From NCBI RefSeq assembly GCF_020091585.1, contig NZ_CP083582.1, positions 4,092,001 through 4,156,000 on the forward strand: a DNA stretch of 64,000 nt. The letters run 5' to 3'. The notes under the pieces are model-generated. The model was not told where the DNA came from and did no database searches. It saw nothing but the letters and a program-made list of their open reading frames with translations. Positions 1 through 64,000 of the stretch are shown in pieces. The stretch comes from Kovacikia minuta CCNUW1 (GTDB lineage: Bacteria > Cyanobacteriota > Cyanobacteriia > Leptolyngbyales > Leptolyngbyaceae). The position numbers were made by a program, and so were the translations under genes. Every line of letters begins with the position of its first letter. The stretch's first letter is position 1.

Positions 1-111
1 ACTTTAAAAACACGCCTGAGCCAAGGGGGATAAGCCCTTCGTCACTACTGGTCGATCGCCAGTTCAAGCCACTCTCCAACCACGAACAACCAACCACGAA
101 CTTCTTCTATT

Positions 112-711
112 TCAAGCAGATCGACGGTAAGACTGCTTCTGACCGTGGCGCTGCTGAAGCTGGTGCATGTGGTTGAACAACTGCCAGCAGTATTGTTCGG
201 GTAAGCCACAGGTAACGGCACCCCGCAGCACTACATTGAAATACCAGTCGTTGGGGGCTAATTCTTCCGCCAGCTTATCTACCACGACGTAGGTTCGGAC
301 GTTCTTGTAAATCTGACTCTGGCAGTGAACCTGCACTGTTTCGTGCCGATAGCCACCTTTGGGAACCTCCTCGCGTTCATCCAGGCGATCGCTAAGTCGC
401 CAGGGCAATCGGTATAAAACTCCTTCAACGGAAGAGTTGGAATCTTTAACCACGTCTAATACCCCACAATCCCGACGTAAAGAGCGGCGGTAGAACCCTA
501 ACCGATACCCATTGAGGGTTGCAGGTCCAATCACAAACGGGTGAGTATTTTCACCCAACGTCCGTTTTAGATCAACCGGACACATGCAGGAGCCATAGGC
601 AAAATAGTAAAATGTTGAGTCAATCGCCTGCGACTGTTGCATATAGCTCAATGGTTGAGGTTCAACCCTTTTAGGCTGAAATTGATAGGTTTCGTTAGGA
701 GGGACGCTCAT
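112..711 (-). CDS. gamma-glutamylcyclotransferase family protein
   Basis: This 199-residue protein has the GGCT/AIG2-like fold signature. A short strand FAYGSC lies at residues 37-42 (the substrate-loop YGS motif, with Cys where Asn is commoner), and an acidic DEREEV stretch near residues 112-117 is where the family keeps its catalytic Glu. The family converts gamma-glutamyl amines or peptides to 5-oxoproline in the cytoplasm, so a role in glutathione or gamma-glutamyl turnover is inferred. About 30 residues precede the domain, so translation could begin later, for example at Met24. It stands alone; the next gene upstream is more than 550 bp away. Confidence 0.85.
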   Translation of the reverse strand: MSVPPNETYQFQPKRVEPQPLSYMQQSQAIDSTFYYFAYGSCMCPVDLKRTLGENTHPFVIGPATLNGYRLGFYRRSLRRDCGVLDVVKDSNSSVEGVLYRLPWRLSDRLDEREEVPKGGYRHETVQVHCQSQIYKNVRTYVVVDKLAEELAPNDWYFNVVLRGAVTCGLPEQYCWQLFNHMHQLQQRHGQKQSYRRSA

Positions 712-1066
712 AGCTGGACGTGAGGGTTAAGGAACAATCATCGTAGCTGGAGTTTGAACGATGGACTTTAACGGCTCATTCTGAACCCATCTGGTTAACA
801 GCACAGGGTTCAGATGCCTTCTGGTTTGCCATCCAGAGTTCATAGTTTAAGGTCCAATCGCACCCTTTTATAAATTATCATAAACCGATAGGTGAACCGT
901 AGATTGGCAATGATTTTACAGACCACTTAAAGAACATTTCATCAAAATAAATAGGGTTTCCGCAAAATTACGGGTCTAAATTCATCTCAGTTTCAAGGAA
1001 CCTGCTAGTAGATCAAGCGGTAATGAAACGATTGACGCTGCAAATAAGTAGCTGGGTGGAATCAAA

Positions 1067-1133
1067 CGTAGGATGGGTTAGCGGTAGCGTAACCCATGCA
1101 GGTGCTGGGTTTCGTGCCTCAACCCAACCTACG
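1067..1133. repeat. MITE-like inverted repeat (CGTAGG type)
   Basis: The ends CGTAGGATGGGTT and AACCCAACCTACG are near-perfect inverted copies (12 of 13 bases). Inside, ATGGGTTA and TAACCCAT form a second nested pair. GTAGG...CCTAC elements of this kind are dispersed in many cyanobacterial genomes; a related one lies at 63561-63638. No transposase is present. Confidence 0.65.
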
Positions 1134-1177
1134 CAAGTTTTATATTTAATTAGTCCCACCTACTTACACAAATATAA

Positions 1178-1206
1178 GCTCTTCAACTCCGGATGAGTTG
1201 AAGAGC
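1178..1206 (-). terminator. rho-independent-type hairpin
   Basis: GCTCTTCAACTC pairs perfectly with GAGTTGAAGAGC around a 5-nt loop. On the minus strand the stem is followed by a T-rich stretch (TTATATTTG). It lies 60 bp beyond the stop codon of the minus-strand secreted-protein gene and is its likely terminator. Confidence 0.65.
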
Positions 1207-1267
1207 CTGTAACTATTTTCTTTGAAATGAAAGGCTTTGTTGGTAGTGATGGTTACTAACCCGTTGC

Positions 1268-2224
1268 TCAATTACTCGCCGTGATTTGGTTCCAGCCTTG
1301 AATAATTGCCTGGAGCGAGGAGGGCAGTTGATTCTGAATTGTATCCGCATACCGTACCGTCGAAGAACGACTGGAAAGCGTGATCGTCGTAAAATCCGCA
1401 GAGCCTTGAACAGGAGGATAATTGAGACGGTTAAAACGCTCCAGGTGATGCTGTCGGAGCAACTGTTGAAACTGCCAAACTTGTTGCTGGGAAATACGGC
1501 GAACTTCTGGTTTACCTGGAGTCCCGTTAGGGTTAATCAACCTGCGAGTCACCCGTCCATCTCTGGTCAAAGTTGTTTCGTAGGTTCTCCCGATAAAGCC
1601 ACCACTGGCGATCGCCCGAAACACAGTTTTTGCATCCACGGCAGGAGGCAGTTCACCGGCTGAAATCGGGGTTGGTTGGATACTGCCGTCACCCCTGGGA
1701 GGGGAAGTTGGGCGGCTGGGCGGTTCCAACCGAAAGTTAAACCCCCGTCGGTCAGTCCGATATACCCAGCGACGGTTGCCATCCGAGAGAACAACTCGCC
1801 ACCCATCAACCGTTGCCTGGGTGCACAATTCATCCGGCTTAGGCAGTCCTAAACAACCGTCCGACCAGTTTTTGCGGGCTGCTTCCACAACACGCAACTT
1901 ACCTGGAGGAATGCCAGTCCGTTGGCTCAGGTCCTGTCGCAGCTTATTTGCCGCAGGTTGAGGAAACTGGGTGTTGCTGGCTGGCTGAGCTGCCAGATTA
2001 CTTTCTATGTTGAAAACTGCTGAAACTGATGGTGCAGTCGTTTCTGTAACCTGATGCGTCAGGGTCAAGTTTATTGCCCTTGCTGGTTCGACAAAACCTG
2101 CCCCTACCGAAATCATTCCAGCTAAAGCCAAAACCGAACATAAGCGGCACAATGACCACTGGTTGAGGGATACGATCGCTCCTTGCTGTCCCGCATTCAA
2201 CCGCTGCAAATTCTCGTGCTTCAT
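1268..2224 (-). CDS. conserved cyanobacterial secreted protein
   Basis: I chose the ATG at 2224 (318 residues) over an upstream in-frame start at 2278 because a purine-rich GAGAGGA ribosome site lies just before it and the protein then begins with a basic segment. A hydrophobic stretch (about residues 27-50) ending in AxA is a probable signal peptide, so the product should be exported. Two regions follow: a module at about 95-165 containing WSDGCLGLP and a GWRVVLSDG strand, and a C-terminal domain at about 195-315, joined by a Pro/Ser-rich linker. The function is unknown. A 16-base string matching the end of the repeat at 35158-35173 lies inside the signal-peptide codons. Confidence 0.8.
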   Translation of the reverse strand: MKHENLQRLNAGQQGAIVSLNQWSLCRLCSVLALAGMISVGAGFVEPARAINLTLTHQVTETTAPSVSAVFNIESNLAAQPASNTQFPQPAANKLRQDLSQRTGIPPGKLRVVEAARKNWSDGCLGLPKPDELCTQATVDGWRVVLSDGNRRWVYRTDRRGFNFRLEPPSRPTSPPRGDGSIQPTPISAGELPPAVDAKTVFRAIASGGFIGRTYETTLTRDGRVTRRLINPNGTPGKPEVRRISQQQVWQFQQLLRQHHLERFNRLNYPPVQGSADFTTITLSSRSSTVRYADTIQNQLPSSLQAIIQGWNQITASN

Positions 2225-2480
2225 AAGAAATCCTCTCTCGCAACCATCCTTTTCCTCAAAGCCCACCTTCCCGCACAAACCTTAGACCGTCAATTTTTAG
2301 ACGTAGAATTAGGGTCTCTGAGTTCCGCTGATGGCTCATCAAGGAGCTAGAAATCAGAAGAAAGGCAGCGGGCGGAAGGCAGCGGGCAACAGGAGGAGAA
2401 ATGTGGAGAGATGGAGAGAAGGAGAAGGAATAGGGGAACGATCTAAATCCTTTACCCTGCCTATTCTTTCCTTACCCTGC

Positions 2481-3278
2481 CTATTTTTTCTTAGGAACTG
2501 TTTTGGCTGGTGGGGAGGGTTGCTCAGGCGGTTGTAACTGTTGCCAGAGTTGGTCAAAACTAGCCGGAAAGACAACTCGCCAAACGGCTAAGACCGCGAT
2601 CGCTACTATCCCCAAAGTGAGAAGGTTGTAAAAGATCTTGGCGATCGGGAGGCGAAACGAAGGTCTTGCTGCGCGACGGGTTGTGACGGGTTTCGAGACA
2701 ACCGACCTGACCGGAGACGATGGGATGGATCGCGAAGTCCTGCTGGGAGGATCTCCCACTACTGCTCCCACGGTCGATCGCATCGCCTGAAGTTGATGAA
2801 TCACAATGGGTGGTTTTCGCTCAGAACGAGTCCACTGCACCAAGGCAACAACTGGAATCGCACATAAGTTGGGCGTTTCCAGGGCACGCAACCGTTGCAT
2901 TAAACCCTGATCACTCGATACAATCACCACCAACCCGTCTGGCCGATTACGCGCCAACCCATAGGCAGCCTGAACTAACGTTAGGGTCAGTCGGGAGCGT
3001 TTACTTAAGTTGTGACCTTCAGCAGGTTTGAGGGAAGGGTGGGTGGCGATCGCAGCAGCCGATTTCCAACCACTTTCAGGAAAAAATCGGACAAACTCCC
3101 TGGCAGTTTGCTCCTGAGTCGGGTCAGATGCGCGATCGGTCAAGAAGTTAATCTCTTCCAGAATTATCTTAGGAACAAAACATTCTCCGATTCGGGAGAA
3201 TTCTCGCCACTCCCGCACACCCCCGCCCATTAGGGCACTGACATCGAACATGAGTAAGAAAGGAGGAATAACCGCCAT
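2481..3278 (-). CDS. PIN-domain protein with C-terminal membrane segment
   Basis: Residues 8-150 look like a PIN nuclease fold: FDVSAL with Asp12, EEI at 41-43 and VSSDQGL with Asp123 supply the spaced acidic residues that bind the catalytic metal in this family. A Ser/Pro-rich linker follows, then one hydrophobic helix at about 210-235 and a Pro/Lys-rich tail. The architecture suggests a membrane-tethered ribonuclease-like protein. No antitoxin-sized partner adjoins it, so I do not call it a toxin of a toxin-antitoxin pair. It is divergent from the membrane-protein gene at 3545. A later start at Met10 is possible. Confidence 0.75.
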   Translation of the reverse strand: MAVIPPFLLMFDVSALMGGGVREWREFSRIGECFVPKIILEEINFLTDRASDPTQEQTAREFVRFFPESGWKSAAAIATHPSLKPAEGHNLSKRSRLTLTLVQAAYGLARNRPDGLVVIVSSDQGLMQRLRALETPNLCAIPVVALVQWTRSERKPPIVIHQLQAMRSTVGAVVGDPPSRTSRSIPSSPVRSVVSKPVTTRRAARPSFRLPIAKIFYNLLTLGIVAIAVLAVWRVVFPASFDQLWQQLQPPEQPSPPAKTVPKKK

Positions 3279-3544
3279 AGGAGTTGTGAGTTGGGTAAGC
3301 CGAAAATTTGAATGGAATAAACTTTTGGGAGAGCAAACAAACCAATCCGAACGAATTAAAAAATTAAAGGATACTCTGAGTGTTCTTCTTAGACGAGGAA
3401 CTCTTACAATTTAATAAATTGAGGGCGATTAAGAAGCTTTAACTGTAAAGCTAGGTAACAAAAGTTTCAAAAAGGTTTAGAAAAGCCAAGCAACTTGATT
3501 AAAGCTCTATTTTATAAAGTTACAACGGACCTTAGAGGCAAATT

Positions 3545-3862
3545 ATGAGCAACGTATCGAAATATCGCTTAGTTTGCACCCTTTCTTTTGGTGACATTTA
3601 TGGTCAAATCATCGTTTGGCTCATTGTTATCTTTTTAAGTTTGGCTTCAGCAATGGCACTCATGGGAGCCAGCCGCCCCATTTATGCCCTGGCAACTGTT
3701 GGACTCATTTTGGTATTAACCTTACCTTTCCTCCTATTTGCCTTCGTCACAACGTTGCTCAACCATATTGAATTGGCACCCGTAGACCCAGTAACCAATA
3801 AGACGGTAGCAACCTCATCCCAAAGCTCATCCCCTCAACGACCTGCTCAGGCAGCAGGTTAG
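3545..3862 (+). CDS. small conserved membrane protein upstream of the SDH flavoprotein gene
   Basis: This 105-residue protein has two strongly hydrophobic segments (about 19-42 and 48-72) and a polar, Ser/Gln-rich tail. An AGAGG ribosome site precedes the ATG by 6 bases. It ends 14 bp before the succinate dehydrogenase flavoprotein gene, so the two are probably co-transcribed. It is tempting to see a membrane partner for that enzyme, but no heme-ligand pattern of SdhC/D is evident and the role is unknown. Confidence 0.75.
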   Translation: MSNVSKYRLVCTLSFGDIYGQIIVWLIVIFLSLASAMALMGASRPIYALATVGLILVLTLPFLLFAFVTTLLNHIELAPVDPVTNKTVATSSQSSSPQRPAQAAG

Positions 3863-3876
3863 CTTAAACTGACGGC

Positions 3877-5604
3877 ATGATTGATCACGACGTAATTATT
3901 GTCGGTGGAGGACTGGCAGGTTCTCGTGCTGCACTAGAAATTGCCCGCACCGATCCCAACCTGAGTGTGGCAGTTGTTGCCAAAACCCACCCAATCCGCT
4001 CTCACTCTGTTGCCGCTCAGGGGGGAATTGCAGCCACCCTAAAGAACGTAGACACCACTGATAGTTGGGAAGCCCATGCCTTTGATACGGTCAAAGGTTC
4101 CGACTATCTGGCCGATCAGGATGCTGTAGAGATCCTGACGCGCGAAGCTGCGGACGTGGTAATTGACCTGGAACATATGGGTGTTTTATTCTCCCGCTTG
4201 CCCGATGGACGAATCGCCCAGCGAGCTTTTGGGGGTCATTCCCATAACCGCACCTGCTATGCAGCCGATAAAACGGGCCATGCGATTTTGCATGAGCTGA
4301 TTAGTAACCTGATGGCTCATGGTGTCACCGTGTATGACGAATGGTACGTGCTGCGGCTGATCCTGGAAGAAGGGCAGATGAAGGGACTGGTAATGTACCA
4401 CCTCCTGGATGGTCAGTTGGCTGTCGTTCGGGCAAAAACCGTGATGGTTGCCACAGGCGGATATGGGCGCGTTTATAACACCACCTCGAACGATTATGCG
4501 TCCACTGGGGATGGTCTTTCCATGACTGCGCTGGCAGGGTTGCCCTTGGAAGACATGGAGTTTGTCCAATTCCATCCCACAGGGCTTTATCCTGCTGGGG
4601 TGCTGATTTCAGAAGCGGTCAGAGGAGAAGGTGCCTATCTCATTAATAGTGATGGGCGGCGGTTTATGGAAGATTATGCTCCCAGTCGTATGGAATTAGC
4701 CCCGCGCGATATTACTTCACGGGCAATTACCTCTGAAATTCGGGCAGGGCGAGGAATCCATTCCGATCGCAGTGCGGGTGGTCCCTTCGTTTATCTCGAT
4801 CTGCGCCACATGGGGCAGGAAAAAATCATGAACCGGGTTCCCTTCTGCTGGGAAGAAGCCCACCGCCTGGTTGGGATTGACGCCGTACATGAACCGATCC
4901 CCGTGCGCCCCACCGTCCACTACTCGATGGGGGGCATTCCAGTTAATACAGATGGACAGGTGAGAAGTAGCGCAGAAGACCTGGTAGATGGTTTTTTTGC
5001 CGCCGGAGAAGCCGCCTGTGTCTCTGTTCATGGGGCAAACCGCCTGGGAAGCAATTCTCTCCTGGAGTGTGTAGTGTACGGTCGTCGAACGGGGGCTGCG
5101 ATCGCTCGCTATGTGCAAAATCGCAAACTTCCTGATCTCAATGAGTCCCACTACCTGACCGAAATCCGCAACCAAATTCAATCGCTCCTCAACCAACCTG
5201 GTTCCTACCGGATTGCCCAGGTGCGACAAGCTTATCAAGATTGCATGACTGAATATTGCGGTGTATTTCGGACTGAGACCATCATGCAAACAGGACTGGC
5301 AAAACTGAAACAAATCCAACAGCAATACGATCAGATTCGCCTGGACGACAAAGGCACCCTCTGGAACACTGAAATCGTTGAAGCTTTAGAACTTCGTAGT
5401 TTGATGATTGTCGGCGAAATGATCCTGACTGCTGCCCTCAACCGCCAGGAAAGCCGAGGTTCCCACTCCCGCGAAGATTACCCCAATCGGGATGACTCAA
5501 ATTTCCTCAAACATACCCTGACTTACTATTCCCCAGCCGGGATCGATATCCAGTACAAACCCGTTACGATCACCCGATTCCAACCCCAGGAGCGAAAGTA
5601 TTAA
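3877..5604 (+). CDS. sdhA: succinate dehydrogenase / fumarate reductase flavoprotein subunit
   Basis: This 575-residue protein has the complete flavoprotein architecture: the dinucleotide-binding GGGLAG at 10-15, RSHSVAAQGG at 41-50 whose His43 is the usual site of covalent FAD attachment, a central substrate domain with FHPTGLYPAG, and a C-terminal helical domain. It oxidises succinate to fumarate (or the reverse) and passes electrons to an Fe-S subunit. No sdhB or anchor gene is adjacent, which is usual in cyanobacteria, where these genes are scattered. The enzyme feeds the thylakoid plastoquinone pool. No clear Shine-Dalgarno sequence precedes the ATG; coupling to the preceding small gene may help initiation. 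Confidence 0.95.
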   Translation: MIDHDVIIVGGGLAGSRAALEIARTDPNLSVAVVAKTHPIRSHSVAAQGGIAATLKNVDTTDSWEAHAFDTVKGSDYLADQDAVEILTREAADVVIDLEHMGVLFSRLPDGRIAQRAFGGHSHNRTCYAADKTGHAILHELISNLMAHGVTVYDEWYVLRLILEEGQMKGLVMYHLLDGQLAVVRAKTVMVATGGYGRVYNTTSNDYASTGDGLSMTALAGLPLEDMEFVQFHPTGLYPAGVLISEAVRGEGAYLINSDGRRFMEDYAPSRMELAPRDITSRAITSEIRAGRGIHSDRSAGGPFVYLDLRHMGQEKIMNRVPFCWEEAHRLVGIDAVHEPIPVRPTVHYSMGGIPVNTDGQVRSSAEDLVDGFFAAGEAACVSVHGANRLGSNSLLECVVYGRRTGAAIARYVQNRKLPDLNESHYLTEIRNQIQSLLNQPGSYRIAQVRQAYQDCMTEYCGVFRTETIMQTGLAKLKQIQQQYDQIRLDDKGTLWNTEIVEALELRSLMIVGEMILTAALNRQESRGSHSREDYPNRDDSNFLKHTLTYYSPAGIDIQYKPVTITRFQPQERKY

Positions 5605-5987
5605 AAGTCAGAGAAAGGATAAATACTGAAGGTTGAAGGCTGAAGTATAAAAACACTCTCCTGCCCATCAACCCATCATCTCCCTCACTTTCTCCTCGTC
5701 ACCTTCACCCTTACGCCCGTCCCCCTTTTATCCTTCATCCTTCATCCTTCATCCTTCCCTCCCCCCTTTCTCTCCAATCCCGTAATTTAGCTAAACAATC
5801 AGGAGAAATGTTTGCAGACTGAGTAGAATGGCAAATACAAGTCCAAACTTTCAATAAATTGCTAACTTTGTGGTGTTTGAGGAGTGTTGACTGATGAATC
5901 ACGTCTCGATCAGCGTCATAGCTCCAATTTAACCTTGGTTGGAGTATTCTTCGATTATTAACCTCACCTTATTTGCTAAACCTGCTA
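5605..5987. other. intergenic region upstream of infC
   Basis: No gene is visible. The first 170 bases are low-complexity, a purine-rich part followed by C/T-rich repeats of CTTCATC. The rest is the presumed leader of infC; no riboswitch or clear promoter was recognised. Confidence 0.55.
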
Positions 5988-6530
5988 ATGCCTGTGATTG
6001 AAAGAGCTGAAAGAAAACCAAACCGCGATTTACCCACAATTAACGAGCGTATTCGATTCCCAAAGATTCGGGTGATTGACTCGGACGGAGCACAGTTGGG
6101 GATTTTAACTCCCCGTGAGGCGATGCAAATTGCTGACGAAAAAGAGCTTGATCTCGTTTTGGTCAGTGATAAGGCAGATCCTCCCGTTTGCCGAATTATG
6201 GACTACGGTAAATTTAAGTTTGAGCAGGAGAAAAAAGCACGGGAAGCAAAGAAGAAGCAGCATACCGTTGATGTCAAAGAAGTCAAAATGCGCTACAAAA
6301 TTGAGGAGCATGACTACAATGTCCGCATTAATCAAGCGAAGCGCTTCCTCAAAGATGGCGATAAAGTCAAAGCCACAATTATGTTCCGTGGACGAGAAAT
6401 TCAGCATAGTGATATTGCAGAAGACTTGCTAAAGCGAATGGCAAATGATTTGCAGGAAGTCGCTGAAGTGCAGCAAGCCCCCAAAAAGGAGGGGCGCAAC
6501 ATGATGATGCTGTTAGCTCCGAAGAAGTAG
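5988..6530 (+). CDS. infC: translation initiation factor IF-3
   Basis: This 180-residue IF-3 is taken from the ATG at 5988 rather than an in-frame TTG at 5973, because MPVIE...[11 protein letters not shown] matches the usual cyanobacterial N-terminus. The N-terminal domain (about 15-85) contains the [14 protein letters not shown] strand and [19 protein letters not shown] lysine-rich linker and the C-terminal domain, with [15 protein letters not shown] and [11 protein letters not shown], follow. It binds the 30S subunit, blocks premature 50S joining and monitors start-codon selection. No Shine-Dalgarno sequence is visible before the ATG. It appears monocistronic; rpmI/rplT are not adjacent. 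Confidence 0.97.
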
Positions 6531-6539
6531 GCGATCGCC

Positions 6540-6562
6540 AAGCCGAAAAAAACTTTTGGCTT
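6540..6562 (+). terminator. possible infC terminator
   Basis: AAGCC-GAAAA and CTTTTGGCTT form an imperfect stem 10 bp past the infC stop codon. The downstream T-tract is poor, so this is tentative. Confidence 0.35.
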
Positions 6563-6826
6563 CTAGCTATCAGCCGTCAGCCGTCAGCCGTTAGAGAAAA
6601 GCTGGTAGCTGATGGCTGATGTTGCTTCAAGCTGGTGCAGTTGTTGCCTCACCTCACCCCCGAGTCCTATTTCCCGGTACAAATTTCCCGTCCCTATCTA
6701 CAATAAAAGCCGTTTGGGGCACTCTAGTAAGGTGTTATCCTATTGACTTCACAGGTTTGCGCTTAAGACCGTTCAAAATTCAAAATGCCGAATTAAGAAT
6801 TGGAAAGCCTTGTTAGTAAGCATTCT

Positions 6827-6853
6827 CAATTTTAAATTGGCAATTTTAAATTG
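6827..6853. repeat. tandem 13-bp AT-rich near-palindrome
   Basis: CAATTTTAAATTG occurs twice, separated by one G. Each copy is nearly self-complementary. It resembles short tandem AT-rich repeats common between cyanobacterial genes. Confidence 0.5.
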
Positions 6854-6965
6854 ATTCTCTTTCCTCAGGGGGCGTCGTTTGAAAGTGAGCCTGCAACCTG
6901 TGTTTCGGATAGCTCTTGGGATAGGTGACTCAGGGATAGGCTACAACACGGGAAGCAGACGCTGA

Positions 6966-9900
6966 ATGGAACTTAGAGACAAGGGGTTTGGCAAAAGTGG
7001 ATTGGGGCAGAAGTTTCTGCGGTGGGTAAACCTGCGCCCGGAGGAAAGCGAACGAACCTTCCTGATGTTTGCTTTCTATACCACCACTTCGATCGGACTG
7101 GTCTGGTTGGAAGCAAGCACGATCGCCCTGTTTCTGCAAGCCTATGGGGCGGAAGAAGGGTTGCCCTGGATTTATATTGCCAGTGCGGGGATTGGGTCTG
7201 GTCTAGGGGTTTTGTTTACTCAGTTGCAAAGGTTTTTGCCTTTGCATCGGGTCATTGTCATGACTGCTATTTTAATGGCAGCGCCCCTGTTGCTGTTTTG
7301 GTTGGGATTGGGCTTGCCCGAGGATCTGGAACTCTGGCAATTCTCGCTGCCAGCAGTCACGATCTTTCTGATGCGGCTGTGGTTAGAAGCCATTTATGTT
7401 CTTAACGACCTAAATACGTCGATTACTGCCAACCAACTTTTTAACATTCGTGAAATTAAACGAACTTATCCCTTAATTAGCAGTGGAATCTTGGTTGCGG
7501 ACGTAATTAGCGGTTTCTCACTCAACTGGATGATTGCCCTGGTGGGTGGGCTAAAAAATATCGTCCTTCTGGCTTTTCTGATGCTGGCGATTGGGGCAGT
7601 AATTTTGTTCTATTTGAGCCGCGCCTATCGCCAAGCATTTCCTGATTTTTTGCGTCGGCAGGTGGAAGAACGTCAGCCAGATTATGTGAATCGTCGGTTG
7701 AAAGGTCCCCTACGGCGCTATGTAATCCTACTATTCACGTTTTTTATTCTGGCGCAGGTATTGTTTCTGCTGATTGATTTCCGCTTTCTCAGCGATTTGC
7801 AAACGAATCGATCGGACGAACAGATCGCCGGATTTCTGGGGCTATTTAGTGGCATTTTGGGCGTCTTCGAGTTGGCAATGCAGTGGTTAGCCTCAAGCCG
7901 GGTGATTGAGCGGGTGGGGGTATTCACAGCAGCAATGACCCTTCCAGGCGTGATCAGTGTCCTGGGTGCCCTGGCAATGGCGATCGCAGGGTTTTCCTGG
8001 GAATCGGCACTGTTTTCCAGTCTGGTGATGCTCAAATTTTTAGACGAGTTGCTGCACTACACCCTGTTTGCCAGTGTCGGACCCGTTCTCTTTCAACCCA
8101 TTCCGGATGCTCTTCGGAGTAACATTCAGTCCAATGTACGCGGTGTTGCGGAACCCCTATCTACGGGCGCAACCGGAATTGTTCTATTAGGGCTGGTTGC
8201 TCTGGATGGACTTTATTGGCTATTACCTGCCATTTTGTTTTTGGCGCTCGTTTGGGTTGTGATCATCTGGCTGCTGCGTGCCAAATATGTTGGGCTACTG
8301 GTCATGAGTGCTGAGCGGGGTCAACTCAGCGCCGATGTGGATTTGGTCGAGCTAAAACGAGCGGTAGTAGAAGCTTTAGAGCAAGCGGGAACAGAAGCCC
8401 ATAAAAGTTCTTGCATTGAGCTTTTGAGCCAGCTTGATCCTAAGAATGTGGGTGAGGTGTTGGCACCCATGTTGGCTAAGTTGCCCCCTTCTTTACAGCG
8501 CAAGAGCCTGGAAGAAATGCTGGCCTATCCCAACCCGGCTTATCTCGATCAGGTGCGGGCATTGATCGACCAGTCCCCACCGCCGGATGTCCTCGCCGTT
8601 GTATTGCGCTACATCTGGCTGACTGATACGCAACCAGACATTCGCCAATTGCGTCCCTACTTAAAGCCAGAAGTTGATCCGATCGTGCGAGGAACGGCGG
8701 CTTCGCTGATGTTACGGCGCGGCAACCCGACTCAGAAAGCAGAAGCAACTAATACGCTGCGGCTGATGCTGACCCACCAGCAGGAACGGGAACGGGTCAT
8801 GGGCTGTCGAGCACTGGGAGAGGCTGTGTATCTTCAAGCATTGCGGTTGTATATCCCAAATCTCCTCCAGGATGGCTCATTACGTGTCAGGTGTGCCCTG
8901 CTAGAAGCGATCGCAGCAACCCGGCTAGAAGAGTTTTACCCCTCGCTGTTGCGGGGCTTGTATTACAAGTCCACCCGTCAGGCTGCGATGAAAGCGTTGG
9001 TGCGGCTAGAGAACGAGGCCATTCCCCTGCTGGTGGAATTGGCAGCCGATAAGCACAAGCCAGATTTGGTTCAGATGTATGCCTGGCAGGCGATTGGGCA
9101 GATTGGTACGATTCAAGCGGTTGATGTTTTAATTTCCCACTTGATGACTGCCTGGGGAACCAGCCGCCGCAACATTCTCCGAATTCTGTTAGAGATGCCT
9201 GGGGAAACAGGAATCGAAAGCGTTTTAGAGCGTCTTGGCAGAAGTGGGATTGAGCGGTTGATTGATCAGGAAATTCTGTTTATGGGGCAGCTTTACGCAG
9301 CATTGCTGGATATTCTCCCTGGACAAGTGCCAGGGCGAGAGGCAGATTTGTTGCGGCGGGCTATGCGCGATATGCAGACGGATGCGGAGGAACGTTTATT
9401 TTCCCTGATGAAATTCCTTTATCCCATTAGTGCCATCAAAGCAGCCTCATTCAATCTACAATCCAACTCTCCCAGCAATCGGGCACGGGGATTGGAGATT
9501 CTCGACAATACCCTCGATATTCCCAGTAAGCGAGCTTTGCTCAGCCTGCTGGATCAACGCCCCGATCGGGATAAGGTGCAGAGTTTGTCTGATTTGATGA
9601 CTTACGAACGAATGACACCCAGCGATCGCCTGCGTCGGTTGCTGGATCTCCGTCACTTTCAGTCTGATTGGGCACTGGCTTGCTGCTTTCATCTGGCACG
9701 TCAGGCACGCTGGAGTTTGACCGCCGACCAAACCCTATCCTGTTTGCGCCATCCCAGAGGCTTTGTGCGAGAAGCTGTACTGGGATATTTGAAAATGGCA
9801 TCTCCCCGTGCCCTGGTGCGTTTATTGCCCATGCTCAAGAATGATCCAGACCCGCTGGTGGCAGACCAGGTGAAACAAATTATCCAGGAGTTTGCAAAAA

Positions 9901-9989
9901 AAACTTCATCAACTACTCAGCAACCCGCAAAACGGGGCAATAATAATGTGATTAATTTTCCAAATACTCCCGGATTTGAGACGATTTAG
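6966..9989 (+). CDS. major-facilitator/nucleotide-translocase-like protein fused to HEAT repeats
   Basis: This is a 1007-residue fusion. Residues 30-440 contain about twelve hydrophobic segments arranged like an MFS or Npt-type ATP/ADP translocase. Residues about 455-960 form a long series of helical repeats (HEAT/armadillo-like), with recurring patterns such as ALLEAIAATR, AMKALVRLEN and RALLSLLDQRP, followed by a polar tail. The substrate is unknown. The HEAT half is presumably cytoplasmic and may be a scaffold. The next gene, 97 bp downstream, encodes a cyclic-nucleotide-binding domain, suggesting transport gated or scaffolded by a cNMP signal (inference). The ATG at 6966 has only a weak ribosome site. 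Confidence 0.8.
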   Translation: MELRDKGFGKSGLGQKFLRWVNLRPEESERTFLMFAFYTTTSIGLVWLEASTIALFLQAYGAEEGLPWIYIASAGIGSGLGVLFTQLQRFLPLHRVIVMTAILMAAPLLLFWLGLGLPEDLELWQFSLPAVTIFLMRLWLEAIYVLNDLNTSITANQLFNIREIKRTYPLISSGILVADVISGFSLNWMIALVGGLKNIVLLAFLMLAIGAVILFYLSRAYRQAFPDFLRRQVEERQPDYVNRRLKGPLRRYVILLFTFFILAQVLFLLIDFRFLSDLQTNRSDEQIAGFLGLFSGILGVFELAMQWLASSRVIERVGVFTAAMTLPGVISVLGALAMAIAGFSWESALFSSLVMLKFLDELLHYTLFASVGPVLFQPIPDALRSNIQSNVRGVAEPLSTGATGIVLLGLVALDGLYWLLPAILFLALVWVVIIWLLRAKYVGLLVMSAERGQLSADVDLVELKRAVVEALEQAGTEAHKSSCIELLSQLDPKNVGEVLAPMLAKLPPSLQRKSLEEMLAYPNPAYLDQVRALIDQSPPPDVLAVVLRYIWLTDTQPDIRQLRPYLKPEVDPIVRGTAASLMLRRGNPTQKAEATNTLRLMLTHQQERERVMGCRALGEAVYLQALRLYIPNLLQDGSLRVRCALLEAIAATRLEEFYPSLLRGLYYKSTRQAAMKALVRLENEAIPLLVELAADKHKPDLVQMYAWQAIGQIGTIQAVDVLISHLMTAWGTSRRNILRILLEMPGETGIESVLERLGRSGIERLIDQEILFMGQLYAALLDILPGQVPGREADLLRRAMRDMQTDAEERLFSLMKFLYPISAIKAASFNLQSNSPSNRARGLEILDNTLDIPSKRALLSLLDQRPDRDKVQSLSDLMTYERMTPSDRLRRLLDLRHFQSDWALACCFHLARQARWSLTADQTLSCLRHPRGFVREAVLGYLKMASPRALVRLLPMLKNDPDPLVADQVKQIIQEFAKKTSSTTQQPAKRGNNNVINFPNTPGFETI

Positions 9990-10085
9990 TAAGGGTAATT
10001 GGGTTTCTGTGGGAACTATCAGTAAGTAAAGGGTGTATTATCTAGCCGAACCTGGGGGTTTGCTCAGGATGTCCGAAATCAAGTT

Positions 10086-10626
10086 ATGTTAACGAGCGTC
10101 GATCGATTGATCTTTGTCCGGGGAGTCCCCATCTTTAGAGAGCTGCGGGACGACTTCCTGGTGCGGTTGGCGTCCATTATGGATGAGTTGTCGTTTCCAG
10201 CAAACCACACGATCTTTACCGAAGGGCAGGAGGGACGATCGCTCTACATCGTCGTTTCCGGTCGGGTACGCGTCCATATTGGCAGTCCAGGAAATTGTCC
10301 AACTTGAGCAGGGCACCTGCTTTGGCGAAATGTCTTTGTTTGATGCGGAACCCCGCTCCGCTTCAGTTACCACCCTGGAAACCTGCGAATGTCTGATGCT
10401 GACCCAACAGCAGTTGTACGAAGCGATCGACGAAACCCCCGGTATTGCTGTTAATATCATCCGGCTTCTGTCTCGCCGCATCCGCGAACTAAACCAGAAA
10501 ATAAACCTGGTTAAGGGAGAAACCCTGAAGCCTACCCCTCCGACCCAACCCTCTTCCCAATCCTCTTCTCCGCCCCCTCCCCAATCTCCTCCTCCTCCCA
10601 TATACCGGCCTGCGAAGCTGCGGTAA
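10086..10626 (+). pseudogene. cyclic-nucleotide-binding domain protein, frameshifted
   Basis: Two overlapping frames encode one CNBD. The first (from ATG 10086) gives residues up to GRVRVHIG and then runs into TGA at 10307. The second carries on with QEIVQLEQGTCFGEMSLFD, including the phosphate-binding-cassette region GEMSLFDAEPRSASV, to 10626. Deleting one C at 10287-10288 fuses them into a 179-residue protein reading HIGSQEIVQLEQG, exactly the expected spacing. The C-terminal tail is rich in Ser and Pro. It follows the transporter-HEAT gene by 97 bp and is probably co-transcribed. Either the gene has just died or the extra C is an assembly error. Confidence 0.8.
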
Positions 10627-10807
10627 GGGGAGGCGTGGTGGGTCAGGGGGAAGGGGAAAAGGGGAAAGGGGAGAAAGGGGAAGGGGGAGATGAAATAGAC
10701 TATATTTAGAGACCTGTTCTACTGCGATCGAAAAGAGGATCAAGAATTCTTCTCTTCCCTACCGTTTCTGTTCCATTCCCCTCTTACCCCTCATTCCTTC
10801 CGAACTA

Positions 10808-11545
10808 ATGACCAAGCCTACCCGCTTTGGAGTCATCGTATTCCCTGGTTCCAACTGCGACCGAGATGTTGCCTACGTCACTCAGACCTTGCTGAACCAG
10901 CCCACCCGGATGGTCTGGCACGAGGACAGTGACCTGTCCGATCTCGATGTTGTTGTGATTCCAGGTGGATTTAGCTATGGAGATTATTTGCGCTGTGGCG
11001 CGATCGCCCGCTTTTCTCCAGCAATGCAGTCTACCCTTGACCATGCCAAACAGGGAAAATATGTATTGGGCATCTGCAATGGGTTCCAGGTTTTGACTGA
11101 AGCAGGGTTGCTGCCAGGGGCACTGGTCAGGAACCGAGATTTGCATTTCATTTGCGATCGGGTGCCGCTCAAAGTCGAACGCACCGACCTGCCCTGGACT
11201 CAACACTACCAACCAGGGGAAATCATCACCATTCCGATCGCCCACGGTGAAGGCAGCTATTATGCTGACCCAGACACTCTGGCGGAACTGGAAGCCAATG
11301 GACAGGTACTCTTTCGCTACTGTGCCGCCGATGGCAGCGTTGACCCATCCACCAATCCCAACGGTTCCCTCAACGGCATTGCTGGAATTTGTAACCGCCA
11401 GGGGAATATTCTGGGGATGATGCCCCACCCTGAACGCGCTTCCGATCCGCTCTTGGGCGGCACCGATGGTATCCGGCTCTTTCAGGGATTGCTAGAAAAC
11501 ATTATTCCCCCCACTCCCCAGGCCATTTCCCCTTCCCTGTTATAG
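10808..11545 (+). CDS. purQ: phosphoribosylformylglycinamidine synthase, glutaminase subunit
   Basis: This 245-residue class-I glutamine amidotransferase supplies ammonia to PurL in the fourth step of purine synthesis (FGAR to FGAM). The catalytic triad is visible: Cys90 in GICNGFQ, and His207 and Glu209 in [17 protein letters not shown] and [11 protein letters not shown] are PurQ signatures. purS, often next to purQ, is not present here. A C/T-rich leader without a clear Shine-Dalgarno sequence precedes the ATG. The gene converges on ribE across a palindromic element. Confidence 0.96.
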
Positions 11546-11558
11546 TTATCCATGTTGG

Positions 11559-11648
11559 AATGGCACTGAAATAAGCAAAAATTAAGCGCGCAGATCCCCG
11601 GATTCTCGAAGAATCCGGGGATCTAAAATTCCTTGAGTCAGTGCCATT
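11559..11648. repeat. 90-bp element with terminal inverted repeats
   Basis: AATGGCACTGA at the left end is the exact inverse of TCAGTGCCATT at the right end, and a perfect 15-bp-arm palindrome sits in the middle. TTATAG(T/A)TATCCATGTT occurs on both sides as an imperfect direct repeat, as a small mobile (MITE-like) insertion would leave. Confidence 0.5.
11592..11624. terminator. bidirectional hairpin between purQ and ribE
   Basis: AGATCCCCGGATTCT pairs perfectly with AGAATCCGGGGATCT across a 3-nt loop. It lies between two convergent genes and could stop transcription both ways, although T-tracts are short. Confidence 0.6.
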
Positions 11649-11659
11649 CATCCATGTTG

Positions 11660-12337
11660 TTATAGATATCCATGTTCCGCCAAAAATGCTGGTGTCAGGC
11701 TTTCAACCGAAAAATCCTCGGATACCTGACCTTGAGTAGAACCTGAGCGGAGAAATTTTTCGACGTATTTGCCCAAAATATCTCCCTCCAGATTGACCCA
11801 ACTACCAGGTCGCAGGTATTGGAGATTGGTTTCACGATAGGTGTGGGGAATCACAGCAACGGTAAACCAGGTTCCTTCAGAATTGCAGTTTGCGACGGTA
11901 AGGCTAATTCCATTCACCGTAATACTCCCTTTGGGGAGAATGTAGCGGGCAACCTGGGCTTCGCTGGTCACAAATGTCATTTCCCAGGAAGTTGAGGTTT
12001 GGACGGCTTCTCTCAAGTAGCCTGTGCCATCTACATGTCCGGTTACGAAGTGTCCACCCAATTTGCTCCCCACTCGAAGAGACGTTTCCAGGTTGACTGG
12101 AACCTCTGGGTCGCGTCCCAGGGTGCTGCGATCGCGGGTTTCTGGTGAGGCATCCACAATAAATGCTTGAGGAAGAATTTCCACGACGGTCAGGCAAACC
12201 CCATCCACTGCCACACTGTCACCCAGGGCTAGCTCCGGCAGAATCAATCCGGACACAGTCTGAGAGCAGGTGATTTGTAATTTATCGTTGGCAATGGGGT
12301 GAACCGTTCCTAATCCTTGAATTAGACCTGTAAACAC
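11660..12337 (-). CDS. ribE: riboflavin synthase alpha subunit
   Basis: This 225-residue protein begins with the canonical MFTGLIQGLG and has the two homologous barrel repeats (about 1-95 and 96-190). Key strings are DSVAVDGVCLTV and GHFVTGHVDGTG in the first half, and GSITVNGISLTV in the second. It dismutates two 6,7-dimethyl-8-ribityllumazine molecules to riboflavin. About 20 residues extend past the usual C-terminus. No other rib genes adjoin it and no FMN riboswitch is recognisable upstream. Confidence 0.96.
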   Translation of the reverse strand: MFTGLIQGLGTVHPIANDKLQITCSQTVSGLILPELALGDSVAVDGVCLTVVEILPQAFIVDASPETRDRSTLGRDPEVPVNLETSLRVGSKLGGHFVTGHVDGTGYLREAVQTSTSWEMTFVTSEAQVARYILPKGSITVNGISLTVANCNSEGTWFTVAVIPHTYRETNLQYLRPGSWVNLEGDILGKYVEKFLRSGSTQGQVSEDFSVESLTPAFLAEHGYL

Positions 12338-12820
12338 AGCTTTTTCCTGTAAAGATCACGTCAAAAAATTTTTAGTGGAGTAAATAATCAAGGGGTAGAG
12401 GATAGGGATAATTTTCAACTGATTCCCCTCTTCCCCTTCCCTCCTCCCGTACCCTCTACTCAATTTAAACCTTAGCCAGAATTTAGAAGACTCCATCTCT
12501 TGCCCCGATACCGTGTCCAATTTGAAGCTGGATCATTTAGGATTAGGGCATAATTCAGGGCATACTTAAGTCAGATACTTTCTATAGTAGTTACACGGCT
12601 GGCTTACCTGGTTTTTGTTTCCGTTCTCCTTCGTTTCCACCCATTCCCATTTGGGATGTTCGAATCAGTCGATCGCTTCTTGATTCTCCTGCTGGAAGGC
12701 TGAAGTTGGCTGGTTTATCCGGGCGAAGAGTTCATCGGTTTACGCCTGCGTTCCCTCCAGTCCGAGTTCCTTTCTTTACCCTGGTTTTCCTATGCTTCAG
12801 GTATTCTAGAGGCTAAGACA
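12338..12820. other. divergent intergenic region ribE / bifunctional nuclease
   Basis: This 483-bp stretch has no gene. The ribE side has a purine arm followed by a C/T-rich arm; the other side is a T/C-rich leader. I looked for the conserved FMN-riboswitch core upstream of ribE and did not find it. Confidence 0.55.
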
Positions 12821-13330
12821 ATGATTGAAATGAAAGTCGCTGGAATTGCGTTGGATGCAGCAACACGTAGTCCGATCGTCCTGTTGAGAGATTCTACTGA
12901 TCGGCGTGCTCTGCCCATTTATATTGGACAAGATCAGGCAAAGGCGATTATTAACGCGCTAGAGAATCAAACTCCACCCCGTCCCCTCACCCATGATTTG
13001 CTTGTAAATATGATGGAGGAGTGGGACATGACGCTGGAACGAGTTGTTATCCACTCCCTCCAGGACAATACGTTCTATGCTCTGTTAACGATTTCTCAGG
13101 GCGAAACTAAAAAAGAAATTGATGCCCGCCCCAGCGATGCGATCGCGATCGCCCTGCGGACTAATGCCCCCATTTGGGTCATGGAAGAAGTCATTGCCGA
13201 TGCCTCGATTCCGGTTGACCGGGATGCCGACGAAGCAGAACGTCGAGCCTTCCGCGATTTCATCTCTAACCTGCGCCCTGAAGATTTTATTCAACGGGGA
13301 AAATCCAGTAGTGGAGAAACGCAGTTGTAG
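12821..13330 (+). CDS. bifunctional nuclease family protein (DUF151)
   Basis: This 169-residue protein matches the BFN/DUF151 family: RRALPIYIGQDQAKAI, the conserved LTHDLLVNMM helix, and DARPSDAIAIALR. Plant members have RNase and DNase activity; the bacterial role is not established. A basal AGAGG ribosome site lies 8 bases before the ATG. The gene stands alone on a long leader, divergent from ribE and followed by the aldo/keto reductase on the same strand. Confidence 0.9.
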   Translation: MIEMKVAGIALDAATRSPIVLLRDSTDRRALPIYIGQDQAKAIINALENQTPPRPLTHDLLVNMMEEWDMTLERVVIHSLQDNTFYALLTISQGETKKEIDARPSDAIAIALRTNAPIWVMEEVIADASIPVDRDADEAERRAFRDFISNLRPEDFIQRGKSSSGETQL

Positions 13331-13433
13331 GAAAAGGATGAAGGATGGGGGATGAGGGATGAAAACTAGCTCTTGCTTTTGATCAACGATCATCTGGCAC
13401 CTACCCCTTTTCATCCCCCCGCCCTCATCCCTT

Positions 13434-14561
13434 ATGAAGTACCGCCGCTTTGGCAAAACTAATCTTCAGGTCTCAGTTTTTTCTCTGGGAACCATGCGCT
13501 GCCTGAGTTCACAACAGGTGATGACTCGGACTGTGCAAAAGGGGCTTGCTTTAGGGATTAATCATTTGGAGACTGCCAGAGGCTATGGCAGAAGTGAAGA
13601 ATATCTGGGAAAAACGCTGCGAGAACTGTCTGTGCCCCGTTCCCAGCTTCAGATCACGACTAAAATCCCACCCATGCCCGATGCCTCATCTATGACACGA
13701 GCAATTGATCAGTCCTTGGAACGGCTAAATCTAGACTACTTAGATGCGTTAGCAATTCATGGCTTGAATACGTGGGAGCATCTGGATTGGGTGAAGTCGG
13801 CTCAGGGGTGTATGAAGGCGGTGCAGCAGGCAATTTCCGATCGCCGGGTGCGCCACGTAGGGTTCTCGACCCACGGCTTTTTGGAGTTAATTCTGGCTGC
13901 GATCAACACAGATTTATTTGAGTTTGTCAACCTGCACTATTCCTATTTTTTTCAGCGTAATGCACCCGCAATTGCGCTTGCCAATCAGAAAAACCTGGGA
14001 GTGTTCATCATTTCTCCAGCAGATAAGGGAGGATTGCTCTATACTCCCCCTCCTGCCTTAACGGAACTATGTCAGCCATTTTCTCCTTTAGAGCTGAATT
14101 ATCGATTTTTGCTGAGCAATCCATCGATTACTACGCTCAGTATTGGTCCTGCTAATTCGGAGGAATTTTCGCCTCCCTTGATGGCGATTAATTGGGATCA
14201 TCCCCTGACCGAGCAAGAACAAAAGGTGTTTGAGCGTCTGAGTAAGCATCAGACCCAGATGCTTGGGAGCGATCGCTGTAGTCAGTGTTACGCTTGTTTG
14301 CCTTGCCCAGAGGGTATTCATATTCCAGAGGCGCTAAGGTTAAGGAATCTGGCAGTTGCTTACGACATGACTCAGTTTGGGCAGTATCGCTATCGCATGT
14401 TTGAAAATGCAGGTCACTGGTTTCCAGGGAACAAAGCCAGTCGTTGTACAGACTGCGGTGATTGTTTGCCAAAATGCCCAGAGGAATTGAACATTCCGGT
14501 TTTGCTGAAAGACACGCACCAGCGCCTCAACGGTGAACCTGGACGCAGGCTATGGAGCTAA
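13434..14561 (+). CDS. aldo/keto reductase with C-terminal 4Fe-4S cysteine clusters
   Basis: This is a 375-residue fusion-type reductase. Residues 1-270 form the aldo/keto reductase barrel (FGKTNLQVSVFSLGTMR, LETARGYGRSEEYLG with the catalytic Tyr, and HVGFSTHG). The C-terminus has two cysteine sets, CSQCYACLPCP and CTDCGDCLPKCP, typical of ferredoxin-like 4Fe-4S sites. The family is widespread in bacteria, usually with unknown substrates; the clusters suggest electron exchange rather than a simple NADPH enzyme. The ATG directly follows a C/T-rich leader with no Shine-Dalgarno sequence. Confidence 0.9.
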   Translation: MKYRRFGKTNLQVSVFSLGTMRCLSSQQVMTRTVQKGLALGINHLETARGYGRSEEYLGKTLRELSVPRSQLQITTKIPPMPDASSMTRAIDQSLERLNLDYLDALAIHGLNTWEHLDWVKSAQGCMKAVQQAISDRRVRHVGFSTHGFLELILAAINTDLFEFVNLHYSYFFQRNAPAIALANQKNLGVFIISPADKGGLLYTPPPALTELCQPFSPLELNYRFLLSNPSITTLSIGPANSEEFSPPLMAINWDHPLTEQEQKVFERLSKHQTQMLGSDRCSQCYACLPCPEGIHIPEALRLRNLAVAYDMTQFGQYRYRMFENAGHWFPGNKASRCTDCGDCLPKCPEELNIPVLLKDTHQRLNGEPGRRLWS

Positions 14562-14941
14562 GGGAGAGTTGTACAATCTCAGGTTGAAGGGGTAGAGGGG
14601 TGGATGAGTAGAGGGGTGGAGGGGTGGATGAAGGCGGGATGTTATTTCAGGGAGTCCCTAAATTCGTAATTTAGGGATTAAAATTATTCAAAACTGAAGA
14701 ATTCCTGTTTTTGGGATCTATTCTGCTCGTTGTGATTGGCGCTAGCACAACAGACTTTGTAGCTGCAATTGTAACGAACCTTAAAGGTTATAAGATTTTT
14801 CTGGAAAATAAAGTTATTTCTTAACTTTGCGGTTCTTTCGCTTCATTCAGGCATACAGTTGGATAATAGCAGTAATCCTACGGGTGCTTCAAAGGTCCAT
14901 TATGTGCTAATCCCTCCCTTTACCGTTCCTGAAATTTGTTT
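14562..14941. other. intergenic region after the aldo/keto reductase
   Basis: No gene is visible. The first 70 bases repeat GAGGGGTGGATGA-like units related to those at 61079-61143. A perfect hairpin follows at 14655-14677, and the remainder is the AT-rich leader of comFB. Confidence 0.55.
14655..14677 (+). terminator. hairpin after the aldo/keto reductase gene
   Basis: TCCCTAAATT and AATTTAGGGA form a perfect 10-bp stem with a CGT loop, followed by an A/T-rich run. It is about 95 bp past the stop codon and a plausible terminator, though it also resembles a small palindromic repeat. Confidence 0.5.
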
Positions 14942-15445
14942 ATGAGCACGATCCACCCTGAGCAAGCCCAGACCTACCGCAACGTGATGGAATCATTGGT
15001 GCTAGAAGAAGCTGAGAAACAATTTAAGCGACTTCCGGCGAAAGTCTCCAGTTATGTCAACAAGGCAGAAGTGATTGCCTATGCCCTCAACCGTCTCCCT
15101 CCGCTTTATGCCACCAGTGAGCGGGGTTGGCAACAACAACGCGAACGGGCAAGCAGGGAAATGGATGCCAAAATTGTGGCTGCCGTCCGGCAGGCTATTG
15201 CAGCCGTACAACGCGACCCACTGCGGGCGGTGGTTCCCTTAAAAGTGGAGGAAGAACAAGCTTCCCTGGCTGCCTTGAAAGGAATGAGGGAACTACTCAG
15301 ACGGGAGGAACTTTCGTGGCGAGAACTGGTCGATGTGGTAGAGAATACTCTTATCCAGACTGCCCGTGGAGAAATTACCTGGCGTAAGCGTGGAACCGGA
15401 GTCGTTCAGCGAAATGAGTGGCGCGACACTCGCTATCTTCTCTAA
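14942..15445 (+). CDS. ComFB family protein
   Basis: I use the ATG at 14942 (167 residues) instead of a TTG two codons upstream. The N-terminal 100 residues fit the late-competence ComFB family: NVMESLVLEEAEKQF, then SSYVNKAEVIAYALNRLPPLYATSERGW. Members of this family in cyanobacteria have been reported to bind cyclic di-GMP; whether this one does cannot be seen from sequence. The C-terminal half is helical and basic. The next gene, a secreted protein, starts inside its last codons (32-bp overlap), which suggests translational coupling. Confidence 0.85.
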   Translation: MSTIHPEQAQTYRNVMESLVLEEAEKQFKRLPAKVSSYVNKAEVIAYALNRLPPLYATSERGWQQQRERASREMDAKIVAAVRQAIAAVQRDPLRAVVPLKVEEEQASLAALKGMRELLRREELSWRELVDVVENTLIQTARGEITWRKRGTGVVQRNEWRDTRYLL

Positions 15446-16193
15446 TCATCATTCCCTCCAAAAGGGTTGGTTGTCTGGCAGGGTGCTCCAGATCTTGCTA
15501 GCGATCGCAGGTGGGATTGGGTTTGGCGGTGTGCTTCCAGTTCATTTGGAGCGGGCGATCGCGGCTGAGCCGAAGCCGGAACCTGCTCCGACAGTAGACA
15601 TATTTCCCGACCCACAACTGCTCGACCTCAAACTACTGACACCTGGAAATATTCCTGCCGATGCCGTTACCGCAACCACCATTTCTGCAACAGGTTTGAC
15701 GATCCCTAGCCTCTGGTGGGCGCGAGACCAGTATGCCGCGCGGAAAAAATATGGCAGTCGATTAATCGAAAATTGGATTGCCTATCCAGTTCAATCCGAT
15801 CGTCCCAATCAGGTGGACTTTGTTGTGAACCGTCAACTTTGGAATCAACTCGACTACCTTCAGCGGTACAGCTTTCTTCACGAATTTGGAGCGGTCGTCG
15901 GGAGTTACGGCTACAATCTGCGTGTTTTTGACAACCAGGCTAATTTCCTGGCAGCCTACACGTGTAATTTCAGTGCTGCTCCCCGCTTCAATCCAGCCCA
16001 AACTACCCCGCCTTTACCAGCCGGGGCAGCTTCAGGGAATGCAACGGCTCCTCTGTTTTCTTCCTATGTGCAGCCCTCTGCTGCACATACCTGTTATAGC
16101 TTCCTGGATTTTGGTGGAAAAGCCAGTCTAAGGGGATATCCTAGCCAGTCTGGCGAAGGATCTTCCAAAGGTTTTGATACTGCTCAACCGTAG
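15414..16193 (+). CDS. conserved secreted protein of unknown function
   Basis: The ATG at 15414 gives 259 residues and overlaps the end of comFB by 32 bp in another frame. A hydrophobic segment at about 21-42 ending in an Ala-rich AIAAEP is a probable signal peptide. The mature part has a WWARDQYAARKKYG motif, an RLIENWIAYP stretch and strands reading YNLRVFDNQANFLAAYTC. This looks like a cyanobacterial periplasmic family I cannot name. Its last 53 bp overlap the 3' end of the opposing lipoprotein gene, so the final residues may differ from relatives. Confidence 0.75.
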   Translation: MSGATLAIFSNHHSLQKGWLSGRVLQILLAIAGGIGFGGVLPVHLERAIAAEPKPEPAPTVDIFPDPQLLDLKLLTPGNIPADAVTATTISATGLTIPSLWWARDQYAARKKYGSRLIENWIAYPVQSDRPNQVDFVVNRQLWNQLDYLQRYSFLHEFGAVVGSYGYNLRVFDNQANFLAAYTCNFSAAPRFNPAQTTPPLPAGAASGNATAPLFSSYVQPSAAHTCYSFLDFGGKASLRGYPSQSGEGSSKGFDTAQP

Positions 16194-17316
16194 ACAAGGG
16201 TAGCGATTGCAAGAATTCACTCCGGTCCAAAATACTGGCTTCAGGGAGCAACAGTGGATTTGAGCGCAGGGCTAGCGGTAAATTAGCTCGGTCCTCCAGC
16301 ACGGCGGGTGAGGTTGCCCCACTCAGGATCGAAAGTTGCCGGGCAACTTCGGGTTGCCAGCAGAAGCTAATCCATTCCATCACCAGCGCTGGGATAGCGG
16401 TGGTCTTTGTCAGGGGGCGTACCCATAAATCTGCCCATAGGGCAGTTCCTGATTGAGGCACAACAGCGGCGATCGACGAACTTCGTTTCATTGCTGTTAG
16501 TACATCTTCCGACCAACCAACAGCTACCCAGGTATCTCCCAACAATAACGGCTGCAAGTAGGAATCAGAACTGTAGTATTTAATCTGAGGGCGCAGGGTT
16601 TTTAGTTCAGATTCCAGAGCTGGGATCGCTTTCAAATCAAGGGTGTTGTAGGACTTACCTAACTTCTTTAGAACGAGTCCTATCACTTCCCGTGGTTGGT
16701 CGAGTAGAGAAATTTGCCTGCGTAAATCCGATCGCCACAGGTCACTCCAATCTGTCGGCGGTTTCAAACCCCGGTCTTTAAATATATCCTGGCGGTAGGC
16801 AATTACGGTCGTACCCCAGCGATAGGGTGCGCCCCAGATTTGGTCAACCCTGGAAGATTCGGGGAAACGACGAGTCACCAACTCTTGCCACTTAGGGGGA
16901 AGTTGCTCCCAATGCTTAAATTGTGTGGGATCAAAAGGCTGAATTAATTGTTGTTGAATTGCTTTCTCTAACCAATAATTTCCTAACGTGACCAGATCGG
17001 GGATTTCCGAAGAACGATTACCCACAAAAGGAACCCAACCTGGGAACCCAGAATTAGAAGGATTCTGATTAGTTTGATTTTTCCAACTCTGCAACAGGGA
17101 AAATAATGTTTGTAATTGGGGCTCTAGAACAAAATTTAAATCTGCATTGGTGGAACCCTGTCTTGTAGAACGTCGAAACTCATTCAAAATCTGAGCTGGA
17201 ATAGAACCATTCAGCAGACGCACTCTCAAAGTAGCTGGAGATTGCCCAGAGCATCCTGACAGAAGAGTACCAAGGGTTAAGCCTGTTATTTCGATAAGAA
17301 AAGACCGTCGATTCAT
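16141..17316 (-). CDS. extracellular solute-binding lipoprotein (polyamine/iron-binding type)
   Basis: This 391-residue protein starts with MNRRSFLIEITGLTLGTLLSGC, a twin-Arg-like start plus lipobox (LLSGC), so it is a membrane-anchored lipoprotein. The body resembles bacterial extracellular solute-binding proteins of the PotD/AfuA group (WGAPYRWGTTVIAYRQDIF, PTDWSDLW, VGWSEDVLTAM). No permease or ATPase gene adjoins it, so its transporter must be elsewhere and the ligand is unknown. It converges on and overlaps the secreted-protein gene by 53 bp. Confidence 0.85.
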   Translation of the reverse strand: MNRRSFLIEITGLTLGTLLSGCSGQSPATLRVRLLNGSIPAQILNEFRRSTRQGSTNADLNFVLEPQLQTLFSLLQSWKNQTNQNPSNSGFPGWVPFVGNRSSEIPDLVTLGNYWLEKAIQQQLIQPFDPTQFKHWEQLPPKWQELVTRRFPESSRVDQIWGAPYRWGTTVIAYRQDIFKDRGLKPPTDWSDLWRSDLRRQISLLDQPREVIGLVLKKLGKSYNTLDLKAIPALESELKTLRPQIKYYSSDSYLQPLLLGDTWVAVGWSEDVLTAMKRSSSIAAVVPQSGTALWADLWVRPLTKTTAIPALVMEWISFCWQPEVARQLSILSGATSPAVLEDRANLPLALRSNPLLLPEASILDRSEFLQSLPLSTVEQYQNLWKILRQTG

Positions 17317-17829
17317 TTATTTAGATAAGGTGATTCCAACTTAAAGAATTAAAGTCAAGCAATAGAAATAAAAGGAAATAAAATTTGTGGGAAAGTTCTT
17401 TAACTCTGTGTGGTGTTCGTCACCTCAAGGTAAAGATGCAGGTTGGGAAAAAGGAACTGGAAACTATCCTTACATAAATTACCCTGACTTAAGAATTTAA
17501 GCCTCCCAGATTCTTGAAGGATTTAAGAATTTGGCGTTTGGTTCTTTTTATTTCAGTGCCACTTAGCTTTAATCTTATTCCGGTTCTACTGCTTTCTGGT
17601 TTTCTAAGTTTTCTGCGCTTGGAATTTTTGGGTTGCTAACGACTTTGGGTAGCTATGTTTCATCACACATTCACCGATTTTTCAGGAATAGAGTGGGCTA
17701 AAGAAAGCAATTCTGCATTTGCGATCGTCGATCAAAATCAAACGTTAAATGATTCAGGAATTAGGACTGCTGGAGACGCCTGATCACTAGAATGAGTGGG
17801 TAGACAAAACTAGAGAACTGAGGCGCTGA
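17317..17829. other. intergenic region upstream of a coiled-coil gene
   Basis: This AT-rich stretch has no supported gene. It contains repeats of TTAAGAATTT and a string TTTCAGTGCCA that resembles the end of the 11559-11648 element. It presumably holds two divergent promoters, which I cannot place. Confidence 0.5.
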
Positions 17830-18201
17830 ATGGACACCTTACAGAAGCAAATTAACATCCTAAGTGCCAAGGTTGATGCGCTATATCAACTGATTGAGCA
17901 GATGAGCGATAAGGTCGCCAATGTCGCATCTGAATGCCGATTTGGTTCAGATCAGATTCAACGCCTTGAGAGCGGAGCCATGAACAGCGCTCGCTCCAAT
18001 CATGGGTACAGTAGCCTGGATGCTGCCTTGGAACATAAGGATGTCCTGGTCGATAACAATAGTGTAGACTCAACCGGCCAGAGTGGTGAAAAGCAGCTTA
18101 CGTCAGAAGTTCAAATTCAACGTCTGACGGCTCAACTCACTGCGGCATACAACCGGATTGCAGCATTGGAAGAACAGTTGCTTTCTAAGCGGGTTCACTA
18201 G
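17830..18201 (+). CDS. small coiled-coil protein, function unknown
   Basis: This 123-residue hydrophilic protein has two predicted coiled-coil stretches: residues 1-35 (LQKQINILSAKVDALYQLIEQM) and 93-120 (IQRLTAQLTAAYNRIAALEEQL). A polar, Ser/Asn-rich middle lies between them. GAGG lies 6 bases before the ATG. A strong terminator follows at 18304. The heptads suggest it dimerises or binds a partner; nothing else can be said of its role. Confidence 0.7.
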   Translation: MDTLQKQINILSAKVDALYQLIEQMSDKVANVASECRFGSDQIQRLESGAMNSARSNHGYSSLDAALEHKDVLVDNNSVDSTGQSGEKQLTSEVQIQRLTAQLTAAYNRIAALEEQLLSKRVH

Positions 18202-18303
18202 TAGACCTCTGCGTAAGTTCAGCAACCCTTTGGTTCGACAGTGCTAAGGAAGAACAATGAGCGTATTTCCGCTGTGTACTACTCGTTAGAAAATAGAGTC
18301 TAA

Positions 18304-18348
18304 GAGCCAGGAGCCAGAATGGTTATTCCCTCCTGGCTCACTATTTTT
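18304..18348 (+). terminator. rho-independent terminator
   Basis: GAGCCAGGAG pairs with CTCCTGGCTC, followed by ACTATTTTTAT. It lies 100 bp past the coiled-coil gene. Confidence 0.75.
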
Positions 18349-18467
18349 ATGCCTGAATTTGCCTGGTGGGCATGGGCGACTGGCTAGAAATGGAGGACTG
18401 GGGGTTAGAGTTTAGAAAATATCCTGTTCACTCCTGAAACCTAGTCCCTATTACTTGATCAAATGTT

Positions 18468-18851
18468 TTATTGAGAATTCGTCGGAGATTGTTCCTGTCG
18501 TTGAGCGCGAGCCGATTTGTAGATTTCCCTGATTTTTGTCTTCTGCTCGGAGGTGAGATCCAGACTAGCCATTGCATCCCGCATCCTTTCCCCTTGTTGC
18601 AGCTTAGATTCCAACTGCTTTACCTGCTCTGGAGTGAGGACGGCTTCAATTTTCTTTTTCATCGCTTCCCGTCTCTGGGCTCGATCTTGAGATCGAGCCG
18701 TGTCAGGTTGGGAAGTGTCGGATTGGGAGGCGGAGGAGGGGGATGCCTCTGATGGGGGAGTATCCGCAGAGTTAGAGCGGTTGCAGGCGCTAATGCCTCC
18801 GAGCAGGAGCGTTGCCAAAAGTGCAGTGGTGGCGATCGTTCGGGGTGTCAT
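18468..18851 (-). CDS. Spy/CpxP-like small lipoprotein
   Basis: This 127-residue protein starts with a signal peptide and a lipobox-like ISAC at Cys23. A Ser/Asp/Pro-rich spacer is followed by a helical C-terminal part with LTPEQVKQLESKLQQGERMRDA and LTSEQKTKIREI. The LTxEQ repeats resemble the LTxxQ motif of periplasmic Spy/CpxP chaperones. The length is at the short end for that family, so the assignment is moderate. No neighbouring sensor genes are present. Confidence 0.7.
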   Translation of the reverse strand: MTPRTIATTALLATLLLGGISACNRSNSADTPPSEASPSSASQSDTSQPDTARSQDRAQRREAMKKKIEAVLTPEQVKQLESKLQQGERMRDAMASLDLTSEQKTKIREIYKSARAQRQEQSPTNSQ

Positions 18852-19035
18852 CGTTAACGAATCCTCAGTAAGTTCCTAAGCATTAGGACTGCTCTCGCTC
18901 AATTGAGGTTCAATGTGCAACAATAAAACGACTGTATGAGTCCTAAACTGTCCGTGAGTGCAGGATGAGCTGAGAGCAGGATTTCGCTGAGGTGTCTCTC
19001 CTGATCTAGGCAGGATCGCGATCGAAGCTTGAATC

Positions 19036-20343
19036 ATGTTGAATCTGCTAGAACAAGCTGAGGCAGCCGCCCGTCAGGGAAACTGGGCATCGCTGAGTCG
19101 ATATTTACAGCAAGCCCTGCTGTCAGGACAAACAGAGCAAACCTTTCAAACCGTTGAGCTTGAATCTTTGCTTTCAATGGCGTTGCTCGTTTTAGAATTT
19201 GGCGAGTTTCAAGACCGTTGGGACATCGCGAAGGTCTTTCCAGTTTTTGGCGAGGCAGCGATCGCACCCCTGATCGACCTCCTTCAGGATGAAGAAATTG
19301 CCCCGGAGAGTCGCTGGTTTGCCACCCGGATTTTAGGAGGATTTAAGCATTCAACTACGATTCAAGCGTTGATAGACGTACTCCAAACTTCCGGTGATGA
19401 AGAACTGAATGCAATGGCAGCAGAGGCACTGGCGGGTTTAGGCATCCCAGCGATCGCCGCTCTCACAGAACTCCTGATCAGCAGTGAAACCCGACTTTTA
19501 GCCGTGCGATCCCTGGCGCAGGTGCGTCATTCTGCCACGATCGAACCGTTGCTGGGCGTGGTTGACGATCCTGAACCCAATGTGCGAGCAATTGCACTTG
19601 AAGCTTTGAGCAGTTTCCACCATCCCCAGATTCCCCTTATTTTACTGAAGGCTTTGACCGATCCCGTCGCCGCTGTCAGAATTGCTGCCATTCAGGGATT
19701 AGGGGTTCGTTCTGATCTGGTAGCCGAATTAGATCTGGTTCATCGTCTGGCGGAGCGGCTATGGGATCTGAATCCGCAAGTCTGCCAGCACGCAGCGATC
19801 GCTCTCGGTCGAATGGGGACAGATAGGGCGACAGAAATGCTGTCCGATCGATTGAAATCCCCCTACACCGCTGTCTCTTTGCAGATAGAAATTATTCGAG
19901 TGTTAGGTTGGGTAGGCACTGGAGCGGCACTGAACTGCTTACAGCAAGCTCTTTTTTCCTTAGACCAGGCAGAAGTCAATCCGACTACTTTTCAAGAAAT
20001 TGTAACGATCCTGGGACGCTGGGCAGATCCAACGTTTAGACCGCACGCCGCTCAAATTCTGATCAATGCTTTAAAGTCCAACCATTCAGCGGTTTCACAC
20101 CCTCAGGTGAAACAGTGTATTGCGCTGGGGCTGGGATATCTCAAGCAACCACAAGCATTTGAGTCTCTGATTCAATTGTTAGCAGATGAAGATATGGGAG
20201 TTCGGCTACACACGATTACTGCCCTCAAAACCCTGGATTCCCAAGCGTCCCGTCAACGGCTAGAGTTACTGGCGAACCAAGCCGATTTACCTGAGTCTCT
20301 GAAACGAGGAATGGCGATCGCACTCCAAGAATGGAAGGTTTAA
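19036..20343 (+). CDS. HEAT-repeat protein
   Basis: This 435-residue, all-helical protein is made of about ten 30-residue HEAT/PBS-lyase-like repeats. Examples are SRWFATRILGGFKHSTTIQALIDVL, AVRSLAQVRHSATIEPLLGVV and ALTDPVAAVRIAAIQGLG. Such repeats mediate protein-protein contacts; in cyanobacteria some belong to bilin lyases, but the CpcE/F signatures are not evident. It converges tail to tail on the bactofilin gene, with a 20-bp gap. No clear ribosome site precedes the ATG. Confidence 0.85.
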   Translation: MLNLLEQAEAAARQGNWASLSRYLQQALLSGQTEQTFQTVELESLLSMALLVLEFGEFQDRWDIAKVFPVFGEAAIAPLIDLLQDEEIAPESRWFATRILGGFKHSTTIQALIDVLQTSGDEELNAMAAEALAGLGIPAIAALTELLISSETRLLAVRSLAQVRHSATIEPLLGVVDDPEPNVRAIALEALSSFHHPQIPLILLKALTDPVAAVRIAAIQGLGVRSDLVAELDLVHRLAERLWDLNPQVCQHAAIALGRMGTDRATEMLSDRLKSPYTAVSLQIEIIRVLGWVGTGAALNCLQQALFSLDQAEVNPTTFQEIVTILGRWADPTFRPHAAQILINALKSNHSAVSHPQVKQCIALGLGYLKQPQAFESLIQLLADEDMGVRLHTITALKTLDSQASRQRLELLANQADLPESLKRGMAIALQEWKV

Positions 20344-20363
20344 CTTAGACAGACACCCCACTG

Positions 20364-20813
20364 CTAATATCCTTCTTTGGGATAGTATTCTTCATTGCTA
20401 CCGGCTAGTTCCGGTCTGCCCCTAGTGCCTGGTAGCGCTTTGACATCACCAGTTTCCATATATCCGACATAAAATGCCCCTGCCTCAATGTTGATCGCAT
20501 TCGCGTTCACATCTCCTTCTAACCGGGCAGTGCGACTCAACGTTAAGGTTCCTTCAATCATGACTCTTGCCTTCAGCACGCCATGAACAATCAGATTTCT
20601 TGCTCTTAGTTCGGGTCCTTCAACTAAACCACTCTCAGAAATGACAAGATCCCCTCTCACCTCAACGGTGCCATGAATAACGCCATCAACCAGGAGATCC
20701 CCCTCAACATGCATTGTTCCTTGAAACTCGCTGTTCGGAGCAATATAGGTCGGACCAACTTTATTGGGTTGAGGGCTTTGTTGCTGACTTCGTTGAGTAT
20801 TTTTTCTAAACAT
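20364..20813 (-). CDS. bactofilin-type polymer-forming protein
   Basis: This 149-residue protein has the bactofilin core: a right-handed beta-helix of short repeats (residues about 24-115: SEFQGTMHVEGDLLVDGVIHG, VEVRGDLVISESG, LIVHGVLKARVMIEG). It is flanked by a polar N-terminus and a disordered acidic tail. Bactofilins self-assemble into nucleotide-independent filaments that position cell-wall or motility factors. A peptidase partner such as a LytM protein is not adjacent. AGGA precedes the ATG. Confidence 0.85.
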   Translation of the reverse strand: MFRKNTQRSQQQSPQPNKVGPTYIAPNSEFQGTMHVEGDLLVDGVIHGTVEVRGDLVISESGLVEGPELRARNLIVHGVLKARVMIEGTLTLSRTARLEGDVNANAINIEAGAFYVGYMETGDVKALPGTRGRPELAGSNEEYYPKEGY

Positions 20814-21033
20814 GTCGTCCTTTCAGGATAGAACTTCAAGAATGGGGATAGAACTTCATCACCTACAGAGCATCACCCATATCTTTGCAGAAATTTAAGA
20901 GGTTATCGACAAGACTGACACATAAAACATAAAAGCAGCCAGGTTTTGTGGGTGGAATTCCTTACGATTGGAATTGTCAGTATTACTCAATTCGAGATCC
21001 TAAGCGTTCTTATACAAAAGTTCAAACATAAGA

Positions 21034-21057
21034 AGCGCCCCCCTTGCGGAGGGCGCT
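21034..21057 (-). terminator. psbA terminator
   Basis: AGCGCCC and GGGCGCT form a GC-rich stem about 40 bp past the psbA stop codon, followed on the minus strand by a T-rich segment. Confidence 0.7.
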
Positions 21058-21098
21058 CTCTGTTCAAACTAGCCGTTCAAACGGTCGATCAACTCAAA

Positions 21099-22181
21099 CT
21101 AACCGTTGATAGCAGGCGCAGACAGAGCAACCGGAGTCGCTTCACCCGCAGCCAAATCGAGGGGGAAGTTGTGCGCATTCCGCTCGTGCATCACTTCCAT
21201 CCCCAGGTTCGCCCGGTTCAATACATCCGCCCAAGTTCCAACCACACGACCTTGAGAATCCATGATCGATTGGTTGAAGTTGAACCCGTTCAGGTTGAAC
21301 GCCATCGTGCTGATACCCAATGCCGTGAACCAGATGCCCACAACCGGCCATGCACCCAGGAAGAAGTGCAGCGCACGGGAGTTGTTGAAGCTGGCATATT
21401 GGAAGATCAACCGACCAAAGTAACCGTGGGCAGCAACAATGTTGTAGGTCTCTTCTTCCTGACCAAACTTGTAACCATAGTTGGCAGACTCATTCTCGGT
21501 GGTCTCACGCACCAGAGAAGAGGTGACCAAAGAACCGTGCATCGCGCTGAACAAGGAGCCACCAAACACACCAGCCACACCCAGCATGTGGAAGGGGTGC
21601 ATCAGAATGTTGTGCTCAGCCTGGAACACGAACATGAAGTTGAAGGTACCAGAAATACCCAGGGGCATCCCGTCAGAGAAGGAACCTTGACCGATGGGGT
21701 ACACCAGAAATACCGCAGAAGCAGCTGCCACAGGTGCGCTGTAAGCAACCGCAATCCAGGGGCGCATGCCCAGACGGTAGCTCAGTTCCCATTCCCGTCC
21801 CATGTAGCAGAAGACGCCAATCAGGAAGTGCAGCACAATCAGCTGGTAGGGACCACCGTTGTACAGCCATTCGTCGAGGGAAGCGGCTTCCCAGATGGGG
21901 TACAGGTGCAAGCCGATCGCATTAGAAGAGGGCACAACTGCGCCGGAGATGATGTTGTTGCCGTACATCAGGGAACCTGCAACAGGTTCCCTGATGCCAT
22001 CGATGTCCACAGGGGGAGCAGCGATGAAGGCAATCAGGAAGCAGACGGTGGCAGTCAGCAGGGTGGGGATCATCAGGACGCCGAACCAGCCTACATAGAG
22101 GCGGTTGTCGGTGCTGGTTACCCAGTTGCAAAACTGACTCCACAGGTTCGCACGCTCGGTGCGTTGTAGTGTCGTTGTCAT
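21099..22181 (-). CDS. psbA: photosystem II D1 protein
   Basis: This is a 360-residue D1 reaction-centre protein of standard length. All functional residues are present: Tyr161 (YZ), Asp170, His190, His198 (P680 ligand), His215 and His272 (non-heme iron), Ser264 (QB site), His332, Glu333, His337, Asp342 and Ala344 (Mn cluster and C-terminal cleavage). A 16-residue C-terminal extension is removed by CtpA. Residue 130 is Glu, which by analogy with other cyanobacteria marks the high-light form rather than the Gln130 low-light form. It is monocistronic, with its own promoter and terminator. Genomes usually hold several copies. Confidence 0.99.
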
Positions 22182-22249
22182 AGTGTTAATGAGTGCGATG
22201 AATGTACAGATTTATGAATGCAGCCGATTCTTAACCAACTGTAATAATC

Positions 22250-22277
22250 ATTGTAGTCGAATCTCAAAATTTGTAAA
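22250..22277 (-). promoter_or_regulatory. psbA sigma-70-type promoter
   Basis: On the minus strand, TTTACA and TACAAT are separated by 16 bp, about 70 bp upstream of the psbA ATG. The near-consensus -10 and plausible leader length make this a good promoter candidate. Confidence 0.65.
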
Positions 22278-22473
22278 GTATTGTTTCAAAAATAATTGAC
22301 CCAGTACAATTCCAATCTGGATTTTCCAGGAATCTTGCTGCGTCTGGTAAAACTCATCCCCTTAAAGTACCTGCGGGCAAGGGGTTTGAGAACTGGGAGT
22401 TGGGTATTAAGGGCTAAGAGCGATGTAAAGATTGAACGAATCGATTTTTCAGTATTTTGAAGAATAATCCAGC

Positions 22474-22503
22474 AAAAAAAGGCACCGCTAGGTGCCTTTT
22501 TTT
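22474..22503. terminator. bidirectional rho-independent terminator
   Basis: A7-GGCACC-GCTA-GGTGCC-T7 is a textbook terminator readable on both strands. On the minus strand it ends transcription coming from the DUF1815 gene. Confidence 0.85.
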
Positions 22504-22805
22504 GAATTTCACTTTTTGCTGGGGATTCGGAAAACTAACCGAGTTGTGGCGAAGGGACAAGGATCTCAGTCTTACAGCGATTTTCAGATCAATCAGCCAC
22601 AGTCTTGTGAAGTGGAGCGTGGGGCTTCGGCTTGAGCTTTCGATCTAGCTCAACTCGAAGGGCGCTCAGCCAAACGGGGTGGGGTGGGGCTAATCCCAAT
22701 GCAACTGGCTACAACAAGCTGCTGTAACACCATGCAGCAACTCAGAGCACGGTCTGAAAATGGCTGAATCTCACCAGTTAACTTGAAAGGATAACCACAA
22801 TTGGC

Positions 22806-23156
22806 TTAACGGAAACTTTCTAGAGCGATTGCTGGACGCTGTTGAGCAGGCTTAATTTGATGTTTGACCAGATTGGCTAAATCCTGAAGCTGGCTGATGG
22901 CTTCGGCTCCTTCCAGTTTCATCAGTTCACGATCGTCCCGCATTTCAGTCCAGGTGATCCCGTAATCAGAAACCAGGAAACGGATCAGGTGGTTGTCACC
23001 CAAACTCACCATGAAGGATGCACTATTCATCTGCCCACCACAGGTGTAGCAAGATGCAAGGTACCCCTGACGCTCTAGAACGATGGCAAGCGCCTGAAGA
23101 TTCATGACGAGATCTTGCACAAATTGACGATGTTGCTCTGCAAGTCTTAGGAACAC
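22806..23156 (-). CDS. DUF1815 family protein
   Basis: This 116-residue protein opens with FLRLAEQHRQFVQDLVMNLQ and contains GYLASCYTCGG and FMVSLGDNHLIRFLVSDYG. I recognise this as DUF1815, a small soluble family found in cyanobacteria and of unknown function. The start is GTG, supported by a strong AGGAGG six bases upstream. The CYTC pair could bind metal or form a disulfide. It is probably monocistronic with a long 3' UTR running to the terminator at 22474. Confidence 0.85.
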   Translation of the reverse strand: MFLRLAEQHRQFVQDLVMNLQALAIVLERQGYLASCYTCGGQMNSASFMVSLGDNHLIRFLVSDYGITWTEMRDDRELMKLEGAEAISQLQDLANLVKHQIKPAQQRPAIALESFR

Positions 23157-23605
23157 GGTTGTCCTCCTATCACCACACCTAATTCTAAACCCATTTTAAT
23201 AATTTCTTAAGAATCTAGCTTGAATTTATAGAGATTCAGCCTCAGTGTTCAGGGAAGAACCTCTGAGAGTGTTGCTTTGCCCTTAGCTAAGGGTAGCGAA
23301 CTGAATCAGAAAGTCAGTATCGGTAGAAACAATACCAACGAGGTTAAAAGGTAGACGAAAACAATGAATTAAAGTTCCCAAAAATCAGTTCGCCTACTCT
23401 ATCAAATTCCTAGTCGCCCTGAACAGCGCTCAACTGTCCAGGCAGCTAGCAATTTCAAAATAGGTAAGCAGGTGAACCTATCTAGGTTGAGTCTGCCTCA
23501 CAAATCGCGGAAGGAACCAGAATTACAAACTTATCTACATTTCTTTGTAATTCTAGTAATTTATTCAAAGTTCTTTATGCTAGAGCGACTAGCTTAACCA
23601 GAATT
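23157..23605. other. intergenic region without gene
   Basis: The 449 bp between two minus-strand genes should include the promoter of the DUF1815 gene. I see no small gene, hairpin or riboswitch that I can support. Confidence 0.5.
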
Positions 23606-23818
23606 CTAGTTTACTTGCCACCATCCAAAGGCAGGTCCGACGAAGCGAATCACAATCCAATACACAACCAGAAACCCGATCCCCACCCAGGCTCCTCTGG
23701 TTGTTAATTTAACAAATTGCTCGCCTTGAGTTTTGGTGATAGGAAACCAGGGAAAGATTCTGGCTTCTTGCCCATATTTTTCTCCGAGTGCATCCTTTCG
23801 CCGCTTTGATTCGCCCAT
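23606..23818 (-). CDS. DUF2839 family membrane protein
   Basis: The ATG at 23818 gives 70 residues beginning MGESKRRK, the usual start of this family; an upstream in-frame start at 23854 adds 12 unrelated residues. The protein has a basic N-terminus, a conserved FPWFPITKTQGEQFVK segment and one transmembrane helix (about 46-64, VGIGFLVVYWIVIRF), ending in WWQVN. The function is unknown; the family appears confined to cyanobacteria. Confidence 0.85.
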   Translation of the reverse strand: MGESKRRKDALGEKYGQEARIFPWFPITKTQGEQFVKLTTRGAWVGIGFLVVYWIVIRFVGPAFGWWQVN

Positions 23819-24094
23819 CGTCGAATACCAGAATGATTGACCTTTATGAATCATAGCGTTAAGCAGAGCTTGAATATTGCAAGTCTTGCGTATTTTAATT
23901 AAAACCTTGGAGGTTTAAGTCATTACCTTGATCCCAAGGCTTAATTTCTGGTTAAAATCTTCAGGGTTTGCGTCAATCCCCTATCCCATTCCTTGAATGG
24001 GGATTCAAACGCCTGTTTTTCTTTGAGAGGTAGGGGGGCAGGAGGAGACAGCCGACTGGATACTGAATTTTGGCTGCTTGATTCGAGATTTCCA

Positions 24095-25636
24095 CTAAAG
24101 TAAATAATCCGGCTGGGAGAATAGGCTGGCATCTAGATAATTAAGTCGTGCTAGCGGATTGAGTGCGGCTAGAACTTGATGCCCATAGTTACGATGAATA
24201 ACCCGACTATCTAGAAGGGCAACGATCCCTTGATTTTCGCGAATGGGGGCGATCGCTCGCTGAAGTTCACTTAAAGCTTCTGGCAATAGATAAAGCCGAA
24301 ACCAGTCTTGTCGCTGGTGTTTGTAGTAGGCAACCCTGCCTGCAACCAGGGGATTTTCTAGGGAGGGAATGGGCAGGGTGGCGATTGCCAACAACTGGGG
24401 CGCGGGCAAAACACTTTGATGTTGTCGCCAGTACTCCCATCCTGTGACAAGCACGCCATTTTCATCTAAACAGGTTCGTTCGACCTGTACCCGCGAACCA
24501 AATTCAGAGGCTAGAACAGACCCCACCTGGGCTTTCAATGGAACATCTCCAACCAGGAGTACGGTCAATCCCTGGGCGCTGGAACTGACCCGAAGCAGAG
24601 TGTGCATTTCTTGAATGAGTGCCTGTTGGAACTCTGGGGTGTTGGGCATGGGGAGCCGATCGGGCAGATAGAGTTGAATTAACTCATCCTGGCGATCGGA
24701 GGAAAACTTAAGACAGGTGAGATCGTCTAGACCCATGCGCTGGCGGTACACTAAGGCCTCTGTGTCCAGATCCAATGCACCACCAATCAAAACCACAGGT
24801 TGGCGCGACCAAATAGGATTTAAAGCAGAGGCAACTTCAACAGGACCGCAGTTAAGCGAGAACTGCCCCTGACGGCGGACAATTTCAGCCCAAAGCAATT
24901 GATTTTTGGATTGGAGAGATTGCCAGAAATTTTTCCAGGCGGAGGGCAGGTAGGAGGAGGGAGGATGGGGGATGGAAGTATGGAGATCGTGAAAAAGGGT
25001 GTTGAGGATGCTGTGTTCGTAGGGTTCGAGCAGGCAACATTCGTAGGGGTTAGGAGGACGCTGGAAGATCGTTTTGGTCAGCTGGACGCGGGCGTCTCGG
25101 ATGGCTTCCGTATGAGTGGGGCAAGCCAGCATTAATTCATCCCAGTCACAGGATTGAATTTGGGCTGTAAGCTGGCGATGGGTCCAGATTTCAAGATCAT
25201 CAACCCCATCAAGAATCGTGGGGATATTGTCAGGAAAGCGCCCCTGCTGACCGAGTCGATCGCTAAGCCAGGAGTCGGGTGTAGTAAGCAGTAATCCTTG
25301 AAATTCAGGGTTAGGGAAGCGATCTCCAGTACAGATCGGTTTGGGAGTTTGAATCCACTGGCGCAACTGAGGGATTTCGACCATCAGCAGCCGTTGCTGT
25401 ACTGCTTCTGTAGCGACTAAAACGACTGGTCCCTGCCACATCAGGATAGAAACCAGGTAGCTGAGCCGATAGCGCCCCTGATACCAGGAGAGGGCATCTG
25501 TTTGAATCAGAGCGCTCCGTCCCAACCGCAACGCCCGTGCCACCAGACGTGCCATCGTCAGATGATGGGACCAGTAGGGTTTGCCCTGCTCTCGCAGAAA
25601 GGCACGGAGTTGCTGATGAACCTCTACCTCAATCAC
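24095..25636 (-). CDS. DinG/XPD-like helicase homologue lacking catalytic motifs
   Basis: I prefer the GTG at 25636 (513 residues), with GAGGG ten bases upstream; another GTG at 25681 would add 15 residues. The layout follows the DinG family: an N-terminal segment ending in RALRLGRSALIQT where the Walker A loop should begin, a DGVDDLEIW string where DEAH would be, and a C-terminal GIVALLDSRVIHRNYGHQVLAAL that closely resembles DinG motif VI. The Walker A Gly-Lys-Thr and the DEAH box are missing, so ATP-driven unwinding is unlikely. It may bind DNA or regulate a partner. The family assignment is my inference from motif order. Confidence 0.65.
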   Translation of the reverse strand: MIEVEVHQQLRAFLREQGKPYWSHHLTMARLVARALRLGRSALIQTDALSWYQGRYRLSYLVSILMWQGPVVLVATEAVQQRLLMVEIPQLRQWIQTPKPICTGDRFPNPEFQGLLLTTPDSWLSDRLGQQGRFPDNIPTILDGVDDLEIWTHRQLTAQIQSCDWDELMLACPTHTEAIRDARVQLTKTIFQRPPNPYECCLLEPYEHSILNTLFHDLHTSIPHPPSSYLPSAWKNFWQSLQSKNQLLWAEIVRRQGQFSLNCGPVEVASALNPIWSRQPVVLIGGALDLDTEALVYRQRMGLDDLTCLKFSSDRQDELIQLYLPDRLPMPNTPEFQQALIQEMHTLLRVSSSAQGLTVLLVGDVPLKAQVGSVLASEFGSRVQVERTCLDENGVLVTGWEYWRQHQSVLPAPQLLAIATLPIPSLENPLVAGRVAYYKHQRQDWFRLYLLPEALSELQRAIAPIRENQGIVALLDSRVIHRNYGHQVLAALNPLARLNYLDASLFSQPDYLL

Positions 25637-25856
25637 AAATTTCCAACCCTCGTTTACCAAATGACCTTCATTCTGGCACACTACAGTTCTGATTCAGTGC
25701 AGTACGCACTCTTCGCTAGTCTACAGTGGTTTTCTGGGAATGCGGGAAGTTGGAGTAGGGTGATAGAAAGGATAGCTGGGAAGGACAAGGGATGGGGGAC
25801 AAGGGATCAAAAGACGAAGGATTCCTCCTTTATCTATATCTTTTTGCTTCAGTCTC

Positions 25857-27401
25857 CTACTGGAATCCTTGAATAAAATTGATGACGGTGCCTGGGGAGA
25901 GAGAGACTTCGGGTTGGTTATGCAACAAAACGACGGGAGAACTGATGGGGTCTAGATTTTCGGTCAGTTTTTTGCCAAATAAGGGATGCTTATAAAGATT
26001 TAGGGTCTGATTACTTGAATTGATCAATGTGGTTTTAGTGGGTGATTGAAAGAATTTTAATTTTCCAAGGATGTCTAACGATGCCTGGGAAAGTTTGAAT
26101 TCCTGTGCCCTTTTTGATATCTGGCTGAGGGTTGCATTTAATTGCTGGAAGGGTTCAAAGTGCTGGAGGTGGTTTGCGATCGCCTCGGATTGGATCATCT
26201 GAATCAGGGCGATCGCCCGCTTCTGAATTTCTACCCCATCTTGAAACGGCAGCACGACGACACAGGACATGAGAAACAGTTGGTCATTGCTCTCCAACTC
26301 GAAGGTGAGGGTGGTTCTGCGGCGGCTGCTTTGAAGATTGGGCGGGCTAAACGAAATTCGGTAGTGTTGGACGATCTGGCGGAAGGCCAGTGCCAGCGCA
26401 TAATGAGCATCTTGATTTAACGGGGCATCGACCACCAGGCGAACCGCAGGCGGTGTTTCATGGAAAAAAGTCTTGTAATCTTCTGGGGTCAAACGGCAGA
26501 TATTGCTCTGGTCCCCATTGGGGCTGATATCCACCCAGTCGCAGTGGATACCCTCCGTTTTAATGCCAAATCGGGGAGCTGCGTGCAGTTTCGCGCCTGT
26601 CAGCGTGGCTCCACTCAGGTCGGCTCCTGCCCAATCAACCCCAATCAGATTCGCGCGGGTCAGGTCTACATGCACCAGGGTTGTTTCTAATAGTGTTGAA
26701 TTGCTGAGATTTGCCCCGGTCAGGTTTGCGCCACTGAGTTTTGCGCCACTCAGGTCTGCCCCACTCAGGTCAGCGCCACTCAGGTCAGCCCAACGCAAGT
26801 TTGCCTGACTCAGGTTAGCTCCCTTCAGGTTGGCACGGCTGAGATTTGCCTGCCTCAGTTCGGTGTTGCTCAGGTCTGCCCCACTAAAATCCGTACTGCT
26901 CAGATCTGCCCCATGCAGATTCGTTCCCGTTAAATTTGCGGCGGTCAAGTTTGCCCATTTAAGATCAGCCCGACTGAGATTGGCATTGGACAGGTTGGTG
27001 GCTCTCAGTTTGGCATCTTTAAGATCTGCACCACTGAAATTCGTTTGGCTGAGGTTTGCGCCGCTTAGATCTGCCCGGCTCAGTTCTGCCCTGACAAAAG
27101 ATGCCTGGCTGAGTTCGGCTCCACTTAGATCGGCAAGGGTAAGATTTGCAACATTCAGAATAGCTTCGCTCAGATTGGATTTGCTCAGGTTTGCACCGCT
27201 GAGTTTGGCAACATTGAGTTTGGCTTTGGTCAGGTTGGCTGAGTTCAGATTCGCTCCGCTCAGATTCGCGACACTCAAGTTTGCACCCGTCAAGTTAACA
27301 TTGCTTAGACTTGCACCTGTCAGGTTTGCTTCGCTTAAGTTAACGCCGGGAAAGTTGCGATCGCCCGCCGCATATTTTTTCAGAAGTTCCTCAGCTTTCA
27401 T
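25857..27401 (-). CDS. pentapeptide-repeat protein with novel C-terminal domain
   Basis: This 514-residue protein is read from the ATG at 27401, after a GGAG site. Residues about 18-280 consist of roughly 50 tandem A(D/N)LSG-type pentapeptides, forming a right-handed quadrilateral beta-helix. The last 230 residues are non-repetitive: an HCDWVDISPNGD junction, RLTPEDYKTFF and a mixed alpha/beta region ending in SPGTVINFIQGF. The C-terminal part is not one I can name. Pentapeptide helices act as rigid spacers or DNA mimics in some proteins; nothing here indicates gyrase protection. The repeats give strong but spurious open frames on the opposite strand. Confidence 0.85.
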   Translation of the reverse strand: MKAEELLKKYAAGDRNFPGVNLSEANLTGASLSNVNLTGANLSVANLSGANLNSANLTKAKLNVAKLSGANLSKSNLSEAILNVANLTLADLSGAELSQASFVRAELSRADLSGANLSQTNFSGADLKDAKLRATNLSNANLSRADLKWANLTAANLTGTNLHGADLSSTDFSGADLSNTELRQANLSRANLKGANLSQANLRWADLSGADLSGADLSGAKLSGANLTGANLSNSTLLETTLVHVDLTRANLIGVDWAGADLSGATLTGAKLHAAPRFGIKTEGIHCDWVDISPNGDQSNICRLTPEDYKTFFHETPPAVRLVVDAPLNQDAHYALALAFRQIVQHYRISFSPPNLQSSRRRTTLTFELESNDQLFLMSCVVVLPFQDGVEIQKRAIALIQMIQSEAIANHLQHFEPFQQLNATLSQISKRAQEFKLSQASLDILGKLKFFQSPTKTTLINSSNQTLNLYKHPLFGKKLTENLDPISSPVVLLHNQPEVSLSPGTVINFIQGFQ

Positions 27402-27496
27402 CAAGGCTCCCTGTAACTGTCCCTAACGTGCCCACTTTTGACCCTAAAGCAGTCTGATAGACCGGATAAAATTCTTTGGTAATGGAGGTGCGCCGG

Positions 27497-28336
27497 ATGA
27501 AGATTGGCATTATTGGTTTGGGCTTAATCGGTGGATCGTTGGGATTGGATTTGCGATCGCTGGGGCACCAGGTATTCGGTGTCAGCCGGAAAGCAGAAAC
27601 CTGTGAGCGGGCAATGGAGCGGGGGGCAGTGGATGATGCCCATACCCATTTTGGTTTAATGCAAGAAACTGACGTGGTTTTTGTGTGTACCCCGCTGGCT
27701 GTGATGAAATCGACGGTTACAGAACTGGTTCCCCACCTTTTTGAGGAAACGGTGGTAACAGATGTGGGGTCAGTGAAAGGGTGGGTAGTGGAGGAGATCG
27801 CGCCCCTGTGGCCAAATTTTGTCGGGGGGCATCCGATGGCGGGAACGGCTGAGAGTGGAATTGAAGCATCCCAACGAGATCTCTTTAAAGAGGCTGCTTA
27901 TGTGCTAACGCCAACGGAACAAACGCCACTCAGTGCTGTTCAGCGAGTTGAAGAAATCATTCGTCCCCTGGGCACCCGAATTTATCATTGCCAACCAGCG
28001 GAACACGATCGGGCAGTTGCCTGGATTTCCCATCTGCCTGTGATAACCAGTGCCAGTTTAATTGCAGCCTGTTTGCATGAAACCGATCCGGCTGTTTTTG
28101 AGCTGGCAACAGCTCTTGCCAGTTCTGGTTTCCGAGATACCAGTCGAGTAGGAGGGGGAAATCCAGAGTTGGGCGTGATGATGGCGCGATATAACAAAGC
28201 CGCTCTGGTGCGATCGCTTCACAGCTATCAGAATGTTCTGGCTCAATTGGTTGAACAAATTGAACAGGAAGATTGGGCAAGTTTGGAAACAGTTCTGCAA
28301 CAGACTCAGGCATCCAGACCAGAGTTTTTGAAATGA
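27497..28336 (+). CDS. tyrA: prephenate/arogenate dehydrogenase
   Basis: The ATG at 27497 (279 residues) has GGAGG eight bases upstream and begins MKIGIIGLGLIGGSLG, a complete Rossmann GxGxxG. A TPL-containing strand, TDVGSVKGWV and GGHPMAGTAESG (with the substrate-binding His) are typical of TyrA. It makes tyrosine from arogenate (usual in cyanobacteria) or hydroxyphenylpyruvate from prephenate. Arg after the first beta-alpha-beta (VSRKAE) suggests NADP preference. It stands alone, about 650 bp upstream of nrtA, so joint transcription is doubtful. Confidence 0.93.
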   Translation: MKIGIIGLGLIGGSLGLDLRSLGHQVFGVSRKAETCERAMERGAVDDAHTHFGLMQETDVVFVCTPLAVMKSTVTELVPHLFEETVVTDVGSVKGWVVEEIAPLWPNFVGGHPMAGTAESGIEASQRDLFKEAAYVLTPTEQTPLSAVQRVEEIIRPLGTRIYHCQPAEHDRAVAWISHLPVITSASLIAACLHETDPAVFELATALASSGFRDTSRVGGGNPELGVMMARYNKAALVRSLHSYQNVLAQLVEQIEQEDWASLETVLQQTQASRPEFLK

Positions 28337-28980
28337 AGGATGAAATGGTTGTGTGCATTGATTGATTGAAGTCGATGGTATGAATCAATTAGCCCAATAC
28401 TTGTTACTTAATCAAGGTTAACGAAGACTTCTATTCAATAGCAAATGGAACGCATTGATTCAGATCTATAGGCTTCTATTTCCCTTGGGGTGGGAGTTCC
28501 AGGCTGGGCTTAAAATAATTACTGAAAGGGAAGCTGAATCATTTATCGCAGTCTAGTCACAGGCAATGAATTAAGAATGTTTCCTTATCAATTTAATTTA
28601 ATATTCGTTTTATAATTGGCTTGTTCAGGATACTTTTAAGGGAAAAAACACGGTAATCTTAAATGGAGTTATCTAGTTGAACTAAATGGTTCATAGCAAA
28701 TCGTGGCATTATCAATGCCAATCATTGATTTGCGTAGATGCTTCTAAATCGTTTGATCAGTTCTAGTGTGGGCAAATTTTTTATATCGCCGCTTAGGACA
28801 TTTGTTCAAGTTTTCACTTAATTTACCTTTCGCAAACCAGGGGCTTCTCCTACGCAAATTACCGTAGGAAGTCCTTCCATAACGACAGATAGCAAAGCCA
28901 GGACAGGTTGGAGAGCGGATCTCTCATTGTTCACTTCTGGCTGTCTGTCACCTGTTCACTTACACTGCTGGAATTGTTCT
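28337..28980. other. regulatory region upstream of nrtA
   Basis: No gene is visible in these 644 bp. The stretch is AT-rich and contains a perfect small inverted repeat at 28704-28720. A canonical NtcA site (GTA-N8-TAC) was sought and not found. Confidence 0.5.
28704..28720. promoter_or_regulatory. inverted repeat upstream of nrtA, possible operator
   Basis: TGGCATT-ATC-AATGCCA is a perfect 7-bp dyad about 260 bp before the nrtA start, followed at once by a second short dyad AATCA-T-TGATT. It could bind a dimeric regulator such as a LysR-type protein; this is inference. Confidence 0.35.
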
Positions 28981-30348
28981 ATGGCTCAATTTTCGACTCC
29001 GTATTCTCGGCGCAAGTTTTTACTTACTACAGGTGCTGTTGCTGCCAGTTCTGTATTGCTCAAAGGATGTTTAGGAAATCCCCCTGAAGAAACTACGACA
29101 ACTTCCAGCAATTCAACCAGTCCAGCAACTGTTAATTCTGGCACTGGTGAAACACCTGAAGTCACGAAGATCAAACTCGGTTTTATTCCGATCGTGGAAG
29201 CCGCTCCCATCATTATTGCTAAAGAAAAAGGGTTCTTCACGAAATATGGCATGACCGAAGTTGAGGTTTCCAAGCAAGCAAACTGGGCTTCTGCAAGGGA
29301 TAACGTCGTTATTGGTTCTGCTAACGGTGGCATTGATGGTGGGCAATGGCAAATGCCCATGCCCCACATGATTACGGAAGGCATCATTACGAATGGCACG
29401 AAAGTGCCGATGTATGTCCTGGCGCAACTCATTACGCAAGGAAATGGTATTGCCATTTCGGGTAAAAATGCTGGCAAAGGGGTGAACCTGAAGATTGCTG
29501 ATCCAGATTACATTAAGGCATTTGAGAAAACGGAAGGGCGTAAATTCAAGGCAGCCCACACTTTTCCCAACGCCAATCAGGATTTCTGGATTCGTTACTG
29601 GTTTGCTGCCAGTGGTATCGACCCAGACAAAGATATTGACTTGCTAGCGATTCCCTCAGCAGAAACAGTACAGGGGATGAAAACGGGGACAACGGATGCG
29701 TTTAGTACTGGTGACCCCTGGCCCTACCGGATCATTGCCGACAAAATCGGATACATGTCAGCGTTAACGCACCAGATGTGGAAGTTCCACCCAGAAGAGT
29801 ATCTGGCCATTCGAGCCGATTGGGTAGACAAAAACCCTAAAGCAACAAAGGCAGTGCTGAAAGGCATTATGGAGGCACAGCAGTGGTGTGATGACCCGGC
29901 AAATCGGAAAGAACTGATCCAGATTTGTTCAGGTCGTAATTATTTCAATGTTCCAGTGAATATATTGACGCCTCCTTATGAAGGAAAGTATTCCCTGGGG
30001 GATGGTCAACCAGACGTGAATGATTTCAAAGCGGGACCTTTGTACTGGAAAGATGATATCGGGAGTGTGTCCTATCCCTACAAGAGTCATGATCTGTGGT
30101 TTTTAACTGAAACCATCCGCTGGAACTTCCACAAAGGAGCAATTAAGGACATCGACACGGCAAGGAAGTTGGTAGACAAAGTGAACCGTGAGGACCTGTG
30201 GCGGGAAGCTGCAAAAGAGGCTGGCTTTGCGGCGGCAGATATTCCCACTGCAACGTCCCGGGGTGTTGAAAAATTCTTTGATGGTGTGACGTTTGATCCA
30301 GAAAAGCCGGAAGCTTACCTGTCAAGTTTGAAAATCAAGCGGGTTTAG
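28981..30348 (+). CDS. nrtA: nitrate ABC transporter substrate-binding lipoprotein
   Basis: The ATG at 28981 gives 455 residues with a twin-Arg signal [10 protein letters not shown] (residues 9-18) and lipobox LLKGC (Cys30), so the protein is anchored outside the cytoplasmic membrane. The body is typical Nrt[39 protein letters not shown] and [10 protein letters not shown]. It captures nitrate (and nitrite) for NrtB-NrtC-NrtD. It leads a four-gene operon. nirA, which commonly precedes it, is not in this window. Confidence 0.96.
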
Positions 30349-30413
30349 GTGGCGTAGATTAACCAAAAAAATGGTCAATTGTTGTACTTCTTGAATATTC
30401 AAAGGAATTTCGA

Positions 30414-31262
30414 ATGGTTACCAATGCAAGAAACCGGACTGCGGGGACGAATTTGTTTGAGCCGATCCGATCGCTGTGGAAAAAGAATCGTGAGGATATT
30501 CTGCTACCTGTAATCGGAATTATTGGCTTTCTTTTCATCTGGCAGGTATTGTCGATGTCAGGGCTGACTAAGTTGCCGCCGCCCAGTTCGTTGCTAACTG
30601 ATAAGAACACGCGCAACCTGTTGTTCTACCCCTTTATGGATCGGGGTGGGTTAGATAAAGGGTTGTTTTGGCAAACATGGGCGAGTTTGCAACGGGTGAT
30701 AATCGGATATACTGCCGCAGCGATCGTGGGAATTGGTATGGGTATCCTGGTTGGCACCCAACCTAAAGTCAACAAAGCCCTCGATCCAATCTTTCAGTTT
30801 TTGCGAATGATTGCTCCGCTGGCATGGGTTCCAATTACCCTGATTGCATTACCCAATGTACAGGTGGCAGCAATTTTCGTTATCTTTATCACGTCAGTTT
30901 GGCCCATTTTGATTAACACCACTGTGGGTGTGCAGCAAATTCCTCAGGATTACAAAAATGTAGCGCGGGTATTGAAAATTTCACCGCGCAAGTACTTCCT
31001 CAAGATTTTGATTCCTTCTGCATTGCCCTATATTTTTACAGGTTTACGGATTGCGATCGGGTTAGCCTGGTTAGCGATTATTGCAGCTGAAATTGTGATG
31101 TCTGGGGTTGTAGGAATTGGGTTCTTTATTTGGGATGCCTATCAACAGAACTATGTTAGTGAAGTGATTTTGGCCGTGTTTTACATTGGTGCAGTGGGAT
31201 TGCTGCTAGACAAGTTTATGGCTTGGTTGCAAGCAAGGATTTTGCCAGAAGAACAGCGTTAG
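30414..31262 (+). CDS. nrtB: nitrate ABC transporter permease
   Basis: This 282-residue protein has about six transmembrane helices, the first at 31-50. It carries the permease-ATPase contact loop near residues 180-205 (YKNVARVLKISPRKYFLKILIP), equivalent to the EAA motif. It forms the nitrate channel with the NrtC/NrtD ATPases. It lies 65 bp after nrtA and 124 bp before nrtC on the same strand. Confidence 0.95.
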   Translation: MVTNARNRTAGTNLFEPIRSLWKKNREDILLPVIGIIGFLFIWQVLSMSGLTKLPPPSSLLTDKNTRNLLFYPFMDRGGLDKGLFWQTWASLQRVIIGYTAAAIVGIGMGILVGTQPKVNKALDPIFQFLRMIAPLAWVPITLIALPNVQVAAIFVIFITSVWPILINTTVGVQQIPQDYKNVARVLKISPRKYFLKILIPSALPYIFTGLRIAIGLAWLAIIAAEIVMSGVVGIGFFIWDAYQQNYVSEVILAVFYIGAVGLLLDKFMAWLQARILPEEQR

Positions 31263-31386
31263 TGGTGAGTGCTGAGATGTGTAAAGGGTAATTGATTATT
31301 AGCAATCTACCTGATCTTCACCCATCTCTGCACCGCTTCACGTTCGTTTCCTAGTCTCCATTTTCCCTTCCTAACCCCTATTCCCT

Positions 31387-33366
31387 ATGAACACTTTTGT
31401 TACTGTTGAAAACCTTGAGAAAACCTTCACCTTAACCGGTGGCGATCGCTATGTTGCTTTGAAAGGAATTGATTTAGAAATCTGTCAGGGTGAATTCATT
31501 TCGCTGATTGGTCACTCTGGTTGCGGTAAGTCAACGCTGTTGAATATGATCGCTGGTTTAGATTTGCCAACCGAGGGTATGGTTATCCTGGATGGTGAAA
31601 CTATCCGCCGCCCCGGACCTGACAAAATGGTGGTGTTTCAAAATTATTCACTGCTGCCCTGGTTAACGGTGCGAGAAAATATTGCGCTGGCAGTGGATGA
31701 GGTTCTGTCCCATGTCAGTGTAGAGGAACGCCGCAAAATAATTGAACACCACATTGATTTGGTGAATTTGCGGCATGCTGCGGATAAGCCGCCTGCCCAG
31801 TTATCGGGGGGAATGAAACAGCGCGTGGCGATCGCCCGTGCGCTGGCAATTCGTCCCAAGGTTCTATTGTTAGATGAACCGTTTGGAGCGCTGGATGCAT
31901 TGACACGAGGCAACCTTCAGGAGCAACTGATGCGCATCTGCGAGGAAAGCCACATTACGGCTGTGATGGTGACCCATGATGTGGATGAAGCGTTGTTGTT
32001 GTCCGATCGGATTGTGATGTTGACCAATGGTCCTGAGTCTAAAATTGGTCAGATTTTGGAGGTGGATATTCCCCGTCCGCGCAAGCGGTTGGAAGTGGTG
32101 AATCATCCCAACTATTACAGTTACCGAAGTGAAATTATCTACTTCCTCAACCAGCAGAAACGGATCAAGCAACTGCGGGCACGTAAGAAAGGCGCGATCG
32201 CCCGTCATGGTCTAGAGAAGATCAATCTAGAAATTGGATTTGTTCCCCTGACTGCCTGTGCGCCACTGGCGATCGCCAAGGAGAAAGGCTTTTTTGCCCA
32301 TCACGGTTTAGATGAAATTAACCTGGTGCGGGAGTCAAGCTGGCGTGGGATTCAGGATGGGATGGCGGGGGGCTATTTAGACGCTGCCCAAATGCCATCG
32401 GGAATGCCCATCTGGTTAACTCTGGGCGGTATGGACAACAAACCGTTGCCCGTCGTCAGTGCCCTGACGCTAACCCGCAACGGCAATGCCATTACCCTGG
32501 ACAAACGCTTTTACGACCAGGGTATCCACACCCTGAACGACCTGAAGCGAATGCTCCTGGAAACACCGGACAATCGGCACACCTTTGGGATGGTGCATCC
32601 CGCTTCCATGCACAACCTGCTCCTGCGTTACTGGCTCGCTGCGGGTGGGATTGATCCCGATCGGGATGTTTCTCTTACCACCATTCCCCCTGCCCAGATG
32701 ATTGCCAATCTCCAGGCGGGAAATATTGACGGCTACTGCGTCGGTGAACCCTGGAATGTGCGGGCAGCGGTAGAAAAGATCGGCTACACGATCGCCACCG
32801 ATCTGGAAATCTTCCCCGGCCATCCTGGCAAAGTCCTGGGGGTACGAGAAGATTGGGCACTTGCCTATCCCAACACCCACATTGCCCTGGTCAAAGCCCT
32901 GCTAGAAGCTTGCCGCTATTGCATGGATGAAAATAACCAGGAAGAGATCCGCGAAATTCTTTCCCGGCGGGAGTACCTCAGCACGGGTTTAGAGTATATC
33001 CACCTGGGTGATCCTAATCCGCTGGTTTGCAGCATTCATCCCTCACCCAAGGAGTATGCCCATCACCTGTTCTACGGGCAGGGTGTAAACCGTCCCAGTC
33101 GGACTGAGCATCTGTGGATGATGACCCAGATGGGACGCTGGGGAAATACTCCCTTTCCGCGTAATTGGGTGGAAATTTTAGAACGGGTCTGTCGCGTCAA
33201 CGTGTTTAGTATTGCAGCACGGGAATTGGGATTAAGCGACATCACCTACAGCCGAGGAGCGATTCAGCTATTTGATGGGGTCGCGTTTAATACAGAAGAT
33301 CCGATCGCCTATCTGAATAGCCTCGAGATCAAACATGACATCTACATGGCTGAAGTTCATTTGTAG
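31387..33366 (+). CDS. nrtC: nitrate ABC transporter ATPase with NrtA-like regulatory domain
   Basis: This 659-residue protein has two parts. Residues 1-250 are an ABC ATPase: Walker A GHSGCGKST at 42-50, signature LSGGMKQRVAIARAL, and Walker B VLLLDEPFGALDA. Residues about 275-650 are a soluble copy of the NrtA fold ([37 protein letters not shown]). In Synechococcus this C-terminal domain is needed for ammonium inhibition of nitrate uptake, so the same regulation is likely here. The ATG follows a C/T-rich leader without a Shine-Dalgarno sequence. Confidence 0.96.
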   Translation: MNTFVTVENLEKTFTLTGGDRYVALKGIDLEICQGEFISLIGHSGCGKSTLLNMIAGLDLPTEGMVILDGETIRRPGPDKMVVFQNYSLLPWLTVRENIALAVDEVLSHVSVEERRKIIEHHIDLVNLRHAADKPPAQLSGGMKQRVAIARALAIRPKVLLLDEPFGALDALTRGNLQEQLMRICEESHITAVMVTHDVDEALLLSDRIVMLTNGPESKIGQILEVDIPRPRKRLEVVNHPNYYSYRSEIIYFLNQQKRIKQLRARKKGAIARHGLEKINLEIGFVPLTACAPLAIAKEKGFFAHHGLDEINLVRESSWRGIQDGMAGGYLDAAQMPSGMPIWLTLGGMDNKPLPVVSALTLTRNGNAITLDKRFYDQGIHTLNDLKRMLLETPDNRHTFGMVHPASMHNLLLRYWLAAGGIDPDRDVSLTTIPPAQMIANLQAGNIDGYCVGEPWNVRAAVEKIGYTIATDLEIFPGHPGKVLGVREDWALAYPNTHIALVKALLEACRYCMDENNQEEIREILSRREYLSTGLEYIHLGDPNPLVCSIHPSPKEYAHHLFYGQGVNRPSRTEHLWMMTQMGRWGNTPFPRNWVEILERVCRVNVFSIAARELGLSDITYSRGAIQLFDGVAFNTEDPIAYLNSLEIKHDIYMAEVHL

Positions 33367-33460
33367 CAATGGGTAATTGGTAATTGGTGATTGCTTAGAA
33401 TCCATTACCCATTCCCCATTCCCCATTGCCTATCACTCATCACTCATCATTCCTAAACCA

Positions 33461-34309
33461 ATGCAAACCTTTAGCACGACATTCACCCAACCAACTCAAT
33501 CCGATCAGGTTCTGGATCGGAATGCGTTTCTGGTTATTGATAATGTTTCTAAAATCTATCCCACCCCTACCGGGTCCTATACGGTTCTTGAAAACGTGAA
33601 CCTGACTGTGCAGGAGGGAGAATTTATCTGTGTGATTGGTCACTCGGGTTGCGGTAAAACGACCCTGCTGAACATGGTGGGAGGCTTTTCTAAACCCAGC
33701 CTGGGAACCGTTACCCTGCATGGAAAAAGAATTACAGAACCCGGTCCAGACCGGATGGTGGTGTTTCAGGGCTATGCGTTGCTGCCCTGGTTGACTGCCT
33801 TTGAAAATGTTTATCTGGCGGTTGATTCGGTTCACCCCAATAAACCAACTGCGGAGAAAAATCGAATTGTTCGAGAACATCTGGCAATGGTGGGGTTGTC
33901 AGAAGCAGCAGACAAAAAGCCCCCTCAACTGTCTGGAGGGATGAAACAACGGGTGGCGATCGCCCGTGCCCTGTCCATTCGTCCTGAGGTACTGATTCTA
34001 GATGAACCCTTTGGCGCGCTCGATGCAATTACCAAAGAGGAACTCCAGGAAGAATTGTTGAAAATTTGGAATGATCATCGCTGCACCGTGTTGATGATCA
34101 CCCATGACATTGATGAAGCGCTGTTTCTTGCCGATCGCCTGGTGTTGATGACCAATGGCCCCGCTGCCAACATTGGCGAAATTCTAACAATTCCTTTTCC
34201 ACGTCCCCGCGATCGCACCCGGATTATGGAAGATCCAGAATTTTATAACCTGAGAAACTACGCCCTTGACTATCTCTACAATCGCTTTGCCCACGATGAT
34301 GTGGAATGA
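33461..34309 (+). CDS. nrtD: nitrate ABC transporter ATPase
   Basis: The ATG at 33461 gives 282 residues; an in-frame frame upstream runs through repeat sequence and is unlikely to be translated. It is a single ABC ATPase domain with Walker A GHSGCGKTT, LSGGMKQRVAIARAL and LILDEPFGALDA, close to the N-terminal half of NrtC. It pairs with NrtC on NrtB. The 94-bp gap after nrtC is a hairpin of GGTAATTGG-like and CCATTACCC-like arms. narB does not follow. Confidence 0.95.
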   Translation: MQTFSTTFTQPTQSDQVLDRNAFLVIDNVSKIYPTPTGSYTVLENVNLTVQEGEFICVIGHSGCGKTTLLNMVGGFSKPSLGTVTLHGKRITEPGPDRMVVFQGYALLPWLTAFENVYLAVDSVHPNKPTAEKNRIVREHLAMVGLSEAADKKPPQLSGGMKQRVAIARALSIRPEVLILDEPFGALDAITKEELQEELLKIWNDHRCTVLMITHDIDEALFLADRLVLMTNGPAANIGEILTIPFPRPRDRTRIMEDPEFYNLRNYALDYLYNRFAHDDVE

Positions 34310-34474
34310 ATAGGTGGGAGGTGACAGGTGGGAGGTGGGAGGAAAAGGATAAAGGCTGGAGGATAAAGGATAAAAATTTAGCGGTTGGCGGCTGTCATTT
34401 GTCGTTTGTCCTCCCCCCCTTCCCCATCACCCCATCATTCCACCCCACTCACCTTTTTTCCTACCATCTACCAC

Positions 34475-34957
34475 CTATCTCGCCGCAGGGGATGCCGTTT
34501 TTACATCAGGTTCCACTTTGGCTTTTGCTTCCTGAAACTCTTGCCCTAGTGCTTGCAACTCCTCATCTTCCATGCTTCCTCGAACGGCAGAGAAAATTTC
34601 TTCCTCTTCCTCCTGGACATGGTGCTGAACGGATTCAATCAAATGCATGAGCTTTGTTTTGAATTCCTCATCGTCCGATCCAAGCTGTTTCATTTCTTCC
34701 AGCAAGATTTTGGCTGCATTGTGCTCTTCTTCCGCTTCTTCGATTAGTTCTTCGGTTTCCTCATATTCCCGCATTGCAGGATAGAAAACTAATTCTTCAG
34801 CCCGAGCGTGCAAAGTCAACTCTTGATAAATCTGGCTGAAAAGTTCCTGAATTTTCTTGGCGCTTTTCTCTTTTTGAATTTTCTCAAACAGTTGTTCCAC
34901 TTCCCCGTGGTCTATTTCAATCAGGGATAATATATCCCCCGTTTTTGCCTTAGCCAT
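34475..34957 (-). CDS. hemerythrin-domain protein
   Basis: Taken from the ATG at 34957 (160 residues), with AGGAGA just upstream. It is a four-helix HHE hemerythrin-like protein with ligand residues in IEIDHGEVEQLF, LTLHARAEELVFYP, EEEHNAAKILL and SVQHHVQEEEEEIF. Such proteins bind a di-iron site and sense or buffer oxygen, NO or iron. The sequence is very acidic in its middle, and the final 20 residues look disordered. It stands alone, convergent with nrtD. Confidence 0.9.
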   Translation of the reverse strand: MAKAKTGDILSLIEIDHGEVEQLFEKIQKEKSAKKIQELFSQIYQELTLHARAEELVFYPAMREYEETEELIEEAEEEHNAAKILLEEMKQLGSDDEEFKTKLMHLIESVQHHVQEEEEEIFSAVRGSMEDEELQALGQEFQEAKAKVEPDVKTASPAAR

Positions 34958-35286
34958 GGGTGCTCTCCTCGTTATCAAATCGCTTGATAAAGCTGATTAG
35001 CCTGATAAACAAAGGTTCACATCACCAATTTGTAAATTCATCATCCCTTTGACTGATACGCCCCGAAAGGAATTCCACCTGTAAATTTTTCGGTGATTGA
35101 CCATCTCTGTAGGGGCAGGTTTGGTAGATAATTTCTGGATTTTAGTCAGTTCTTTGGCAAAACCTGCCCCTACGCTACCGGAAAACTTACAGCAAGAAAG
35201 AATTTAGCAGTCAGCAAAAGCTGATCGCTGACCGCTGATTGTTGACTGCTGATCGCTAACCCCATCGCAGTTCAAATAGAATTGCT
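34958..35286. other. intergenic region with repeats
   Basis: No gene is present. It contains the inverted repeat at 35109-35173 and a run of imperfect GCTGATCGCTGACC units at about 35215-35265. Confidence 0.55.
35109..35173. repeat. MITE-like inverted repeat (GTAGGGGCAGG type)
   Basis: GTAGGGGCAGGTTTGG and CAAAACCTGCCCCTAC are inverted copies with one mismatch, 33 bp apart. Ends of this kind are common in non-autonomous cyanobacterial elements. No coding capacity is present. Confidence 0.65.
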
Positions 35287-36498
35287 TTATCTGAGCAAAT
35301 CGAGATTTTGCTGCACCGTCTTCTGTATTTGCAACACCAACTGATTTACGACACCCGATCGATTTTTTTGATAGGCATCAAAGTGTTCCCGCAGATTAAT
35401 TGGTTCTCCAACTTTGACGCGGGCTTTTCGATGCCCTTTTGGTGGTGGTTGGTCAATCTGAAATACTTCCCGTTCCAGGCGAGTGACGGTATCAAGAAAT
35501 CGTTCTGGAGTTGGGTTAGCAGCAACATAGCCATCGTAAATTGCATCAAAGTTAAGCAAGCGAAACATTGCTTTCTCAACGGCTTCTACCGTCCAGATGC
35601 TCGGTTGCAAAGTTTCTGGGGGTTGGGCATCCTCAAATTTGTCATCCAACTCATTGCTGTCTCGGATGGCATACTGAATCCGGTAAACCCGCTCTCGCAA
35701 AAGTTCATTGGGAGAGGGGCGGATGCCTAAAAGTTGTTCACATTCCTGTAAAACGTGGGCTTTCAATGCAGTGATGCGATCGTTCCAGGACTGTTGGTTC
35801 GTTTCTGGTGTGTAAAGGTTATATTCCCGTTCGATGTTGCGCAAAACCTGCTCTGCGATCGTCCGTAATCGATCGTATTCGTTTCCGTCGGGAGCAATCT
35901 CCAACGCTTTCTCCAAACGGGTTAAAGCTCTTTGAATAATGGGATTGGTGTCCTCGGTGTAATGGTATTTGATGCTGACAGGAATGACATACAAATCGGG
36001 GATTGGCTCGCCTCGCTTGGCGAATCGGTTGAGGGCTTGAAATGCAATTTGTACACCCCCAACCCGAAATGGCATCACGGTGTCATTTTGAAAAGAACAG
36101 CCCCCCTCTGGAAAAATGACCAACCGCCCATTGGATTGACTTAACAGCTCCAGCGTTTGGGCAATACTGGCGCGATCGGCAATGGCACGACGGATGGAGT
36201 AGGTTCCCAATCGCTGCAAAAAGGCACCCAGAATCCCCTTAAAATTCTCGTAGGCTGCCAGGTAATAGAACGGTACTCCAAGTTTTCCTGAAAGCAGAAA
36301 GATAACGATCAGATCTTGAAAGGTGGGATGGTTGGGCAGCAGCAACAAACGCTGATTTTTTAGAGTCAGTAATTGCTCAAACCCATCGGAATCAATTTCT
36401 GCATGAACCCAATAATGCCATCGAGCTAACACAGGCGCGCTCGTCTGACAAAATTTGACAAAAATCGGAGTTAATCGTGGCGGATAAAAATCAGGCAT
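35287..36498 (-). CDS. PlsC-like 1-acyl-glycerol-3-phosphate acyltransferase
   Basis: This 403-residue protein is read from the ATG at 36498. The acyltransferase core covers about residues 25-230: the HPTFQD box (H-x4-D) at about 57-62, LGTYSIRR, and FPEGG, the second PlsC motif. A C-terminal helical region of about 170 residues is not part of the minimal domain. It probably transfers an acyl chain in membrane lipid synthesis; the exact acceptor cannot be read from sequence. One hydrophobic stretch near LIVIFLLSGKLGVPFYYLA may be membrane-associated. Confidence 0.85.
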   Translation of the reverse strand: MPDFYPPRLTPIFVKFCQTSAPVLARWHYWVHAEIDSDGFEQLLTLKNQRLLLLPNHPTFQDLIVIFLLSGKLGVPFYYLAAYENFKGILGAFLQRLGTYSIRRAIADRASIAQTLELLSQSNGRLVIFPEGGCSFQNDTVMPFRVGGVQIAFQALNRFAKRGEPIPDLYVIPVSIKYHYTEDTNPIIQRALTRLEKALEIAPDGNEYDRLRTIAEQVLRNIEREYNLYTPETNQQSWNDRITALKAHVLQECEQLLGIRPSPNELLRERVYRIQYAIRDSNELDDKFEDAQPPETLQPSIWTVEAVEKAMFRLLNFDAIYDGYVAANPTPERFLDTVTRLEREVFQIDQPPPKGHRKARVKVGEPINLREHFDAYQKNRSGVVNQLVLQIQKTVQQNLDLLR

Positions 36499-36608
36499 CA
36501 AAAATTATCCATTCCATCCATTCATTGGAAACCGCTATATTACTCAAATCAGGATACAAGTAGTTGTTGAACTGCTCGCATCCTGATTTTAATTGGCAGT
36601 TGTGCTAT

Positions 36609-38024
36609 TTAGGCTCGCGTTCCCGCCAGGGCACGGTTGCTGATATGTCCAAGGATGGAATCCACATTTTTACGCGCATCCCCAAACAACATGCGCGTGT
36701 TTTCCTTATAGAACACGGGATTGTCTACTCCCGCATAGCCACTCGCCATGCTGCGTTTCATCACCACAACGGTTTTGGATTTCCAGACTTCTAAAACGGG
36801 CATTCCGGCGATCGGACTATTTGGATCTTCAAGCGCGCTGGAGTTGACCGTATCGTTTGCGCCAACAACCAGCACCACGTATGTTTCCGGAAAATCCTCG
36901 TTGATTTCTTCCATCTCCAGCACGATGTCGTAGGGCACATTTGCTTCCGCCAACAGGACATTCATGTGCCCTGGCATGCGTCCAGCCACGGGATGGATTC
37001 CAAAGCGAACACTCACACCACTTTCTCGGAGACGTTTGGTAATTTCCGAGATGGGGTATTGTGCCTGCGCAACTGCCATCCCATAACCAGGGACGATGAT
37101 AACGCTCTTGGCATCTTCCAGCAGTTCGGCGGTTTCCTCGATCGTCGTGGCATTCACTTCTCCGGCAGGTTGGGCAGCCTGACTCGCAGACGAGGTTCCA
37201 GCCCCAAATCCCCCTAAAATGACGCTGATAAAGGAGCGATTCATGGCACTGCACATGATGTAGCTGAGGATGGCACCGCTACTACCCACCAGTGCGCCCG
37301 TAATGATCAGCAGGTCGTTGGAGAGCATAAATCCTGCTGCTGCTGCTGCCCAGCCAGAGTAGCTGTTGAGCATGGAGATGACCACAGGCATATCGGCTCC
37401 ACCGATCGCCATGACCAGGTGAACCCCCAGCACACATGCGATCGTCGCCATAACCAGCAGGGCTTGCAACCCAGATAGCAGACTGCCCCCCATAAACTCA
37501 TAGCCCAACCAGAGACACGCCGCTAACATTCCTAGATTCAGAAAGTGGCGGGCTGGCAACATCAGTGGCTTACTGCTGATGATCCCGCGCAATTTGCCAA
37601 AGGCAATAATTGACCCGGTAAAGGTCACTGCTCCAATAAAGACGCCAATAAAGATTTCAATTTCATGAATGGTTGCCTCAACGCCTGTCAGGCTGGAGTC
37701 GGGGTTGAGGTAGTTGGCAATCCCCACCAGCACAGCCGCCAACCCCACAAAACTGTGCAGGATGGCTACCAGTTCTGGCATGGAGGTCATTGCTACCCGC
37801 GAGGCAACAATAGACCCAATGATTGCCCCTGGCACAATTACACCTAAAAGTAAACCATAGGCACTGACGCTACTAATTGCAGTGACAACAAAGGCAATTA
37901 GCATCCCGGCAATGCCGAAAATGTTCCCACGTCGTGCGGTTTCCTGGTTCGACAATCCCCCCAGGCTGAGGATAAATAAAGCACTTGCTGCGATGTAGGC
38001 AACCGTTTGCAGGTTATTGGACAT
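36609..38024 (-). CDS. pntB: NAD(P) transhydrogenase subunit beta
   Basis: This 471-residue protein has about nine transmembrane helices in residues 1-265 (domain II). A NADP(H)-binding domain III follows from about 295: [46 protein letters not shown], and [15 protein letters not shown]. With PntA it couples proton flow to hydride transfer between NADH and NADP+. It lies 212 bp downstream of pntA on the same strand, separated by a long repeat hairpin. The leader immediately before the ATG lacks a Shine-Dalgarno sequence. Confidence 0.96.
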
Positions 38025-38037
38025 AAGTTAGGTGATA

Positions 38038-38223
38038 GGTGGTAGGTAGCAGGTGGTAGGTAGCAGGTGGTAGGTAGCAGAGGTCAAAGTTCAGGTGGAA
38101 GTTTTGAGTACTGAGTGCCAAGGGGTGAGGGGGTTAAAACGTGTCCTTTTCCCCTCTGCCTTCTGCCCTTTGCCCTCTGCCTTTAACTCCTTACCCTTTC
38201 CCTACCACCTGCTACCTACCACC
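38038..38223. repeat. long inverted repeat between pntA and pntB
   Basis: A 23-bp arm at 38038-38060 (beginning GGTGGTAGGTAGCAGG) is perfectly complementary to 38201-38223. The left arm contains three tandem 14-bp units GGTAGGTAGCAGGT from 38041. A transcript crossing this spacer would form a stable hairpin between the two cistrons. Confidence 0.75.
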
Positions 38224-38236
38224 TACCACCTAGAAC

Positions 38237-39880
38237 CTATTTCTTCTGAAACATTTTCAACATCCGTTGGGTGACCAGGAAGCCACCAGAGATGTTGATG
38301 GTGCCGATGAGGATGGCGATCGCACCCAGGATGGTCGTCGCGGAAGTCGGTGAGCCGGAGATCTGGAGCATGCCACCAATGATGATGATGCCGCTAATGG
38401 CGTTGGTCACACTCATTAAAGGAGTGTGCAGGGAGGGCGAAACATTCCAGATCACCTGATAGCCAACGAAACAAGCCAGAACAAAGACCGTGAAGTGGGA
38501 CAGGAATGAGGGAGGCACGACGGCACCCAGACCAACCAGGGCTAAGCCCGCCAGGATCAACCACAGCAATCCTGTATTCACCTGGGAAGACGGAGTGGGT
38601 TCAGCTTGAGTAGATGGGGTCGCGGCAACGGGGGCAGGAGCGGGTTTGGGCGCTTCCGGCGGAGCGGGCGGTTTGGGGGGTGGGTAGGTAATCTCGCCGT
38701 TGTGCAGCACCAGAGCACCACGAATAACCTCATCTTCCAGATCCACCTTGTAGTCAGTCCCTCCCCCCATGTCTTCCAGGAGGTAACACAGGTTCTTGCC
38801 GTAAAGCTGGCTGGCTTGATTCGCCATCCGACTGGGCAGATCGGTTAGACCAATGATAGTGACGCCGTTGTAGCGATAAACCTCACCGGGTTTGGTAACT
38901 TCACAGTTGCCGCCCTGTTCTGCTGCCATATCCACCACAACCGAGCCTTCCTTCATGCTCTCTACCATCTCGCGGGTAATCAGCACGGGTGCTCTTCGAC
39001 CTGGAATCAGGGCAGTGGTGATAATGATATCTACTTCTTTTGCCTGGGCGGCAAACAGCGCCATCTCTGCTTTGATGAACTCTTCACTCATCACCTTGGC
39101 GTAGCCACCCTGCCCCGTTCCATCTTCGGCAAAGTCCAATTCCAGGAACTCGGCTCCCAGACTTTGCACCTGTTCTTTGACCACAGGACGGGTATCAAAT
39201 GCGCGCACGATCGCCCCTAGCCCCTTGGCAGTTCCGATCGCAGCCAAACCAGCCACCCCCGCACCGATAATCATCACTTTGGCAGGGGGAACCTTTCCAG
39301 CGGCAGTAATCTGCCCTGTAAAGAAGCGTCCAAAGTTATTTGCCGCCTCAATTACCGCTCGATAGCCCGCAATGTTTGCCATTGAGCTAAGGGCATCTAA
39401 CTTCTGAGCGCGGGAAATGCGGGGAATGGCATCCATCGCCAATACGGTTGCTTTGCGATTTGCCAGTTGATTCAGTAATTCAGCATTTTGGGCTGGATAG
39501 ATAAAACTGATCAGGGTTCCGCCCTCTGGCAACAATTCGACTTCATGCTTGCCAAGGGTGGAATTCATTTCAGGGGGACGCACCTTCAGGAAAACATCCG
39601 CGGATTGCCAAAGGGTTTGGGCATCGGGCACAATCTGGCAGCCTACTTGTTCATAGGCACTATCCAAAAAATTGGCAGCTTGTCCCGCGCCACTTTCTAC
39701 CAGAACTTTAAACCCCATCTTTTGCAAAATTTTGGCAGTATCCGGCGTAGCAGCGACCCGGCACTCATTCGGATAAACTTCCTTTGGAATTCCAATTTTT
39801 TTGGTTTCTTTCGCTTCTACCAAAGGAGTTTCACTCGGTTCAATCGTTTTCTCAGCGGTATTTTCAGCAGTAATGGTCAT
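38237..39880 (-). CDS. pntA: NAD(P) transhydrogenase subunit alpha
   Basis: The ATG at 39880 gives 547 residues. Residues 33-400 form the NAD(H)-binding domain I ([55 protein letters not shown]). A Pro/Ala-rich linker follows, then three or four transmembrane helices from about 437. In this organism the catalytic and membrane parts are one polypeptide, while some cyanobacteria split them. The first 30 residues are Glu/Thr-rich and precede the domain. It forms a transhydrogenase with PntB and is upstream in the operon. Confidence 0.95.
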
Positions 39881-40558
39881 GAGCGATTCCAACTCTCAAT
39901 GTGTAGCTGAACAATGTGCAGTCAGACATAGCGAAGACAGCGCGATCGCTATCCTCCATTCCCTTTCTCCCTCTGCCTTTTTAGATTCCAATCAGATGCC
40001 AAAGAAAGTGGGTTTAGAGTTTCCCAAGGTATACCGGGTAACTTTCTAGCATCCTAAAGGGATTCTGAATCAACGATTTGTATCTTTAACCTTGTCTTAT
40101 GATTCGGTCTTATTAGTAGCGGAGGGATAGATAAAAATTCTTCATAAATGTTTAAGCTATGATAAAAAGCGCTGGAGGATAAGTCAGGAGCGAGGAGCGA
40201 GGAGCTAAAAGTTGGAGGCTCGAAGAAATCGACGATTTTGGAAGGATTGGGACTTAAGGAACTGGGACTTAAAAACCCAAAGCTGACGGATTTTCTCTCT
40301 CTGGAGATCGGGCCGAGTCAGTTTTTTGTTTACTTGTCTTCTCATGCTTCTGATTTGTTATCCCAAACGCTGCTCCCTTCTAGCTTTTGCTGCTAACTTT
40401 CAGGCTTGTCGGAACTTTTCTCCCGCTGTAATTCGTCTATCACTTTCGATAGGATTGAATCGGTGATCTTACTTATGACGGATACGGTTCCTGCTAAAGT
40501 CATATAGTCCAAGATCCACAAAACACTAACCCATCTCTGCCAATCGGTTAAACAGCTT
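39881..40558. other. divergent intergenic region pntA / DUF2808 gene
   Basis: No gene is supported in 678 bp. There is a GGAGCGAGGAGC repeat near 40187-40215 and a terminator-like hairpin with a T-run at 40284-40328. The latter could end an unannotated small transcript. Confidence 0.5.
40284..40328 (+). terminator. terminator-like hairpin with T6 tail
   Basis: CTGAC and GTCAG flank a partly paired loop and are followed by TTTTTT. No gene ends just upstream on the plus strand, so this may belong to a small RNA or be fortuitous. Confidence 0.3.
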
Positions 40559-41089
40559 ATGTTTTCTAAATCTTTTGTACGACGTGCCCTATCGGGCTTG
40601 GCGATCGCAGGTTGTTTGGTCGTGGGTCTACCTACCCTCAGCTTTGCAGATGGTCTACCTGGATTTACCCTGTGGGGAGGGGTTAAGGGTGAAGATAGCC
40701 TTAACTTTCGGCTGGATTTCGGTGGCAGAGCAGGGTCTTGGGACCGCTATCGCCTTAGAATTCCGGCAAAGAAAATGAAGTTGGCGGTCGAACAGTTTGC
40801 CATTTCCTATCCCGACTACTACAAGGGGGAATTTGATACCAAAAATGTCGAAGTGATTGTTAAGGACAAGTCCATCAAGCTGCAAGAGGTGAGATGGAAT
40901 AAGGACAATCACCTGCTTGAAATCTATCCGGAAGAACCCATCCCGGCTGGTAGCGGTGTCGAAATTCAACTCGCCAATGTACGCAACCCCAGCTTTGGGG
41001 GCATGTTCTATTTCAACTGTCAAGTTCTTTCGCCGGGAGACGTTCCCCTCTTGCGTTACCTGGGTACTTGGGTGATTACGATTTCTTAG
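40559..41089 (+). CDS. DUF2808 secreted protein
   Basis: This 176-residue protein has a signal peptide (RRALSGLAIAGCLVVGLPTLSFADG). The body is typical of DUF2808: FTLWGGVKGEDSLNFRLDFGG, the RLRIPAKKMKLAVEQFAISYPDYYKGEFD helix-strand block, and PGDVPLLRYLGTWVITI at the end. It is an exported, possibly outer-envelope, beta-rich protein of unknown function found in cyanobacteria. It appears monocistronic. Confidence 0.88.
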   Translation: MFSKSFVRRALSGLAIAGCLVVGLPTLSFADGLPGFTLWGGVKGEDSLNFRLDFGGRAGSWDRYRLRIPAKKMKLAVEQFAISYPDYYKGEFDTKNVEVIVKDKSIKLQEVRWNKDNHLLEIYPEEPIPAGSGVEIQLANVRNPSFGGMFYFNCQVLSPGDVPLLRYLGTWVITIS

Positions 41090-41320
41090 GCAGACAGGGG
41101 ATAGAGGGTGGAAGGCAGAAAAGGGGAGGTGATGGGGTGATGGGGTGATAGGGAGAGGAAGTGATGTAAGTGCCTCATTCCCTATCCTTCCGCCTTTATC
41201 CGTTCCCTGTCACCTACCACCTGTCACCTATCACCCCCCTCAAGCACCATCGCTCACCAAGTCAAGTCGTTTATACTGTCAGGTACAGTCTTCATACGCT
41301 GCTGATTGAGGGGAACCTGC

Positions 41321-41845
41321 TTGCTACCGGATGATTTGACTAAGAAAACGGCTATTTCTTCTTGCCCGGTTCCTTTCGAGCAGCAGCCTTTGAATGAGTA
41401 TCGGGAGCTTAAGGATTCCTGGTTTTTTAGCTGGGCAACCCTGGAGATGCCGCACTATGCCAAAAAACTGGTGTGGATTTGGGTTTGGAGTTGGGCGATC
41501 GCAGGTCCAGTCGTTGCTGCCAGTTTCTTGCCCGCTAAATATCCTGTTCAGTTTTTCCTGATGGGAACTGCTGGAGCCAGCATTTTCCTTTGCTTGATCC
41601 TTCTTCACCTTTACTTGGGCTGGTCCTATATCTGTTCGCGGCTTTCGAATGCCACGGTTTTCTATGAAGAATCGGGCTGGTATGACGGTCAAACCTGGTC
41701 TAAACCACTTGAGGTGCAAGCTCAAGACCATTTAGTTGTAACGTACCAGGTTCAACCCGTTCTTAAGCGTTTAAAGCAAACTCTGGGAATTCTGGCACTG
41801 TTATTGGTCACGGATGGATTGATGTGGCAGTGGTTTAAGAATTGA
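41321..41845 (+). CDS. CGLD27 family membrane protein
   Basis: CPVPFEQQPLNEYRELKDSWFFSWA near the N-terminus is characteristic of the CGLD27 (DUF1230) family, shared by cyanobacteria, algae and plants. No in-frame ATG precedes this motif. A TTG at 41321 has GAGGGG seven bases upstream and is the best start (174 residues); a TTG at 41306 is the alternative. Three hydrophobic helices (about 43-63, 70-94 and 151-168) indicate a membrane, probably thylakoid, protein. The plant homologue has been linked to iron-limited photosynthesis; the bacterial role is open. Confidence 0.85.
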   Translation: MLPDDLTKKTAISSCPVPFEQQPLNEYRELKDSWFFSWATLEMPHYAKKLVWIWVWSWAIAGPVVAASFLPAKYPVQFFLMGTAGASIFLCLILLHLYLGWSYICSRLSNATVFYEESGWYDGQTWSKPLEVQAQDHLVVTYQVQPVLKRLKQTLGILALLLVTDGLMWQWFKN

Positions 41846-42115
41846 GATTAAGAATTAAGAATTAAGAATTAAGGGTTCTGAGTTTTAGGTTGGGTCATTC
41901 GGTAATGGGTAACAGATTCGCTCCTTTATGTTCCCTACCTTCCTCACCTTTTCATCCCTCATTCCTGCCTTCTGCCTTCTTTATCCTTCATCTCTTATCC
42001 TTTATCCTTTCCCTCTATCCTTCATCCTTTCCCCGGCACCTGGTTTTCCCTCAAAACTTTTCTCGCCGTTGTCCCCTTCAGATGTTAGAGTCTTACCCAT
42101 GTTAGAGTCCTAAGA

Positions 42116-43069
42116 ATGACACGGGGAAGACGCACACAAACCGCAGAACTGGAAGTCAGATTACTGCGTGAAGGGATTATCGAATCGAAGCATTACGTCC
42201 AGGCGATCGTCTGCGATAGTCGGGGGCGTACTTTGCTGGTGGCTGGCAATGCGGAAACAGCGACATTTGTCCGTTCGGCACTGAAGCCCTTTCAAGCGCT
42301 GGCAGTGACCACTACGGGAACCTTAGAGCGCTATGGTTTGACCGATCGCGACCTGGCAATTATGTGCAGCTCTCACAAGGGCAAAATTGAGCAGGTGCGG
42401 CAGGCTTTTAATATCCTGTGGCGATCGGATCTTGACCCATCTACGCTGCAATGTCCCATTCCTCCGGGCAAGCGGAGTCCTCTAGAGCACAATTGCTCAG
42501 GCAAACATGCAGGCATGCTGGCGGTTTGCCAGCAGCGAAATTGGTCGCTCAACAACTATTTGCAGCGCAGCCATCCGGTTCAGCAGTTAATCATTCAAAA
42601 GATTGCTGAACTCTTACGGATGCCAGCAGAGGAATTTATCAGCGCCCGTGATGATTGTGGTGCGCCGACCTATTTCATGCAACTTGGGCAAATTGCCTCT
42701 CTCTATGCCCTCCTGTCGTCCAGGGATAACCTGGACATGGAACGGATTGTGCGGGCAATGACCCACCACCCCACAATGATTGCGGGGGATGGGGAGTTCG
42801 ATACAGAACTGATGCGCCTCACCGAGGGAGAACTATTAAGCAAGGGGGGTGCTGAGGGAGTTTTGTGCATCGGACGACTCGACGAAGGCATGGGGCTAAC
42901 CATTAAAGTGATGGATGGGGCGAAGCGGGCAAAATATGCGGTTGCGATCCACCTGTTAAAGCAAATGGGATGGATCAGCCCATCGGTTTCCGAGACGCTC
43001 TCCGAGAACTTTATGTCCCTCAGTAGTGTGACTCGCCTGGAAGTCGCGGGGGATTTGTCGATGCTGTAA
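42116..43069 (+). CDS. asparaginase (Rhizobium type II family)
   Basis: This 317-residue protein has the diagnostic CSSHKGK, HNCSGKHAGMLAVC and DDCGAPTYFM segments of the asparaginase II family first described in Rhizobium etli, which is unrelated to E. coli AnsB. It hydrolyses L-asparagine to aspartate and ammonia in the cytoplasm. TGGAEGVLCIG-like glycines near residue 245 (SKGGAEGVLCIG) complete the active site. The duplicated GTTAGAGTC just before the start may be a regulatory or slipped repeat. The ybaK-type gene follows within 20 bp. Confidence 0.9.
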   Translation: MTRGRRTQTAELEVRLLREGIIESKHYVQAIVCDSRGRTLLVAGNAETATFVRSALKPFQALAVTTTGTLERYGLTDRDLAIMCSSHKGKIEQVRQAFNILWRSDLDPSTLQCPIPPGKRSPLEHNCSGKHAGMLAVCQQRNWSLNNYLQRSHPVQQLIIQKIAELLRMPAEEFISARDDCGAPTYFMQLGQIASLYALLSSRDNLDMERIVRAMTHHPTMIAGDGEFDTELMRLTEGELLSKGGAEGVLCIGRLDEGMGLTIKVMDGAKRAKYAVAIHLLKQMGWISPSVSETLSENFMSLSSVTRLEVAGDLSML

Positions 43070-43086
43070 CAGGTGGTAGGTGGTAT

Positions 43087-43575
43087 GTGGTAGGGAAAAC
43101 GAATGCGGTTCGGGTTCTGGATACGCTGAAAATACCCTACGAACTGCGGGAATATGAGGTAGATCCCACTGATCTGGCAGCGGAAAGGGTTGCACAAAAG
43201 ATTGGGCTACCACCGGAGCAGGTGTTCAAGACCCTGGTCATCAGGGGCGATCGCACAGGCATTTTACTGGCGCTCATACCAGGCAATATGGAACTTGATC
43301 TCAAAGCGCTGGCAAACCTTTCTGGGAATCGTAAGGTTGAAACAGTGGCGCTTAAAGAAGTACAACCCCTCACGGGCTACATTCGAGGCGGTGTAACAGC
43401 CCTCGCCTGCAAGAAAGACTATCCTGTTTATGTCGATGAGTTCATTCAACTGTTTGAGGTAATCTCAATTTCGGCTGGAATGCGAGGACTCCAAATTTTA
43501 CTTTCTCCCAAAGATTACCTGGAGGTCGTTAAGGGAACGATCGGAGCAATCTCACAAGAGAAGCATGGAGAATAG
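43087..43575 (+). CDS. ybaK: YbaK/EbsC-type Cys-tRNA(Pro) deacylase
   Basis: This 162-residue protein starts at GTG 43087, only 17 bp after the asparaginase stop codon. KTNAVRVLDTLKIPYELREYEVD, GLPPEQVFKTLVIRGD and the conserved lysine/GGVTALACKKDYPVY stretch identify the YbaK/ProX editing superfamily. It clears mischarged Cys-tRNA(Pro) and acts in trans on free aminoacyl-tRNA. Overlap with the GGTGGTAGG repeat means the start sits in repeat-derived sequence. It is probably translated together with the asparaginase. Confidence 0.9.
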   Translation: MVGKTNAVRVLDTLKIPYELREYEVDPTDLAAERVAQKIGLPPEQVFKTLVIRGDRTGILLALIPGNMELDLKALANLSGNRKVETVALKEVQPLTGYIRGGVTALACKKDYPVYVDEFIQLFEVISISAGMRGLQILLSPKDYLEVVKGTIGAISQEKHGE

Positions 43576-43611
43576 GGAGGCTTGTTTTTCCCTGACCCCT
43601 GACCCCTACCC

Positions 43612-44625
43612 TTACCGGGTTACGACAACAATTCGCCCTACATTTTTCCCTTGCAACATCAGGTCAATCTGGTCGGAAAGCTGGGATAGGTGAATAGTGG
43701 TGGCGATCGCTTCTAAATGAGCAGGCTTCCAATCCGTTGCCAGTTTTTTCCACAATGCCTTTCGGACAGGCAGGGGGCAGTTAGCTGAATCGATACCGTT
43801 CAAACAAACGCCGCGCAGGATGAATGGATAAACGGTGGTGTTTAAGTCAGTTCCTCCCACCAGACCGCAGGCTGCGACGCACCCCCCATATCGGGTCGTT
43901 TTAATCGCAGTTGCCAGGATATTTCCCCCTACCGTATCTACCACTCCTGCCCACCGTTCCTTCAGCAGGGGTTTTCGGGTCGGGTCGGTTGCTTCTTCTC
44001 TGGAAATTACGGCAGTTGCCCCCAGAGAACGGAGATAATCCTGCTGGGTTGGTTTTCCTGTGACTGCAACGACAGAAAATCCCAACTTTGCCAGGATGGA
44101 AACTGCGAGACTACCCACTCCCCCCGTTGCTCCAGTTACCAGAACTTCTCCCTGATCCGGCTGTACCCCATTGTGGCTGAACGCTTCAACGCAAAGCGCA
44201 GCAGTTAAGCCAGAAGTTCCCAAAGCCATGCTTTCCCAGAGTGTCATCGGGGCGGGAAGCGGAATCATCCAGGCGGCTGGCACCCGAATGTATTCGGCAA
44301 ATCCCCCCCAGGTGTTCATGCCCAAATCAAATCCGGTCACGATCGCTGAGTCACCCGCCTGAAATTGGGGTACGGTACTGTTAACGATGGTTCCAGCCGC
44401 ATCAATTCCTGGAATATGGGGAAACTTTTTGGTCACCCCAGGATGCCCCGTTGCCGCCAGGGCATCTTTGTAGTTGAGGGAGGAATAGTGAACCTGAATC
44501 AGAACCTCACCCAGGGGAAGAGCGGCGATCGCTTGCTCGGTAATCTGCCTGGTAACCTCCCCATCCTTTTTCTCAACAAACAAGGCTTGAAAGGTCTCCG
44601 GCGTTGGAATGAATGACTGTTGCAT
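43612..44625 (-). CDS. acuI: YhdH/AcuI-type zinc-free quinone/acryloyl-CoA reductase
   Basis: This 337-residue MDR enzyme lacks the structural-zinc cysteines. It shows SSLNYKDALAATGHPGVTKKFPHIPGIDAAGTI, the YhdH signature, and VTGATGGVGSLAVSILAKLG for NADPH. The group reduces acryloyl-CoA (AcuI) or quinone-like enones. The N-terminal IPTPETFQALFV segment and total length are standard. It is convergent with ybaK, with a 36-bp gap. Confidence 0.88.
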   Translation of the reverse strand: MQQSFIPTPETFQALFVEKKDGEVTRQITEQAIAALPLGEVLIQVHYSSLNYKDALAATGHPGVTKKFPHIPGIDAAGTIVNSTVPQFQAGDSAIVTGFDLGMNTWGGFAEYIRVPAAWMIPLPAPMTLWESMALGTSGLTAALCVEAFSHNGVQPDQGEVLVTGATGGVGSLAVSILAKLGFSVVAVTGKPTQQDYLRSLGATAVISREEATDPTRKPLLKERWAGVVDTVGGNILATAIKTTRYGGCVAACGLVGGTDLNTTVYPFILRGVCLNGIDSANCPLPVRKALWKKLATDWKPAHLEAIATTIHLSQLSDQIDLMLQGKNVGRIVVVTR

Positions 44626-44750
44626 CGGTGATGTTGCCAGGATGGGCTTTAAAGTGCTGAGGATTGAGGACCGAGGACTGAGGATTGAGGACTGGCAAAT
44701 ATTCAGGTCTTAGTTCTCAGCACCTGCCTTCCCCCATCCCCCCTACCCCT

Positions 44751-45435
44751 TCAACAAGGGTCTATTTGTAAAAGCTGATTTCCCCCCCTTTGAAACTCGT
44801 AGGGAACCTGCCTGATTTGTACCGCGTATCCCTGAGCCGTCAATTCCTCGACAACCGCAGGTAGAAACGGAGAAGGTTCGCCAGCAAGATTCAGCAGGGG
44901 AAAGATGCGAGCTTTAGTGGCAACTCGGCAGCAGTTCCCGGATCGAGTCTAGATGGAAGTCCAGGGATAGATGGTCAGAGTAGGTAAACAGCAAGTGGGA
45001 ACAGAGTGCCAGGTCGAACTGTCTGGTTGCAAACGGAAGCACAGGTAACGCATGGGTCCGGTAGCGTCCCTGGTGTTTTCCGGGGGGGAAATCTTCTAAA
45101 AACTGGCGCATCGCAGCCATCCGAACCTGCCCCAGGTGTTCGGGAGACTGAATCTCACGCCAAACGTAGCAGTGCTGATTTACCTCCACCTGTTGAATAA
45201 TAACCGGGTAGGTTTCTTCGATCCGGCGCTGGATTTCATCCCTTGAGAACTGATAAACCGGGTCACAGGAAAGGACGGAGTAGCCCTGGCGGGTCATTTC
45301 AGCATTAAAACTAGCCGGACCACCGCCGCAGTCTAAAATCCGCAGTTGCAGATCAGTTTGAGTCAGGTCAAACATTTGGGTATATTCGAGGAGCGATCGC
45401 CCCCAGGGCACCACCTGTTCCAGCTTTAGTCCCAT
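44751..45435 (-). pseudogene. SAM-dependent methyltransferase, frameshifted
   Basis: The first frame (from ATG 45435) encodes the Rossmann N-terminus ILDCGGGPASFNAEM and CDPVYQFSRDEI, and a later ALCSHLLFTYSDHLSLDFH, then runs off the family at IRELLPSCH and stops at 44914. In the next frame the missing C-terminus continues uninterrupted: RVATKARIFPLLNLAGEPSP, then QGYAVQIRQVPYEFQRGGNQ, ending at 44751. Removing one base around 44928-44935 restores a single 227-residue protein. The gene begins 2 bp after the UPF0173 hydrolase stop codon, so the two form an operon. It is either an assembly indel or recent inactivation. Confidence 0.8.
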
Positions 45436-45437
45436 GT

Positions 45438-46295
45438 TTACAATCGCAGGGTTTCCCCGACTTTCATCACCCGGAGCTGGCTTTTTACCCCTTGCTGCTG
45501 AAGTGCCTGGGCAAAGGCTGCTGGAGTTCCAGGTAGATTGAAGTTTCCATAATGCATCGGAATCACGGTTGCTGGCTTCACTAGTTTGACCGCTTCTGCG
45601 GCTCCGGTTGGTCCCATTGTGAACTTGTCACCGATACAGGTAAGCATTAGGGTGACCTTGCCAAATCGGGGAATCAGGGCCATGTCAGAAAATAGGTCAG
45701 TGTCACCTGTGTGATAAATTACAGGTCCATTTTTGACGCTAATCACAAATCCTCCTGGATTGCCTGCATAATTGGCAGGGCTGCCGTCGGATTGCACCGT
45801 GGAACTATGAACAGCAGGAATAAACGCTACTTTTACCTCTTCATTCAGTAGGGTGATTTCGCCACCAAAATTGCCCTGAGTTTCGAACCCAGCAAGCTCT
45901 TTGGGATAACCACTATGTTGCACGAGTGCCTGTCCCAAATCCAGGGTACTGACCAATTTTGCTTGAGTTTTTTTGGCAATTTCCACAGCATTTCCAACAT
46001 GATCCATGTGTCCGTGGGTAATCAGAATCAAATCTGCCTGGGTTAAATTTGCCAGGTCAGTTTTGCCATTGGGATTAGCGGGATTCTCTAACCAGGGATC
46101 GATGAGCAATACTCTACCCGCAGGGGTAGTGAGCTTAAAGGCAGATTGCCCATACCATAAAAGCTGAGTGTTGCCAGTGGTTTGGGCGCTACTGCTGGAA
46201 GGATTGAACCCCACAACGGCTAGAAGCGCGATCGCAGATAGCAGCAATCCTAATGCTTTAACCCATTTCATCGACACCCTTGAAAAATTGTTCAT
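45438..46295 (-). CDS. UPF0173-type metal-dependent hydrolase, exported
   Basis: The ATG at 46295 (285 residues) has AGAGGA nine bases upstream; a longer frame adds 28 unlikely residues. A signal-anchor (about 13-30, ALGLLLSAIALLAVVGF) precedes a metallo-beta-lactamase fold with ITHGHMDHVGNA, IPAVHSS, YHTGDTDLFSDM and PMHYGNF, giving all the metal ligands. UPF0173 members are usually cytoplasmic; this one carries an export signal. The substrate is unknown. It is immediately upstream of the broken methyltransferase. Confidence 0.88.
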   Translation of the reverse strand: MNNFSRVSMKWVKALGLLLSAIALLAVVGFNPSSSSAQTTGNTQLLWYGQSAFKLTTPAGRVLLIDPWLENPANPNGKTDLANLTQADLILITHGHMDHVGNAVEIAKKTQAKLVSTLDLGQALVQHSGYPKELAGFETQGNFGGEITLLNEEVKVAFIPAVHSSTVQSDGSPANYAGNPGGFVISVKNGPVIYHTGDTDLFSDMALIPRFGKVTLMLTCIGDKFTMGPTGAAEAVKLVKPATVIPMHYGNFNLPGTPAAFAQALQQQGVKSQLRVMKVGETLRL

Positions 46296-46556
46296 CTTTG
46301 CGATTCCTCTGGAGTTCTTACAACTATCAACAAAGGTTGAGCTTCCGTAAATCTTCCCAACTTTGCTGTAACTAATCAAACTTTCATAGGATGAGGGCTA
46401 TGGTAAGGTTCACATCAAATCTTTTTTGCTATTACAGTGGTGAAAAAGACAAGAAGGGAAATGGAAAAAGTGACAAACTTTGCGTGATGAGTTTGTTGCT
46501 GACTCCAACCTTCTGGTTCCTGGCTCCTAAATCCTGATCCCCTACTCCTTTTTCCC

Positions 46557-47102
46557 ATGCCTTACCGATTTCTCCTTTCCCTGGCGCTGCTAGCGATAGC
46601 GGGCTGCAACAACTTAAGCGCTCAGCAGCAACCCCCTGATCCTAAGATGAATCAAGTGATTCAAACCTTTCAACAGGTTGAACAAACAGTCAAAACCAGT
46701 CAGGGTGATCAGAAAAAATACCTTGCTCTGGTGGTTGAAGTGAGCACGGCAGTAACCCAGATTCCCAATGATACTCCCCCCAGGGTGACTGAACTTCTTA
46801 ATGCTTCGGTCGTAGCCTACAAACTGGCTTGGCGTTATAAACAGTGCGATCAAAAATCTTTGGGCAAGGATCAGGCAATTTGTCGAGATCAGCATTTAGA
46901 AAAGGTAATTTCTAAATTTCCCTACATTAAACGTAATATTACTCAACGCCTGGTGCAGCGAACAAATCCCCCCAAATATATCAGTTCTGTCATTTCCACA
47001 ACCAATATGCTGCAACTCCTTCTCATGCAGGCAGAGTTGAATCGCGTTGATGCCCATCTAATCTTGACTGGGGGCAGTTTTGATGGGGTCTACCCCTCCT
47101 AA
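46557..47102 (+). CDS. small lipoprotein of unknown function
   Basis: This 181-residue protein has a signal peptide and lipobox LAIAGC (Cys17). The mature part is mostly helical and polar (QVIQTFQQVEQTVKTSQGDQKKYLALVVEV, then VTELLNASVVAYKLAWRYKQC), ending in LQLLLMQAELNRVDAHLILTGG. I do not recognise the family. The ATG directly follows a C/T-rich leader with no Shine-Dalgarno sequence. Confidence 0.7.
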   Translation: MPYRFLLSLALLAIAGCNNLSAQQQPPDPKMNQVIQTFQQVEQTVKTSQGDQKKYLALVVEVSTAVTQIPNDTPPRVTELLNASVVAYKLAWRYKQCDQKSLGKDQAICRDQHLEKVISKFPYIKRNITQRLVQRTNPPKYISSVISTTNMLQLLLMQAELNRVDAHLILTGGSFDGVYPS

Positions 47103-47779
47103 AAAATTGTAAAGAAACAACTGCATGGTCGAACGTTCAGCAGTCAATGTCAGGGTTGACTTACCACTTTCTGCTAACCGTTGATGGTTAATCTAACGGG
47201 CACATCATTTTTTAACTAGCCATCATTTCTCAACTAGCCCTGAGGAACAAGGACAAAATAAAGTCGGTAACTTGTAGGGTCCTGGCATTCGGCAGATATG
47301 CTTTCGGCTATGGCAAAGGCTTTTGCCCGAATGCCAAGCCCTTACGACTGGAATTGCCGATATTATTTAATCTCTGAGGGTCAATTCCCCGCAGCTCTGC
47401 TGCGTCCGTCCCATACAGCGTCAAGGGTGCTGTTGAGCGGAATCGAGCCGCGAAGCGTGCGAGTGGAGCGAAGTGATACTCCGTCTGCTTTGCAGCGGAG
47501 ACGTTCATTTCGAGATCCTACGTGAAATAGAAATGAGAAGTCAGAATTGTTTTCGGGTTTCTTGCGAAGACCTGAGATCCTTAACTGCACAGTGTTTTGC
47601 GAAATCGTCCAGTCGTTTGTAAAGCAGGTTTAAAATTCAAAGTTTAAAAATGTCATTATTCCAGAAAATCATGTCCATACTTCTCTAGGTAGGTTAATCT
47701 GCAATGAATGAAAGTATTTTAACGCTTCCAAATTGTTAATAAATGTAAACATTTGAAATTCTTGCCCAAGCAACCATTG
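47103..47779. other. intergenic region with inverted repeats
   Basis: No gene is supported. It contains the dyad element at 47283-47336 and a small stem built from CTCCGTCTGC and GCAGCGGAG near 47479-47500. The part before 47780 is the AT-rich leader of the hybrid kinase. Confidence 0.5.
47283..47336. repeat. 54-bp inverted-repeat element
   Basis: TGGCATTCGG at the left is the perfect inverse of CCGAATGCCA at the right, with ATGGCAAAGGC and TTTTGCCC inside. It looks like a small palindromic repeat unit. Confidence 0.45.
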
Positions 47780-48877
47780 ATGAAAAGAATCCTGATTATT
47801 GAGGATGAACGTTCTATAAGAGAGTCTGTTTTAGAACTGCTTGAAGTTGAAGGTTTCAATGTCACAAGTGCTGAGAATGGCAGCGTCGGTTTACAAATTG
47901 TTCAAGAGCATCCCCCTGATTTGGTTCTTTGCGACGTGATCATGCCGGAGCTGGATGGATATGAAGTTTTAACGGCTCTGCGTCAAAATCCGATTACTGC
48001 CACAATTCCTTTTATCTTTCTAACTGCAAAAGGAATGAAAGAGGACATTCGGCAGGGGATGGGGTTGGGGGCAGATGATTACCTGATTAAGCCCTTTACG
48101 CCCCAGGAGTTGCTGAGGGCGATCGCTACCCGTTTAGAGCGCCAGCAAGTTCTGGTTAATCACTCTCAAAAACAGCTCGAAAATCTGCGGAGTAGCATTG
48201 CCCTGTCTCTCCCCCATGAATTGCGAACTCCGCTGAATGGAATTCTGGGACTGGCTGAATTACTGCGGGATGAATACGAACAGATCGAGCGCCAGGAGAT
48301 TGTAGAGCTTGCAGAGGGAATCCATAATGCTGCTGAGCGCTTACATCGGCTGATTCAAAACTATCTGCTTTATGTGGAGCTTGAATTAATGACGATGGAT
48401 ACGGAGCGTGTCCAGACGCTACAATCTGCCAGAACTTACTATCCCAAAGTCGTCATTGCTAAAGTCGCCACGCAAATTGCAAACCAGGCAGGCAGGCTGG
48501 CGGATTTGCACCTCAACCTGCAAAATACAGTCGTTCAAATCTCGGATCTGAAGTTAACGAAAATCGTTGAAGAAGTCACGGGCAATGCCTTTAAGTTTTC
48601 CAAGGCAGGTACCCCCGTAACGCTAACAGCAGTAATCACCGATCAAGAATTAGTTCTATCCGTCATTGATCAGGGACGGGGCATGACACCAGAACAGATT
48701 GACAGCCTCGGACCTTATGTTCAGTTTGAACGTAAGTTTTATGAACAGCAAGGTTCGGGTTTAGGATTGGCGATCGCGAAGCGTCTGGTTGAACTTCACG
48801 CCGGAACATTGACGATTGAAAGCATTCCGTTTCAACAAACAACCGTTCAGGTGATGCTGCCAAGAGGAGAGGATTAG
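47780..48877 (+). CDS. hybrid response regulator-histidine kinase
   Basis: The ATG at 47780 gives 365 residues. Residues 1-120 are a receiver domain with Asp52 as phospho-acceptor (VLCDVIMPELDG), Thr82 and Lys104. Residues 135-200 are a HisKA dimerisation helix with His146 in LPHELRTPLNG. Residues about 250-362 are an HATPase domain with ENA-type GNAFKF, DQGRGMTPEQ and GSGLGLAIAKRL. Such receiver-first kinases take phosphate from, or are tuned by, another kinase. It converges on ccmO, 24 bp away. A link to carbon sensing is only positional. Confidence 0.9.
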   Translation: MKRILIIEDERSIRESVLELLEVEGFNVTSAENGSVGLQIVQEHPPDLVLCDVIMPELDGYEVLTALRQNPITATIPFIFLTAKGMKEDIRQGMGLGADDYLIKPFTPQELLRAIATRLERQQVLVNHSQKQLENLRSSIALSLPHELRTPLNGILGLAELLRDEYEQIERQEIVELAEGIHNAAERLHRLIQNYLLYVELELMTMDTERVQTLQSARTYYPKVVIAKVATQIANQAGRLADLHLNLQNTVVQISDLKLTKIVEEVTGNAFKFSKAGTPVTLTAVITDQELVLSVIDQGRGMTPEQIDSLGPYVQFERKFYEQQGSGLGLAIAKRLVELHAGTLTIESIPFQQTTVQVMLPRGED

Positions 48878-48900
48878 GGGAACAATAAACATTAAGACAA

Positions 48901-49698
48901 TTATTCCTCGTCCATATCCTGGGGCTGAACGGGGAATAATTCGACCTTTTCGGGTTGCTTTTCGTTGACTAACTCTGGAAGGGCGAGGGGCTGTCGTTCC
49001 GGTATGCGCTCAGGGAGGGTAACCAATTCCTGTTCCGTTTCCTTCATCGTTACGGGCAGGCGCAGCGGTTGCAATTCCTCGATCCAGCAGCTTGCCAGTG
49101 GCAGGGTTTGATCCAGATCTTCCAGGGGACGGGGTACTAGCATGACAGCATGTAGTTCCCCAATCCGCTCAGCCTCAACCATGCCGACATCCAGGGCAAC
49201 GGCTACATTGGCGACGGAACCTCGAATAATGGCTGTGCACAATCCAGCGCCGATCGTTTCATAGGCTGCCAGAACCACATCTGCTGCTTTCATCATGGCA
49301 TCAGCGGCTCCTACCATTGCCGGGAAACCACGGGTTTCAAGTAAGCCAACGGCTTGATTACTGAGTTTGCTGTGTCCCCGCCCTGTCGCTAACTGTGCCA
49401 GCCGATTCCCAATAGGTAACACTGCTTCCAGATTTGGCATCGGACGGGCAACCACCAGAGTCGAGAGGGTTTGACCAAATTGTTGTGCCCGTTCAGCTCC
49501 TTCCTGCACTGCCAGCCGCACATCCGCCACCCCACCCCGGACGATCGCAGTGCAGTGTCCGCTGCCAATTTTCTCATAGCCCACCAGCGTCACACCCGAC
49601 GACTTCAACATATGGTCGGCAATGCCCACGATCGCGGGAAAGCTCTGGGCAGATACTAAACCCAGGGCAGTGTCTGTAAAATCTTCTCGTCGGCTCAT
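48901..49698 (-). CDS. ccmO: carboxysome shell protein CcmO
   Basis: This 265-residue protein contains two BMC shell domains: residues about 9-92 ([37 protein letters not shown]) and 114-200 (AVGLLETRGFPAMVGAADAMMKAADVVLAAYETIGAG). A 65-residue Glu/Leu/Pro-rich tail follows. Tandem-BMC proteins form pseudohexamers; CcmO occupies the facets or edges and is required for carboxysome assembly in Synechococcus. It is the last gene of the ccmK2-K1-L-M-N-O run, convergent with the hybrid kinase. Confidence 0.97.
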   Translation of the reverse strand: MSRREDFTDTALGLVSAQSFPAIVGIADHMLKSSGVTLVGYEKIGSGHCTAIVRGGVADVRLAVQEGAERAQQFGQTLSTLVVARPMPNLEAVLPIGNRLAQLATGRGHSKLSNQAVGLLETRGFPAMVGAADAMMKAADVVLAAYETIGAGLCTAIIRGSVANVAVALDVGMVEAERIGELHAVMLVPRPLEDLDQTLPLASCWIEELQPLRLPVTMKETEQELVTLPERIPERQPLALPELVNEKQPEKVELFPVQPQDMDEE

Positions 49699-49829
49699 GC
49701 GTTCCGTAATCGGTGCTTGGTCATTACCCCTATCCTACTCTCTGCCGCAAATCGTAGTTGTTCAGACAACGCCAATCTCGCTGTGGCACAGATTCCTCCC
49801 AAGTCTACAACTCCAAACAAAAAATAGAA

Positions 49830-50447
49830 TTAATCCTCCCACGGATCTTTTGCCAGGGAATCTGATTCGGGGGAAGGACTATCTGAGCGGCGGCTATTGG
49901 GAAACATTTTGACCAGTAGCTGATTGACATAAACCTGGCCATAGACATTCACGCCAGAACTTTCGACGGGTTTGCTGGATGGCTCCACAACGGTTGGTTC
50001 AACAGTAGGGGGGTCAGCAGGGGCTTGATGGTTTTGTGGCTCAGCAGCAGGGTAGGTAACCGTATCCGTTGCCTGAAGCTCCTGCATTTGACGGCTGGTG
50101 TCGCCAATTAAGGAACCAGAAGGAACCACCTGTCCCCATGCAACTGAGGCATTGAGGATGGTTGCTGCTGAGCCAATACAGGCATTTGCACCGATCGTGA
50201 CCTGTCCAATTAACAGCACCTCGGCACCAATATTTGCACCTTCCCCCACCTCTACAGTGCCCTGCTGGGCATGGAGAATTGAACCAATACCAATGCAGAC
50301 GCCTGCTTTAATTACAATCCGACTGCCCGGATCGGCTTGAATCAAAACGCCGGGAGCGATCGCAACGCCATCTTGAATGGTCACATCGCCACTGGTGTAG
50401 AAGTGGGAGGTGCTAATCGGTTGCAGTTGCAGGGACGGCAAAGACAT
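49830..50447 (-). CDS. ccmN: carboxysome assembly protein CcmN
   Basis: This 205-residue protein has an N-terminal left-handed beta-helix (residues about 15-110: hexapeptide repeats such as VAIAPGVLIQA and IGANACIGSA). A Pro/Glu-rich linker follows, then the encapsulation helix VYGQVYVNQLLVKMFP near residues 168-183. The helix binds the shell protein CcmK2, while the beta-helix binds CcmM, linking the Rubisco condensate to the shell. It lies 95 bp downstream of ccmM and 131 bp upstream of ccmO. Confidence 0.96.
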   Translation of the reverse strand: MSLPSLQLQPISTSHFYTSGDVTIQDGVAIAPGVLIQADPGSRIVIKAGVCIGIGSILHAQQGTVEVGEGANIGAEVLLIGQVTIGANACIGSAATILNASVAWGQVVPSGSLIGDTSRQMQELQATDTVTYPAAEPQNHQAPADPPTVEPTVVEPSSKPVESSGVNVYGQVYVNQLLVKMFPNSRRSDSPSPESDSLAKDPWED

Positions 50448-50542
50448 CGATGAACCTCTCCTTAAAGGGATGAGGGAGGGGGGATGAGGAATGAGTTACA
50501 AAGCATAATTAAGCCCACACCTCACGCCGCATACCTCATCCC

Positions 50543-52616
50543 TCACTTTTTACCTGGTTTCTGAATAACCGTCTCAACCGTTCTGCGCTTCGTCCTGGGG
50601 TCGATTCCAATCAGCCGCACATAGTCTCGCTGATGCTCATTCAGAAACGCTCCCAGGGCTGCCACGATTTCTGCCTCTCGATTTCCTGAAATTGTGCCAG
50701 TTTGCCAGGAACTCGTTTTATAGCGGCGTTCGTCGGCGTATTCAACACCAACCTTATAGCTTTGGGCAAGCAGTTGGCGCACTTGATCAGTTACATTCCT
50801 GTCGAGGGAACTACTGCTATAGCCACTATTGCTATGACCACTGCTGCTGTAGCTGTGCTTAGCTGAAGGTTGGCTGGTTGGAGCGGAAGCTTTGAACGAA
50901 CCAGCAGATGCACCCGTCGTGTGCTTGCCATTCGGACGATGAATGATCAACTCTGTTACCCGCCGTTTGACTTTTGGATCAATCCCAACCAGGCGAACAT
51001 AATCGCGATCGTGTTCGTTGAGGAAAGACTCCAGCGCTGCGATCGCCTCCGACTCCCGGCGGGCATGAAGTGCTGCCGCGCTCTGCCAGGAACTTGTCCT
51101 AAATCGACGCTCATCCGCATACTCCAACCCAATTTGTGCGCCCTGGGCAATCAGTTGGCTTAACTGCTGCACCACCTCTGGGCTTAAGCGATGGGTGGAT
51201 GCATATCCTGCTGAAGCAGCCGCACCGCCCGTTGGTGCCGGTGCAGTATAGGAGTGAGCCGACGAACTGGAACCTTGAACGGTTTTGCCGTTTGGACGTT
51301 GAATGATCAGTTCCCCGATCCGCCGCTTCGCCTTCGGATCAATGCCAAACATGCGGACATACTCGCCCCCGTGTTCCCTCAAGCAGCCTTCTAATCCCGC
51401 CAAAACTTCTGACTCACGGTTAGACTGAATCGGTGAACAACTATGCCAGGAACTCGTCTGAAATCGTCGTGCATCGGCATGCTCAGTGCCAATCTTGGCA
51501 CCCTGTGCCAGTCAAATGGCGTATCATTTGCACCGCTTCCGCACCAATACTGCCTCCTCCCTGCCCACTGATGCCTGCTGGCGACCGATGGTTCGATGGA
51601 AATGATACCGAACTACTGGGATAGCTTGTGTTTCGGGCAGAACCGTTATGGGTGACAGGAGCCTTACCCCCCGGACGTTGAATAATTGTTTCCAGAACCC
51701 GTCTCTTCGCCTTTGGGTCGATCCCAATCAGGCGCACGTACTCACCGCTATGTTCCGCCAGACAGCTTTCCAGCTCTGACAAAACATCGCGATCGCGGGT
51801 CGCCTGGATCGGCGCACAGCTTTTCCAGGAACTGGTTTGAAAGCGGCGCTCGTCTGCATGTTCGGTACCGATTCGATACCCTTGAGCTAACAATTGCCGG
51901 ACATGGTTAACAACATTGGCATCTAAACCGCCGTTAGCATGGCTTTGGGAGTAAGTATTCATCTCTGTCCAACCGGAATTACTGGATTTGTTTAGCTGAT
52001 CACGAAGGGGGGCAATGCAGGCGGTATTCTCTGCACACTGGTAGCCCGATCGCAATGCATGATTGACACCGACCACGTGGGACGCAAACCTAATATCGGA
52101 CTCCTGCACACTCGGCAACCGGTCGGCCTGCTGCTGGGACGTGATCACCGACCCGGAGGGTACATACCTGCCAGGAGGAATTTCCACATCTTGGATCAGG
52201 GTATGCATCATCACGATGCAGCCCTCTCCCACCCGCGCATTAAATACCGTAGAACGAAAGCCGATAAAGCAGCCGTCCCCAATATATGCAGGACCATGAA
52301 TCAGAGCCATGTGGGTAATAGACGCATTATTCCCAATCCAAACGGAATAGGAATGATCATCGTCGCCAATCACCCGTCCCTTTTCCAACCCATGAATGAC
52401 CACTCCATCCTGGACATTCGCTCCGTCACCGATATGAAAAGGCGCTCCCTCATCTGCCCGGATTGTTGTTCCAGGAGCAATCAAGACATCAGCGCCGATG
52501 CGGACATCCCCAATCAAATTCGAAAACGAGTGAATATACGCCGTCTCGTGAATTTTAGGTTCAGCTAAACTTTTTGACCAGGGAGTAGGAGGAGCCGCAG
52601 AACTACGAACTGCCAT
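50543..52616 (-). pseudogene. ccmM: carboxysome scaffold CcmM, interrupted by one extra base
   Basis: Start ATG at 52616 has GGAG seven bases upstream. The first frame encodes the gamma-carbonic-anhydrase beta-helix (residues about 15-200, with THMALIHG and a C-x6-C pair in [10 protein letters not shown]) and the first Rubisco-small-subunit-like module, then ends at 51483 soon after IRHL. The rest continues one frame over without further defect: [16 protein letters not shown], then three more modules, to 50543. Deleting the T at 51512 yields an intact 690-residue CcmM with four SSUL modules, the length of Synechocystis CcmM. A Met codon at 51962, just before the first module, could start the short Rubisco-linking form. 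The defect is either an assembly indel or a lethal-seeming mutation. Confidence 0.9.
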
Positions 52617-52699
52617 AAACACGCTCCAAATTAACAAAATGCAGAGTAGCCGCAGGCAGGGGCTTAAAGCTAACAGCCAATCGCGATTAGCTATTAGCT

Positions 52700-52999
52700 T
52701 TAATATTGATCTCGCTTGCTATATAGCAGGCGATTTTCAACACTTACGGTGTCAATAATGGCGATCACGGCTGCATCAAGCGGGCGTTGTTCACTCCCCT
52801 GGACTTGACGGGCAGCACTGCCATGACTGACAAGAACCCATTCATCTACCCCTGCCCCAACATTATCGGCAGCCACTTCATATTCGGGCAGTGGCTGCCC
52901 ATCTTCGTCCATCAGTTGCAGTACCAAAAATTTAATCCCCCGAAGGCTGGGTTCCTTTTGAGTACTGGTGACGGTGCCACGAACTTTGGCAATCTGCAT
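52700..52999 (-). CDS. ccmL: carboxysome vertex protein CcmL
   Basis: This 99-residue protein is of standard length. [21 protein letters not shown] and [14 protein letters not shown] are signatures of the EutN/CcmL family, which forms pentamers that cap the twelve vertices of the icosahedral shell. It begins 6 bp after the ccmK1 stop codon, so translation is probably coupled. Confidence 0.97.
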
Positions 53000-53005
53000 C
53001 AGTTT

Positions 53006-53347
53006 CTAGGGGCGGTTAAGGGGACGGATGCCGCTCACGCTTTCGCGGAAGGGTTCAACCGCTTCGGTGTAGCGAATCGGTAGGACATACTCCAGGTTTT
53101 CGTGGGGACGCGCAATGATGTGGGTCGAAAGCACCTGCCCACCGTTAACCCGCTTAACATTCTCAATTCCAGCGGCAACGGATGCTTGAACCTCAGATAC
53201 ATCTCCCCGAACAATGACAGTCACCCGTCCACTCCCAATCTTTTCGTAGCCAACCAGGGTGACGCGGGCGGCTTTCACCATTGCATCAGCGGCTTCCACA
53301 ACAGCGGGAAACCCTAATGTTTCAACCATTCCAACTGCAATTGCCAT
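53006..53347 (-). CDS. ccmK1: carboxysome shell hexamer CcmK1
   Basis: This 113-residue single BMC-domain protein starts [23 protein letters not shown] and has the pore-forming KIGSG loop at about 37-41. It has a longer C-terminal tail ([12 protein letters not shown]) than the neighbouring copy, which is how CcmK1 differs from CcmK2. Hexamers tile the shell facets and pass bicarbonate and phosphorylated sugars. GGGAG lies eight bases before the ATG. Confidence 0.95.
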
Positions 53348-53460
53348 TTCGATAACTCCCTTCCAATAAACGTTTGAGTGAGCGCACTAAAAGTTAAAGT
53401 GCCAGAGATTAAACGGACCAAAACCAACTAATAACGACGATCGCGAACAGCAAACCGCCC

Positions 53461-53769
53461 TCAACCACGGAACTGTTCAACGGCTTCGGTATAGCGAATG
53501 GGTAGAACATATTCCAAGTTTTCGTGCGGACGAGCAATGATATGGGTGGATAGAACCTCCCCTCCATTGACGCGCTTTGCGGATTCAATTCCCGCTGAAA
53601 CGGACGCTTGAACTTCAGAGACATCTCCCCGAACAATGACGGTGACCCTACCGCTACCAATCTTTTCGTAGCCGACAAGAGTGACACGAGCGGCTTTCAC
53701 CATTGCATCTGCGGCTTCCACAACAGCGGGGAAACCTCTTGTTTCAATCATTCCCACAGCAATGGGCAT
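53461..53769 (-). CDS. ccmK2: carboxysome shell hexamer CcmK2
   Basis: This 102-residue BMC protein ([44 protein letters not shown]) is nearly identical to CcmK1 over 90 residues, implying gene duplication. It is the major facet protein and the docking site of the CcmN peptide. As the first gene of the run it carries an AGGAGA ribosome site six bases before the ATG. The promoter must lie in the 672-bp space shared with ndhF4. Confidence 0.95.
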
Positions 53770-54441
53770 AGTTAATCTCCTGATAAGTGAAACTAATGAA
53801 ACTAATGAGTAAAAACAAAGGATGAAAATTTGGACGGAAATACCATCATTTCAAGTCCTATCAAGGTTTTTACTGTGCCTAACCTAAGAATAGGGGGGGT
53901 GCGGAACAATTGACAATATAAAGACCAATGATAGTTGCAAATTTAAGTTATTAAAAAAACTAATTTTCACGGCGGGGTTGCTGAAAACTCGCGCTATACC
54001 CCATTTCTGCGGATTGCTTGCAATTAGTTTTAGGAGGCGTAAATTCCAGAAGAAATCCCCCCCCAAAAACTAAGAAAAGCTTTTTCTAAACAACTTCCAG
54101 CCTCAATTAATAGGTATAAATATGGAGCGATCGCCCAAGCAAATTTTGGTCAGTTGCCTGCCTCGCCCATCATAAACTTTTTTGGAATCAAGATAAGAAG
54201 TTTCTTAGTTAAGCATAAGTTACAGTTATCTATAAAAGTTAGAAGTTCTCCATAAATTGTTTTTCTGACAAAACTGTCCATTTTGATGAGGTAACCAGTT
54301 AAGCTGAAATTCAGTCTTAAGATTTCGTTTACACTTTCTAAGCAAGAGAGAAATTTCCTGGGTTCTAAAGCACCTCCAAATTGACTTTCTATTCAAGCCT
54401 GGAGGTATTTACGCTATCAGATTAATAAAAGGTCAGCTTCA
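53770..54441. other. divergent regulatory region ccmK2 / ndhF4
   Basis: No gene is seen in 672 bp. It must carry promoters for both the carboxysome cluster and the CO2-uptake operon. Visible features are a tandem GAAACTAATGAAACTAATGA next to ccmK2 and an AGAAAAGC/TTTTTCT dyad at about 54073-54087. A TTGATA-N16-TATTTC pair on the ccmK2 side is weak. No confident CcmR/CmpR-type site could be assigned. Confidence 0.5.
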
Positions 54442-56328
54442 ATGCATGAGTTTCTCCTCCAGTCCAGTTGGTGGATTCCCTGTTACGGACTGATTGGCGC
54501 AATTTTGACTCTGCCCTGGGCAATGGGGCTTGTTCGGCGCACCGGACCTCGCCCCGCCGCCTACCTCAATCTTTTGATGACTGTCATTGCGTTGATCCAC
54601 GGCACGGTCGTGTTTCGGGAGACCATTGGACATGGCTCCTACCCCTTAGTGATTCACTGGTTGCAAGCCGCAAATTTGGATCTCTCCCTTACTCTAAATA
54701 TCAACTCGGTCAGTACGGGTGCGGCTGACTTGGTTACGGGGATGAGTCTCCTGGCTCAGTTTTTTTCTTTGGGCTACATGGAAAAAGATTGGGCGCTGGC
54801 GCGGTTCTTTGCCCTGATGGGCTTCTTTGAAGGAGCCATGACGGGTTTGGCACTGAGTGATTCTCTGTTCCTCAGCTATGCCCTGCTGGAACTGTTGACC
54901 CTATCTACTTACATGCTGGTTGGGTTTTGGTATGCCCAACCGCTGGTTGTTACTGCCGCACGGGATGCTTTTTTGACCAAACGGGTGGGCGATGTGTTGC
55001 TACTGATGGGAGTGGTGGCACTGGCAACCTTTGCTGGCACCCTCAACTTTCCCGATTTGTACGAGTGGGCAGAAACAGCAGAACTATCTCCCACGGTTTC
55101 AACGCTCCTGGGACTGGCGCTAATTTCTGGACCGATCGGAAAGTGTGCTCAGTTTCCGCTCCACCTCTGGTTGGATGAGGGAATGGAGGGACCCAACCCC
55201 GCTTCGATTTTACGAAACTCAGTGGTGGTGGCTTGTGGAGCCTATATATTAATCAAGCTGCAACCGATTTTGATTCTGTCACCCGTGGCATCTACAGCCC
55301 TGGTTGTGCTGGGTACGATGACCGCGATCGGGGCATCTCTGGTGGCGATCGCACAAATTGACATTAAGCGGGTCCTTTCCCATTCTACGAGCGCTTATTT
55401 GGGACTCGTATTTATTGCAGTGGGAACCCAGTGGACGGATGTGGCGCTGTTTGTGCTGTTTGGGCATGCGATCGCCAAAGCCCTGCTGTTTATGAGTATT
55501 GGCTCTGTCATCCTGACCACCAGTTGTCAGGACATTACCGAAATGGGTGGCTTGTGGTCTCGTATGCCAGCGACCACCTGTGCCTTTGTGGTGGGTACTG
55601 CGGGTCTGGTTGGATTGCTTCCGCTAGGAGGATTTTGGGCGCTCTATGAAGGCGTGGATACCTACTGGTATGGTCAGCCCTGGCTCGTTGCTGTCCTGTT
55701 GCTGGTTAACTTGCTGTCAGCCTTTAATTTGACCCGTGTCTTCCGGCTCGTTTTTCTGGGGCCGTCTCAGCCTAAGACCCGCCGTGCTCCAGAGGTGCCC
55801 TGGACAATGGCAGTACCAATGGTTTCTCTAACCATCATCACCCTTGTTGTTCCCTTCATGCTGGAGCGGTTGCAAATCCTCCCAGATTGGAGCTATCTCA
55901 ACCAACCCGCTGCTATTCTGTTGATTTTGTCGGGGCTGTTGGGCAGTTGGTTAGGAGCAACGGTCTACCTGAATCGTGCCTGGATGAGACCCGTTCAGAT
56001 TCCTCTCAGGTTTACCCAAGACTTGCTAGCGTATGACTTCTACGTTGAACAATTGTATCGAGTAACCGTTGTTTGGGCGGTGGATTTGATTTCGCGGGCA
56101 AGTGCCTGGTTCGATCGCTACATCCTGGATGGGGTGGTTAACTTTGTTGGACTGGCATCTATCTTCAGCGGTGAAAGCCTGAAATATAGCGTGACGGGTC
56201 AATCCCAATACTACATCCTGACGATTTTGTTTGGTGTCGCATTGCTGATGCTTTGGATTGTCTGGCCCTTTTTGTCTAATTTTTCCAGTCTCTACAGCAT
56301 CAATCTTCCCAGTCTGTTTTCAGGTTGA
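54442..56328 (+). CDS. ndhF4: NDH-1 subunit F, CO2-uptake form
   Basis: This 628-residue protein has about sixteen transmembrane helices and the antiporter-like core (TKRVGDVLLLMGVVALATFAGTL, LALISGPIGKCAQFPLHLWLDEGMEGPNPASILR). It is a NuoL-type proton-pumping subunit. Its position before an NdhD and a CO2-hydration protein marks the specialised NDH-1MS complexes. I call it NdhF4 because the third gene has ChpX length and because this trio often lies next to ccm genes; NdhF3 is the alternative. AAAGG lies ten bases before the ATG. Confidence 0.88.
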   Translation: MHEFLLQSSWWIPCYGLIGAILTLPWAMGLVRRTGPRPAAYLNLLMTVIALIHGTVVFRETIGHGSYPLVIHWLQAANLDLSLTLNINSVSTGAADLVTGMSLLAQFFSLGYMEKDWALARFFALMGFFEGAMTGLALSDSLFLSYALLELLTLSTYMLVGFWYAQPLVVTAARDAFLTKRVGDVLLLMGVVALATFAGTLNFPDLYEWAETAELSPTVSTLLGLALISGPIGKCAQFPLHLWLDEGMEGPNPASILRNSVVVACGAYILIKLQPILILSPVASTALVVLGTMTAIGASLVAIAQIDIKRVLSHSTSAYLGLVFIAVGTQWTDVALFVLFGHAIAKALLFMSIGSVILTTSCQDITEMGGLWSRMPATTCAFVVGTAGLVGLLPLGGFWALYEGVDTYWYGQPWLVAVLLLVNLLSAFNLTRVFRLVFLGPSQPKTRRAPEVPWTMAVPMVSLTIITLVVPFMLERLQILPDWSYLNQPAAILLILSGLLGSWLGATVYLNRAWMRPVQIPLRFTQDLLAYDFYVEQLYRVTVVWAVDLISRASAWFDRYILDGVVNFVGLASIFSGESLKYSVTGQSQYYILTILFGVALLMLWIVWPFLSNFSSLYSINLPSLFSG

Positions 56329-56400
56329 GTTTGCCCCTCAATGGAAGCAATCCAAACTCAGAACTCCTTCCTTAAAACTTAAAACTCAAAACTTCTAGCT

Positions 56401-57867
56401 ATGCTCAGTGCTTTGATTGTTATCCCTCTGCTTGGTGCAATTTTGGTTGCAGTGTTGCCCAGGGAAATTGCCCCCCAATACGTTCGCCCAATCACCCTGC
56501 TGGTCTTGGTCATCACCATCGTCTGGTCAGTTCTGTTGGGGTTTAAGTTCGACCCCGCGATCTCCGACCTGCAATTTGAGGAAAATCTCCCCTGGATTGC
56601 ATCCCTGGGCTTAACCTACCGATTGGGATTGGATGGCCTATCACTGCCACTCATTGTTTTAAATGCTGTTCTGACCTGGATTGCAATCTACAGTACCGAC
56701 GAAACAATCCAACGCCCGCAGCTTTATTACTTCCTCATGTTGTTGCTAAATGCGGGAGTTGCGGGAGCGTTTCTGGCTCAGGATTTGCTTCTATTCTTTC
56801 TGTTTTACGAAGTAGAACTGATTCCGCTCTATTTTCTAATTGCGATTTGGGGCGGTACGAATCGGGGCTATGCTGCCACCAAGTTTCTCATCTATACCGC
56901 CTTGTCGGGTGTCATTATCCTGGCAGCCTTTCTGGGATTGAACTGGTTGAGCGGGGCTTCCACTTTTGATTACGATGCCACCCGCAGCCAGGCGCTCCCC
57001 TTAGTCACCCAACTAATTTTGCTGGGAACCCTGCTGGTTGGATTTGGCATCAAAATTCCACTGGTGCCGCTTCATACCTGGCTCCCCGATGCCCACGTTG
57101 AGGCATCTACGCCTGTTTCAGTTCTCCTGGCTGGGGTGTTGCTGAAACTGGGAACCTATGGTTTATTGCGCTTTGGCATGGGGTTATTTCCCGAAGCCTG
57201 GGCGGTGCTGGCTCCTGGACTGGCAACCTGGGCAGTGGTTAGTGTGCTGTATGGAGCGTTTACAGCGATCGCCCAAACCGACATGAAAAAAATGGTTGCC
57301 TACAGTTCGATCGGACATATGGGCTACATTTTGTTAGGAGCCGCTGCCGCCACTCCCCTCAGCATTCTGGGGACTGTGTTTCAGATGATTAGCCACGGAC
57401 TCATCTCAGCCCTGTTATTCCTATTGGTTGGTGTCGTTTACAAAAAGACGGGCACCCGCGACATTACAATCCTGCGGGGGTTGCTCAATCCGGAACGGGG
57501 ACTCCCACTCATTGGTTCATTTATGGTCATGGGTGTGATGGCAAGCGCAGGCATTCCTGGCATGGTCGGGTTTATCTCCGAATTCCTGATCTTTTGCGGC
57601 AGTTTCCCCGTTTTCCCAGCCCAAACCCTGCTTTGCATGATTGGTACAGGCTTAACCGCCGTTTACTTTCTATTACTTGTAAACCGCACCTTCTTCGGTC
57701 GCCTGCCCAATCAGTTTTCCAATCTACCCACGGTTCAGTGGGCAGAACGCACCCCAGCCCTTATTCTGGCTGGAATTATTGTATTTTTAGGACTAAATCC
57801 AGCCTGGTTAGTTCATTGGACTGAAGTCACTACAACGGCAATGCTTGGAACAGGGGGGAGGGGATAG
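56401..57867 (+). CDS. ndhD4: NDH-1 subunit D, CO2-uptake form
   Basis: This 488-residue NuoM-type antiporter subunit has about fourteen helices: FYEVELIPLYFLIAIWGG with the conserved Glu of helix 5, LHTWLPDAHVEASTPVSVLLAG with the helix-7/8 charged residues, and MKKMVAYSSIGHMGY. It pairs with NdhF4 in the distal membrane arm of NDH-1MS', where redox-driven proton movement powers CO2 hydration. It lies 72 bp after ndhF4. Its last residues (GTGGRG) run into repeat sequence. Confidence 0.9.
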   Translation: MLSALIVIPLLGAILVAVLPREIAPQYVRPITLLVLVITIVWSVLLGFKFDPAISDLQFEENLPWIASLGLTYRLGLDGLSLPLIVLNAVLTWIAIYSTDETIQRPQLYYFLMLLLNAGVAGAFLAQDLLLFFLFYEVELIPLYFLIAIWGGTNRGYAATKFLIYTALSGVIILAAFLGLNWLSGASTFDYDATRSQALPLVTQLILLGTLLVGFGIKIPLVPLHTWLPDAHVEASTPVSVLLAGVLLKLGTYGLLRFGMGLFPEAWAVLAPGLATWAVVSVLYGAFTAIAQTDMKKMVAYSSIGHMGYILLGAAAATPLSILGTVFQMISHGLISALLFLLVGVVYKKTGTRDITILRGLLNPERGLPLIGSFMVMGVMASAGIPGMVGFISEFLIFCGSFPVFPAQTLLCMIGTGLTAVYFLLLVNRTFFGRLPNQFSNLPTVQWAERTPALILAGIIVFLGLNPAWLVHWTEVTTTAMLGTGGRG

Positions 57868-58012
57868 GGGATAGGTGTCAGGTGTCAGGTGTCAAGGATA
57901 AGGATAAAGGAAAAAAATATCTCCTCACCCCATCACCCCATCACCCCATCACTCCCCACTCCTCCCTCCCCACTCCTCCCTCCCCCCCCCTCACCTTCCA
58001 CTCCCTACTGCC

Positions 58013-59158
58013 ATGACCAGCACGAGCAAAAAATCCCCTGCGCCCCATCCCCTGGAGGAAATCATCCATCGTCTAGAGACTGGGGGGGCACTGTTGCCTG
58101 ACTCCCCTGAAAATGTGATGGAAGTAGTCGGCATTCTTAAGAGCTATGGCGTGGTTCTAGATGCCTACTGGCGGAACCTAATCTATATTTCCGAGAATCA
58201 ATTTCTGGTGTTGTTTCCATTTTTCAAGTATTTCAATGGGGACGTTACGATCGGTAAGCTGCTGCGGCACTGGTGGCACGATCGGATCAATTATGAGTTT
58301 GCCGAATACTGCATGAAAGCGATGCTGTGGCATGGTGGTGGCAAATTAGATACATATTTAGATTCGTCAGAATTTTTGCAACTGGCAAACCAGGCAATTC
58401 AGGCAAAGCTGCGGGGAAATTTCCTTATGCAGGGAGTCGGAAAAGCCTTTCCTGACTTCCTCCCAGAGCAGGTGCGGCAGATGGCTTATTACAGTGCTTT
58501 GGGACAATTCTGGCGAGTGATGAGTCCCATGTTTTTAACCCTATCTGACCGCTACGATCGGGGAGAAATTAAAACCATTCCAGATGTTGTTGCCCATGTG
58601 CTGCAAGGTTTGGTGGAAGCTGCCAACAAACCAATTACCTACGCAGTGAAAATTGGCGACCAGATGTATGACATTATTCCCGAATCCGCTGGTTTGACCT
58701 TTTTGATGGATACTGCGGTTCCCTATGTGGAGGCCGTGTTTTTCCGATCGTTTCCATTTATGGGGACGGTTTCTTACAATGCGCAGGTTTGTCAGATTTC
58801 TCCAGATATTGGTCGGTTTAACTACGGGGCACTTTATGCCGATCCCCTCCCTGTCGGTGGTGCGGGCATTCCACCAACTTTGTTGATGCAGGATATGCGC
58901 CATTTTTTGCCCCCCTATCTGTACGAGTTTTACATGCGATCGCTACGGGGCGAAGCGGATATGCGGGTCAATATTTGCGCCAGTTTTCAGAAGTCGATGT
59001 TCTGTGTAACGACTGCTGCCATGTTGGGATTAGCCCCCCATCCAATCGACACGACCGACCCAGAACAGCGAAAAAAAAATCGGGCTTATCTGGAATCCTG
59101 GATGAATCGCTTTATGGATTCGCGCTTACCCGGTGTGCAGGTTTGCGAAGTGGGCTAA
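58013..59158 (+). CDS. chpX: CO2 hydration protein ChpX (CupB)
   Basis: This 381-residue soluble protein belongs to the ChpX/ChpY family (LEEIIHRLETGGALLPDSPENVMEVVGILKSYGV, WRNLIYISENQFL, FFKYFNGDVTIGKLLRHWWHD). ChpY (CupA) proteins are some 60 residues longer, so length favours ChpX, the constitutive, lower-affinity form. It sits on the NdhD4/NdhF4 arm and acts as a one-way carbonic anhydrase that turns cytosolic CO2 into bicarbonate. A 145-bp repeat-rich spacer separates it from ndhD4, and the ATG has only a C/T-rich leader. Confidence 0.88.
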   Translation: MTSTSKKSPAPHPLEEIIHRLETGGALLPDSPENVMEVVGILKSYGVVLDAYWRNLIYISENQFLVLFPFFKYFNGDVTIGKLLRHWWHDRINYEFAEYCMKAMLWHGGGKLDTYLDSSEFLQLANQAIQAKLRGNFLMQGVGKAFPDFLPEQVRQMAYYSALGQFWRVMSPMFLTLSDRYDRGEIKTIPDVVAHVLQGLVEAANKPITYAVKIGDQMYDIIPESAGLTFLMDTAVPYVEAVFFRSFPFMGTVSYNAQVCQISPDIGRFNYGALYADPLPVGGAGIPPTLLMQDMRHFLPPYLYEFYMRSLRGEADMRVNICASFQKSMFCVTTAAMLGLAPHPIDTTDPEQRKKNRAYLESWMNRFMDSRLPGVQVCEVG

Positions 59159-59161
59159 TAG

Positions 59162-59458
59162 CGCAGTAAGAATGGTGTCACAGTTAAAACCGAATGGGGG
59201 CAGATTCAGGAAATCTTTTCTTTATCACAGGGAGATTTCTGTGGTGAAATGGCCCTGTTTACGGGGCAACCCGGTACGGTTACGATTCGCGCGATCGAGA
59301 TCGAGGATCTGGAAGTCATCCTGATTTACTCTGACCTTGCCACCACGTTAATTGAACGCAAGCCCAGCCTGTCGCGAGAAATTGGGCAGATTATGGAAGC
59401 CCGCAGCAAAGTAATCGATTCAGTCAAAAAGACGGGAAACGGAAAATCGATTCATTAG
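59162..59458 (+). pseudogene. C-terminal remnant of a cyclic-nucleotide-binding protein
   Basis: An open stretch of 98 codons begins right after tandem stop codons at the chpX end and has no start codon upstream of the recognisable part. It reads NGVTVKTEWGQIQEIFSLSQG, then DFCGEMALFTGQPGTVTIRA, then DLEVILIYSDLATTLIERKP, the second half of a CNBD with its GEMALFTGQP phosphate cassette. Proteins ending this way in cyanobacteria are often MscS-type channels, so a truncated channel gene is likely. The front part of the domain and everything before it are gone. An ATG at 59249 could at most give 69 residues. Confidence 0.7.
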
Positions 59459-59626
59459 ATTTTCTACCAATTGCGACGCTTTTGGATAGGCGGCAATGCC
59501 TCAGAATCAGGATCGGAGGCAATACCTGGAACGAACCATGAAACACGCTCTAAAGTAGGAGTAGATGGCGGATCACTTGCCATTGCCCATGCGGCTTCTG
59601 AATGCATCGTACAAGGAATAAATCCC

Positions 59627-61024
59627 ATGACGCTACCCGATGGTCCCTCCACCCCACCCGCTGTTCAGATGATGCAGACGATCGTCCGCCCCCTGGAAAC
59701 CCTGGAAACCAATTTTCAGCGGTACGGTGACCTGTATACCGCCCGGATCACTGGGTTTGGTCCCGTGGAGGTGCTGAGCAGCCCGGATGGGATTGAGGCC
59801 CTCATGACCGCTCCCACTCACTTATTTGATTCTGGCCGTGGCAATTGGATATTAACGCCCTTTGTCGGCGAGACTTCCCTGATTCTGCTGGATGGTAAAG
59901 CCCATCAACGTCAGCGCAAACTGCTCATGCCTCCCTTTCATGGCGATCGGCTGCGGGCTTACGGACAAGACATCTGTCAGATCACCCAACAGGTGATCGA
60001 TCGCTGGCAACCCGGACAGACCTTTTCAGCGCGGGAAGTGACCCAGGCAATTTCTCTCCAGGTGATCATGCGAACCGTATTTGGGGTTGATGAAGGGGAG
60101 CAAGCAGAACGGCTCCACCATCACCTGAATTTACTCCTGAAATTGTTTGACCAACCGCTTAATAGTAGCTTTGTCTTCATTCGTGCCCTGCAAAAAGACT
60201 GGGGAGCCTTAAGCCCCTGGGGAAATTTTGTGCGGCAACGATCGCAGATTGACGAGATTCTGTATGCCCAAATTCGGGAGCGGCGAGATCATCCAGAACG
60301 GCGAGGCGATGATATTCTCAGCCTGATGCTGGCTGCCAGAGATGAAGCTGGAGAACCGATGACCGATCAGGAACTGCGGGATGAGATGATGACCTTGTTG
60401 TTTGCGGGTCATGAAACGACGGCAACGGCATTAGCCTGGGCGTTGTATTGGCTCCATTGGTTACCGGAAGTTGGAGCCAAGGTGCTCCAGGAGTTGGCGG
60501 AGCTAGGCCCAAACCCTGACCCTGTAGCAATTTCCCGCTTGCCTTACTTAAACGCGGTCTGTCAGGAAACTTTACGAATCTATCCGGTTGGTCTGTTTGC
60601 CTTTTCTCGGATTCTGAATCAATCCTGGTCTTTGATGGATTACACGTTTGAGCCAGGAACGACGATCGCTGTCTGCATTTATCTACTGCATCATCGTCCT
60701 GACCTTTACCCCAATCCCAAACAATTTCGCCCCGAACGTTTCTTAGAACGGCAATTCTCCCCCTACGAGTACTTCCCTTTTGGAGGGGGTAATCGCCGCT
60801 GTATTGGGGCAGCGTTCGCCCTATTTGAGATGAAACTGGTTCTGGCAACCATTCTCTCCCGATGGCAACTTCAACTGTGTAGCAAGCAGCCGATTAAACC
60901 TGTGCGGCGTGGGGTCACAATGGCTCCAGCCAGGGGAGTGCCGATGCAAGTGGTCAATCAACGGGCACCAATTTCTAGCGAAGGTAAAGCCGAGGATCGG
61001 GCGATGGTGATGGATGGTCGTTGA
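59627..61024 (+). CDS. cytochrome P450, CYP110-like
   Basis: I use the ATG at 59627 (465 residues), with AAGGA nine bases upstream; a longer frame from 59471 adds 52 residues from non-homologous sequence. P450 landmarks are in order: the I-helix oxygen-binding AGHETT at 260-265, ETLR (ExxR) at 314-317, and the heme loop PFGGGNRRCIG with the thiolate Cys392. The N-terminal MTLPDGPSTP...RYGD pattern resembles CYP110, a cyanobacterial fatty-acid/alkane or terpenoid hydroxylase family. The substrate is unknown and no terpene cyclase gene is adjacent. It follows the CNBD remnant. Confidence 0.92.
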   Translation: MTLPDGPSTPPAVQMMQTIVRPLETLETNFQRYGDLYTARITGFGPVEVLSSPDGIEALMTAPTHLFDSGRGNWILTPFVGETSLILLDGKAHQRQRKLLMPPFHGDRLRAYGQDICQITQQVIDRWQPGQTFSAREVTQAISLQVIMRTVFGVDEGEQAERLHHHLNLLLKLFDQPLNSSFVFIRALQKDWGALSPWGNFVRQRSQIDEILYAQIRERRDHPERRGDDILSLMLAARDEAGEPMTDQELRDEMMTLLFAGHETTATALAWALYWLHWLPEVGAKVLQELAELGPNPDPVAISRLPYLNAVCQETLRIYPVGLFAFSRILNQSWSLMDYTFEPGTTIAVCIYLLHHRPDLYPNPKQFRPERFLERQFSPYEYFPFGGGNRRCIGAAFALFEMKLVLATILSRWQLQLCSKQPIKPVRRGVTMAPARGVPMQVVNQRAPISSEGKAEDRAMVMDGR

Positions 61025-61078
61025 TGATTCGTTTCCCTCAGGGGATGGGTGTACAAATAGAATCCCAGGTGGAAGGGA

Positions 61079-61143
61079 GTGGAGGGGTGGATGAGTGGAG
61101 GGGTGGATGAGTGGAGGGGTGGATGAGTGGAGGGGTGGAGGGG
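61079..61143. repeat. tandem 16-bp minisatellite
   Basis: GTGGAGGGGTGGATGA is repeated about four times head to tail. A related run occurs at about 14590-14635. Confidence 0.75.
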
Positions 61144-61184
61144 ATGTAATTCTGCCCCATCCTGGTACCTCCGGCTAGAGCATC

Positions 61185-61270
61185 GGTACAGTATTTCGAG
61201 AAACCGGGTTTCTGGTGAGGATATTCAGCGAAAATTGAGCATCTCACAGCAGAAACCCGGTTTCTGTACC
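61185..61270. repeat. 86-bp inverted repeat with AGAAACC-GGTTTCT cores
   Basis: GGTACAG and CTGTACC form the ends. Inside lie AGAAACCGGGTTTCT and AGAAACCCGGTTTCT, each almost self-complementary and complementary to each other. AGAAACCCGGTTTCT-type repeats are widely dispersed in cyanobacteria. Confidence 0.7.
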
Positions 61271-61481
61271 GGCGTTCTAGTGGTCTATCAAGAATTTTTT
61301 GAGGGATGAAATCCGCTCAAGAAATAACCTTACTCAACCAACCCTATCCCTCAACCTGAAGTTGACAGACTACCAGGGGGAAAAGAAAAAAGGGAAAAGG
61401 GTTAAAAACCGGGTATTTCCCCTTTGCCCTTTTCCCCTTGCCTACTTTCCAAATAGTATTGCGCCCCTATTTGTCTCCTCC

Positions 61482-61955
61482 CTATTCCCCTTCTTCCTCT
61501 TCGTATTCCTCCTCTTCGGCATCCGAAAAGATCTCGTCGATGATCTCATTGGCCCGCTCTTCTGAAATTCCCAAAGCCTGGCAAAGGTTGTTGATATATT
61601 CCTGCTCCTCTTCGGGCACTTCGCCATCGGCAGCAACTACCATTAACGCGACGACAAAGGTAGCCTCTTCGATTTCTTCATCTCTGGCAGTAGAGATTGC
61701 CTGTCCGACAACCGATTCAACTCCCTCCTCCCGAATCAAGTTCGCAATTTCATTTCCCAGCGCTGCAAAATCTTCTTCGGAATAATCTTCATACAAATCA
61801 ATGCTGGACAACATTTCGCCTAAGGCGTAGCTCTCCGCATCATCATCAAACTCTCCATCCGCAAAAGCAGAAAATAGCCCGATCGCCGCGATCGCGACTT
61901 CCGGACTCAAAGCGACCTGAGTGCTACCCCCACGAGGCAATAGACGTTTCGGCAT
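61482..61955 (-). CDS. TerB-like acidic protein
   Basis: The ATG at 61955 (157 residues) has GGGAGAAG just upstream. The chain is all-helical with two TerB-like halves containing acidic loops (FADGEFDDDAESYALGEML and VAADGEVPEEEQEYINNLCQALG). The DGE triplets resemble the metal-binding loops of tellurite-resistance TerB. The last 15 residues are almost all Glu/Asp. A role in tellurite resistance is not implied; many TerB-domain proteins act in stress or membrane-associated complexes. It stands alone. Confidence 0.82.
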   Translation of the reverse strand: MPKRLLPRGGSTQVALSPEVAIAAIGLFSAFADGEFDDDAESYALGEMLSSIDLYEDYSEEDFAALGNEIANLIREEGVESVVGQAISTARDEEIEEATFVVALMVVAADGEVPEEEQEYINNLCQALGISEERANEIIDEIFSDAEEEEYEEEEGE

Positions 61956-62211
61956 TGTTCTTCTCCCAATTCTTTTAGAAATCAATGACTTTAGATTTCC
62001 CATCCCTGATTCAGGCGAAACATGCGTAGTTTTAAGTTTTAAGTTGGATGGGGGGGAGGGGGAAAAGGGGGGAGGGGGAAAACGGGGAAGGGCGAAGGGG
62101 GAAGGGGGAAGAGGGAAAAGGAGAGCAATTTGGAAGGGTAATCAGGCGTAGAAGTCATACCAATCGTCCATGCTAATTTTTAGCACCCCAAAAGATAAAA
62201 ATGGTCTATTT

Positions 62212-62959
62212 TCAGAGCAAATTAAATTGAGAATAGAGCAGATGCCTGTAGTGATCATCCTGCAAAATTGCCTTGAAATGTATTGGATCAGTGGAAATCT
62301 GTTTGCCCCACTGGATAAACCACTGTTCCTGGAGGGCATCATCCATCGGTAGCAATTCGACCCGCTCCAGGTTGGCAGGCGTCAGGCGTTCGATGCTCTG
62401 GAGGGGAGCGATCGTCCCGTAATCAGGACCCGATGTCCCTTCTCGGAATTATCCTTGCAGCTTTCCTGAAAGCGTCCCACCTGTCGCAGAAACGCCTCTA
62501 ACCCACCGCTGGTTCTGCCTTCCATTTGATTTGCTGAGCGATCGCTTCCGAAACAGGTGTAATTCCCCAGTCGATTCAGAACATCAGGCGTTTCTTTCAG
62601 AATGGTCTGTAAACTTTCCAGGTAGGCAACCTGACTTATCAGAGCCACACACTGCTCCAGGCTCGGTTCCTTGTGGGTAAGTCACAAACCGGCTTCAGGA
62701 TGGTAATCGCCAGCGGCGCAAAAGGAATCGCGTCTTTGACAATCTGGGCGAAGGGCGCATTCAGCACATCCAGCAAGGAGGAAATCTGTCCGATGTAGGG
62801 CTTCAGGGTTTCCACCTGGGGCTGTTGTTTTTTGAGCGTTTTCGCCAAATCAAACACAGCTTTGGCAGCGTCCGTCCCGGTTTTAGTAATCTCTGCCGTC
62901 TGTTTCCAGTTCAAATCCTGAATATCGGTGTTGAGAAACACCCAAATCCTGGTTAGCAT
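62212..62959 (-). pseudogene. decayed NACHT/STAND NTPase gene
   Basis: Fragments of one large protein lie in order but in different frames. The start (62959) gives an N-terminal helical domain, MLTRIWVFLNTDIQDLNW then VETLKPYIGQISSLLDVLN. A one-base change near 62680 is needed to reach EPSLEQCVALISQVAYLES. An extra base near 62561 hides TPVSEAIAQQIK. The sequence then jumps to FQESCKDNSEKGHRVLITGR, the post-Walker-B sensor region of NACHT proteins. A small deletion near 62410 is followed by LTPANLERVELLPMDDALQ, ending at 62212. The P-loop and Walker B segments are absent, so the gene is dead. Confidence 0.65.
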
Positions 62960-63218
62960 TGTCTGTTTTCCTGCGATCGCTGCCTCGAAACTAGCTCAAA
63001 AATTCCTCCATGTACAGATAAAGGAGGCAACGGCAACGAGTTAGGCGGCTAGGTTAGGTGCTACATCCGAAGAAACGGAGTCCGCGATCGTCCTTGAAGT
63101 TGTATAACAGTACGCAAAATCGTTAGGGCACAGGGCAAAGATCAAACCTAGTTGTGTTGGCTGTTTCAGACCTACCACCTACCACCTATTACCTACCACC
63201 TTTCTATAACATTGCACC

Positions 63219-63508
63219 TTTGAACTCAATGATTCGAGTTCAGAACTCCATCTGCCGAGCTTGGAACTCGAACATTGCAGTTCAGAACTCGAACGATCGA
63301 GCTTTTTACTCGGAGTACCGAGACTGGAACTCGATTTATGCAGTTCAGAACTCGGATTGCCAGGCTTTTTGCTCAAGCGATCGAGCTTTTTGCTTGAATG
63401 ATGCAGTTCAGAACTCGAAACGCCAAGCTTTTTACTCAAACGATCAAGCTTTTTGCTCGAATGATGCAGTTCAGAACTCGAATTGCCGAGCCTGGAACTC
63501 AAACCGCC
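63219..63508. repeat. 21-bp minisatellite, about 14 units
   Basis: Units of 20-22 bp, each built around (T)TCAGAACTCGAA or TTTTTACTCGAA followed by GATCGAGC-like bases, are arrayed head to tail. A three-unit (about 63-bp) higher order is visible, since the GCAGTTCAGAACTC form recurs every third unit in the middle. GAGTTC-A-GAACTC is a palindrome. Because 21 is a multiple of three, both strands read as heptapeptide repeats: VQNSxxx/AFxSxxx on plus, SSxxLxx on minus. Confidence 0.85.
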
Positions 63509-63560
63509 ACCTTCAATAACGATTCGCTTAGGCTCGTGGATTGAATCGCATAAAATTCTG

Positions 63561-63638
63561 TGTAGGATGCCGTTAGCGTAGCGTTACGCATTGAAACAGG
63601 CTTTGATGCGTTACGGCTAGCGCCTAGTACCTCCTACA
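63561..63638. repeat. MITE-like inverted repeat (TGTAGG type)
   Basis: TGTAGG and CCTACA form the ends of a 78-bp imperfect dyad. CCGTTAGCG/CTAGCG and ACGCATTG/GATGCGTTACGG pair inside. It is related in its ends to the element at 1067-1133. Confidence 0.6.
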
Positions 63639-63666
63639 AAATTCGGTGTTATTGAATTCTCATGTC

Positions 63667-64000
63667 TTAGCTGATGGTTGATAACTGAGGGCTTTCAACT
63701 AATTGAACGAAGTTTGCCAGAATTTGTAGCCCTGGTGTAGAGGATTTTTCCGGGTGAAACTGGACTGCCATCAGATTCTCGTGGGCGATCGCCGCTGTTA
63801 CGGTTTGGTTGCCGTGGGTAATTGTTGCTGCCCGAACTGCTGAATCAACTGGTTCAACGTAGTAGGAGTGAACGAAATAAACCCAGGGATTAGCAGGAAG
63901 CTCTTTCCACAACGAAGAATTGGGTTGGGTGAGTTCCAACTGGTTCCAGCCCATGTGGGGAATGGTGATTCCTGGTTCGTGGCGAAACCGTTTGACAGTT
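63667..64000 (-). CDS. hisH: imidazole glycerol phosphate synthase, glutaminase subunit (partial)
   Basis: Only the C-terminal 110 residues are in the window; the gene continues past position 64000. FRHEPGITIPHMGWNQLELT, NPWVYFVHSYYVEP and MAVQFHPEKSSTPGLQIL are HisH hallmarks, the latter two carrying the catalytic His/Glu of the glutaminase triad; the Cys lies outside the window. With HisF it makes IGP and AICAR in histidine synthesis. The stop codon is at 63667. The Met codon at 63954 is internal, not the start. Confidence 0.93.
   Translation of the reverse strand, partial: TVKRFRHEPGITIPHMGWNQLELTQPNSSLWKELPANPWVYFVHSYYVEPVDSAVRAATITHGNQTVTAAIAHENLMAVQFHPEKSSTPGLQILANFVQLVESPQLSTIS

Follow-up and report, generated by a model that had tools for sequence, protein, structure and literature searches.

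An extra base that splits ccmM in the Kovacikia minuta CCNUW1 assembly is almost certainly a consensus error

CcmM is known from other species as the protein that cross-links Rubisco and couples it to the other carboxysome components. Like the beta-cyanobacterial CcmM (M58/M35 of Synechococcus elongatus PCC 7942), the CcmM analyzed here has a gamma-CA-like domain followed by SSUL (RbcS-like) modules, and its gene lies within a ccmK-ccmK-ccmL-ccmM-ccmN-ccmO cluster. It differs from the PCC 7942 protein, for which the part of PMC8580825 available to us describes three SSUL modules, in that there are four and in that they are spread over two reading frames in the assembly. Were these frames to yield two products, their domains would resemble the SSUL-only CcmM of Chamaesiphon minutus PCC 6605 and the one-SSUL satellite CcmMs, as described in the portion of PMC5853843 consulted. 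The window, by which we mean the whole 64,000-nucleotide stretch that was analyzed (C1:4092001-4156000), belongs to an assembly of 8.56 Mb in three contigs.

The ccm cluster is whole in every gene apart from ccmM, which sits between ccmL and ccmN in the main carboxysome locus, the position of a CcmM gene (Table 1). The two shell protein genes of the cluster matched microcompartment shell models under the cut-offs, and we take them to be ccmK genes from their position. Adjoining the cluster are divergent, whole genes of the ndhF3, ndhD and ChpXY types (54442-59158, +), types associated with NDH-1 CO2 uptake. A PF00101 profile search of the whole genome gave six matches in all and found no second SSUL-bearing ccmM: four matches are the SSULs of ccmM, one is the Rubisco small subunit, and one, at C1:2861946, falls within a 523-residue frame that is perhaps a putative Rubisco activase. 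Elsewhere in the genome we observed divergent psbA-like genes at C1:4604155, C1:4597302 and C1:4884034, with a more distant D1/D2-like match near one of them; these are possibly part of a far-red light cluster.

Table 1. Coordinates, in window positions, of the carboxysome genes, the parts of ccmM and a second broken gene
Feature	Position	Strand	Models and remarks
ccmK-type shell protein gene, whole	53461..53769	-	microcompartment shell models, all under cut-offs
second ccmK-type shell protein gene, whole	53006..53347	-	microcompartment shell models, all under cut-offs
ccmL, whole	52700..52999	-	NF053795 over cut-off, positions 1-99 of 99
ccmM first frame	51483..52616	-	PF00132, PF00101; gamma-CA (hexapeptide) domain and SSUL1, 9 out-of-frame residues, stop
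SSUL1	51672..51935	-	PF00101
Extra-base site	51511..51513	-	51512 (T on +) and 51513 (C on +) equal in fit, 51511 nearly so
SSUL2, frame break inside	51293..51514	-	PF00101 with one internal TGA
ccmM second frame	50543..51511	-	three PF00101 stretches; SSUL2 to SSUL4, including stop codon
SSUL3	50933..51187	-	PF00101
SSUL4	50555..50824	-	PF00101
ccmN, whole	49830..50447	-	NF053793 over cut-off, positions 1-118 of 118
ccmO, whole	48901..49698	-	NF053792 over cut-off, positions 2-205 of 205
Methyltransferase-like gene, ~227 residues	44754..45435	-	one extra base near 44926-44930

As assembled, ccmM does not form a continuous frame. Translation from the start at 52616 (-) bore out the preliminary description in that the first frame ends soon after IRHL, with nine further residues and then the stop at 51483, and the two minus-strand frames agree with its reading that a single extra base splits the gene. 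Its choice of T51512 as that base proved too specific: dropping 51512 from ccmM gave 690 residues with zero internal stops, and dropping 51513 (C on +) gave the identical protein (CAT TTA CTG versus CAT TTG CTG), so that the two tie as the removable base in the frame-scoring, with 51511 close behind. The extra base lengthens no single-base run, and both A/T (T51512) and G/C are possible for it. The restored 690-residue protein carries, as described, a gamma-CA domain and four SSUL modules; the hexapeptide domain is N-terminal (PF00132, E 9.9e-18), and PF00101 matches once in the first frame and in three stretches of the second. The break had been placed between the first two modules and is better placed inside SSUL2, at its RHLLAQG motif and outside the linker, because the equivalent motif of SSUL1 lies within the PF00101 match of that module (residues 229-315) and because the SSUL2 match, whose profile alignment starts as late as position 22, extends to 51514 with one TGA inside. 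A TGA immediately precedes the first shared codon of the second frame. Counting ATG, GTG and TTG as starts, the second frame has none upstream of SSUL2, and the first is at residue 405, within that module, so that even with a real extra base no usual start would give SSUL2-4 as a unit. For an M35-like form, the ATG at CcmM residue 219 (window near 51962, -), after GGACAGAG, is a candidate internal start; it lies upstream of SSUL1, and its product would run into the same frame break.

Comparison with the ccmM of relatives, which the preliminary description had proposed, showed that nearly all have the gene in a single frame. The genome-level search covered 58 genomes including the assembly itself, and thus 57 relatives; among the matches listed, 56 of the 57 (all but G035) had a ccmM match, and 32 of the 34 same-family genomes had it in a single open frame that is 562 residues long or longer. 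The two same-family exceptions are G031, where the gene lies at contig ends, and G009, where it is in pieces with two frame lengths (406 and 232) that are those of locus L067. At the level of individual loci, after seven distant gamma-CA matches of other phyla (L068-L070, L072-L075) were excluded, ccmM was in a single frame in 84 of 91, a set in which the loci are not all different organisms because, for example, the values of L007 and L076 are identical. The seven others are two genes at contig ends (L059, L066), one whose junction contains an N (L054), two in low-coverage bins (L063 and L067, stated coverage 2.3 and 3.5) and two with ccmM outside one long frame (L045, L052); these last two aside, no clear natural split of ccmM was found among the relatives' loci. 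The break site is read straight through, as RHLLAQG in L007, L076 and L077, RNLLAQG in L008 and RQLLAQG in L018, and none of these five loci, compared base by base, has the extra base. In the three closest (L007, L076, L077) dN was 0.22-0.24 after the break versus 0.23-0.28 in the SSUL1 part, and in the distant rows the values before and after the break were 0.32/0.31 (L008) and 0.44/0.32 (L018). These values show that selection has kept the frame past the break, but over the long term only, and they cannot date a lesion, since synonymous changes have reached or nearly reached saturation.

In order to determine how common such breaks are in this assembly, 758 open frames, drawn from 1.2 Mb of a close complete genome (G025), were compared with 1.655 Mb of it, and 106 conserved genes (119.9 kb) passed the limits of 50% identity and 70% covered. 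Frame switches were apparent in 12 of the 106, at 11 distinct and unrelated places, ccmM included. Every one of the 11 is equivalent to one extra base and becomes stop-free after a one-base removal, and at each a one-base insertion outscored a two-base loss, by margins of 2 to 21, the smallest being that of ribF. Over the positions that tie for best, the removable base could only be G or C at eight places and is possibly G/C at the remaining three, which include ccmM; at six places, again including ccmM, no single-base run is lengthened. Inspection by eye of the 11 places revealed no shared motif. The reverse test (127 genes) yielded three frame switches: one is the tail of a break in the K. 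minuta assembly, one is in a gene of that assembly crossed by four same-sense steps, and the third, A_241033, may be real in G025. As two of the three trace to breaks in the K. minuta assembly, G025 would have at most one case of its own. Interior stops outside frame switches were found in 2 of 100 genes in the forward and 6 of 125 in the reverse direction, from which it follows that nonsense changes are no commoner in the assembly studied.

By the same method, 60 relatives' loci (275 gene-locus pairs, 371 kb) gave 13 switches as a control. Five of these were in one poorly conserved gene, and the other eight were in five bins with a stated coverage of 2.7 to 7.7; seven of the eight went the other way, each equivalent to the loss of one base. 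The excess in the assembly over the 60 loci is moderate when every switch is counted (Fisher p = 0.058 for all 13; p = 0.006 minus the five in the poorly conserved gene), and against the reverse test at its first count (3/127) the value was p = 0.013. With ccmM set aside, the rate is 10 places in 117.9 kb, or one per 11.8 kb, giving an expectation of 0.18 in ccmM and a probability of 16% for one or more; an insertion in a 2 kb gene is thus unremarkable where one-base insertions are so frequent. Extrapolated to the whole assembly, this amounts to some 500 frameshifts in coding sequence. We also observed a match at C1:4204027-4208767 (L115:9027-13767) to a 1626-residue frame of G025 with four successive frame steps in the same sense; this frame was kept out of the count, a paralogue being its best match, and the rate may on that account be an underestimate.

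Three of the 11 places are in ileS (isoleucyl-tRNA synthetase; C1:3614207), purH (C1:4294970) and ribF (C1:6921985), and a cell lacking these genes is not expected to grow. Each is present as two adjacent frames, and a whole-genome search found no intact second copy of any of them (the ileS query was the first 588 residues, to which the other matches were distant, at 27-32% identity). Since genes that are needed are broken and no intact copy was found, we infer that this class of one-base breaks is mostly artefact. A further case lies 6.6 kb from ccmM, where the frame of a methyltransferase-like gene stops prematurely at 44914 and the gene resumes in a different one; its full reading was matched in 14 of 19 relatives and is a single frame in all 14. 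Within the sampled 1.655 Mb, copies of repeats that are 700 bp or longer and 97% identical or more differed by 207 mismatches and 51 gaps over 103,484 aligned bases, and all 51 gaps are one base long (42 G or C, 9 A or T), although these are not independent events because copies recur across pairs and some pairs entered the count two times.

Because the same kind of mistake affects roughly a tenth of the compared genes, among them some that the cell should need, the ccmM break is almost certainly an assembly error. We are accordingly highly confident in attributing the extra base to an uncorrected consensus error, and in an organism whose ccmM is intact and encodes a 690-residue CcmM with gamma-CA and four SSUL modules. 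Of the three readings offered, with none preferred, by the preliminary description, it is the assembly error that gains strong support from the recurrent one-base insertions and the repeat gaps; the high-CO2 lesion and the genuine split do not. The pattern resembles long-read indel errors as characterized in the part of PMC12007338 consulted, where small length errors make intact genes appear broken, but differs in that all 11 places here have an extra base. The cause would lie in how the genome was sequenced or its consensus built, probably from long reads that were not fully polished. It may be objected that the ccmM base lengthens no run and may be A/T while most repeat gaps are G/C; however, six of the 11 places lengthen no run and nine of the 51 gaps are A or T, and the base can reasonably be placed in the assembly-wide class.

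The sequence would look identical if a single strain had recently suffered a real lesion, and such a loss of function, tolerated in culture with enough CO2, is the alternative that survives best, although it is very unlikely. It is what the sequence as given encodes, and the ccm genes around it are undamaged, which is what a recent single hit would leave. The lesion would yield gamma-CA trimers in which each chain has a single SSUL, and an M35-like form truncated after SSUL1. Against it stands the same class of break in ileS, purH and ribF, and no decay was seen in the remaining locus. The more specific suggestion of a strain adapted to high CO2 finds no positive support, because the ccm locus is otherwise unbroken and the neighbouring NDH-1-type CO2-uptake genes are whole.

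A genuine split, in which gamma-CA plus SSUL1 and SSUL2-4 are made as separate proteins in the manner of Chamaesiphon, is extremely improbable. In its favor, the part of PMC5853843 available to us describes separate gamma-CA and SSUL-only forms in one cyanobacterium and one-SSUL satellite CcmMs elsewhere; these are whole genes in that account, whereas here no ATG, GTG or TTG precedes SSUL2 and a second SSUL-bearing ccmM is missing from the profile matches. In addition, the section of PMC8580825 consulted reports that a Synechococcus CcmM trimmed to one SSUL lost homodemixing. A working split is unlikely from the position of the first start codon, and nearly all of the relatives' loci are single-frame, so that a split is not common to them. 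Programmed +1 frameshifting, by which the site would give a short protein as well as the full-length one, has a precedent in CsoS2 of the alpha-carboxysome and would fit the conservation of both frames and the apparent purifying selection on the downstream one, but its chances are negligible given that the putative slip site is not conserved (the five relatives compared lack the extra base), that the upstream frame has no stop codon at the slip point and that the 11 places have no common motif by eye.

Returning to the consensus error, its wider consequence is that, with some 500 coding frameshifts extrapolated for this assembly, calls of pseudogenes or split genes in it should be made only with the reads at hand. 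There is a slim chance that the base is real, in which case the carboxysome would be built on a CcmM of gamma-CA and one SSUL, giving three SSULs per trimer, and would lack a multi-SSUL M35-like form, or there would be no working carboxysomes; the strain would then be a natural test of the minimum number of SSUL modules per carboxysome. As the break is far better read as an error of the consensus, a false lead on the loss of CcmM in a beta-cyanobacterium is removed, and the intact CcmM of this organism would cross-link Rubisco and connect it with the other parts of the carboxysome.
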